From a virus: 31,758 bases of DNA. This document shows positions 1-31,758 of the stretch, piece after piece; position 1 is the stretch's first letter; every line of letters begins with the position of its first letter. A model generated the notes under the pieces. It was given only the letters and a program-made list of their open reading frames with translations. It was not told the origin of the DNA and did not search any database. The DNA lies in IMG/VR virus record IMGVR_UViG_3300042465_002709, positions 1-31,758 of that record. The stretch is one strand, 5' to 3'. The position numbers were made by a program, and so were the translations under genes.

Positions 1-127
1 TTTTTTTTTGTTTGATTAAACTTTATTTTTTTTTATTCTAGAAGTTTTGAAAAAGTTAAAAAAATGGTGGTCTTCTGTAACCGCTTTGTAACTATTTGAT
101 AATCATATCGTTTTCGGTTACACGTTT
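1..127. repeat. Terminal overlap, copy 1 (circular assembly)
   Basis: Bases 1-127 are identical to 31632-31758. A perfect overlap of this length at contig ends is what an assembler leaves when it closes a circle, and 127 is a common maximum k-mer size. The simplest reading is a circular or circularly permuted genome of 31,631 bp, not a physical terminal repeat. The segment is noncoding and carries TGTAACC-type repeats. Confidence 0.9.
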
Positions 128-143
128 TTTGTTAATCTGTAAC
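76..143. repeat. GTTAC repeat cluster, part 2 (candidate origin/operator)
   Basis: On the plus strand this holds TGTAACC at 76-82, TGTAAC at 87-92, GGTTACA at 116-122 and TGTAAC at 138-143. On the circle these continue the cluster at 31488-31600, giving about 11 copies of one motif in both orientations within AT-rich noncoding DNA. Such iteron-like clusters are typical of replication origins or of multi-site operators. Which one applies cannot be decided from sequence alone. Confidence 0.55.
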
Positions 144-157
144 TTTTCTATTATCAC

Positions 158-186
158 AAAAAAAAACCGACTTGTTAGATCGGTTT
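158..186 (-). terminator. Rho-independent terminator ending the lysis unit
   Basis: On the minus strand a 7-bp stem (AAACCGA pairing with TCGGTTT, 9-nt loop) is followed by a run of nine T. It lies just after the last gene of the leftmost operon (stop at 193) and before the repeat-rich noncoding region. This is a classic intrinsic terminator placed to stop transcription before the origin-like region. Confidence 0.85.
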
Positions 187-192
187 GGTTGG

Positions 193-423
193 TTATAAAA
201 CTTTTTTTAATAGGTAAAATAACTCTTGAGCTTCGTCGTAATCTAATCGGTTTTTATTACGTTGTGTGAATTCTATTCCATCTCCTGTATCTTCTATTTC
301 AAAAATTGCTTGTCCTTTAAAATCATCACACCAGCCTTTATCTTTCGGGTCTGCTATTAACGTATGTTTACTTTCTATTTTTTGGTATAAATAACCACAT
401 CCTCCTAATTTTATCTTTTTCAT
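193..423 (-). CDS. Hypothetical protein (76 aa), last gene of the P3 operon
   Basis: ATG-started ORF of 76 residues, one base after the stop of the lysin gene and directly before a strong terminator. It is a soluble, charged protein with two cysteines (a GGCGY segment near residue 8 and GWCDD near residue 31) and no membrane segment. I do not recognise a family. Its place after the lysin in a tightly packed operon supports translation and suggests a late, lysis-associated or accessory role, but no function can be assigned. Confidence 0.65.
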   Translation of the reverse strand: MKKIKLGGCGYLYQKIESKHTLIADPKDKGWCDDFKGQAIFEIEDTGDGIEFTQRNKNRLDYDEAQELFYLLKKVL

Positions 424-424
424 T

Positions 425-790
425 TTAAAACTTTTTTAACATTTGAATATATCCTTCTTCTTCCGCGTATCCTATTTTTTGCAAGAACACGTAATAATCG
501 CCTTTAACGTATCTTTTATCTTGCCACGTCTTGTAATACTCTACGCAAGCGTCAACGCTCTTAAAACGCATTAAACGACCCTTATAAATGAATCCAAACG
601 CATTGTTGTACTCCGTGAATGCTCTACTAACTCCGTTGCCTGTTTCAAGGCGATATTGTGCGTAAACAATTTCAGGATGTTTTATGCCCTTGTCCTTTAT
701 TTGCTGTAAAGTCAATTGAGCGCCACAGATACTGCTCATCAGCAGAAAGCTCGTCATAAGTAGGGGCTTGATATTCATAATCTTCTTCAT
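425..790 (-). CDS. Secreted glucosaminidase-family endolysin
   Basis: Peptidoglycan hydrolase of the glucosaminidase (FlgJ/Bax-like) family, 121 residues. The N-terminal ~25 residues form a Sec signal peptide: Lys-rich start, hydrophobic LLMTSFLLM core, then SSICGAQ as a likely cleavage region. The mature part has the family signature, with LETGNG carrying the expected catalytic Glu, then NNAFGF. The reading frame extends to a TTG at 814, but the ATG at 790 (or 778) gives the cleaner signal peptide, so 790 is used. The signal peptide suggests export by the host Sec system. The first 119 bp overlap the upstream HTH-like gene in another frame. The domain is short for the family, so it may be a minimal catalytic module. 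An alternative is a structural cell-wall-binding protein, which is less likely. Confidence 0.72.
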   Translation of the reverse strand: MKKIMNIKPLLMTSFLLMSSICGAQLTLQQIKDKGIKHPEIVYAQYRLETGNGVSRAFTEYNNAFGFIYKGRLMRFKSVDACVEYYKTWQDKRYVKGDYYVFLQKIGYAEEEGYIQMLKKF

Positions 791-980
791 TGTATGCTTG
801 GTTTTTATGCCCAAAATATAGGCTTGTTATGTATTTTTTACCTTCCCATGTTGCGATTGCATGTCCAACGGTCGCAACAGGTACATTTAAATGTTTGGCA
901 ATGTCTAACTGAATCCATCCAGCTTCGAGCATGTTACGCACACGCTCGTAAATGTATTCATAACTCGAAGGGCTTCTCAC
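672..980 (-). CDS. Small HTH-like DNA-binding protein
   Basis: 102 residues from a GTG at 980; the start overlaps the upstream gene by 23 bp. Residues ~18-50 (GWIQLDIAKHLNVPVATVGHA...) fit a helix-turn-helix of the kind that reads 'enter element, be silent unless the site is present'; the rest is acidic and rich in Tyr. It could be a regulator of the late or lysis unit. Its last ~40 codons are overprinted in another frame by the lysin's start and signal peptide. An in-frame ATG at residue 17 would cut into the HTH, so GTG is preferred. The HTH call rests on pattern only. Confidence 0.6.
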   Translation of the reverse strand: MRSPSSYEYIYERVRNMLEAGWIQLDIAKHLNVPVATVGHAIATWEGKKYITSLYFGHKNQAYNEEDYEYQAPTYDELSADEQYLWRSIDFTANKGQGHKTS

Positions 981-1287
981 AATAACAATTTATTAAAATG
1001 TTTTGAAATGGTGCGTCTTGGTCATAGTCGGTAACCATGTACTCACCTGATCCACCACATGTGATACATTTGTTTATTTCTGCAAACTCAGTGAATTGCT
1101 CTAACTCCATCGTTGTACAGATACGGTCTCCTATTTCATCGTAAACTAATCCTTCTTGTATGTAAAGACGCTCTCTAAGGTCTTCAAATGATGCGTATAC
1201 ACTGTCGCTGTCAAGACTTACAAATTCCACGTCACAAGGCATAATTAACGTGTCCACCTTGAATATTTTTTTAATTAACGTCCTCAT
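958..1287 (-). CDS. Small protein with DnaJ-like zinc knuckle
   Basis: 109-residue ATG-started ORF. A CITCGGSGEY segment (CxxCxGxG) near residue 75 and CYCEKP near the C terminus make a plausible four-Cys zinc site of the DnaJ knuckle type. The middle is strongly acidic. It overlaps the preceding 50-aa membrane protein by 17 bp and the following HTH gene by 23 bp, so translation of the three is probably coupled. No specific function is recognised; a protein- or nucleic-acid-binding role is an inference from the zinc motif. Confidence 0.65.
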   Translation of the reverse strand: MRTLIKKIFKVDTLIMPCDVEFVSLDSDSVYASFEDLRERLYIQEGLVYDEIGDRICTTMELEQFTEFAEINKCITCGGSGEYMVTDYDQDAPFQNILINCYCEKPFEL

Positions 1288-1423
1288 AACTTCTACCGAT
1301 TAAATAACAACCTAATAATCCAAATCCAATCCATATTGCTGTTGATGTGTTCCAATAGCGATTTACAAATCCTACAATGATAATGCAAATCAATGCGTAA
1401 AGTAAAGTTTTAGCGTGCTTCAT
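1271..1423 (-). CDS. Small two-helix membrane protein, holin candidate
   Basis: 50-residue ORF read by hand from ATG at 1423 to TAA at 1271. It has a short basic N terminus, a first hydrophobic helix (about residues 7-20, LLYALICIIIVGFV), a short polar turn (NRYWNTSTA), a second helix (about 30-42, IWIGFGLLGCYLI), and a polar charged tail. Two helices in 50 residues inside the lysin operon fit a small class II-type holin or a pinholin-like protein. It overlaps both neighbours by 14-17 bp, which supports coupled translation. A different small membrane role such as antiholin is possible. Confidence 0.6.
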   Translation of the reverse strand: MKHAKTLLYALICIIIVGFVNRYWNTSTAIWIGFGLLGCYLIGRSYEDVN

Positions 1424-1583
1424 GACCCATAATTTTTAAGATGAATAAATAATTTTCTCCGACAACCTTTTGCGCTTCTGTTACTAACTGTTCCGAAAAT
1501 TTTATTTTTTCGAATTTGTTACCATAACCTAAAATCTCTCTGATTTCGGTGATTTGGCTTTCAATTAAATCTGCTGTTTTCAT
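1410..1583 (-). CDS. Hypothetical protein (57 aa)
   Basis: ORF read by hand from ATG at 1583 to TAA at 1410. It encodes 57 charged residues, mostly predicted helix (MKTADLIESQITEIREIL...). It begins 4 bp after the preceding gene and its end overlaps the small membrane-protein gene by 14 bp. The close packing is the main support. No family is recognised. Confidence 0.55.
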   Translation of the reverse strand: MKTADLIESQITEIREILGYGNKFEKIKFSEQLVTEAQKVVGENYLFILKIMGHEAR

Positions 1584-1587
1584 GTTT

Positions 1588-1785
1588 TTAGTTATTTCTT
1601 ATTTTTAACCATTCTTGCGCTGTTAATAACGGTAATCCTTTCTTATAACATTGAATTAAAAAAAAGCCGTATTCTTCCATTATTTTAAAATTATTATATG
1701 ATGAATCAATTAAAATGTTTCTTAAAATTTCTATATCTTCACATTTAATTATATCAACACCTGTTCTTTTATCTATTATTTTCAT
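1588..1785 (-). CDS. Hypothetical protein (65 aa)
   Basis: ATG-started 65-residue ORF, second gene of the P3 operon. It has mixed charge and an aromatic centre (EEYGFFLIQCYKKGLPLL) but no clear membrane helix or known motif. It sits 35 bp after gene 1821-2027 and 4 bp before the 57-aa gene. Function unknown. Confidence 0.55.
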   Translation of the reverse strand: MKIIDKRTGVDIIKCEDIEILRNILIDSSYNNFKIMEEYGFFLIQCYKKGLPLLTAQEWLKIRNN

Positions 1786-1820
1786 GTTAAACGTGCGTTA
1801 CAGCCGCACCCCTGATTTAA

Positions 1821-2027
1821 TTAGTTTAAAATATGGGATATCCCGTAAACATTTTTCATTATTTGATTTAGAGCTTTTTTACTTCTTTCAGTTTTTTGCT
1901 CAAGCATTTCAGCAATTAATTTATTTTCATCTAAAATTGCTTGTTTAACAGCTTCTAAAGGTTCCATACCTTCGATAATGTAATCTACTGCTCTCATTTC
2001 TGCTGACCTTGATAATCCTGTTTTCAT
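1821..2027 (-). CDS. First gene of the P3 operon, hypothetical (68 aa)
   Basis: 68-residue helical, charged protein from ATG at 2027, starting about 25 bp downstream of the P3 -7 element, so the leader is very short. It is rich in Glu, Lys and Met with no recognised domain. Its position as the promoter-proximal gene of the final unit suggests a small regulator or host-interaction protein, but this is inference from position only. Confidence 0.6.
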   Translation of the reverse strand: MKTGLSRSAEMRAVDYIIEGMEPLEAVKQAILDENKLIAEMLEQKTERSKKALNQIMKNVYGISHILN

Positions 2028-2038
2028 GTGTTTATGTT

Positions 2039-2082
2039 TTTAATTATGTTACAAATTTAAATATTAATTATTAATAAGCAAA
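2039..2082 (-). promoter_or_regulatory. Promoter P3 with operator-like palindrome
   Basis: On the minus strand: TTTG (2079-2082), 19-bp spacer, TAAATTTG (2052-2059). This matches the Bacteroidota sigma-A consensus (TTG ... TAnnTTTG). The spacer holds ATTAAT-A-ATTAAT (2063-2075), a near-perfect palindrome. TGTAACA directly follows the -7 box. A 37-bp core (2039-2075) matches the P2 core at 26843-26879 at 35 positions. It lies just downstream of a terminator, so it starts a new unit. Confidence 0.7.
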
Positions 2083-2091
2083 CTTTTAAGC

Positions 2092-2121
2092 AAAAAAAAA
2101 GCGATTTATTTCTAAACCGCT
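2092..2121 (-). terminator. Rho-independent terminator ending the long late unit
   Basis: Minus strand: AGCGGTTT and AAATCGCT form an 8-bp stem with one G-T wobble and a 6-nt loop, followed by nine T. It lies between the YkuD-like peptidase stop (2143) and promoter P3, so it separates the long P2 transcript from the P3 lysis unit. Confidence 0.85.
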
Positions 2122-2142
2122 CCAAAACACATTATAAAGATA

Positions 2143-2730
2143 CTAAAATTCTTCTAATAAACAGTACGTTATCCTATTTTGATTTTTAATTAAATTTATG
2201 ATCATGCTGTATTGCTCTACATTATTACACACTTGGCACCCTGCTGAATAGCCACCGATATTTTCACCAATCTTTTTTGCGGATAAATCATTTGAAATAC
2301 TGTGAAAGTTGATTCCGTAACCACTCCCCTTGATAGGTATTCCAATTTCCTCACTTTTACCATCACGGTCTCCGTCACGGTAAACGATAAAGTTACCAAC
2401 TTGGCGAAGTGCTGGCATCTTACCTTGGTGCAATCCGTAAACCCATACATCGTAATACCATTCGTTAGACTTAACAACCGCGGCACCTACTTTGTTATAC
2501 TTTAAATAACCACCTTCTAATATTGGTGTACCGGGGTTAGTCGTGCCTGTAACAACCTTAACAAATTGTTCACCATTGAATAAGTAAAACTTATCATCGT
2601 ACTTGTTTGGTGCGTCCTCATTTGACCTTACTCCTACTATCCAATATCCTAATGGAATAGTTTTAAATGATTTTAGCTCTTCTACTCTATCGAGTAGTTG
2701 GTCTGTTGTATAATTTCTAACGTTGCTCAT
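2143..2730 (-). CDS. YkuD-like (L,D-transpeptidase-type) lysis peptidase candidate
   Basis: 195 residues. The C-terminal half carries FHS at 142-144 and YSAGCQV at 161-167. The His followed ~20 residues later by SxGC is the catalytic signature of L,D-transpeptidase/YkuD folds (here H143, S162, C165). Many Bacteroidota phages carry such an SAGCQ protein in the lysis region; in phages it is presumed to cut peptidoglycan cross-links. No signal peptide is visible, so it would need the membrane protein encoded just upstream, whose gene overlaps this one by 14 bp. The N-terminal ~100 residues are unassigned. The role could also be virion-associated. Confidence 0.6.
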   Translation of the reverse strand: MSNVRNYTTDQLLDRVEELKSFKTIPLGYWIVGVRSNEDAPNKYDDKFYLFNGEQFVKVVTGTTNPGTPILEGGYLKYNKVGAAVVKSNEWYYDVWVYGLHQGKMPALRQVGNFIVYRDGDRDGKSEEIGIPIKGSGYGINFHSISNDLSAKKIGENIGGYSAGCQVCNNVEQYSMIINLIKNQNRITYCLLEEF

Positions 2731-2923
2731 CTATTGTAAGTTGTGATAATACTCCAGCTACTGAACCAACCGCAACCATGTAAGGGGCAATTGCTAAACC
2801 AAAAGGCGGCGCGATTAAAACCGCTCCTAAACCTCCGATTACTATTCCTACTGATTGCACTTTCTTCCAAAAGTTTGGCGTTGGTGCATTCCATCTATTT
2901 CTTAATGACTTCAAAACTTCCAT
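2717..2923 (-). CDS. Holin-like small membrane protein
   Basis: 68 residues. The basic amphipathic N terminus (KSLRNRWNAPTPNFWKKVQ) is followed by two hydrophobic Gly/Ala-rich stretches (about 24-41 and 46-60) and an acidic end. Small proteins of this pattern (W-x-APTP-x-FW-K then a glycine-rich hairpin) are common next to lysis genes in Bacteroidota phages. Its end overlaps the YkuD-like gene by 14 bp, so the pair probably works together: pore former plus peptidase. Holin function is inferred, not shown. Confidence 0.6.
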   Translation of the reverse strand: MEVLKSLRNRWNAPTPNFWKKVQSVGIVIGGLGAVLIAPPFGLAIAPYMVAVGSVAGVLSQLTIDEQR

Positions 2924-3017
2924 CTGTAAATTTTATCATGTAATTACTTGAGTCGCTCCATACCGTTTTAACGACTTTATTATTGATTATTTGCCCCTCG
3001 TAAAACTTACGCTTCAT
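2895..3017 (-). CDS. Hypothetical small protein (40 aa)
   Basis: Hand-read ORF from ATG at 3017 to TAG at 2895. It encodes 40 residues, basic, of beta-rich type (KFYEGQIINNKVVKTVW...). It overlaps the gene before it by 11 bp and the holin-like gene by 29 bp. Tight chaining is the support; function unknown. Confidence 0.45.
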   Translation of the reverse strand: MKRKFYEGQIINNKVVKTVWSDSSNYMIKFTDGSFEVIKK

Positions 3018-3243
3018 TAAAGTTTACTATTACTGGGTTGTAATCTATTTCGGGCAGTGTCAAAAGCCACGAATCACATGGTATTGATTCAGCTTGTTGC
3101 AATGTACAACCGTTTACCTCTTCATTTGAGATAAACCAATTCCCATTGGCGTCTAATTGAGGGTTAAATAATTGACCTTCGTATCCCCATACTTTACCTG
3201 TAAGTATATTTTTTTGTTCTATTGTTAATTGTCTAACTTTCAT
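3007..3243 (-). CDS. Hypothetical protein (78 aa) after the LamG gene
   Basis: 78-residue acidic protein from ATG at 3243, two bases after the stop of the LamG gene. Contains WGYEGQLFNPQLDANGNWFIS and a C-terminal DYNPVIVNFNEA. In this position between a distal fibre-type gene and the lysis pair, a small fibre accessory or chaperone is possible. I do not recognise a family. Confidence 0.6.
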   Translation of the reverse strand: MKVRQLTIEQKNILTGKVWGYEGQLFNPQLDANGNWFISNEEVNGCTLQQAESIPCDSWLLTLPEIDYNPVIVNFNEA

Positions 3244-3245
3244 AA

Positions 3246-3962
3246 TTAAAAAGGATAATATTTAGTTTGTAATTCTGTTATTTCTGTTGATGTTAACAAT
3301 CTATTCCATATATTAAATTCATCGATTTTACCATTATAAAATTGAGACGCTGAAACATTATCTGAGTTTGTAAATGCTCCAATTCTAAATGGATTATTTG
3401 TATTATAATTGGTTGCTGAATAAGGTATTAAATTATTTGTTCCGTTAGTAGTCGTTAAAGTTAGATTAGTTCCATTAACTATTATTTTAAGTTTATCACT
3501 TCTATCAATTTGAATAATCGCATTGTACCAACCCCCTGTAATTAATCCTAATGTTGGAGTTTGAACTATAATCACATTTGCAGCATCAGCATCAAAACCA
3601 ACAACTAATTTATCTCCATCTAATTGACAAAATATACGCCCTCTAACTCCTGCGGCAATAGTCTTCCCGAATAAAGTTTGCGTACTAGCAAAATTATTAG
3701 GATTAAACCAAAATGAGTAAGTCCAACTACTTGTTCCGACATCCATTACATCTCCCATATCAAGGTATGAAGTAGTCCCGTTAAAATTAAAACTATTGCC
3801 ATCTTTTCCTGTTGTATATGTTAGCCCTCCGTATGCAGTCCCATTATACGTACTTAATGAATCGTTAGCATTGCTTTCTCCTTTATAAGACGATACTAAA
3901 CCTAACGATAATGTGGAAGAACCCCCACTACTTGCTATTATTCCGTGACTTGCTAATATCAT
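3246..3962 (-). CDS. LamG / concanavalin-A-like virion protein
   Basis: 238 residues with the LamG-like jelly-roll pattern. SYKGESNANDS near the start, SFNFNGTTSYLDMGD, then SWTYSFWFNP, GWYNAIIQIDRS, then NGKIDEFNIWNRLLTSTEI at the C terminus; this 'G.IDEv.IwnR.Lt..Ei' ending is highly typical of concanavalin-A-like glycan-binding folds. Ser/Thr/Asn richness fits a surface-exposed virion protein. In phages such domains bind carbohydrate on the host surface, so this is a receptor-binding or decoration candidate. It follows the connector gene and precedes the lysis pair. Its exact virion position is unknown. Confidence 0.75.
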   Translation of the reverse strand: MILASHGIIASSGGSSTLSLGLVSSYKGESNANDSLSTYNGTAYGGLTYTTGKDGNSFNFNGTTSYLDMGDVMDVGTSSWTYSFWFNPNNFASTQTLFGKTIAAGVRGRIFCQLDGDKLVVGFDADAANVIIVQTPTLGLITGGWYNAIIQIDRSDKLKIIVNGTNLTLTTTNGTNNLIPYSATNYNTNNPFRIGAFTNSDNVSASQFYNGKIDEFNIWNRLLTSTEITELQTKYYPF

Positions 3963-4026
3963 TTAAGTATTGTTTTAGTTTAATTATATTTTCTTCTTTT
4001 GGTTTATACTCTTTTTTTTTCTTCAT
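3928..4026 (-). CDS. Possible very small ORF (32 aa), lysine-rich
   Basis: Hand-read ORF from ATG at 4026 to TAG at 3928, starting in an ATGA overlap with the stop of the connector gene and overlapping the LamG gene start by 35 bp. 32 residues, very basic. The ATGA junction is the pattern used by many genes in this genome, but the length is too short to exclude chance. Confidence 0.3.
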   Translation of the reverse strand: MKKKKEYKPKEENIIKLKQYLNDISKSRNNSK

Positions 4027-4523
4027 AAATACCAATTAGTTAAGTAGTTATTATGTTGTGGATATACATCGCCGTTTTCGTTTGTTGTATACTCTGGAAA
4101 CAAACTATTGTTCTTGCAAATATAGTCTAAAAACCTTTGAGAGTAACTTTCAGCAATACGTTTTTCTTTTTCAATTAAGTAATCAACTTCCTCTTTTGAA
4201 ACAATTTCACTATTCTCCGATTGGTGCTTATAAATCCCTTTGTTACTAATTGTGTAAGCGCAAAAAGGCAAATACTCAACCATAGTAAAATGAATCAACA
4301 TGGGCTTTAAATACGACCTTACAAGGGTTATATAGTTACCTGCAAGAGTATTGTTGGTAATATCTGTTTTAATCTTATCCAATAGCTTACTCCCAGTGTA
4401 TTGTTGAATCCAAATATTCTGGGCAACCAACACGAATTGAATCACTTTGTCAACGTCTGTATTTGCGTTCAAAGAAGTGTATTCTTGTAAGTCTTTTTTT
4501 GATATTAATAGTGCTTCTGCCAT
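4023..4523 (-). CDS. Head-tail connector-like protein
   Basis: 166 residues, mainly helical, starting MAEALLISKKDLQEYTSLNANTDVDK and including IWIQQYTGSKLLDKIK. Proteins with this 'iS..dl..yt.l..N.d...i......Aq...i...lG..l...i' pattern follow portal or capsid genes in Bacteroidota phages and resemble head-tail adaptors (gp6-like fold). It lies 7 bp after the portal gene, which supports a neck role. The assignment rests on pattern and neighbourhood; a structural comparison would be needed to be certain. Confidence 0.55.
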   Translation of the reverse strand: MAEALLISKKDLQEYTSLNANTDVDKVIQFVLVAQNIWIQQYTGSKLLDKIKTDITNNTLAGNYITLVRSYLKPMLIHFTMVEYLPFCAYTISNKGIYKHQSENSEIVSKEEVDYLIEKEKRIAESYSQRFLDYICKNNSLFPEYTTNENGDVYPQHNNYLTNWYL

Positions 4524-4530
4524 GTCTTAA

Positions 4531-6264
4531 TTATTTAGGTAAAAATCCCTTGTTAGGCATATCAATCGGTCTTGTGTAAACTTTTTTGTCGTTCACGGGT
4601 ACAATCTCACCAAGTTTGCGAGCAACCGAAGGTTTAAACTCTTTCATGTATTTTTTTGCAATTGGTGAATTAACATCAGACTTTCTTAAATAAGTTTCGC
4701 GAACCCATTTATGGTGGCAAGCTCCACCGCCTTTATAGAAAAAAACATCGTATGTAGTCGCTCCACGCGGACCTAAACCACCAACTGTACCATCAGTGCG
4801 TGTACGTGTTTCATTTACAATTTCATTGCTCATTCTAACAATATCTTCTTTTCTGTACACTTTATTCGCTAGAATCATTTTTCTACAAAACAAACGAGAC
4901 TTATCAGTTATTTCACCAACGTATCTGTAACGATGTTTAAATAGTTTTCCGTCTTGTATTGATGTTGCGTTTGGGCGTGCTGTACCTGTTTTTACAAAGT
5001 TTAAAACCTTAGCCAATTTTGTAGGTTCGTTTAGTTTTTCAAGCTCTGCATCCAACTCATCCTCTAAATCATAATCAACTTCTCTACTATCAACTAACAC
5101 CCATTCGTCTAAATCAACGTCTTCACCATACTTCGCAACGTCTAACTCATCCTGTGCGCTCATTTTAACCTCTTGTACGGGCTGTGACTCATCCCCTTGT
5201 AAAGGATTCAATGTTTTAAATTTAAGATTTAAAGACACACCGTTAAATGACAACACTTTTTTAATCATTTCAGTGATCATTTGTTGCTTTGGCTTTATAA
5301 CCATGTTTTCAAATAACAACGCCCCTGTTTTCATTTCATCTGCATTTGAACTAAATCCACTTGCTGAAGTCACGCCAAATAACAACGGAGTAGTTACATT
5401 GTGACTACGTAATATCTTAGCAGTAGACTCATCACTCAAATAAGAATAATGGTCTGCAGCATCTTGCAATGGTATAGTGTCGACCGTTGTCTTTGTGTTT
5501 TCGTTATCATTAAATGATATAACAACTTTCTTACCTTTTGATCCTGTTAACTTACCAATTACTTGAGCTGAAATCTCATCTTTCTGCTCGTCCGTTGGTG
5601 AACCATTGTTAAAATTTACGATAGTCGTGGGCGCAAAAGAGTTACTAACCTCATTTATAAGGTATTCAGCAATTTTTTCCTCTAACAATGCGTAATCAAT
5701 TCCCCCTTGATAATCTACATTTGAAAAGTATTTCATCCCAGCAGTGTAAGGAGCTAGGTATAAAATCTCTACTTCTTTTTTAGACGTTCCAAACGCATCG
5801 AATCTTTTAGGTACGTATTTTTTAGGGTCTGTCCAATTGTCAGAATAGAAATACCCTACTATATCACCATCTTCATTACATTTTTCAGGTCTTAATAATT
5901 GAATAGGCGTGTGAAAAACCCTTGTAATTGCTTTATGTCCTTTATCGTAATGAATCTGTAAGGCACACTGCCCTAATGCGTACAAATCAAAGATAATACG
6001 TCTTAAATCATCCTCTTTTACAATAGATAGTAATTGCGCCCATTCGTTTGGCTTCATTGCGCTATCAGTAGCGGTTAACCCTTGACCGTAAATTAACCTA
6101 CAAATGTTATTAATTACAGCGTTGTTCGTTGCTGAATTGCTGTAACGGTCAATTAAAAACTGATAGTAGTTATTATCTGCTCCATATTCTACCCATTCGT
6201 TGCGATTATTTTCGACAATTACAGGGGCTGTATAGGATGATAGTTGTATAATGTTATTATTCAT
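4531..6264 (-). CDS. Portal protein with C-terminal KGGxxCxHxW domain
   Basis: 577 residues. The N-terminal ~370 residues look like a phage portal: a helical core with LYALGQCALQIHYDKG, then ITRVFHTPIQLLRPEK, and a stem-like TTPLLFGVTSASGFSSNADEM region. The C-terminal part (from ~430) contains FCRKMILANKVYRKEDI and FFYKGGGACHHKW (residues ~507-520). The latter Gly-Cys-His-His-Trp signature recurs as a separate domain in phage head proteins, often in MuF or XkdF-like contexts, so this reads as a portal fused to a head-morphogenesis-type domain. The portal would form the dodecameric DNA gate at one capsid vertex. It overlaps gene 6257-6574 by 8 bp and precedes the connector. The late position, after capsid and tail-like genes, is unusual. 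Confidence 0.72.
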   Translation of the reverse strand: MNNNIIQLSSYTAPVIVENNRNEWVEYGADNNYYQFLIDRYSNSATNNAVINNICRLIYGQGLTATDSAMKPNEWAQLLSIVKEDDLRRIIFDLYALGQCALQIHYDKGHKAITRVFHTPIQLLRPEKCNEDGDIVGYFYSDNWTDPKKYVPKRFDAFGTSKKEVEILYLAPYTAGMKYFSNVDYQGGIDYALLEEKIAEYLINEVSNSFAPTTIVNFNNGSPTDEQKDEISAQVIGKLTGSKGKKVVISFNDNENTKTTVDTIPLQDAADHYSYLSDESTAKILRSHNVTTPLLFGVTSASGFSSNADEMKTGALLFENMVIKPKQQMITEMIKKVLSFNGVSLNLKFKTLNPLQGDESQPVQEVKMSAQDELDVAKYGEDVDLDEWVLVDSREVDYDLEDELDAELEKLNEPTKLAKVLNFVKTGTARPNATSIQDGKLFKHRYRYVGEITDKSRLFCRKMILANKVYRKEDIVRMSNEIVNETRTRTDGTVGGLGPRGATTYDVFFYKGGGACHHKWVRETYLRKSDVNSPIAKKYMKEFKPSVARKLGEIVPVNDKKVYTRPIDMPNKGFLPK

Positions 6265-6574
6265 ATATAATAAATTCGTTGGTTGTTACCGTTTGTGTGA
6301 AGTTCGAGCTTGGGTTGTTCGTACAGAATATACGTCCGTAAAATCTAATGTCGTTTGTTTTGCCTATCTTACAAACATACGTATGTCCTTCTTTTAGCCC
6401 AAATGTAGCTGTTGCAGTATGGTAATAATCACCTGTTGCATAGGCAGTGATATTAATCGTTGTGGTGACGTTTGTCTGTTCGTCTGTAAGGAATATCTTA
6501 TCAGAGTTTCCTGAGCCTTCACGTGGCACGAAGTAAACTATTTGAGGGCTTGTGGATGTCGTTAATACTATCAT
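6257..6574 (-). CDS. Conserved-type phage structural protein (105 aa)
   Basis: 105 residues, beta-rich: FLTDEQTNVTTTINITAY, then FGLKEGHTYVCKI, then FYGRIFCTNNPSS. The 'kl.dE.tn...' start and 'iFcTnq' ending are recurrent in small proteins of the head-tail region in Bacteroidota phages, where they are usually unnamed. It lies just after a terminator and overlaps the portal start by 8 bp. Likely a minor virion or neck component; the exact role is unknown. Confidence 0.6.
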   Translation of the reverse strand: MIVLTTSTSPQIVYFVPREGSGNSDKIFLTDEQTNVTTTINITAYATGDYYHTATATFGLKEGHTYVCKIGKTNDIRFYGRIFCTNNPSSNFTQTVTTNEFIIYE

Positions 6575-6608
6575 TAATAGTATAACTAAAAAAGAGTGTT
6601 TTTGTTGT

Positions 6609-6638
6609 AAAAAAAAAGAGGGGTGTTTTAAGCCCCTC
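6609..6638 (-). terminator. Internal terminator/attenuator after the paralog pair
   Basis: Minus strand: GAGGGG and CCCCTC form a 6-bp GC-rich stem, loop CTTAAAACA, followed by nine T. It lies between the second paralogous virion gene and the portal operon with no promoter visible after it, so portal expression depends on read-through. This would lower portal and connector mRNA relative to capsid. Confidence 0.8.
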
Positions 6639-6644
6639 CGTGTA

Positions 6645-7241
6645 TTAACTTGTAACTATTATACTTGGTGATTCAACAGGATTTGTAATGTCACTGTAAA
6701 AAGATGCAGTTCCGTTTTCAACAAATTGCGATGGTAGTAGCTCTTCCCCTTGGAATGTCAAGGAATAACCGCTAAAATCACCAAGCGCCCCACCATTATT
6801 GATGCTTCCCGCTGTTAAATCACAACCTCTTAAAAGTCCAACTAAGAAAAATTGCCCTTCGTTGTTTTCAACTAAAATTCTTGGCTTTGCATACGCTAAA
6901 GTTTTTACAGCGTTGTGTGTTGCAATGTCTTGTTTTTTTAGTTTAATAGTCAATGTTTGCCTAAAGAATGTTGTACCGTTTTCACGCGATGAAACTATCT
7001 CTTGGTCGTAAACATTTTCGTTAGATTTCAACTCAAATTTATAAAGGTATTGCACAAAATTCACATATTCAATAGTTTGGCTAAAGTCAGTATCAACTAC
7101 AAAAACGTTACTGAGACCTGGAACAGTTTCTTTATAAATGAATGTTGGCGTTATATCTTCATTAATAAAGTATACGTTACGTAGCCCTCCAAGGCTATCC
7201 TTACAAGGCTCTGAACGTCCAAGTGTTATTAAACAAGGCAT
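6645..7241 (-). CDS. Tandem paralogous virion protein B (tail-tube-like)
   Basis: 198 residues starting MPCLITLGRSEPCKDSLGGL. Over ~107 residues of the core it is about three quarters identical by hand alignment to the preceding gene product (7244-7786), including ENGTTFFRQTLTIKLKKQD and LTAGSINNGG. This family lies after the major capsid gene in Bacteroidota phages and is abundant in virions; tail tube or capsid decoration are the main options. It differs from copy A in its N-terminal middle (an insert around residues 27-55) and in a longer C-terminal tail. Only 2 bp separate the two genes. Confidence 0.65.
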   Translation of the reverse strand: MPCLITLGRSEPCKDSLGGLRNVYFINEDITPTFIYKETVPGLSNVFVVDTDFSQTIEYVNFVQYLYKFELKSNENVYDQEIVSSRENGTTFFRQTLTIKLKKQDIATHNAVKTLAYAKPRILVENNEGQFFLVGLLRGCDLTAGSINNGGALGDFSGYSLTFQGEELLPSQFVENGTASFYSDITNPVESPSIIVTS

Positions 7242-7243
7242 GA

Positions 7244-7786
7244 CTAAGCGGTTGTTACTGTTGCGCCTGTGAAACAGTCAGAAACAATTGTTGCTGAACT
7301 TGTTATGTCTGTGAATGGTGCTGGTAAAGCCTCCTCCGCAACAAAAGTTAAACTGTATCCGCTAAAATCTGCAAGGGATCCGCCCGAATTTATTGAACCT
7401 GCTGTTAAATCAGCACCTCTAAACAAGCCCATAACAAAGAATTGCCCGTTGTTGTTTTCCACAAGGACGTGAGGTCTTGAGTAAGCCAACAATTTGATTT
7501 CTTTGTGCGTAGTAGCATCTTGTTTTTTTAACTTGATTGTTAACGTTTGTCTGAAAAAAGTTGTCCCAGCTTCACGACTTGATACAATTTCTTGGTCAAA
7601 TACATTTTCGTTAGATTTCAACTCATACTTGTACAAGTTGTCTACATTTATTACCGCTGTAATAAGGTCATTTGAAAATGTTACATCAGACGGTAGTATC
7701 TGATAGTTAATGAAGTACACCGCTTTGAGTCCTCCGATTGCTTCTTTGCACGCTTCCGCGCGTCCTATACTTAAATTACAAGGCAT
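7244..7786 (-). CDS. Tandem paralogous virion protein A (tail-tube-like)
   Basis: 180 residues starting MPCNLSIGRAEACKEAIGGL, with EAGTTFFRQTLTIKLKKQD and LTAGSINSGGSLADFSGYSL. It is the first of a tandem pair produced by gene duplication. It starts after a GC-rich terminator that follows the capsid gene, so it is expressed by read-through at a level below capsid. Its place next to capsid plus the beta-rich sequence fits a tail-tube or tube-like protein. The duplicate may form a mixed tube, or one copy may have moved to another ring such as a terminator or distal tail. Confidence 0.65.
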   Translation of the reverse strand: MPCNLSIGRAEACKEAIGGLKAVYFINYQILPSDVTFSNDLITAVINVDNLYKYELKSNENVFDQEIVSSREAGTTFFRQTLTIKLKKQDATTHKEIKLLAYSRPHVLVENNNGQFFVMGLFRGADLTAGSINSGGSLADFSGYSLTFVAEEALPAPFTDITSSATIVSDCFTGATVTTA

Positions 7787-7806
7787 CTGTTTAAGTTTAA
7801 AAATTT

Positions 7807-7840
7807 AAAAAAAAAAGGGAGGGACTTTAAGCTCCTCCCC
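7807..7840 (-). terminator. Internal terminator/attenuator after the major capsid gene
   Basis: Minus strand: GGGAGG and CCTCCC form the stem with an AT-rich loop, followed by about ten T. It sits 21 bp past the major capsid gene stop and before the tandem virion genes. With no new promoter visible downstream, it should act as a leaky terminator that makes capsid mRNA more abundant than downstream mRNA. Confidence 0.85.
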
Positions 7841-7861
7841 ACGTTATCTGTTAGCTAATTA

Positions 7862-8821
7862 TTAGTTAGCTGAGTTAGGAATGTTATAAGTAACAATGTC
7901 TGATACAGAATGATAGTTAACTGCCATTCCTGCACGTAATACGAATCTTACATTTTGTGAACCGTCTAATGGACTCATGTCTAAAAGCGCGATTTCATTT
8001 GTATCGTTTAATAAACCACAACCAAAAAACAAGTTTGAAGTTTCAGCAGCGATAGCCGTGTTTGCAGCTAATCCGTTTGCCACGAAAATTGGAATACCAT
8101 CGAAAGTTAAAGCACCACCGTTGTACCATTGTGTTCCCTTAGCATCTGTACCTGAGTTTGAAGTAGCAGCTACTGAGAAACCACCCAAAGCTCTAATGTA
8201 AGCCTTCATAACACCTTGAGGAACGTATATTTTCAAGTCAGGTGAACCGTACAATGCAGCAGGAATTGCATCGACAATTTTCCCTAATTCAGTAATTACC
8301 GTAGCAGAAGCAGAAATAGCAGAAGAACCAGCAACCTCGTTCGCAGTTGGTAAAGCAGCGTCAGCAGCCAATAATGTAGCGATACCATCAATTTGACCCG
8401 CTGTTGCGTTTGCACCTCTCCAAATAGAAACCTCAACAGATGAAGCAACCTTATCAGTGATGTAAGCTAACAAGTAGTCAACAAATGATTTTGCCAAAAC
8501 TTTGTTTGCACTGAATCCCATTTCTTCAGCTTGAAATGTAGCCAAAAAGTCTTTTTTACACAATTGTAAGTTAACTTGAAATTGCTCTAATGTCAAACTT
8601 CTTTCAGAAAGTGTTACGGTAGATGTAGCATCAAAATCACAAGTTGCGTTCTTTAAAATGTCGTCCGTTCCGATTTTAAACATTGTTGTTTTGTAAGCAA
8701 TGTTAGGAATGATAGTCATCCCCCCATTTGCCAAAGTGTTACCGCTTAATAAAGCAGCTTTTACCCATAGCTTAGAATCTTGCCCAGCATATGAAGTTGA
8801 AATGTTAATTGTTGTAGCCAT
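7862..8821 (-). CDS. Major capsid protein
   Basis: 319 residues, Ala/Thr-rich. The start MATTINISTSYAGQDSKLW, the segment TCDFDATSTVTLSERSL and FQVNLQLCKKDFLATFQAEEMGF follow the pattern of major capsid proteins known from Bacteroidota phages (HK97-fold presumed). LYGSPDLKIYVPQGVMKAYIRAL and FDGIPIFVANGLAAN fit the A-domain of such proteins. It is preceded by a scaffold-like gene and followed by a strong terminator, which is consistent with it being the most highly expressed virion gene. It forms the icosahedral head. The fold is inferred from sequence pattern. Confidence 0.8.
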   Translation of the reverse strand: MATTINISTSYAGQDSKLWVKAALLSGNTLANGGMTIIPNIAYKTTMFKIGTDDILKNATCDFDATSTVTLSERSLTLEQFQVNLQLCKKDFLATFQAEEMGFSANKVLAKSFVDYLLAYITDKVASSVEVSIWRGANATAGQIDGIATLLAADAALPTANEVAGSSAISASATVITELGKIVDAIPAALYGSPDLKIYVPQGVMKAYIRALGGFSVAATSNSGTDAKGTQWYNGGALTFDGIPIFVANGLAANTAIAAETSNLFFGCGLLNDTNEIALLDMSPLDGSQNVRFVLRAGMAVNYHSVSDIVTYNIPNSAN

Positions 8822-8832
8822 TTTTTATTTGT

Positions 8833-9390
8833 TTATTTGTTGTTATATACTTCTTCTAAAATCTTATCTCTTGTTGATTTACCTGTGTTTGTCGCTAAAT
8901 CCATATGCTCAATTGGTTTTGCGTTTTCAGGGTTGTACTGAATTGGTTTTGGCTCAGCAGTCAACTCGATTACTTCTGGAGTCATTGCAGCTAACTTAGT
9001 TTCAAGTTCAGCAATCTTTGATTCCATTTCTGCGAAGTGTTGTTCTGTGATTGACACTACTTTTTTAGGTTGCTTAACTTCAACTTCGGGAGTCACATCA
9101 GCCTCAACAGGCATTTCCTCTTCCTCCGTTTCTTTTGGCATCTCTTCAATAGCTGCGATAATTCCAACTTCTTCAACGATTAAAACTCTACCGTCTTCAA
9201 GTTCATAATTACCAACTTCCAAAGGTACAGGGTCACCTTCAGGAACTACAATCATAACACTTGCACCCGTCTCGAATGAATCAGCTTCGATTAATGTGTT
9301 ACCATCTACTAACTTCATTTGCTCTAACTTCACCTCCATTCCTAAGAAGGTCTTGATAGTTTTCAACGCGTCTTTTATTTCTTTAGTCAT
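8833..9390 (-). CDS. Scaffold-like protein upstream of capsid
   Basis: 185 residues, highly acidic. A run of Glu-rich sequence (MPKETEEEEMPVEADVTPEVEV) is followed by a helical coiled-coil-prone segment (EQHFAEMESKIAELETKLAAM) and a basic end. Scaffolding proteins are typically acidic, helical and encoded directly before the capsid gene, as here (11 bp gap). No protease domain is visible; the separate XkdF-like protease gene at 12366-12932 could remove this scaffold during maturation. Confidence 0.65.
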   Translation of the reverse strand: MTKEIKDALKTIKTFLGMEVKLEQMKLVDGNTLIEADSFETGASVMIVVPEGDPVPLEVGNYELEDGRVLIVEEVGIIAAIEEMPKETEEEEMPVEADVTPEVEVKQPKKVVSITEQHFAEMESKIAELETKLAAMTPEVIELTAEPKPIQYNPENAKPIEHMDLATNTGKSTRDKILEEVYNNK

Positions 9391-9413
9391 AGCTTTTTTC
9401 TTTAATAACTTTA

Positions 9414-9575
9414 TTAACCTCTTTCTGTTGTAATTTGCCTTACTTCAATGGTGTGGTTTACATTACTAATTGTTTGTTGGTTAGTGTTTCCAACCCCTTG
9501 AGAGTTACCATCGCAACACTCTTTACTATACGTGCCATCTTTACATTGGCAACCTTTTTTTCCTCCTTTTCTCAT
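9414..9575 (-). CDS. Cys-rich 53-aa conserved small protein
   Basis: Hand-read ORF from ATG at 9575 to TAA at 9414. It starts MRKGGKKGCQCKDGTYSKEC, followed by CDGNSQGVGN. The CxC...ECCDG motif with a trailing QGVGN recurs in tiny ORFs in structural regions of Bacteroidota phages and prophages. Four cysteines could bind a metal or form disulfides. It starts in an ATGA overlap with the stop of the GAF-like membrane gene, so translation is probably coupled. Function unknown. Confidence 0.65.
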   Translation of the reverse strand: MRKGGKKGCQCKDGTYSKECCDGNSQGVGNTNQQTISNVNHTIEVRQITTERG

Positions 9576-10186
9576 AACATTAATATATTACCGATTTCAT
9601 TTGTAAACTCTTTAAACTCCTTAAAATCAATCTCTGTACACTTATTTTCTTTTACATAGTCAATCCCTATATAAGCCACAAAACTTCCTTTCTTAAAATA
9701 TGGTGCTATACATATCGATTGAATTCCCTGCCTAAATAACGATGCTTTTGTCGTTTGCTCTTTAATGTTGTTTATTTGGCAATAGTTCATCTTTTCTAAC
9801 ATTATCTGTTGTAAGAACATAGGGTACAAGCTAACGGGAATATTCTGTAAATTATGCGCTTCCGAGCTAATACCATTGTTGCAAACTTCAAATGTCATTG
9901 ATTGATGGTTTCTATGCGTTCCATCGTAGTACTTGATCGTGTTGTGAAATTGAAATATATAAGCCCTATCAGCATTATATTTTGTCATCAATTCATTTAA
10001 CATTTGTTGAATCAAAACATTGTTGTTAATGTCTTTTTTCACCTCGTCAACACTTTCAATTTTTTTAACCACTACTTGAGTGACCAATGACTTATAATAA
10101 AAAAGAATGAAAGCAAGCAGAATTATAATTAGCACTATTGTTTTTGTCTTTCTGATTTGCTCTAAAATGTACTTGATTTCATTCAT
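9572..10186 (-). CDS. Membrane-anchored GAF-like protein
   Basis: 204 residues. Residues ~15-32 (IVLIIILLAFILFYYKS) form one membrane helix after a short charged N terminus. The rest is soluble: MLNELMTKYNADRAYIFQFHN resembles the start of a GAF sensor domain, and IAPYFKKGSFVAYIGIDYV fits a central GAF strand. It would face the cytoplasm or periplasm depending on topology. It is unusual inside a head/tail gene cluster; a role in superinfection exclusion or in sensing host state is speculation. It could also be a membrane-associated assembly factor. Confidence 0.55.
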   Translation of the reverse strand: MNEIKYILEQIRKTKTIVLIIILLAFILFYYKSLVTQVVVKKIESVDEVKKDINNNVLIQQMLNELMTKYNADRAYIFQFHNTIKYYDGTHRNHQSMTFEVCNNGISSEAHNLQNIPVSLYPMFLQQIMLEKMNYCQINNIKEQTTKASLFRQGIQSICIAPYFKKGSFVAYIGIDYVKENKCTEIDFKEFKEFTNEIGNILML

Positions 10187-10222
10187 AATTATATAACCTT
10201 GATTTAGGAGTGTTGTTGTAAA

Positions 10223-10372
10223 TTAGATGTAGTTGTTTATGATAGTTTCCTGTGCTGTTATTTCGGTTGTTACATCAGCATTTAAAACCTCGTTTCCTAC
10301 TCTGATTATATTTAAGTAGGTGCTTTCTACATACGTGTAAGCTCCCCTTACTTCTTGGTATACCTCTATCAT
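10223..10372 (-). CDS. Hypothetical small protein (49 aa)
   Basis: Hand-read ORF from ATG at 10372 to TAA at 10223, starting in an ATGA overlap with the stop of the fibre-like gene at 10369. 49 residues, beta-rich (MIEVYQEVRGAYTYVEST...). The coupled start and packed context support it. Possibly a fibre accessory protein; no family recognised. Confidence 0.5.
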   Translation of the reverse strand: MIEVYQEVRGAYTYVESTYLNIIRVGNEVLNADVTTEITAQETIINNYI

Positions 10373-11397
10373 GATAAACAATTTAAAGTTAATTGACTAA
10401 TATCAAAACTGCAAGCGTTTGAAGACGCTCCCGAAGTTCTAACCGCTTGAATCGTTATCGGTGTAGTGTCGTTTGGTAAATTAGTTGTGATAGTACCCTG
10501 TAATGTTACATTGTTTTCTAATGATGTAACTTTGTAATATACATTCATTGAACCAAATGGATTATAAAGTTCAAACACAAAGAAATCAGTTGCTGCACTT
10601 CCTGTTCTATTTGCGAGAAAATTAGCCCCTAAATCTATTTTTGTAGCCGTACCTGTTGCATCGTTATGAAATACTTGCAAATTAGTATCAGCTGCATCCG
10701 AACCTATACCAACTATATTAGTCAAACTCTCTACTGTTACCGTAGAAGATATCCCTAATAAAGTCGTTGCTGATGTCATTCCGTAGAATTGTCTTGCACC
10801 TGTATTTAAAGCCGTGTCTGATACACCAAACGCAACGCAAAACCTCCAACCCATGTCAATGATATTAAAAGCACTTGTTGATCTATAACCGCAAACACCA
10901 TTTAAAGCAGGAGTTGAAACACCAATTTTTAAACGCGTCTTTTTAGTTTGTATAGATGTTGTTGACACTGCCACCGCTGTTGCTGTACCTTGTAGTGTTC
11001 CTGTTGCAATGTTTTCAGACAACACCGTTGTTGAATTGTGTTGCGCTCTGTAGCCACGTGCAATTTCTGAACTTGCAACATTCCAATAGCCAGTCGTAAC
11101 AAGTTTAGCATCAATTTGGTTTTCGACCGCTTGAGTTGTTGGGTACTTAGTGTTATTTAAAACCGTGAAATTCGTAGCCTTGTTTGCTAACACTTCGAAA
11201 GCCGCAACATCATAAATTATTTCTGAAATACCACTTGATGTACGTGTGTATATTTTACCATTTGTTGTGTTCATGTAGAACTCACCAATGTATAAATCAG
11301 TGCTTAACCACGTTCCATCCCTATGGTCTGATGTTGCAGGAATAGTTGCAATGTCAGCCCCTTTTTTTATTATAATTCTCTTTATTATATCGCTCAT
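10369..11397 (-). CDS. Fibre- or baseplate-like virion protein (342 aa)
   Basis: 342 residues, Thr/Ala/Ser-rich, low charge. The N-terminal part has IGEFYMNTTNGKIYTRT, a motif typical of the head of phage tail-fibre proteins ('GElyvnt.tgkiy.r'). FTVLNNTKYPTTQAVENQIDAKL follows, and the C-terminal ~200 residues form a long beta-rich domain likely to be the exposed tip. It overlaps the 81-aa gene by 4 bp. Receptor binding is an inference from composition and place. Confidence 0.6.
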   Translation of the reverse strand: MSDIIKRIIIKKGADIATIPATSDHRDGTWLSTDLYIGEFYMNTTNGKIYTRTSSGISEIIYDVAAFEVLANKATNFTVLNNTKYPTTQAVENQIDAKLVTTGYWNVASSEIARGYRAQHNSTTVLSENIATGTLQGTATAVAVSTTSIQTKKTRLKIGVSTPALNGVCGYRSTSAFNIIDMGWRFCVAFGVSDTALNTGARQFYGMTSATTLLGISSTVTVESLTNIVGIGSDAADTNLQVFHNDATGTATKIDLGANFLANRTGSAATDFFVFELYNPFGSMNVYYKVTSLENNVTLQGTITTNLPNDTTPITIQAVRTSGASSNACSFDISQLTLNCLS

Positions 11398-11639
11398 AAA
11401 TTGTACATGTCTGAATTAATACTCGCACCAACGCCCCCTATTAAACTGTAAACATCTTCATCCGCACCTGTTCCCCCAAATAGGATACCGTTATCCTCAT
11501 CACTTAAATTTGTAATGAGTATTTTTTTAGGTATGCCACTATTTAAGGGTTGTATAAATAAAGAGTCACTATCCAAAGCGGTAGTGACTTCTTTAAATCT
11601 TATAAATGAAGGTGTTAAATTGCCGTTAAACTCGGTCAT
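11394..11639 (-). CDS. Small fibre-associated protein (81 aa)
   Basis: 81 residues, acidic, including GILFGGTGADEDVYSLIGG. Start and stop codons overlap the flanking genes by 1 and 4 bp. Its place between two fibre-type genes suggests a small structural or attachment component. No domain recognised. Confidence 0.55.
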   Translation of the reverse strand: MTEFNGNLTPSFIRFKEVTTALDSDSLFIQPLNSGIPKKILITNLSDEDNGILFGGTGADEDVYSLIGGVGASINSDMYNL

Positions 11640-12364
11640 TATAAAGCTAAATTACCAAACACATAAGCCTCCGTTGCAGAAATAAACAGAATCGTAGCGC
11701 TCGAATATTGAGTATTTATTTTCAATTTACCTCCATCACTTCTTAAAGTCATTCCAGCACCTGCAGTAATTGTTGTTTGACCCGCTCCATATTGTGCAAT
11801 CAAAATTTGATTTCCTGCAACAAAAATATTAGCAGGTACAGTTAACGTGTTTGCAGTTGCCTTGTTCATTTCAATAGTTTTTAATTGGTCAGCATAAACC
11901 AATGTATAACTATCCGTTTTTCTACTTAAAGTAAGTTTTGAAAGTGCTTTTTGTTCTCCGTATTCAGTAAGAGGACTTAAAACATTTTCAGAATCATATA
12001 TGTACGTTTTACCTGTTGCTAATACCTCAATTTTTTGACCTATTATTAAAGGAGTAAAGACCCATGTTGTACCGTTATACTCAGCAATTGTATATGGGTT
12101 TTCAGCTGCCACACTCATAAGGTATCTATTACCCTTTGTTGCAGTACCTACTGTATTTACATAATCAAGGACTTGCGTAGCGTATTCAGTCATACCACTC
12201 AACGGTAAAACACTTCCATCAGCATGGTATTTTAACTTTCCATCGATGTAGTGGATAGTTCCGTTTTCTTTTACTATTCCGCTTTCGGATGCAAGTACGT
12301 CAGGTTGTACCTTCCAGGTTGCATTGCTAATCGTTTGCGTGTTGTCAATTATTGTTACTCCCAT
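11639..12364 (-). CDS. Fibre-like protein (241 aa)
   Basis: 241 residues. The first half holds short strands (YAT... GNRYLMSVA... YTIAEYNGTTWVFTPLIIGQKIEVLATG) like the 'wv...P..g..~' collar domains of tail proteins; the second half (LTLSRKTDSYTLVYADQLKTIEMN... NQILIAQYGAGQTTITAGAGM) resembles the repeated beta domain found at the end of many fibre or appendage proteins. It overlaps the next gene by 1 bp and starts 1 bp after the protease gene. A virion surface role is likely; host-binding is inferred. Confidence 0.6.
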   Translation of the reverse strand: MGVTIIDNTQTISNATWKVQPDVLASESGIVKENGTIHYIDGKLKYHADGSVLPLSGMTEYATQVLDYVNTVGTATKGNRYLMSVAAENPYTIAEYNGTTWVFTPLIIGQKIEVLATGKTYIYDSENVLSPLTEYGEQKALSKLTLSRKTDSYTLVYADQLKTIEMNKATANTLTVPANIFVAGNQILIAQYGAGQTTITAGAGMTLRSDGGKLKINTQYSSATILFISATEAYVFGNLAL

Positions 12365-12365
12365 T

Positions 12366-12932
12366 TTATATTGATTTTAAAAGTTCCTTAATTTCGTTTA
12401 TTATATCTTCATGGCTTTCAGCTTCAAGTTGGTCTAACCCATCAAATTTTCCTTCAATACTAAACCCTTTGAATTTACCGTCTTTGATTTGTTGCCAAAC
12501 CTCTTCATTATAAACTTTCATCTTAACAACCCATGAACCTTTAACAGCATCTAATTTATAAAGGTTAGATTTATCGTGTTTCTCATCTTCAACTATCCAA
12601 CTTTCGATTAAGCTAACACCCTCAACATTGTGGTCATGGTCAACTGTTACGTTGTTATTGTAATTCTTTTTTAAGTAAAGTTCTTGAACCTTAGCTATTG
12701 TTTCCTCACTAAATGATATTGTAAACTCCTTATCTTTGATGCGTCTTAGAATCTGTTTGTTAGGCACCAATGCAAGCCCTACAACTTCACGTTTTTCATC
12801 GTTGGTAACTTGTAACTCAACATCCAATGCGCTTAAAAAAATAAACGTCTCTTCAATGGCAGGCTTGTCTACTAATGAAATTGCGAAACACCCTTGGTCA
12901 TCATCTTTAATTGTTAGCTCTATATTCTGCAT
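12366..12932 (-). CDS. Prohead protease, XkdF-like
   Basis: 188 residues. The start FAISLVDKPAIEETFIFL (residues 16-33) is the hallmark of the XkdF-like putative phage serine protease family. DHDHNVEGVSLIESW (98-112) supplies the conserved His and the GV-x-IES strand, and FKGFSIEGKF (154-163) supplies the conserved Ser (S158). The family processes capsid and scaffold during head maturation. It is encoded right after the tape measure, 3.5 kb before the scaffold and capsid genes, which is unusual because protease and capsid genes are commonly adjacent. Length is normal for a stand-alone member. Confidence 0.72.
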   Translation of the reverse strand: MQNIELTIKDDDQGCFAISLVDKPAIEETFIFLSALDVELQVTNDEKREVVGLALVPNKQILRRIKDKEFTISFSEETIAKVQELYLKKNYNNNVTVDHDHNVEGVSLIESWIVEDEKHDKSNLYKLDAVKGSWVVKMKVYNEEVWQQIKDGKFKGFSIEGKFDGLDQLEAESHEDIINEIKELLKSI

Positions 12933-12953
12933 ATCTTTATAACTTAGAATTGA

Positions 12954-14663
12954 TTAAAATGTTGCATTTCTTACTCTATTACGGTCTAAGGCTTGCGCTG
13001 TCGATACTTCACCACTTACTACATAGGCTTTAATAGGTTGTTGTTGTAACGCTCCTAATTGCATTTGTGGTTGTGCTTGGATAATGTCAAAGGACGGTGT
13101 ACGTGGCGCTGTTGGTGTACTTGTTGCTGTATCTCCACCACCACCACTGCTCTGAAATTGTGTGTTAGCTATCTTTGCAATGTTCAAAGCTCCAATAGTA
13201 CCGATTAAACCAGCTTCAACAAAGTTCAAACCCGTTGCAACCTTACCAAGGTTTCCACCCCCACTTAACGCAGCAGTCACACCTTGAGCAGTATTCATAA
13301 TTGCCTGGCCTATATTAACCGCTTTGTTTAATTGAAATGCTTTTCGTTGGTCTTCTTCGTTACCTTGAGCGAATAAGTCAGCAACACCTTGAATAACACT
13401 AAAGGAATCATAAGCCATTCGTATCTTTGTGTTCTTAGCATCTTCTTCAATTGCTTTCTCTTCTGCTTTTGTCTTTTGTATTTGCGCTAATTTCTTTTCA
13501 TCAGAATCAATTTGTATTTTCATTAACTCATCAGCATCAGAAATCGCTTTTGCAGTTATCGAATTTGGGTCGTCCTCTAACTTTTTAGGCTTTAGCCTTA
13601 AAGATTCAGTATCTTCTTGAAATTTTAAACGTTTATTAAAATACTCTTCATAGGTTTCAACTTCTTTTTGTAAATTTTCCTTTAAGTCTTTATGCGTTTC
13701 TTTAAAACTTTCTTTCTGTTTTGTTAGTGTGGATATATTAAGCTCTTCTTGTTTTAACTTTAACTCATCATTTTGGTCTTTTTTAGCCTTTAAAATAGCA
13801 TTTCTTTGCGCTTGTAAGTCCTTATACTCTTTATTTAAAGCTTTTGCTCTATCCCAATCTTCATCCACATAAGCCTCGATGTACATATTTCGCTTGTCTT
13901 TAAGCAATTTATCAAGCTCTGCAACCGTTCTTTTCTGTACTTCTACACGTTCTTTGTTACCTTTTTTCTCAATGTTTAATAACTCTTGCTCACTTGCACC
14001 TCTTGCACGCGCTAAACGTAACTCAGCAGCTGTATTTTTATCTATTTGTTCAGTGTTTCTTTGATATTTTATGTTCGCTTTATCAATTTCACTATTCAAA
14101 GCATTTTGTCGACGCTCTAATTCCTTAGTACCGTCAATCCATTCCATTATTTTAGGTAATAGAAACCCGATAGTAACCACTAAAGCCCCTATACCCGTAG
14201 CAATTAACGCACCTTTTAACGTTGCGAATGCTGCTACAACTTGGTTTTTAACAACTGAAGCTAACTGAATAAACGAATCCTTTGCTCCTCCTAAGGCTTG
14301 CAACCCCTCTGCTAAAGCCATTGCGCTTTGAACCTTCAAAAGTTGCTCTTCTACTTTCTTACTTTCAACACCAACAAGACCTAAAGCCCCTTGGTATGCA
14401 GCGAACCCACTCGCAACACCACCTAATGAAGAAGATAACGCTTTGAATTTAGCGTCAGGGTTAAAGGCATCTGTTAAGGCTTTTGCATCTTCAATCTGGT
14501 CTTTTAGTTCCGCTGCTCTTTTCGCTGCATTAGCTGCCTCTTTAGAAGTTACACCAAACTGCTCCGATAACTTCGCTACTTCCGCTTGTGCTTCCCTAAG
14601 CTGTGATTTAAGCGACCCTAAATTATTCTTAACCTCTAACTCAATTATTTTCTTTTCTGCCAT
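12954..14663 (-). CDS. Tail tape measure protein
   Basis: 569 residues. Long helical, Lys/Glu/Ala-rich coiled-coil regions at 1-60 and ~190-400, a hydrophobic segment at ~150-170 (LIATGIGALVVTIGFLLPKI), and a second Gly/Ala-rich hydrophobic region (~425-500: IMNTAQGVTAALSGGG...). This is the standard build of tape measure proteins, which set tail length and help DNA entry. By the rule of about 1.5 angstrom per residue it predicts a tail near 85 nm, so a short siphovirus-like tail. It follows the tail-tip gene in this genome, the reverse of the usual order. Confidence 0.8.
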   Translation of the reverse strand: MAEKKIIELEVKNNLGSLKSQLREAQAEVAKLSEQFGVTSKEAANAAKRAAELKDQIEDAKALTDAFNPDAKFKALSSSLGGVASGFAAYQGALGLVGVESKKVEEQLLKVQSAMALAEGLQALGGAKDSFIQLASVVKNQVVAAFATLKGALIATGIGALVVTIGFLLPKIMEWIDGTKELERRQNALNSEIDKANIKYQRNTEQIDKNTAAELRLARARGASEQELLNIEKKGNKERVEVQKRTVAELDKLLKDKRNMYIEAYVDEDWDRAKALNKEYKDLQAQRNAILKAKKDQNDELKLKQEELNISTLTKQKESFKETHKDLKENLQKEVETYEEYFNKRLKFQEDTESLRLKPKKLEDDPNSITAKAISDADELMKIQIDSDEKKLAQIQKTKAEEKAIEEDAKNTKIRMAYDSFSVIQGVADLFAQGNEEDQRKAFQLNKAVNIGQAIMNTAQGVTAALSGGGNLGKVATGLNFVEAGLIGTIGALNIAKIANTQFQSSGGGGDTATSTPTAPRTPSFDIIQAQPQMQLGALQQQPIKAYVVSGEVSTAQALDRNRVRNATF

Positions 14664-14817
14664 TTGTAGCTTGTTTTAAGTATAACTCACGTTTAGCCTG
14701 TTTGTAGCTTTCACGCACCGAATTAGTAAGTTTATATTTCCCTTTAGCGATGTCTATTATTTCGCTTTGACCGTAGAAATCATTAGACTTCAATAGTTGA
14801 ATAATTGTATTAAGCAT
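14641..14817 (-). CDS. Small protein (58 aa) before the tape measure
   Basis: Hand-read ORF from ATG at 14817 to TGA at 14641. 58 basic helical residues. It overlaps the tail-tip gene by 8 bp and the tape-measure gene by 23 bp, so it fills the only gap between them. Possibly a small tail assembly factor; unrecognised. Confidence 0.5.
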   Translation of the reverse strand: MLNTIIQLLKSNDFYGQSEIIDIAKGKYKLTNSVRESYKQAKRELYLKQATNGRKENN

Positions 14818-17038
14818 CTTGGTAAATTGTTGCGTATGGTGTTCCGTTACGTGTTAATCTTGTGTCTTTTGGTAATCCTGTTGTATTTTCTAACAATGTA
14901 ACATTCAATAATTGACTTTGATAATATGTTGAGCACAAATCTTCAACACAAAATTCAAATTCTGATTCCCCGTTTTCAATAAATATAGGCACTTCAACAA
15001 CTGTTGCCGCAGCGCTTTGAACAGGAATGTTAACATTTGCAACTGCTCTAAAATCATTTATTAAAGACAAATCAACTTCACCACTTGTAAGGTTTACTTT
15101 CATCTCATTAATTACATAACGTTTGTCTCTAATTATCAAACGGTCGTTTAGCTTTAACGATGTTAGTAATGATATAGGGAATAGTGCCTTAACGTTGGTT
15201 AGTCTGTTTTTTTGGTTGTACAGGTTTTTTAAATAGCTATCGTAGTACTGTGAGTACAAAGTATTTGTAATGTAAGTTGCATCAAATGGGCTACCCTCTA
15301 CTGCAAAATGATTTGAATATATAGCGTTATTATATGTTGTTTGGTTTGTTAATGGTTTGTAACTATTGACTATTGAAGTTGAACCACCTGTGTCAAAATA
15401 AAAAGATGTTGCAACAGAATTTTCATTGTAATAAAGTAAAATAGGCTTATTGTCATACGCTTCATTTGAAGTTTTTTCATTTAGAACAAACGCTGTTGGT
15501 GGCTCATTTACATTACTTGTTAATTCTTTTGAGAATCTAATGTTTTCAAATGGAATATCTATTTTATATTCACCACCATCATAATTGGAATTTGTTTCTT
15601 TGTAACTTCCAAACTCTTTAGGTGCGTTTGTTTGTGAGTCAAAATATTCTTTATTTAAAAAACTTTCTGACTTTTCATAATCAAAAGATATTTCTTTGTA
15701 AAGTTTGTGGCGTTCGATTGTTATTTCATCCGTGTCAACATATTCTGTAATGTCTACAATTGCACCTTTTGTATACCAGTCATCCAAAGGCTCGACTTGG
15801 AAGTTGTCTACTGAAGTAGCGTAACAAGTAAGATTGAACATTTTAAATATGCTACTAACAAAATCGCTAACTTTAATGTTAGGAGCGTAGACAGTTGGGT
15901 CAACAGTTGCAAATGAAAAAGTTTTATTTAAGCATCTAAATTGTGCTGCCTGTATTGGTGCAAAAACACTTTGACCTATACTCTTAAATTCAATTCTTAT
16001 ACCCACAACCGTTGCCGTACAAGGCACTGAAGCCCTAAGCTTAAAGCTCATTATGTTAGTACCGTTATAAGTCGTGCGTGGTATAATCTGGTTATCCCTG
16101 TAAACACCCGTGCTTTTTAGCTCAAATGTATTTATTAAACTATTGTTTACGTAAACGTCTAAATATAATTTTGCTGTCGCTACATTTGCGCTTCCTTGTG
16201 CGTACACAAAAACACCTTCCGTATTACTTAAATCCACCGTGTCAGTTGTAGTGTTTACCCTACTACCGTCATTTACTTGCAAGTCATCAACAGTTAATTG
16301 CACTGTTTCGGTCAAAACTTGCATTGTTTTTGCATTTTTTAACCATAAAAATAAATTAGTAAATAATTTCTGATTGAAAAATAAACTGTTAAATGTTATA
16401 CCGTATTTTGTTTGGATTGCCTCAAATATCTTTTTAACACGTAAAGCAGGAAATAATTCAGTATAAACAATAGGGTAACTAATGTTACTTATATCCGTAT
16501 TTGCACCAATATTATAGCTCCAAAGCCTATTAGATGAAATCAAAGGGTAGCGAATGTTAGATAAAGGATTATTTGTTGTAATTGCTGTCCTTACTGCGTT
16601 TCCGTTGTATTGTTCACTATATACGCTTAAATTTAAATCCTTTAGAGTGTCATCCCCAAACTTATCCTTTAAGCTCGTTAAATCACCGTAAAACGTTATT
16701 GAATAACTTTCAACACGTCCTTTAACTACGTTGGAACTCTCAATTGATATTTTCCCACTACGAAATGGTATCGTACCTATCTCTATAAATCCGTTACGCT
16801 TAATGTTAGGGTTGTCGTTTGCATTCACATCCGATTGATAAAAATGCTCAAACAGTCTATTGTTGCGTGGTGAAGCAGGAATTGTAAACGACTGAGTGAA
16901 ATCAGTGTAAACTTTTGCAAGGTCTTGAACGTTTTGAATCGAACTATTTATTTGAATTTCTTCATCGTTAAACAACTCTAACTTTTCATAGTTGCCTGAA
17001 TTAGCAATCACTTCTATATATACGTCTACCTTTCTCAT
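14810..17038 (-). CDS. Tail tip / baseplate hub-like protein (742 aa)
   Basis: 742 residues. The N-terminal segment ELFNDEEIQINSSIQNVQDL then YTDFTQSFTIPASPRNN is a recurrent pattern in large tail proteins of Bacteroidota phages. The middle (~400-470) FVSSIFKMFNLTCYATSVDNFQVEPLDDWY resembles hub proteins of the gp27/gp44 type (curved beta barrels). KLNDRLIIRDKRYVINEMKVNLTSGEVDLSL near 640-680 matches the second hub barrel. It likely closes the distal tail and links to fibres. The gene shares one base with the preceding tail gene. Confidence 0.65.
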   Translation of the reverse strand: MRKVDVYIEVIANSGNYEKLELFNDEEIQINSSIQNVQDLAKVYTDFTQSFTIPASPRNNRLFEHFYQSDVNANDNPNIKRNGFIEIGTIPFRSGKISIESSNVVKGRVESYSITFYGDLTSLKDKFGDDTLKDLNLSVYSEQYNGNAVRTAITTNNPLSNIRYPLISSNRLWSYNIGANTDISNISYPIVYTELFPALRVKKIFEAIQTKYGITFNSLFFNQKLFTNLFLWLKNAKTMQVLTETVQLTVDDLQVNDGSRVNTTTDTVDLSNTEGVFVYAQGSANVATAKLYLDVYVNNSLINTFELKSTGVYRDNQIIPRTTYNGTNIMSFKLRASVPCTATVVGIRIEFKSIGQSVFAPIQAAQFRCLNKTFSFATVDPTVYAPNIKVSDFVSSIFKMFNLTCYATSVDNFQVEPLDDWYTKGAIVDITEYVDTDEITIERHKLYKEISFDYEKSESFLNKEYFDSQTNAPKEFGSYKETNSNYDGGEYKIDIPFENIRFSKELTSNVNEPPTAFVLNEKTSNEAYDNKPILLYYNENSVATSFYFDTGGSTSIVNSYKPLTNQTTYNNAIYSNHFAVEGSPFDATYITNTLYSQYYDSYLKNLYNQKNRLTNVKALFPISLLTSLKLNDRLIIRDKRYVINEMKVNLTSGEVDLSLINDFRAVANVNIPVQSAAATVVEVPIFIENGESEFEFCVEDLCSTYYQSQLLNVTLLENTTGLPKDTRLTRNGTPYATIYQDA

Positions 17039-18072
17039 TATACAACGCTATTAATTAAGTCATACGCAAATTCAAACTCCAAACTATAATTAATTTGTTT
17101 TGTGTTTATGGATTTGTTTAGTTCAATTGATTTAGTTTTAAGGACAGCAGGCTTTTCATCTACTAATACCTTTTCGCTTAACATCAATTGTTTTAAGTTA
17201 TCCTTAAAGTCATCTTCTACCCATCCACTATTGACCTTAATACTTTGTTTTCCATTTTGGTTGTAAGTTGTTCTTTGACCACCAGTCAAACTATAATTAT
17301 ACGGTTGCATTAAGTTGTAATCTTTGTTAGTCACTTCGATATTATCGTTCGATGCCTTAAAGAAAAACTCACGTTGGAACGCTCCGTGTCTATTTATGAA
17401 GTCAACCTTAACAGGTGTATATAAACATTCCTCAACGGGCTTGAACGTCCATGTAGCTTGAACTACATTTGAACTATTTATAACCTCAACTTTATATTCT
17501 TTTGTAAACTCTGAATTATAGCATCTTGGCACGTAATAAAATCCTAAACCTAAAGACGCGCTTAAATAAACAATGCTATCGGTTACATTTGTCCATCTTA
17601 TCTTATCAGATGCTGCAGCGTAAAGCATAATAAACCCAGCATTTGAATCGTTATGATAGTAATAGTTTTTTTGGTCTAACAAGTAATTCCCTCCGTTATA
17701 ATTAACACTATCGGCAAACTCTGAATATCCATCCGTAGCAATGTAATCAGTTGTATCTACTAATGTTTCTGTTGCTCCTACAGTCTTGTATCTTTTTACC
17801 CTAACATTAAGTTTATCAATACACGTATAACTAACTGCGGCCGTTAAACTTGTAACGTTACTGTATGCCGTGTGATCAAAGTATTCACGTATATACGGTG
17901 AGATATCGTAGTAAGTTGTTGGAGCATTCGATGCAGGAATTGCCTTACTAAGTGTGTAGCTTAAAGTAGGAGTTGAACCTAGAGAATTGAAGCTAATAAA
18001 CAGTTCAATCTTTGTACTAACTTGGCTTGCTTCATTGATACTAATAATATAAGGTGACCTTGCTCTAATCAT
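17038..18072 (-). CDS. Tail protein (344 aa), distal-tail-like
   Basis: 344 residues, beta-rich with many Tyr and Asn. YYDISPYIREYFDHTAY and FKPVEECLYTPVKVDFINRHGAFQREFFFKAS are recurrent segments in a Bacteroidota phage tail protein family. It lies between the HK97-gp10-like gene (4-bp overlap) and the hub-like gene (1-bp overlap), the place for a distal tail or baseplate ring protein. The exact ring is not decidable by eye. Confidence 0.58.
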   Translation of the reverse strand: MIRARSPYIISINEASQVSTKIELFISFNSLGSTPTLSYTLSKAIPASNAPTTYYDISPYIREYFDHTAYSNVTSLTAAVSYTCIDKLNVRVKRYKTVGATETLVDTTDYIATDGYSEFADSVNYNGGNYLLDQKNYYYHNDSNAGFIMLYAAASDKIRWTNVTDSIVYLSASLGLGFYYVPRCYNSEFTKEYKVEVINSSNVVQATWTFKPVEECLYTPVKVDFINRHGAFQREFFFKASNDNIEVTNKDYNLMQPYNYSLTGGQRTTYNQNGKQSIKVNSGWVEDDFKDNLKQLMLSEKVLVDEKPAVLKTKSIELNKSINTKQINYSLEFEFAYDLINSVV

Positions 18073-18647
18073 TTCGGTTGTTTAATTGAATAGTTAAAAA
18101 TCTTTTCTAAATCTATTTTTAAGTCATTGACTAATTCTTGAGGTAAACGTTTGTAAGCTGCTTCAAATGGTTTAGTGAAAAACAAAGTAGGTCTTAACCC
18201 TTTAGCGTAGATTGACCGTGTTATTATCCATGCAGTAGCATCGTAAGATAAAAATTTACCTGTAGACTTCTTTGTTTCGGGGTCACGTTGTCTAAATTGA
18301 AATTTACGTGCCTTAACCCATCTTTGTATTCCCTCTGTTAATCCACCCTTTGCTCCCTTGCCACTTCCGAACTTATACGGTGAGTTCGGCGCTCTTGAAC
18401 TTGAACGTTTACCCTTAACCCCTTTGTCTTGATAGTTACCGTACTCCTCCATTTGGAAATTAAGGTAATATCCTTTAGCGTAAACCTTTGCTTCACCTTT
18501 CAATGAGTTGTATAACCTCCGTGTGTTGTTGTGCGATCCAAAAGGCGCACGTCCTTTCGTTAAGTTAGTGCGAGCTTGTTTAATTACCGAAGTTTTGAAC
18601 TTATCCAACGCATCCTGTAAACCCGACTCCCTTAAATCTGCTAACAT
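18069..18647 (-). CDS. HK97-gp10-like head-tail/tail completion protein
   Basis: 192 residues, strongly basic. YGNYQDKGVKGKRSS... GIQRWVKARKFQFR... DATAWIITRSIYAKGLRPTLFF... fits the gp10-like neck/tail-completion fold (helix, then 'yg.yvd.Gt.g', then an interface 'i...i...G..p..f...~' end). It would join the tail to the head. It overlaps the next gene by 4 bp and the previous by 7 bp. Assignment by pattern. Confidence 0.62.
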   Translation of the reverse strand: MLADLRESGLQDALDKFKTSVIKQARTNLTKGRAPFGSHNNTRRLYNSLKGEAKVYAKGYYLNFQMEEYGNYQDKGVKGKRSSSRAPNSPYKFGSGKGAKGGLTEGIQRWVKARKFQFRQRDPETKKSTGKFLSYDATAWIITRSIYAKGLRPTLFFTKPFEAAYKRLPQELVNDLKIDLEKIFNYSIKQPK

Positions 18648-19099
18648 ATTGTCATCTCATTTGGTGCTAATATGTCAAAGGTCATTGTCCAACCTGCAAC
18701 AGCATCGGTAAACCTATCAACAAACGGCTCGCAACTTGCAGTGTCGTCTAATACTTCATACCCAGCGTCGTTAATATCTCCACGTCGAACTCTCTCAAAT
18801 ATTCTATTTAGTATGCTTAAAGTAGTATTTAACACATCATCCTCATTGTCATTACCCTTGTAAATATCCGTTACATCGTCTTTGCTTACATCGACTATAC
18901 TCATCATAACTAATGAAACATTATACACCGTTGTATTACCTCTAAATGCTACATCATTAAATATAATGTGACACAATGGGTACATATCTTGCTTAGCATT
19001 TGTAATCTTATCAAGGCTGCCCTTCGTTACTCGATTCACTAAAGGGTCTGCAAGTATAGAATCATGCAATAATGTAGATAGGTTATAATAGTTTTTCAT
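18641..19099 (-). CDS. Tail terminator-like protein
   Basis: 152 residues, alpha/beta. The C-terminal segment CEPFVDRFTDAVAGWTMTFDI with NDEDDVLNTTLSILNRIFERVRRGD before it has the pattern of tail-terminator proteins of Bacteroidota phages, in which 'EPF.drf...laGW...f.i' ends the beta sheet. Such proteins cap the tail tube before head joining. It follows the frameshifted chaperone gene (17-bp overlap). Moderate confidence. Confidence 0.58.
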   Translation of the reverse strand: MKNYYNLSTLLHDSILADPLVNRVTKGSLDKITNAKQDMYPLCHIIFNDVAFRGNTTVYNVSLVMMSIVDVSKDDVTDIYKGNDNEDDVLNTTLSILNRIFERVRRGDINDAGYEVLDDTASCEPFVDRFTDAVAGWTMTFDILAPNEMTIC

Positions 19100-19349
19100 G
19101 TGACTTCTTTAATTGATTAACCTCGATTCTGCTTTTTTGTTGTTCGAAGGTTAAAAATGTTAAGCACTGATGAAGCCCGAGCCCTGTAACTTCGTCAAAT
19201 CTTCTAATATCTCCTTGAGCGACGTGATAGATTGAGCTATACCAACCCCATTGTTTGCTGAATTGAACATTCTCTGAATATGGGTTTTGTTCTTCATTTT
19301 CTCCAAAGAGGACAGCGTACTGCTTATTAACTCTATTCCTAAAGTCCAA
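19083..19349 (-). CDS. Frameshift-expressed C-terminal part of tail assembly chaperone
   Basis: 88 codons in the -1 frame relative to gene 19160-19837. The upstream in-frame stop is a TGA near 19410, and the frame contains no ATG; its only start-like codon is a TTG formed inside a T9 run at 19348-19356. The protein segment FSKQWGWYSSIYHVAQGDIRRFDEV is clearly protein-like and matches a recurrent tail-assembly family in Bacteroidota phages (KWGWY.SIY.la.GDI). A -1 slip on the T run would fuse about 160 residues of the upstream product to this part, giving a ~250-residue protein analogous to gpGT. Independent TTG initiation is the alternative. Confidence 0.65.
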   Translation of the reverse strand: MDFRNRVNKQYAVLFGENEEQNPYSENVQFSKQWGWYSSIYHVAQGDIRRFDEVTGLGLHQCLTFLTFEQQKSRIEVNQLKKSHEKLL

Positions 19350-19837
19350 AAAAAAACAGATGCAGGAAGCACAACGTCTAAGGGTGCGTATTTTAACACC
19401 TCTGAGTAACTTAAATCACCCTTGTAAGGTTCTATTTCATATTTACCTTTAACGTCCTTAACAATTGGTCTATACATCACTGCAAGTGCTTTGTGTATGT
19501 TTTGAAAGTCTCCAATGTTAGATTCAATGTCGATATATTCCCCCCAGGATATTTCTTCAAGGTCTGGAATAAACCCAAACTCCACATTGTTTAATTTAAA
19601 CCTATGTTTGAACTTTGTCTTTTCGTTAAATAATTTATCAAAGTGTTGCACCAATTCGATAACGGTTGACGCTTTCATTTTAACAACTTCTTTGAGTTCT
19701 AAGCCACAAAATATTTCAATCATTTTTTGGAATACAAACTCTTTATCGTCTGAGTTATTCAAAGTAAGCATGTACTTCTGATACCTATCTAAACTTATTT
19801 CGGACAGGTTGGAAGGGATATCAATTTCAATCTTCAT
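19160..19837 (-). CDS. Tail assembly chaperone, short form (225 aa)
   Basis: 225 residues from ATG at 19837. The first ~160 residues are charged and helical (LDRYQKYMLTLNNSDDKEFVFQKMIEIFCGL, then FGFIPDLEEISWGEYIDI) and match the pattern of an N-terminal chaperone domain from Bacteroidota phages. After the T9 run the zero frame continues for 63 codons to its stop at 19160 and looks less conserved in character; the -1 frame carries the KWGWY domain. So this is the gpG-like short product and gene 19083-19349 supplies the gpGT-like extension. It overlaps the preceding gene by 11 bp. Confidence 0.65.
   Translation of the reverse strand: MKIEIDIPSNLSEISLDRYQKYMLTLNNSDDKEFVFQKMIEIFCGLELKEVVKMKASTVIELVQHFDKLFNEKTKFKHRFKLNNVEFGFIPDLEEISWGEYIDIESNIGDFQNIHKALAVMYRPIVKDVKGKYEIEPYKGDLSYSEVLKYAPLDVVLPASVFFWTLGIELISSTLSSLEKMKNKTHIQRMFNSANNGVGIAQSITSLKEILEDLTKLQGSGFISA
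19348..19356 (-). promoter_or_regulatory. T9 slippery sequence for -1 frameshifting
   Basis: On the minus strand nine T follow G and precede GGAC. The zero frame reads GTT TTT TTT TGG, and the -1 frame reads TTT TTT TTG GAC. A U UUU UUU heptamer is a strong -1 slip site. I see no strong stem just downstream. A sequencing error in the homopolymer is the other explanation for the two frames. Confidence 0.6.
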
Positions 19838-20015
19838 AAATACTTTCTATTTCTACTTCATAACCTAACTTTTCAAGAATGCGCCTAACTATTGTTTCAA
19901 TGTCTTGACTATCGACTACTTGCTCTCCATTTACTTCTGTTATTGTACCGTAATCAAGACAACATCCATCACCACATGAATTGTTATAATGTTTAATTGT
20001 TATATCTACTTGCAT
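19827..20015 (-). CDS. Small Cys-rich protein (62 aa)
   Basis: 62 residues from ATG at 20015. NNSCGDGCCLDYG (residues 11-23) gives three cysteines in CxxxCC spacing, then an acidic helical C terminus. Small proteins with CGDGCC are seen in Bacteroidota phages near terminase. A metal-binding role is possible. It overlaps both neighbours by 10-11 bp. Confidence 0.6.
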   Translation of the reverse strand: MQVDITIKHYNNSCGDGCCLDYGTITEVNGEQVVDSQDIETIVRRILEKLGYEVEIESIYED

Positions 20016-20128
20016 AGTATACTATTGTAATTTCTTATTTTATACAATACTTCATGTATTATAAAATCGTTTATGTTTTGATATCCATAACAATCGCGAT
20101 ATAAACCTGGTGTCAATCTACAACTCAT
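20006..20128 (-). CDS. Hypothetical small protein (40 aa)
   Basis: Hand-read ORF from ATG at 20128 to TAG at 20006. 40 residues including MSCRLTPGLYRDCYGYQNIN. Its start lies in an ATGA overlap with the upstream stop (20125), and its end overlaps the next start by 10 bp. Coupling on both sides supports translation. Unknown function. Confidence 0.5.
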   Translation of the reverse strand: MSCRLTPGLYRDCYGYQNINDFIIHEVLYKIRNYNSILCK

Positions 20129-20316
20129 CTTACTTGCATTACTTTAGCTCTAACACCTTTCCAATATTTTAATGACGCTTCAGCTTTCGCTACTTCGTTG
20201 TCGATTGATTCAACACATTGAAATTTCCAATTGTCTCCGTATTCGTCCTTATAAGCATCCACAACTTTAACGCTGCTCTCATTAATCATTTGTCTTAAAC
20301 TTTTACCTGATTCCAT
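20125..20316 (-). CDS. Hypothetical protein (63 aa) after TerL
   Basis: 63 residues from ATG at 20316, overlapping the TerL end by 14 bp. Charged, helical (MESGKSLRQMINESSVKVVDAYKDEYGDNW...). Position right after terminase suggests a packaging or early assembly accessory, but no motif supports a role. Confidence 0.55.
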   Translation of the reverse strand: MESGKSLRQMINESSVKVVDAYKDEYGDNWKFQCVESIDNEVAKAEASLKYWKGVRAKVMQVR

Positions 20317-21508
20317 ATTTACCTTTATTTGGGTTACTTAATTGATAACTAACTGCATACCTTAACGCATCTAACGCGTGGTTATATTTATCTATCGGTG
20401 TTTCTGATTTCTTTTCAAGCCAACAATAGTTATTTAATTCTTTTATCAAATCTACGGAATTTTCATCAATAATTAAGTCATAGTCTTGTAATAAACTTAT
20501 CCCATATTTTACTGAGTCGGCTCCTTTGATTGTAGGTACGATATTAAGCCCTTGTGACTTTAATTCATTGATCAAACGTGGCTCTGCATTATCGGCAACT
20601 ATTAAGTCACGCCCTGCAAATTGTCTATTTAGTTGTGAAAGTTGTGATGTGGTTAAACCTGGTTGATAAATGTGAAGTCTAACATAAATAATCTTGTTAG
20701 TTTTATCAATTGACGTTTCAACCAATGTTGAAGGGTCATTACTAAAACCATAATCCTGACCAAACACTGAACCATTATCTTTATTGTATGCTCCAATTCT
20801 CCAATTGGTAAAGATAACTCCTTCTGCTTTCTCTAACCATCCACCGAGTATTGTGTGTTTATATTTATCAGGCCTACGTTCTTTTATCGTTTGTATTTGA
20901 TTTAAGAAACTTTCTGACAGGTTTGATATGTTGTCTTGGTACGTTGTATGAATATACGTCGTATCCCCTTTAACCGTGTTGACTCCTGCTTCAACTCCTC
21001 TACTCTCAAAGAACTTTTGATAGATAAAGTGTGTTTTAGTAGCAGGGTTAAGAATAAGTATTACCCTGTTTTGTTTTTCCTTATGTCGAATAGAATAATC
21101 AATCTTATCAAATACATCTTCATCTGTTAACTCTTCAGCTTCATCTAAAATCCAACAAGTGACCCCAGCCAATGATTTTAAGTTAGCTGTTTGGGTTCCG
21201 CTCGATGTCTTTATACCTTTAAATAATATCTTACTTCCTGTTCTTAGATTTATTATTTCATCCTTAGTAATATGGAAGTCTGAGTTCTTACCTAATAAAT
21301 CAATCTTATCAATAAATTCAGGTATAATACTGATGTGAGCAGAAGTAAGAGTGTACCTTGTAAATAAGATAACATGGTTCGACTCGTAGGTAAGGAGCAG
21401 TAGAAGTAAATTAATAGAATATGACTTACCACTACCCCTGCCACCTGTAACAATGAAATATCTACTATCATTTGCAAATGTTTTATATTTCGGATTCAGG
21501 ACTACCAA
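20303..21508 (-). CDS. terL: Terminase large subunit
   Basis: 401 residues, a complete Terminase_3 (PBSX-type) motor. Walker A at 22-29 (GGRGSGKS), Walker B at 119-126 (ILDEAEE, D122/E123), coupling motif near 150-157 (ILILNPATK), then the RNase H-like nuclease with acidic residues D252 (VFGQDYGFS), D306 (VADNAEP) and D380 (HALDALRY). All catalytic positions are present. It packages DNA into the prohead through the portal. The start is TTG at 21508: an in-frame TAA lies four codons upstream and no ATG precedes the Walker motif. It overlaps the TerS gene by 26 bp, a coupled pair. Confidence 0.93.
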   Translation of the reverse strand: MVVLNPKYKTFANDSRYFIVTGGRGSGKSYSINLLLLLLTYESNHVILFTRYTLTSAHISIIPEFIDKIDLLGKNSDFHITKDEIINLRTGSKILFKGIKTSSGTQTANLKSLAGVTCWILDEAEELTDEDVFDKIDYSIRHKEKQNRVILILNPATKTHFIYQKFFESRGVEAGVNTVKGDTTYIHTTYQDNISNLSESFLNQIQTIKERRPDKYKHTILGGWLEKAEGVIFTNWRIGAYNKDNGSVFGQDYGFSNDPSTLVETSIDKTNKIIYVRLHIYQPGLTTSQLSQLNRQFAGRDLIVADNAEPRLINELKSQGLNIVPTIKGADSVKYGISLLQDYDLIIDENSVDLIKELNNYCWLEKKSETPIDKYNHALDALRYAVSYQLSNPNKGKYGIR

Positions 21509-21782
21509 AACTGATTAAGTCTTTTAGTGTTGTTGTGTTAATGTTAATGTCTTGCTCTACATGTTCTTTTGGTTTACCACAACCATATTCGATTAAAATC
21601 TTTGCGCTTGCTATCCTATCTGATGGTCTTTTAGCTTCATCAATCATTATTTCAGCTAATACTCTGAAAGCATCTTCAACATGTGGTTGTGCTAAAGTAA
21701 AACCTTTTATCTCGTCTGATAAAGGCTTTCTTCCTGCTTTGCCTGCTGTTGAATGTCCACCGTTGTTTTTTCTATTATCCAC
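21483..21782 (-). CDS. Terminase small subunit candidate
   Basis: 99 residues from a GTG at 21782. NNGGHSTAGKAGRKPLSDEIKGF at the N terminus is a basic DNA-binding-like start; RPSDRIASAKILIEYGCGKPKEHVE is a typical central helical segment of small phage proteins located before TerL. It overlaps TerL by 26 bp. TerS is the best guess because of position. The preceding gene carries a second GxGRK start, so which one is the working TerS is open. Confidence 0.65.
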   Translation of the reverse strand: MDNRKNNGGHSTAGKAGRKPLSDEIKGFTLAQPHVEDAFRVLAEIMIDEAKRPSDRIASAKILIEYGCGKPKEHVEQDININTTTLKDLISFGSPESEI

Positions 21783-21794
21783 TTTTAATAAAAT

Positions 21795-22241
21795 TTAATT
21801 AATTAATTTAGAACAATAACCAACAATAGTAACTACATCTGTTTCTGTTAACGAAAACCATTCACCTCTGTGATTCTTATCTTCTACTAAATTATGAATT
21901 ATTGATTCTAAATCATAGCAATTATACCCTTTATAAACATAAATTAATTCAACTAATCCAAAGTGAACTTTATAATCATTTAACCTTGATTTTAAATTAG
22001 TAGTGTACCCTATCTTGTATAAATCATTGCTTTTTATTATGTAAAGATAATCTTCTTTTTTTATACAATCTTCTTCAAAGTTCATTAGTGTTTGAACTTC
22101 TCTTTGCATTCTACTATTGATAACTTTATTTTTCATAAGTTCAACAATAAAATCATAGCAATGCTGTTTTATTTCATCGGCTATTTTTATTTGCTTTTTC
22201 TTTCTTCCTGCTCCCGGTCTTGCTCCTCCTGTTCCTGCCAT
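21795..22241 (-). CDS. TerS-like N terminus fused to T5orf172 (GIY-YIG-type) nuclease
   Basis: 148 residues. The first ~15 (GTGGARPGAGRKKKQ) carry the GGARPGAGRK start typical of phage TerS/HTH proteins. From ~65 on (YLYIIKSNDLYKIGYTTNLKSRLNDYK, then HNLVEDKNHRGEWFSLTETDV) it matches the T5orf172 branch of GIY-YIG endonucleases: Y..YI/YKIG core, Arg in the SRL helix, and the GEWF strand with Glu. It sits just upstream of the second TerS-like gene. It may be a homing-type nuclease that captured a TerS N terminus. Its sequence is more AT-rich than its neighbours, consistent with transfer. Confidence 0.72.
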   Translation of the reverse strand: MAGTGGARPGAGRKKKQIKIADEIKQHCYDFIVELMKNKVINSRMQREVQTLMNFEEDCIKKEDYLYIIKSNDLYKIGYTTNLKSRLNDYKVHFGLVELIYVYKGYNCYDLESIIHNLVEDKNHRGEWFSLTETDVVTIVGYCSKLIN

Positions 22242-22246
22242 ATCAA

Positions 22247-22642
22247 TTACCCTAAAAAACCGCCTTGCCCTTCAGGGAATGACTCTTTGTTATATTCATT
22301 AAAAACTATTCTAACTTTACGTAACATGTCGTTTAAACATGAAGCGCATGAAGTTGGTCGTTCGTTTGTTTTAAATACTCTATTGTAAACCTTTAAAAAC
22401 TCAACTTGTTGACTTGGTTTAATCTTAACAGAGATTTGAGGTAACAGCTCTTCCAACAGCTTGTATTCAGGTTCTGTTAAACATTCTGGTGTTTTGTAAG
22501 GAAACATTTTATTAAGTTTCTCCTGTCTTTGTTTGCAGCCACAATCTTCTCCTGCAACGAATTCAACCAATTTGTCAATCTTAGTATACTTCGTTACTTT
22601 CGCTACTGTATCTCCAAATCCTTTTGATACTCTTTTTGCCAT
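22247..22642 (-). CDS. Conserved Cys-containing phage protein (131 aa)
   Basis: 131 residues: GDTVAKVTKYTKIDKLVEFVAGEDCGCKQRQEKLNKMFPY near the N terminus and PTSCASCLNDMLRKV near 97-110. The pairs CGC and CASC could form a zinc site. This pattern (GEDCGC..R...LN..FPY) recurs upstream of terminase genes in Bacteroidota phages, where it is unnamed. It overlaps the sigma-like gene by 40 bp. A DNA-packaging or regulation role is inferred from place. Confidence 0.6.
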   Translation of the reverse strand: MAKRVSKGFGDTVAKVTKYTKIDKLVEFVAGEDCGCKQRQEKLNKMFPYKTPECLTEPEYKLLEELLPQISVKIKPSQQVEFLKVYNRVFKTNERPTSCASCLNDMLRKVRIVFNEYNKESFPEGQGGFLG

Positions 22643-23085
22643 ATTTTTAGTTTTCTTTTACATTTTTTAATAGTGTGAAAAATAGAAGTCAAACTTATTT
22701 TAGTTTCCTTTTCAAGTTCACGCATTGATTTTCCGCTTCGTAAATATAATAAAAATAGTTGTTGGTCGAACCACTCCCATGTTTTTATTTCATTTTCGAC
22801 ACTCTGATAGTATAACTCAATTTCATACGTTTTGTTGTTTTCATCCTCTGATAAGTCAACAAGAAGGTCAATGTCTACTGTTGAAACATTACGCTTGCAT
22901 GAGTCATAAAAAGAGTTGCGCAGCATTATCCAGATGAATGATTTGGTTACTACTTGACCTTTGCCGTACTTGTAAAAACGAATGTACATATCTTGTACTA
23001 TGTCTTCAGCGTCTGTCTTGGCTCCAAAGCGTTTAACAATTCTTACCCATTCGTTGTGATACTGCGCTATCTCTTTTAAATTCAT
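22603..23085 (-). CDS. Sigma-70-like transcription factor
   Basis: 160 residues. Region 2-like segment at 25-40 (TDAEDIVQDMYIRFYKY) followed by IWIMLRNSFYDSCKRN; region 4-like HTH near 108-145 (LFLLYLRSGKSMRELEKETKISLTSIFHTIKKCKRKL). Length and layout match small ECF-like sigma factors common in Bacteroidota phages. It could direct host RNA polymerase to late genes, or act only as a DNA-binding regulator because region 2 is weak. It follows the MazG gene by 2 bp and overlaps the next gene by 40 bp. Confidence 0.72.
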   Translation of the reverse strand: MNLKEIAQYHNEWVRIVKRFGAKTDAEDIVQDMYIRFYKYGKGQVVTKSFIWIMLRNSFYDSCKRNVSTVDIDLLVDLSEDENNKTYEIELYYQSVENEIKTWEWFDQQLFLLYLRSGKSMRELEKETKISLTSIFHTIKKCKRKLKIWQKEYQKDLEIQ

Positions 23086-23087
23086 GC

Positions 23088-23372
23088 TTACTCTTTAATG
23101 AATGTACCTCCTTCGGTTTTTCCTTTTCGGTATTCAATAACTTTAAACGCTCTCTTTGCACAATCTTCTAATGAGTAGCCCATTTGATTAGCTAATATAA
23201 CAAGTGTGATGTAAGTGTCTCCAAGCGCGTCAATCGTTTCTGAAATGTCTCGCTTTAATATTGCAGATGATAACTCTCCAATTTCCTCTACAACCTTTGC
23301 TAACTGTTGAAACTTATTGTCGGGGTTGTCTAACTTTCTAGCCTTTGCCCAATTTATTATTTCTCTTTCCAT
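23088..23372 (-). CDS. MazG-like nucleotide pyrophosphohydrolase
   Basis: 94 residues with the MazG metal site: VVEEIGELSSAI (E29, E30, E33) and TIDALGDTYITL (D48, D52). Single-domain MazG-like proteins hydrolyse nucleoside triphosphates to monophosphates; in phages they are thought to tune nucleotide or (p)ppGpp pools. It overlaps the DUF3310-like gene by 16 bp, making a nucleotide-metabolism pair. Confidence 0.82.
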   Translation of the reverse strand: MEREIINWAKARKLDNPDNKFQQLAKVVEEIGELSSAILKRDISETIDALGDTYITLVILANQMGYSLEDCAKRAFKVIEYRKGKTEGGTFIKE

Positions 23373-23707
23373 TCTTTTAAATATAAATCAATTAAAAATT
23401 TTGTCTTTTCTAAATCCTGTACAAAGTTACCTTTTTTTCTGCATCTTACAAGGCGTTTTACTAAATCAAATTCATACGCATTTAGTCCATGGTCTTCTGC
23501 AAACTTGTACAAGCTACCTTTCTCATTATTGTAATAGCTTGGTGCGTTATCTGTAACTACTTCAAAGTAGTTTTCGAAAGTATCAAACTGATGATCTTGC
23601 CCTTTGTCGTTTATTACCCAAATGTAGCTCTTTGTTTGCCCGACAACTTCGTAGACTTTACCATAGGTAAAATTAGCAAAGTGTTTTTCTATACATCTTA
23701 ATTTCAT
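23357..23707 (-). CDS. DUF3310-like protein (T7 gp1.7-type C terminus)
   Basis: 116 residues. The N-terminal half (MKLRCIEKHFANFTYGKVYEV... VINDKGQDHQF) is a small beta barrel-like domain seen in phage proteins; the C-terminal half (SLYKFAEDHGLNAYEFDLVKRLVRCRKKGNF...DLEKTKFLIDLYL) matches the DUF3310 pattern, which occurs in T7 gp1.7-type nucleotide kinase-like proteins. An ATGA overlap links it to the preceding gene. A role in nucleotide pools fits the MazG neighbour but is not proven. Confidence 0.65.
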   Translation of the reverse strand: MKLRCIEKHFANFTYGKVYEVVGQTKSYIWVINDKGQDHQFDTFENYFEVVTDNAPSYYNNEKGSLYKFAEDHGLNAYEFDLVKRLVRCRKKGNFVQDLEKTKFLIDLYLKEWKEK

Positions 23708-24066
23708 AAATTATACATTTTACTTATCTCTTCATTAATACCGTAATCAATTAGGTATCTTTTACCATTTAGTTCTCCCCAGTTTGCTTTGTTGTAAAGG
23801 TCGCACATATCAATATTAAGCTCTTTAATCGCTTCTTTTACAATTGCTATATCATAGTGGCTAACTGCCTTAATAGGGTCGTATCGTTTCATTCTGATTA
23901 TTCCACGCTTGTAACTGTATAGCTCACCTAATATACCAAGGTCTTTGTACTTATCCCAAAGGTCGCGTTCCTGCAAACATTGCAAATACCCACGTAATGA
24001 AATGGGTACTTTAACAACATGGTTCTTGAAGATGAATACTACCCTTGTACTAACTTTTATCTTCAT
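23704..24066 (-). CDS. Phage protein with weak kinase-like pattern (120 aa)
   Basis: 120 residues. VFIFKNHVVKVPISLRGYLQCLQE (Lys in a 'vvKvP' strand), then CDLYNKANWGELNGKRYLIDYGI near the C terminus. These could correspond to the N-lobe Lys, the catalytic-loop Asp/Asn and the DYG in place of DFG of a minimal protein-kinase-like fold. Similar compact proteins occur in Bacteroidota phages without a known role. It is too short for a normal kinase, so a pseudokinase-like or unrelated fold is equally possible. ATGA overlaps join it to both neighbours. Confidence 0.45.
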   Translation of the reverse strand: MKIKVSTRVVFIFKNHVVKVPISLRGYLQCLQERDLWDKYKDLGILGELYSYKRGIIRMKRYDPIKAVSHYDIAIVKEAIKELNIDMCDLYNKANWGELNGKRYLIDYGINEEISKMYNL

Positions 24067-24284
24067 TTTAAAAAGTGTTTTATTATTTGAATCTTACTTT
24101 TTTCTATTGTTATAAACTTCCCATCTACCCTTGCAAAGATACTATTTGTTTTTAAACTTCGCTTAATATTACACAATCTACATACTTTTGTTCTACCTTT
24201 TTCGGCTTTTACTTGGTATTTTGAATCGTCTTTTAAAAACAAAAACAAGGGTAAATTTCGCTTGCATCTAAAACACTTTTTCAT
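24063..24284 (-). CDS. Small zinc-ribbon protein (73 aa)
   Basis: 73 residues, very basic, with CFRC (4-7) and CRLC (35-38), a four-Cys zinc ribbon. KKCFRCKRNLPLFLFLKDDSKYQVKAEKG resembles the 'C..C.~e.pl..F' ribbons found in phage HNH-like or nucleic-acid-binding proteins. No HNH triad is present. Probably a DNA/RNA-binding accessory protein. Confidence 0.6.
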   Translation of the reverse strand: MKKCFRCKRNLPLFLFLKDDSKYQVKAEKGRTKVCRLCNIKRSLKTNSIFARVDGKFITIEKSKIQIIKHFLK

Positions 24285-24461
24285 TTACGAGCCGCAAAAA
24301 ATACAACCGTCTTCATCTTCGTCCGCTTCGGGATTATCCATTATTTCGGGATTAAGTTGTTTCTTCAACTCATAAATCTTTTGAAGTATATCTCCATCTT
24401 CAAACAAATCACCTGTTAAGAATGATTTTAGCTCTTCAATTTGTTCTTTAATTGTTGTCAT
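24285..24461 (-). CDS. Small acidic protein with C-terminal CIFCG (58 aa)
   Basis: Hand-read ORF from ATG at 24461 to TAA at 24285, directly abutting the zinc-ribbon gene. 58 residues: helical N terminus (TTIKEQIEELKSFL), acidic DNPEADEDEDG, then CIFCGS. The terminal CxxC may bind metal. Unknown function. Confidence 0.5.
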   Translation of the reverse strand: MTTIKEQIEELKSFLTGDLFEDGDILQKIYELKKQLNPEIMDNPEADEDEDGCIFCGS

Positions 24462-24603
24462 CGTATTTGTTATAAAAGGCTTTTCTAATCATTCTGCCTA
24501 CGTTTATTACACCCTTGCGATTCTCTCTAAACTTCCAACGGTCGACATCAAACTGCATTGCTATCATCCAACGATTCCTGTTCTTGTTATTTCTTGAAAT
24601 CAT
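24448..24603 (-). CDS. Small basic protein (51 aa)
   Basis: Hand-read ORF from ATG at 24603 to TAA at 24448. 51 residues, rich in Arg and Asn (MISRNNKNRNRWMIAMQFDV...). It starts in an ATGA overlap with the upstream stop and overlaps the next gene by 14 bp. Possibly nucleic-acid-binding; no family recognised. Confidence 0.5.
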   Translation of the reverse strand: MISRNNKNRNRWMIAMQFDVDRWKFRENRKGVINVGRMIRKAFYNKYDDNN

Positions 24604-24806
24604 AACTTTTCTATTTCTTGTTTAACTTCTTGCCAATAATAAATCATTGAGAAAACACACGTTTTAAGGCATTCATCAACTGCAATTAAGGCGCACAATT
24701 TAGCAGCCTTCTCACTCATTCCACATTCATCGCAAAATAAATCTTCATTGTCATCTACACATAAAAACCTATCTACTAACTCCATTGCTTTCTCTTTCGG
24801 TGTCAT
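24600..24806 (-). CDS. Conserved-type small protein (68 aa)
   Basis: 68 residues: MTPKEKAMELVDRFL, then LCALIAVDECLKT and a YYWQEVKQEIEKL end. The pattern 'KAkeLvdkf......AL.aVdeil......yW.eVk.eIe.l' is frequent in small early proteins of Bacteroidota phages. An added CDEC segment is present here. Function unknown. Confidence 0.6.
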   Translation of the reverse strand: MTPKEKAMELVDRFLCVDDNEDLFCDECGMSEKAAKLCALIAVDECLKTCVFSMIYYWQEVKQEIEKL

Positions 24807-25111
24807 TGTATTTGAACTTTAATGTTTTCTTTAAACTCGTCAATCTGTTTGATTATGTTTGAATAAGTCTGAGCCATTGTTTCGTTGTTGTTTTCTACAA
24901 ATGTAGTTGCAAATCTTTCAACTCCATTGATAAATTGGTTAATCGTACGTTTAATCTCGTGCTTGTGAAACATGTTGTCGCTTACATCATCTAGTGAATG
25001 TAGTGCAGATTGGCATAACATCATTGCACGTGCTATGTGTTGGTAATATTCAATCGCCCTTAGGCGTTTAGCCTCACTTAAGTCAGCAAGGCTTTTAACG
25101 TCTTTTTTCAT
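24803..25111 (-). CDS. Helical early protein (102 aa)
   Basis: 102 residues from ATG at 25111. The open frame extends to 25156, but the extra 15 codons overlap the OB-fold gene and the ATG at 25111 lies 2 bp after that gene's stop, so it is preferred. All-helical and charged (MKKDVKSLADLSEAKRLRAIEYY...). It sits in the recombination/accessory block and overlaps the next gene by 4 bp. No family recognised. Confidence 0.55.
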   Translation of the reverse strand: MKKDVKSLADLSEAKRLRAIEYYQHIARAMMLCQSALHSLDDVSDNMFHKHEIKRTINQFINGVERFATTFVENNNETMAQTYSNIIKQIDEFKENIKVQIQ

Positions 25112-25112
25112 G

Positions 25113-25409
25113 TTAAAATGGTTCTGTTGATTCAACTTTATTAACTCTCCACGCATCTATTGACGTGAAATACTTACCTTGCCATTCGTTGGTCTTGAAG
25201 TTAAACAATACCTCAACTTCTTGGTCTACCTTGTTATACTGCAAGAACTTGTCTACTTTCTCCGTTCCAAAGATTCCGAACTTAACCGCTTGAGGGTATT
25301 GCCCTTCGGTCTCTGTTACTACAAACTCAATCTTTTTGTTTGCACCTACTTCAATCACTTCTAAGATACTTGTAATCTTACCTACAAACTTCATTTCATT
25401 TTTGCTCAT
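25113..25409 (-). CDS. DUF3127-like OB-fold (SSB-like) protein
   Basis: 98 residues. KFVGKITSILEVIEVGANKKIEFVVTE, then GQYPQAVKFGIFG, then VLFNFKTNEWQGKYFTSIDAWRV. This order of strands with 'F.~t.G.YPq.v.F...g' and 'n.rew.gkyft...aW.v' matches DUF3127, an OB-fold family of Bacteroidota linked to single-stranded DNA binding. It likely coats ssDNA in the ERF recombination step. It overlaps the preceding small gene by 14 bp. Confidence 0.72.
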   Translation of the reverse strand: MSKNEMKFVGKITSILEVIEVGANKKIEFVVTETEGQYPQAVKFGIFGTEKVDKFLQYNKVDQEVEVLFNFKTNEWQGKYFTSIDAWRVNKVESTEPF

Positions 25410-25548
25410 CTTCTTTTATTTTATTGTTTGCTATTTTAAACGCCTCTTTGACGCACTCTGTTACACTATACTTTTTCTTCTGGTACTTTAACCGCATCCG
25501 TATTTCGTCTATTGGGATGTCACTAAAGTCAATTATACTTCGCTTCAT
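25396..25548 (-). CDS. Small charged protein (50 aa)
   Basis: Hand-read ORF from ATG at 25548 to TGA at 25396. 50 residues, basic, possibly two helices (DIPIDEIRMRLKYQKKKYSVTECV...). An ATGA overlap with the 27-aa ORF before it and a 14-bp overlap with the OB-fold gene after it support it. A ribbon-helix-helix-like repressor is possible but not shown. Confidence 0.45.
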   Translation of the reverse strand: MKRSIIDFSDIPIDEIRMRLKYQKKKYSVTECVKEAFKIANNKIKEDEQK

Positions 25549-25628
25549 AATGTTTTTAAATAATATTCTAACTCTTCATTTTCTAATTGCTGAATCTCAT
25601 GTGTGGATTCATAATATAAATCATTCAT
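25545..25628 (-). CDS. Possible micro-ORF (27 aa) between ATGA junctions
   Basis: Hand-read ORF from ATG at 25628 to TGA at 25545. Both ends are ATGA overlaps: its start with the Gp157-like stop (25625) and its stop with the next start (25548). 27 acidic residues. The exact coupling on both sides is the only support. Confidence 0.4.
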   Translation of the reverse strand: MNDLYYESTHEIQQLENEELEYYLKTL

Positions 25629-26119
25629 TTTATTGCTAAGTTAATGTTTTCTACTAAACGACAACCATAAACTTCTTGTCCGCTTTCGATTGCTTTTTTT
25701 ATCGCTACCTTATCTGCTGTTTCAGTTACTTTAACCGTTTTATATTGCTTTGGCAAGTCATTTACATCGTAATCAATAACAACTTGTTTAGATTTTCGAG
25801 TGCTGAACTTTAAGAATCCTGCATCATAATTGCCAAATATATTAACAGCTTGTAAGAGATTTGATTTAAGTCTTGATACCAATGTATCGTTGTGCTTTTT
25901 AATCGCTTGTAATCGCTTAATTTCATCGTCTATTCTATCGTTTAAACTTTCTCTTTGTTTGATAACTTCAACGTAAGCAATAGATTTAACTTCTAACTCT
26001 GATTTATTAATGATTAGTTCTTCTTCCAACTCAGGAGTCAACACACCCTCAGCCATTTCTATTCTGCCAAATAACTCCATGTATTCAGCGTTTATCTTGT
26101 ATAGTGATTTTTCTAACAT
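25625..26119 (-). CDS. Gp157-like (siphovirus) protein
   Basis: 164 residues. Long helical N-terminal part (residues 1-100, coiled-coil-prone, KQRESLNDRIDDEIKRLQAI...), followed by FLKFSTRKSKQVVIDYDVNDLPKQYKTVKVTETADKVAIKKAI. This second part matches the Gp157 family: 'f.fs.r.s..V.i.de..lP..y......~.dk..ik.aik.G'. Gp157-like proteins lie next to recombination genes in many siphoviruses and have been linked to phage resistance. It overlaps the ERF gene by 7 bp, consistent with a recombination module. Confidence 0.78.
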   Translation of the reverse strand: MLEKSLYKINAEYMELFGRIEMAEGVLTPELEEELIINKSELEVKSIAYVEVIKQRESLNDRIDDEIKRLQAIKKHNDTLVSRLKSNLLQAVNIFGNYDAGFLKFSTRKSKQVVIDYDVNDLPKQYKTVKVTETADKVAIKKAIESGQEVYGCRLVENINLAIK

Positions 26120-26622
26120 AACTCTAATTGTTTAGGTGTTAATTCAAACTTTTCTTTTAGCTTTTCCATTGTGTAAGACCCATCTTTGATTTTAGTAAGT
26201 GCAGCAGCCAAACGCTCATCTGTAATTGTTTCTTTACGTTTTGGTGTTGGTGCTTTAGAGTCAGGGTCGCTTTCTGTTTCATCAATTAAAAACAAACCAT
26301 TTAAAGCATATTTGCGAGCGTAACTTGATGCAGTCCCTGTGGTCTGTTCAGAACTCATACCTTTATGCTCTCCCATTTCAGCAAAACCAAACACTTCAAT
26401 AGACTCAGCTTCGTGTTTAAATGTTGCAGTTGCTTTTAAGAATAACTTATTACCTATCTCAACTATTGAATCTGACATTAACAATAATGAATCATATTTG
26501 TTAAGTAAAGGCTTTAAAGACTCTAATATTTGTTCCGCACTTCTATACTTGTACTTTCCAAATGCGTTGAATGAACCTTTTGGACATTTCAACTCTGCTT
26601 GTATTTTAATTAAATTTTTCAT
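26113..26622 (-). CDS. erf: ERF-family single-strand annealing recombinase
   Basis: 169 residues. FGKYKYRSAEQILESLKPLL near 22-40, then MGEHKGMSSEQTTGTASSYARKYALNGLFLIDE around 83-115, which is the ERF signature (the GSxxTYarRYaL-like block). A Lys/Pro linker and a small C-terminal helical domain follow. ERF proteins anneal complementary single strands; with the OB-fold protein this forms a recombination system. It starts in an ATGA overlap with the first gene after P2. Confidence 0.82.
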   Translation of the reverse strand: MKNLIKIQAELKCPKGSFNAFGKYKYRSAEQILESLKPLLNKYDSLLLMSDSIVEIGNKLFLKATATFKHEAESIEVFGFAEMGEHKGMSSEQTTGTASSYARKYALNGLFLIDETESDPDSKAPTPKRKETITDERLAAALTKIKDGSYTMEKLKEKFELTPKQLELC

Positions 26623-26831
26623 GATACAATTAGTTTAACATTGTTTTTCTTGAAGATTGTCATTTCTAAATCGTATTCAATCGAATCCCAGTTAATGTTT
26701 AAATGGTCAATCAATACGTCTTGTTCAAAAGCTCCGAGTACTATCGACCCGTTGTAAATGCTAATGTAAAGGAACTTGCTAGCGTCTACCTTCCGAAGGA
26801 TCAATGCTAATTTTCTAAGGTTTGTTTTCAT
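26619..26831 (-). CDS. First gene after promoter P2, hypothetical (70 aa)
   Basis: 70 residues from ATG at 26831, about 25 bp after the P2 -7 element. It looks alpha/beta (LRKVDASKFLYISIYNGSIVLGAF...). As the promoter-proximal gene of a ~24-kb unit it may be a small regulator. Its end is an ATGA overlap with ERF. No family recognised. Confidence 0.55.
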   Translation of the reverse strand: MKTNLRKLALILRKVDASKFLYISIYNGSIVLGAFEQDVLIDHLNINWDSIEYDLEMTIFKKNNVKLIVS

Positions 26832-26842
26832 TGTGTGTTTTG

Positions 26843-26886
26843 TTTAGTTATGTTACAAATTTAAACATTAATTATTAATCTGCAAC
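26843..26886 (-). promoter_or_regulatory. Promoter P2 with operator-like palindrome
   Basis: Minus strand: TTG (26883-26885), 19-bp spacer, TAAATTTG (26856-26863). The spacer carries the same ATTAAT-A-ATTAAT palindrome (26867-26879) as P3, and TGTAACA follows the -7 box. 35 of 37 core bases (26843-26879) match P3. The start site should lie about 25-30 bp before the gene at 26831. Confidence 0.7.
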
Positions 26887-26903
26887 TATTTCTTTAAATT
26901 TTT

Positions 26904-27224
26904 CTAAACTTTTTCTTTAAATTCATCTAAAGATCTTACTAAATGGTATTTGAAACCTTGTAATTCTATTATTTTCTGGAACTCTTTTTGCTTTTCGCTT
27001 TGTTTTCCTTTTAAGTCTTTACATTCAACAAATAATACTTCTCCGTTATTTATACAAATCAAATCAGAAACCCCAGACATTAAACCTGTGGCTTTTTTAA
27101 ACATTTGTTCTTTTGCACTTTTCCCTTCATTAGGTACTGAAAAAATAATATTATTATTATTCAAATTATTATTTCTATACCAAATAACTATTTCTTGCTG
27201 TATTTTAGATTCCGATTTTTGCAT
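26904..27224 (-). CDS. VRR-NUC domain nuclease
   Basis: 106 residues, a stand-alone VRR-NUC (PD-(D/E)xK) nuclease. ESKIQQEIVIWYR at the N terminus gives the conserved Glu helix, SGVSDLICI holds the catalytic Asp, and LFVECKDLKGKQSEKQKEF supplies E-x-K with the trailing Gln helix. Such small phage enzymes cleave DNA with flaps or junctions, and often accompany a helicase, as here: the gene overlaps the helicase end by 20 bp. Role: replication or recombination intermediates. Confidence 0.87.
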   Translation of the reverse strand: MQKSESKIQQEIVIWYRNNNLNNNNIIFSVPNEGKSAKEQMFKKATGLMSGVSDLICINNGEVLFVECKDLKGKQSEKQKEFQKIIELQGFKYHLVRSLDEFKEKV

Positions 27225-28701
27225 CTCTTTTTTGTTTTAATTGATTTAACATTAAATCTTTATGCCATTTATTATTTTTTACATTGTGTTTTTTACACCA
27301 ATTATCTAATTCAATTAAAGCTTGTGAATCACAAAAGTTATCATCTACAACATCAACATTTTTAACTTGATAATTTAATATATGTTCTTGTATCTTATGT
27401 AAAATTGCGTATGGTTTCCATTGTCTTTGCTCTGCTAATTCATAAAGCCTATCATAAGGAATGTTAATAGGTTTTTCTTTTGTAAGCAAATAAAGCTTCT
27501 GTTCTTTTTCTTCTTTGGCTTGTTTTTCTCTTTCCTCTTCAAAATCAAATCCACAATTTTCACAATTAACTTTTCTTACGTGTTGGGTAAAACTACATTC
27601 TGGACATTCTTTAATTGGACTTGCACCTTCTTTTTTTTCTCCTTTATCTTTTTTAGAACCTTTTAGAAAATAATTTTGCCAATCAAAATACCCATCATAA
27701 AAACCATGTCTTATTGTGTTTTTCCCTAAATCTAAAACTATAAATTTATCTTTGTTTTCATATAGCCTAGAACCTCTTCCAATCATTTGTAAATATAAAG
27801 CAAGGCTTTTTGTAGCTCTATTTAAAATTATACCTTTAACACTTGGTTCATCAAATCCTGCTGTTAAAACACCAACGTTACAAAGTATTGCATCATCTTG
27901 CTCTTTAAACTTTTTTAATATGCTTTTTCTTTCATTTAATGGTGTTTCACCTGTAAGAGTATAAACATTCAAACCCTCATTTTTAAAAGCATTATAAACA
28001 TCATCATTATGCTTTAAATTTACATTGAATATTAATGTCTTATTCCCTTTTAATTTATCCCAATAAGCATCTATAACATTTTTAACCATTTTTTCAGATG
28101 AATAAAATTCTTCCATTTGCTTCTCATCAAAATCACCGCCTTTTGTTTTCCATTTTTGCTTTGATACTAAATCTGATGCAAAACCATAAACATTACAATT
28201 CAATAAATAATTATTATCAATCAATTTATTAATCGATACAGGCATGATCATTTTATTATAATAATTAGACAAAGGCTGTTCATTAATTGGTGTTGCAGTT
28301 ACCCCTAGAATTTTAGTGTTTTTACATTCAAAAAAAGGTAGTTTTTTAAAGTTGCCTATATGCGCTTCATCTATTATTATTAAACCAAAAGTTGGTAATT
28401 TATCCAATCTTCTGTTTAAAGTTTCAACCATACCGACGTAAAAATCAAAATCTGTTGGTATTAATTTAACTCCTCTTTCAATCGAAAAACATCTTTCCCC
28501 TAAACTTTTTTTAGCCTGTTCTAATAATTCAGTTCTATGAACTAATATTAAAACTTTTTGAATGTGTTCTGTAAAATGTCTTTTAGCAACTTCACAAAAT
28601 GTAAATGTTTTTCCTGCTCCAGTAGGCATCTGTAAAAGTATATTTTTTTCTGTAGATGCTTCAAATTCTTGTATTGCCTTGTGTTGATAGTCCCTTAACA
28701 T
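27205..28701 (-). CDS. DEAD/DEAH-box superfamily 2 helicase
   Basis: 498 residues. Motif I at 25-32 (MPTGAGKT), DEAH at 111-114, TATP at 135-138, and motif VI QMIGRGSR near 313. A four-Cys zinc knuckle CPECSF...CENCGF lies near 367-385, followed by a charged helical C terminus. The layout matches phage DEAD/ResIII-type helicases used in replication or recombination. With the VirE-like primase upstream (7-bp gap) and VRR-NUC downstream it forms the replication block. No nuclease domain is fused. Confidence 0.87.
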   Translation of the reverse strand: MLRDYQHKAIQEFEASTEKNILLQMPTGAGKTFTFCEVAKRHFTEHIQKVLILVHRTELLEQAKKSLGERCFSIERGVKLIPTDFDFYVGMVETLNRRLDKLPTFGLIIIDEAHIGNFKKLPFFECKNTKILGVTATPINEQPLSNYYNKMIMPVSINKLIDNNYLLNCNVYGFASDLVSKQKWKTKGGDFDEKQMEEFYSSEKMVKNVIDAYWDKLKGNKTLIFNVNLKHNDDVYNAFKNEGLNVYTLTGETPLNERKSILKKFKEQDDAILCNVGVLTAGFDEPSVKGIILNRATKSLALYLQMIGRGSRLYENKDKFIVLDLGKNTIRHGFYDGYFDWQNYFLKGSKKDKGEKKEGASPIKECPECSFTQHVRKVNCENCGFDFEEEREKQAKEEKEQKLYLLTKEKPINIPYDRLYELAEQRQWKPYAILHKIQEHILNYQVKNVDVVDDNFCDSQALIELDNWCKKHNVKNNKWHKDLMLNQLKQKRDAKIGI

Positions 28702-28708
28702 AACTTAA

Positions 28709-30799
28709 TTAATTAAATATACATTCATAAAATCTTATTGTTTTTCCATTTACCTTTTGAATCTTTTGTTCATACCCACAAATCTTTAAGGCTTGACCGA
28801 TTCTTTTAGTAGACGTTCTTAAACTAGGAAATAATCTTTCTAATTCTAGTTTTATGTCTGTGTTTGTCATCTTAGTGTAAGGGTCTGGAATTAAATTTCT
28901 ATCTAACAATTCAACCTCTGACATTACCTCTGTATTTTTAGTTGTTGATTTATTTAAGTATTCAATTTCTCCTTTCGTTAAAAACCATGCTGTTTTATCT
29001 TGTTCCCACTCTTTATATAATTCAACAAACAATTTTGTTTTATCTATCTTTTTAAATCTATCAAAATCAAATGAAATTAAATTTACAGGAATAATCCTTC
29101 TATTACCTGTCGGATCGTTTATTATTTCATAATCATTTGATGTGCCACCTAACACTGCTAACCTGTTTAAATCTTCCGAAACTTTACCAAAAGGCATTCT
29201 TATCGAAAAGCTTTGTTGTGAAGATAAACGCTTTAATTTTGTAGCATCTCTTTTAGATTTACCACCAAATTCATCATCCACAATTAACCATTTTTTGGTC
29301 ATTAAAATTTCAGAGTCTTTACCTTCATCTAAATTTGATTCTGCATAAAACTTTTTTAAATCTTCTGGAAATAAATTTCTAAAAAATTCTGTTTTTTTAA
29401 TACCTTGTTCACCGCTTAATACAAGAATCATTAATGAATATGTACCGTGCGCAGAACCTATCAGTCCTAACATCCATTTTTTTAAATAAACATCTAAATA
29501 ATCAGTTATAACTAGCTTTTCTCTTTCTTCATATATTACACTTTCAATCTCAAAACATTTTACTAATTCATTAAAATTGTCTTTTGCTTCAATGTGTTTG
29601 TTTTGTTCAAACCAATTAGTTATTGGATTGTAAGATTCAGAATTATCAACATTTTGAATTAAAGTAAATATTTTATCTTTAGATATTTTATCGTCTATTT
29701 TCGTCCAGACTTGAGTATAAAATTTAGCTAGTGTTCGGTCTGTCATTTCTTCTTTGCCAAATTCAAAATTTCTCGTTACCTCATTAAATCTAACTTTCGA
29801 TAATTTTATTAAATCAATTATTAAATCTATTTCTGTTTTTTCTTCATTATTTTTTTCTTTAAATTTTTCAACTAAATTTTCATCATCTCGAATATTTAAC
29901 TCTTTTAAAATCTCTTTTGGATTATCAGATAACTTTACAATAGATTTTATTTGTTCAGTTTTTTCAGATGTTAATTTAATGCCTGCTTCTCTAAACTTAT
30001 AATAAACACTAGAAATTGTTATTCCTGTACCGTCTCTTTTTAAAGCTTGTGTATAATCCTTATCCGCTTTTTCAAAATTATATTTTGTAGATGACCTACA
30101 TAAAGCATGAAAATAATCTCTACCTTCTTCTCTAAACTCTGAAACTAATGCAAAACATAAACCAATGTAATCATTGTAATCATCAAACAGATTCATATAA
30201 CTTGCTTGATTTACCATTTCATCAAAATCAGATTTTACAACTATTGTTTTGAAATTCTTTTTATCAACCTCTTTTTTCTTTAAGTATTTTTTAAAGGTTT
30301 TTGATTTATTATTTTGAAATAAATCTGGGTCGTATGATACAAATCTTAATCGAGAAATGTCCTTACAAGCTTTGTCAAGAACTATTGAATAGTTTACAAA
30401 GAAATACTCCTCTAAACCTAAATAAGCCTCTAGATGTTTATTACCGTCTATTTTTACATAAATAGCATATCCACCATTGCCAGAACAAGAAGCATGAACT
30501 ACATAAACATATTCATCTCTTTTAATATCATCAATGTCAAAATTGCAAATCTGGTCTTTTGCATCCACATCTAAACAAATAATGTTTGAATGCTCTACCA
30601 AACTTTTAATTTCGCGTTGAGCAAACACACCAGATGGTGTTAAACAATGCAGTTTTGTCTTTTCAATTTTGTTAGTTCTATAATCTAACACTTCATCCTG
30701 CCACTGTCCATTTTTCACACCATCAAAAAATTCCTGTTCAGATAAGTTTCTAATTGGTTTTGCCTTTGGCTCTTTGCAGTACTTAAAAATACTAATCAT
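28709..30799 (-). CDS. VirE-like primase/ATPase (BT4734-like N terminus)
   Basis: 696 residues. The N-terminal domain has ICLDVDAKD (D77/D79) and HASCSGNGGYAIYVKI (101-116), the acidic and SCSGxGG motifs of BT4734-like primases of the AEP type. The C-terminal VirE-type ATPase has a P-loop variant GEQGIKKT (~461-468) and an acidic Walker B WLIVDDEFGG (~503-512). A C-terminal winged-helix-like segment is followed by the stop. The combination fits a primase-helicase that starts replication, common in Bacteroidota mobile elements. Its start overlaps the HNH gene by 8 bp. Confidence 0.83.
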   Translation of the reverse strand: MISIFKYCKEPKAKPIRNLSEQEFFDGVKNGQWQDEVLDYRTNKIEKTKLHCLTPSGVFAQREIKSLVEHSNIICLDVDAKDQICNFDIDDIKRDEYVYVVHASCSGNGGYAIYVKIDGNKHLEAYLGLEEYFFVNYSIVLDKACKDISRLRFVSYDPDLFQNNKSKTFKKYLKKKEVDKKNFKTIVVKSDFDEMVNQASYMNLFDDYNDYIGLCFALVSEFREEGRDYFHALCRSSTKYNFEKADKDYTQALKRDGTGITISSVYYKFREAGIKLTSEKTEQIKSIVKLSDNPKEILKELNIRDDENLVEKFKEKNNEEKTEIDLIIDLIKLSKVRFNEVTRNFEFGKEEMTDRTLAKFYTQVWTKIDDKISKDKIFTLIQNVDNSESYNPITNWFEQNKHIEAKDNFNELVKCFEIESVIYEEREKLVITDYLDVYLKKWMLGLIGSAHGTYSLMILVLSGEQGIKKTEFFRNLFPEDLKKFYAESNLDEGKDSEILMTKKWLIVDDEFGGKSKRDATKLKRLSSQQSFSIRMPFGKVSEDLNRLAVLGGTSNDYEIINDPTGNRRIIPVNLISFDFDRFKKIDKTKLFVELYKEWEQDKTAWFLTKGEIEYLNKSTTKNTEVMSEVELLDRNLIPDPYTKMTNTDIKLELERLFPSLRTSTKRIGQALKICGYEQKIQKVNGKTIRFYECIFN

Positions 30800-31331
30800 A
30801 ATTTATTTTTTTTTTATTTATAAACGTTAACATTGCTTCAATTTTATTATCAAAACAACCTAAAAAAACCAATCTATTATTTTTAACAACTTGACAAACC
30901 CATTTATTATTGTTTTTTAAAAACACAATAGGATTGTAATTAATCAATGTTTTTTTTGAATATTCACTAATTAATTTTTCATATCTTAAAACATTACTGA
31001 TTTTCTCGTTAGGTTGTTTTAGTATGTTTTCTTTTTGTGTTACAATTTGTAAGTTTTCAACTCTATTATCATTTCTAACAGAATTAATATGATCTACCAC
31101 CAACTTCATTCCGCAAGGTTTGTGATTTAAAAAAGTCATTGCAACTAATTGATGAACTCTTTTAGTTTTCTTTGTGTGGTCTTTATTTAAATTCAACACT
31201 AAATAACCATTGTTATCAACAGATAATTTTAAAACCTTTTCAGTTAATTTATTTTTAACTCTACCAAAAGAACTTATTTCGTAAAGCTCTTCATAATTTG
31301 GAATTCCTTTCCATTCTTCTTTTTCTATCAT
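30792..31331 (-). CDS. NUMOD4-HNH endonuclease with AP2-like C terminus
   Basis: 179 residues, three parts. NUMOD4 at 5-27 (EEWKGIPNYEELYEISSFGRVK), a DNA-binding module of homing nucleases. HNH core at 60-95 (H60, D80, H81, N93; GMKLVVDHINSVRNDNRVENLQIV). A C-terminal AP2-like segment near 138-172 (NKWVCQVVKNNRLVFLGCF). Such proteins nick or cut DNA and often behave as homing genes. It is the first gene after P1 and follows a structured leader with 15 bp between the last stem and the ATG. It lacks a RuvC domain, so it is not IscB-like. Confidence 0.87.
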   Translation of the reverse strand: MIEKEEWKGIPNYEELYEISSFGRVKNKLTEKVLKLSVDNNGYLVLNLNKDHTKKTKRVHQLVAMTFLNHKPCGMKLVVDHINSVRNDNRVENLQIVTQKENILKQPNEKISNVLRYEKLISEYSKKTLINYNPIVFLKNNNKWVCQVVKNNRLVFLGCFDNKIEAMLTFINKKKINYD

Positions 31332-31346
31332 AATTTTTTTTAATGC

Positions 31347-31423
31347 AAAAAGCTATCGTCAAAAGGTGCGTGGAAACCCTTATCAGATAGCTTTTTTAAT
31401 AATGTCTTATGAAGTTTCCACGC
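31347..31423 (-). ncRNA. 5'-leader RNA with predicted H-type pseudoknot
   Basis: Two perfect inverted repeats interleave on the minus strand in the order A-B-A'-B'. A is GCGTGGAAAC (31423-31414), pairing with GTTTCCACGC (31377-31368), 10 bp. B is AAAAAGCTATC (31396-31386), pairing with GATAGCTTTTT (31357-31347), 11 bp. Loops are 17 nt (between A and B), 8 nt (B to A') and 10 nt (A' to B'), which are long enough for both stems to form together as a pseudoknot. The predicted P1 start site lies just before A, so the structure fills the leader up to 15 nt before the HNH start codon. Alternative: two competing hairpins. Confidence 0.6.
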
Positions 31424-31432
31424 TTCGATATG

Positions 31433-31462
31433 CAAATATACTTATTTTTTTTATTTATCAAA
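31433..31462 (-). promoter_or_regulatory. Promoter P1 (rightmost, reads HNH-primase-helicase)
   Basis: Minus strand: TTTG (31459-31462), 18-bp spacer of A-rich sequence, TATATTTG (31433-31440). This fits the Bacteroidota consensus TAnnTTTG. Transcription would start near 31426-31428, at the first stem of the leader structure. Unlike P2 and P3 it lacks the ATTAAT palindrome, so it is probably used first, by the unmodified host polymerase. Confidence 0.62.
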
Positions 31463-31487
31463 CATTTTTTTTATTTTTTTTTTTATC

Positions 31488-31600
31488 GGTTACAGGTTAC
31501 AGATGGTTACACGAAGTTACAGATGTTTTTTCGCAATCTGTAACCGCTCAACCCCCTAGTGTTTACTGGTATTTATATAAAGGTTACAATATAGGTTACA
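31488..31600. repeat. GGTTACA repeat cluster, part 1 (candidate origin/operator)
   Basis: GGTTACA occurs at 31488, 31495 (directly adjacent), 31505, 31582 and 31594; AGTTACA at 31515; TGTAACC (inverted) at 31539. GTTACAGAT (31516-31524) and ATCTGTAAC (31536-31544) make a perfect 9-bp inverted repeat. The region is noncoding and flanked by poly-A/T tracts. With the copies at 76-143 across the join it looks like an iteron array of an origin, or a set of repressor sites just upstream of P1. The remaining sequence between 31332 and 31631 shows no ORF. Confidence 0.6.
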
Positions 31601-31631
31601 CTTAATATATAAATATACTTAACTACTTTAT

Positions 31632-31758
31632 TTTTTTTTTGTTTGATTAAACTTTATTTTTTTTTATTCTAGAAGTTTTGAAAAAGTTAAAAAAATGGTG
31701 GTCTTCTGTAACCGCTTTGTAACTATTTGATAATCATATCGTTTTCGGTTACACGTTT
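31632..31758. repeat. Terminal overlap, copy 2 (circular assembly)
   Basis: Exact copy of bases 1-127; see the first entry. When the contig is closed, this segment should be counted once, and the noncoding region then runs from 31332 through the join to 192. Confidence 0.9.

Follow-up and report, generated by a model that had tools for sequence, protein, structure and literature searches.

A four-helix leader RNA with complementary hairpin loops ahead of replication and mobile genes in Bacteroidota phages: a candidate conditional terminator

The HNH-VirE locus and the anatomy of its leader

The window (the whole stretch of DNA that was analysed, 31,758 nucleotides) is an IMG/VR phage record whose genes lie on the minus strand. 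An HNH endonuclease gene is followed by a gene for a VirE-type primase, after which comes a helicase gene (Table 1). In agreement with the preliminary description, a Bacteroidota-type promoter (TTTG-N18-TATATTTG) directly precedes two interleaved perfect inverted repeats of 10 and 11 bp, and 15 nt separate this element from the HNH start codon (31331). That description gave no strand; the leader RNA reads on the minus strand, as part of the mRNA of the HNH endonuclease and the VirE primase. The promoter consensus is established knowledge on Bacteroidota sigma factors, and a TAnnTTTG box was likewise observed upstream of the homologous leaders. Upstream of the promoter, at positions 31483-31758 of the window, copies of GGTTACAG/TCTGTAACC cluster in both direct and inverted orientation and are possibly an origin or operator array. 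Similar GTTACAGAT copies sit between VirE and helicase in relatives L009-L041.

The two repeats had been considered too long and too perfect to have arisen readily by chance, and this view was upheld. With a strict scan for two interleaved perfect stems of at least 8 bp, 609,801 bases of related loci yielded essentially only the window site and the homologous sites ahead of VirE, apart from one or two hits attributable to chance. An automatic three-helix finder picked up 22 of the 28 real leaders, compared with 9 of 5,600 dinucleotide shuffles.

Table 1. Positions of the genes, promoter and leader elements in the window, listed in the direction of transcription.
Feature	Start	End	Strand	Remarks
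Promoter, Bacteroidota type	31433	31462	-	TTTG 31462-31459, 18 nt, TATATTTG 31440-31433; read directly
Hairpin H1 (helix S0), GAAG-CGTGGAAA-CTTC	31411	31426	-	Loop 31422-31415; 3'-flank swap test
Kissing strand A, CGTGGAAA, H1 loop	31415	31422	-	The 10-nt arm of the preliminary description (31414-31423) takes in the H1 closing pair
Linker L1, A/U-rich, ATAAGACATTATTA	31397	31410	-	A/U-rich in all leaders
H2 stem S2, 5' arm AAAAAGCTATC	31386	31396	-	Inverted repeat and covariation
H2 inner stem S3, 5' arm AAGG	31378	31381	-	Third helix inside S2; covariation
Kissing strand A', GTTTCCACGC, H2 apical loop	31368	31377	-	Inverted repeat and covariation
H2 inner stem S3, 3' arm CCTT	31363	31366	-	Third helix inside S2; covariation
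H2 stem S2, 3' arm GATAGCTTTTT, ends in U-run (terminator-like)	31347	31357	-	U-run count; host terminator matches of the nested-stem model
A/T-rich spacer up to start codon	31332	31346	-	Read directly
HNH endonuclease (NUMOD4 + HNH_3)	30792	31331	-	First gene after the leader; member of the leader-HNH cassette
VirE-type primase (BT4734-like_N, PriCT_2, VapE-like)	28709	30799	-	Directly behind the leader in relatives without HNH

Both repeats are parts of a four-helix leader RNA. The 11-bp repeat forms the stem (S2) of the second hairpin, H2, within which nests a third helix (S3) with the 3' arm of the 10-bp repeat in its loop. Across the leaders, the H1 loop measures 6-9 nt and the H2 apical loop, perfectly complementary to it, 8-11 nt. 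In 23 of 30 leaders the 3' kissing arm directly abuts S3, and in 25 of 30 the arm is preceded by 1-3 nt. The H2 stem gives way to its U-run 6-23 nt ahead of the start codon. Predicted energies ranged from -10 to -28 kcal/mol for H2 alone and from about -5 to -16 for the loop-loop duplex, while that of H1 was marginal where the hairpin is present. An S0 score of at least 8 was reached by 21 of 26 non-redundant leaders; with the 3' flanks exchanged among leaders, the number averaged 6.0 and never exceeded 14. H1 was weak or missing in five of the 26. The hairpin was weak or missing in the large freshwater group L009-L027 and in L230, L237 and L065:8407. In ten of the leaders aligned by their stems, S3 is flanked by a loop-E-like AGTA/GAA pair. 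The linker carries an additional small A/T-rich hairpin after the common motif AATTAAGATATT in L315 (37494-37595, FCL-2) and L318 (1375-1492, PD482P1).

The preliminary description had read the two repeats as an H-type pseudoknot. Its two interleaved stems stand, both with compensatory changes; a free 5' arm does not, since this arm lies within a hairpin loop in 21 of 26 leaders. Because the 5' arm sits in the S0 loop and the 3' arm in the loop of the third helix, the 10-bp repeat is, judging from sequence, best read as mostly a kissing-loop helix including the H1 closing pair, rather than as the pairing of a free strand with a loop. The leaders accordingly present two hairpins with complementary, covarying loops, with the reservation made above for H1 in 5 of 26.

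Relatives of the leader and exchange with the HNH gene

The VirE search returned 61 loci, to which an alignment-based search added more, including one bacterial-genome contig. Directly upstream of VirE, nearly all relatives above approximately 55% identity had a promoter with the TAnnTTTG box, two complementary segments that interleave and a spacer rich in A/T; the stem sequences showed no similarity from one group of relatives to another. The element was absent upstream of more distant VirE genes situated inside operons. One relative, L008 (599-2686), has a single in-frame stop codon within the VirE reading frame, and one phage group (L010, L011, L019, L024, L025, L027 and L031) contains a long alternating GTGTGTGCGTGTGTG tract between VirE and the following helicase gene.

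The leader was not restricted to VirE. It was found ahead of HNH genes (L065, L093, L242 and Flavobacterium phage mumin9-1), a helicase gene (L060), a helicase-primase operon in mumin9-1 with a Toprim primase counterpart in hemulen6-1, a Toprim primase-helicase operon (L499), an O-like initiator gene in Polaribacter phage P12002L, an O-like initiator together with a DnaB-like gene (L065 and F. columnare phage FCL-2), and a KilA-N-like gene (L390, family read by eye). In mumin9-1, a replication-protein operon with an SSB gene lies behind HNH. Parabacteroides phage PD482P1 has a leader at a putative replication gene, which extends the element to gut Bacteroidales. The mumin9-1 and FCL-2 leaders are located in NC_048837 (12690-12830) and NC_027125 (37475-37600), respectively. 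The leader-bearing phages are thus metagenomic as well as cultured phages of Flavobacterium, Polaribacter and Parabacteroides, a range defined by the members retrieved with models lacking the kissing helix or with fixed DNA words. A direct DNA pattern for the window stem gave mostly chance matches, L093 excepted. Cellulophaga phi46:1, Riemerella PT33, Acinetobacter WCHABP12 and faecal contig MT836526 yielded no leader at their replication genes, nor did the matched region of Riemerella RAP44. The record OQ791282, named Shigella phage Henu10, gives the same match positions in Riemerella phages as PT15 does, and its host label may be wrong.

We also considered a host origin. In 399 Flavobacteriales genomes, the nested-stem model R1, which has no kissing helix and may let weak copies escape, detected no further full element besides that of the phage-like contig L265; as its matches were otherwise plain intrinsic terminators, this origin was rejected.

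Comparison of the window with L002 revealed a natural leader swap. The two are 98% identical up to position 31433, at the promoter box, and again from VirE onward, and between these points the window has a different leader and, in addition, the HNH gene. Over the leader and the HNH start, 84% of this block agrees with L093, and HNH protein identity is 42%. Since the window is nearly identical to L002 on both sides while the block in between resembles L093, the HNH gene seems, from these alignments, to travel with its own leader and to have replaced a resident leader of unrelated sequence and the same fold. The segment 30792-31433 behaves as an exchange cassette with break points at the promoter box and the VirE start, because of which the leader DNA may be a homing site.

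Covariation, coding strand and known RNA families

The preliminary description had proposed to look for compensatory changes in both stems of homologous leaders, whose absence was to count against a structured element. Homologous leaders covaried strongly in both stems, and compensatory changes were present in all three main helices. In a gap-free alignment of 11 leaders, 98.7% of cells were paired, a percentage that is partly a product of laying out the leaders by their stems; fairer tests are provided by swaps, shuffles and the G-U/A-C ratio. The same alignment contained 87 double-changed cells, compared with 25.5 in shuffles and 9-25 with slid partners. Among 30 non-redundant leaders, double-changed cells exceeded expectation in S1 (124 vs 32.9), S2 (131 vs 34.8) and S3 (39 vs 10.4), and 29 different kissing sequences occurred. 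Related phages display coupled changes of the kissing helix, with GTGGAACG/CGTTCCAC in mumin9-1 and GTGAGACG/CGTCTCAC in hemulen6-1. A first MAFFT alignment of all leaders put the helices out of register and was left out.

Internal non-Watson-Crick pairs consisted of 30 G-U, 1 A-C and 1 other, a bias (30 vs 1) indicating an RNA of the sense strand. An RNA from the plus strand would also fold well and was rejected, the genes, the promoter and the G-U bias all pointing to the minus strand. Comparative evidence of this kind establishes that the leader RNA is of the sense strand, has four helices and two mutually complementary loops, and lies between a promoter and replication or mobile genes. By the same evidence it is the fold and not the sequence that is read, since wholly different loop sequences occupy the same place.

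These results bear out the earlier proposal of a structured 5' leader, as opposed to an ordinary one, ahead of the replication operon. The proposal had also held that no described family fits and had suggested a search of Rfam; at gathering and relaxed thresholds, no Rfam 15 family matched, including riboswitch models, and we found no description of such a leader in the literature. Ribozyme and known riboswitch folds (pistol, HDV, SAM-II) were rejected, as their helix order is not known to match that of the leader. A type III toxin-antitoxin RNA was dismissed as well, because it needs tandem pseudoknot repeats upstream of an endoRNase toxin whereas a single element with replication or HNH DNA endonuclease genes downstream is present here. 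HMP2_4078, a candidate RNA of Bacteroidetes of approximately 109 bp that lies near D5_N and integrase domains and is described as palindromic (PMC8040213), shares with the leader the Bacteroidetes and a phage replication context. Its description mentions neither a kissing loop nor a leader. Compared by description, the two could overlap. A fold that is kept while its letters change almost completely points, on sequence grounds, to a so far undescribed RNA control element, and a terminator-like hairpin that loop-loop pairing would gate is an architecture that Rfam 15 does not hold.

Candidate functions and comparison with known systems

The preliminary description had treated the 11-bp stem as part of a structured leader RNA. 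This part stands, and the picture can be extended, as the stem followed by a U-run looks like an intrinsic terminator. In 28 leaders, T made up 147 of the 168 letters at +1 to +6 past the last stem G/C and was back at background level by +12, so that a U-run directly follows a GC-rich stem; the window's own U-run is short (TTTTTGCATT). The best host matches of the nested-stem model were of this plain terminator type. A standard terminator scan of the window, L239 and L233 called H2 in none of the three, because the loop region is too large.

We propose that transcription would start just upstream of H1, which would display its 6-9 nt loop and be followed by the A/U-rich linker and by H2 with its outer (S2) and inner (S3) stems, including in one subset of leaders a loop-E-like AGUA/GAA internal loop. 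The H2 apical loop would then pair with the H1 loop, and the U-run would close H2 ahead of the start codon. H2 may act as an intrinsic terminator (attenuator) that limits replication-gene expression, and the H1-H2 kissing contact may set how frequently the polymerase reads through, with a phage or host factor possibly stabilizing or blocking this contact. On balance we favor, with a probability of roughly 0.55, a conserved cis-acting leader RNA of Bacteroidota phages in which H2 would be a conditional terminator of early replication genes and the kissing contact its control. A wider proposal is more tentative, and we would put it at somewhat less than even: phages across the phylum Bacteroidota would share a class of RNA switches whose intrinsic terminator is gated by a kissing loop within the same RNA, giving otherwise unrelated replication modules a common control that homing endonucleases carry along as a ready-made regulatory cassette.

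By analogy, the main rival to conditional termination would be translational control in the manner of T4 gp32, with a phage protein (e.g., single-strand DNA binding protein or primase) binding the folded leader and spreading over the A/U-rich start region. Several features are consistent with such an operator: the leader lies directly upstream of the start codon, combines a fold with an A/U-rich single-stranded spacer and heads replication-protein operons, that of mumin9-1 having SSB behind HNH. The T4 gene 32 operator, with its 5' pseudoknot, unstructured UUAAA/UAAA part and adjoining homing endonuclease gene segG, is a precedent (PMC535899). However, the genes behind the leader are unrelated and come from unrelated modules, HNH and KilA-N-like genes among them, which does not fit a first gene whose product simply controls its own expression; a conserved U-run would be left unexplained and the gap between stem and AUG is just 6-23 nt or so. 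We regard translational control as unlikely. Autoregulation by VirE alone was rejected, as the leader also precedes many other genes.

It is improbable that the leader mainly gives rise to a stable small RNA of about 80-90 nt, in which case most transcripts would end at the U-run, the kissing-loop RNA would act in trans or as a decoy, and read-through would give the downstream mRNA. Its own promoter, compact fold and 3'-terminal U-run agree with this idea, yet a free RNA has no need to lie always 6-23 nt from a start codon, and the loop sequences vary between phages and even between the two leaders of one phage. We give an equally low weight to a structure without regulation that protects the early mRNA against 5'-end-dependent decay or leaves the start region accessible. 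Such a generic device would be expected ahead of many unrelated genes and H1 does lie near the predicted transcription start, but a single stable hairpin would suffice for it, and neither the perfect loop-loop complementarity nor the U-run would be explained. A DNA element (cruciform, replication origin or recombination target of the HNH nuclease) is very improbable despite the nearby TCTGTAACC arrays and the cassette break points at the leader, given sense-strand G-U in 30 of 31 G-U/A-C internal mismatches, the fixed order of promoter, leader and start codon, and the leaders that lie far from VirE and have no repeat arrays.

The timing of replication-gene expression in Bacteroidota phages is little understood, and the leader represents a concrete, recurring RNA device. 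This device could be tested at once, as it occurs in phages that have been cultured (Flavobacterium phages mumin, hemulen and FCL-2, Polaribacter phage P12002L, Parabacteroides phage PD482P1), and the leaders already supply natural compensatory mutants as well as a leader-swap experiment performed by the HNH gene.

Among known systems, the T4 gene 32 operator contains a 5' pseudoknot and UUAAA repeats, with a fold that was kept while the sequence diverged between T4 and RB69, and it resembles the leader in being a folded 5' leader on a phage replication-protein mRNA, near an A/U-rich start region and with a homing endonuclease gene nearby (PMC535899). It differs in being a single pseudoknot of approximately 28 nt bound by the product of the same gene, whereas the leader described here has four helices, loop-loop pairing, a terminator-like end and many unrelated genes behind it. 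Instead of the gene of its own binding protein, the genes that follow are those for HNH, VirE, helicase, O-like and KilA-N-like proteins. Attenuators based on intrinsic terminators likewise place a GC-rich hairpin and a U-run between promoter and gene; the leader stands apart through an apical loop of 8-11 nt that pairs perfectly in sequence with a loop further upstream, and has neither a leader peptide nor a known ligand. Cobalamin riboswitches use a regulatory kissing loop (L5-L13), and in them, too, the expression-platform hairpin is contacted at its loop by another loop lying upstream. They have a large ligand-binding core, which the leader lacks, and no riboswitch model matched it. Loop-loop pairing also controls plasmid replication, as in ColE1 RNAI/RNAII and the IncB/ColIb repZ pseudoknot, where kissing loops govern a replication gene or primer. 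In those plasmids the pairing partners are, at least in part, an antisense RNA and its target, whereas the phage leader holds both loops in one RNA.
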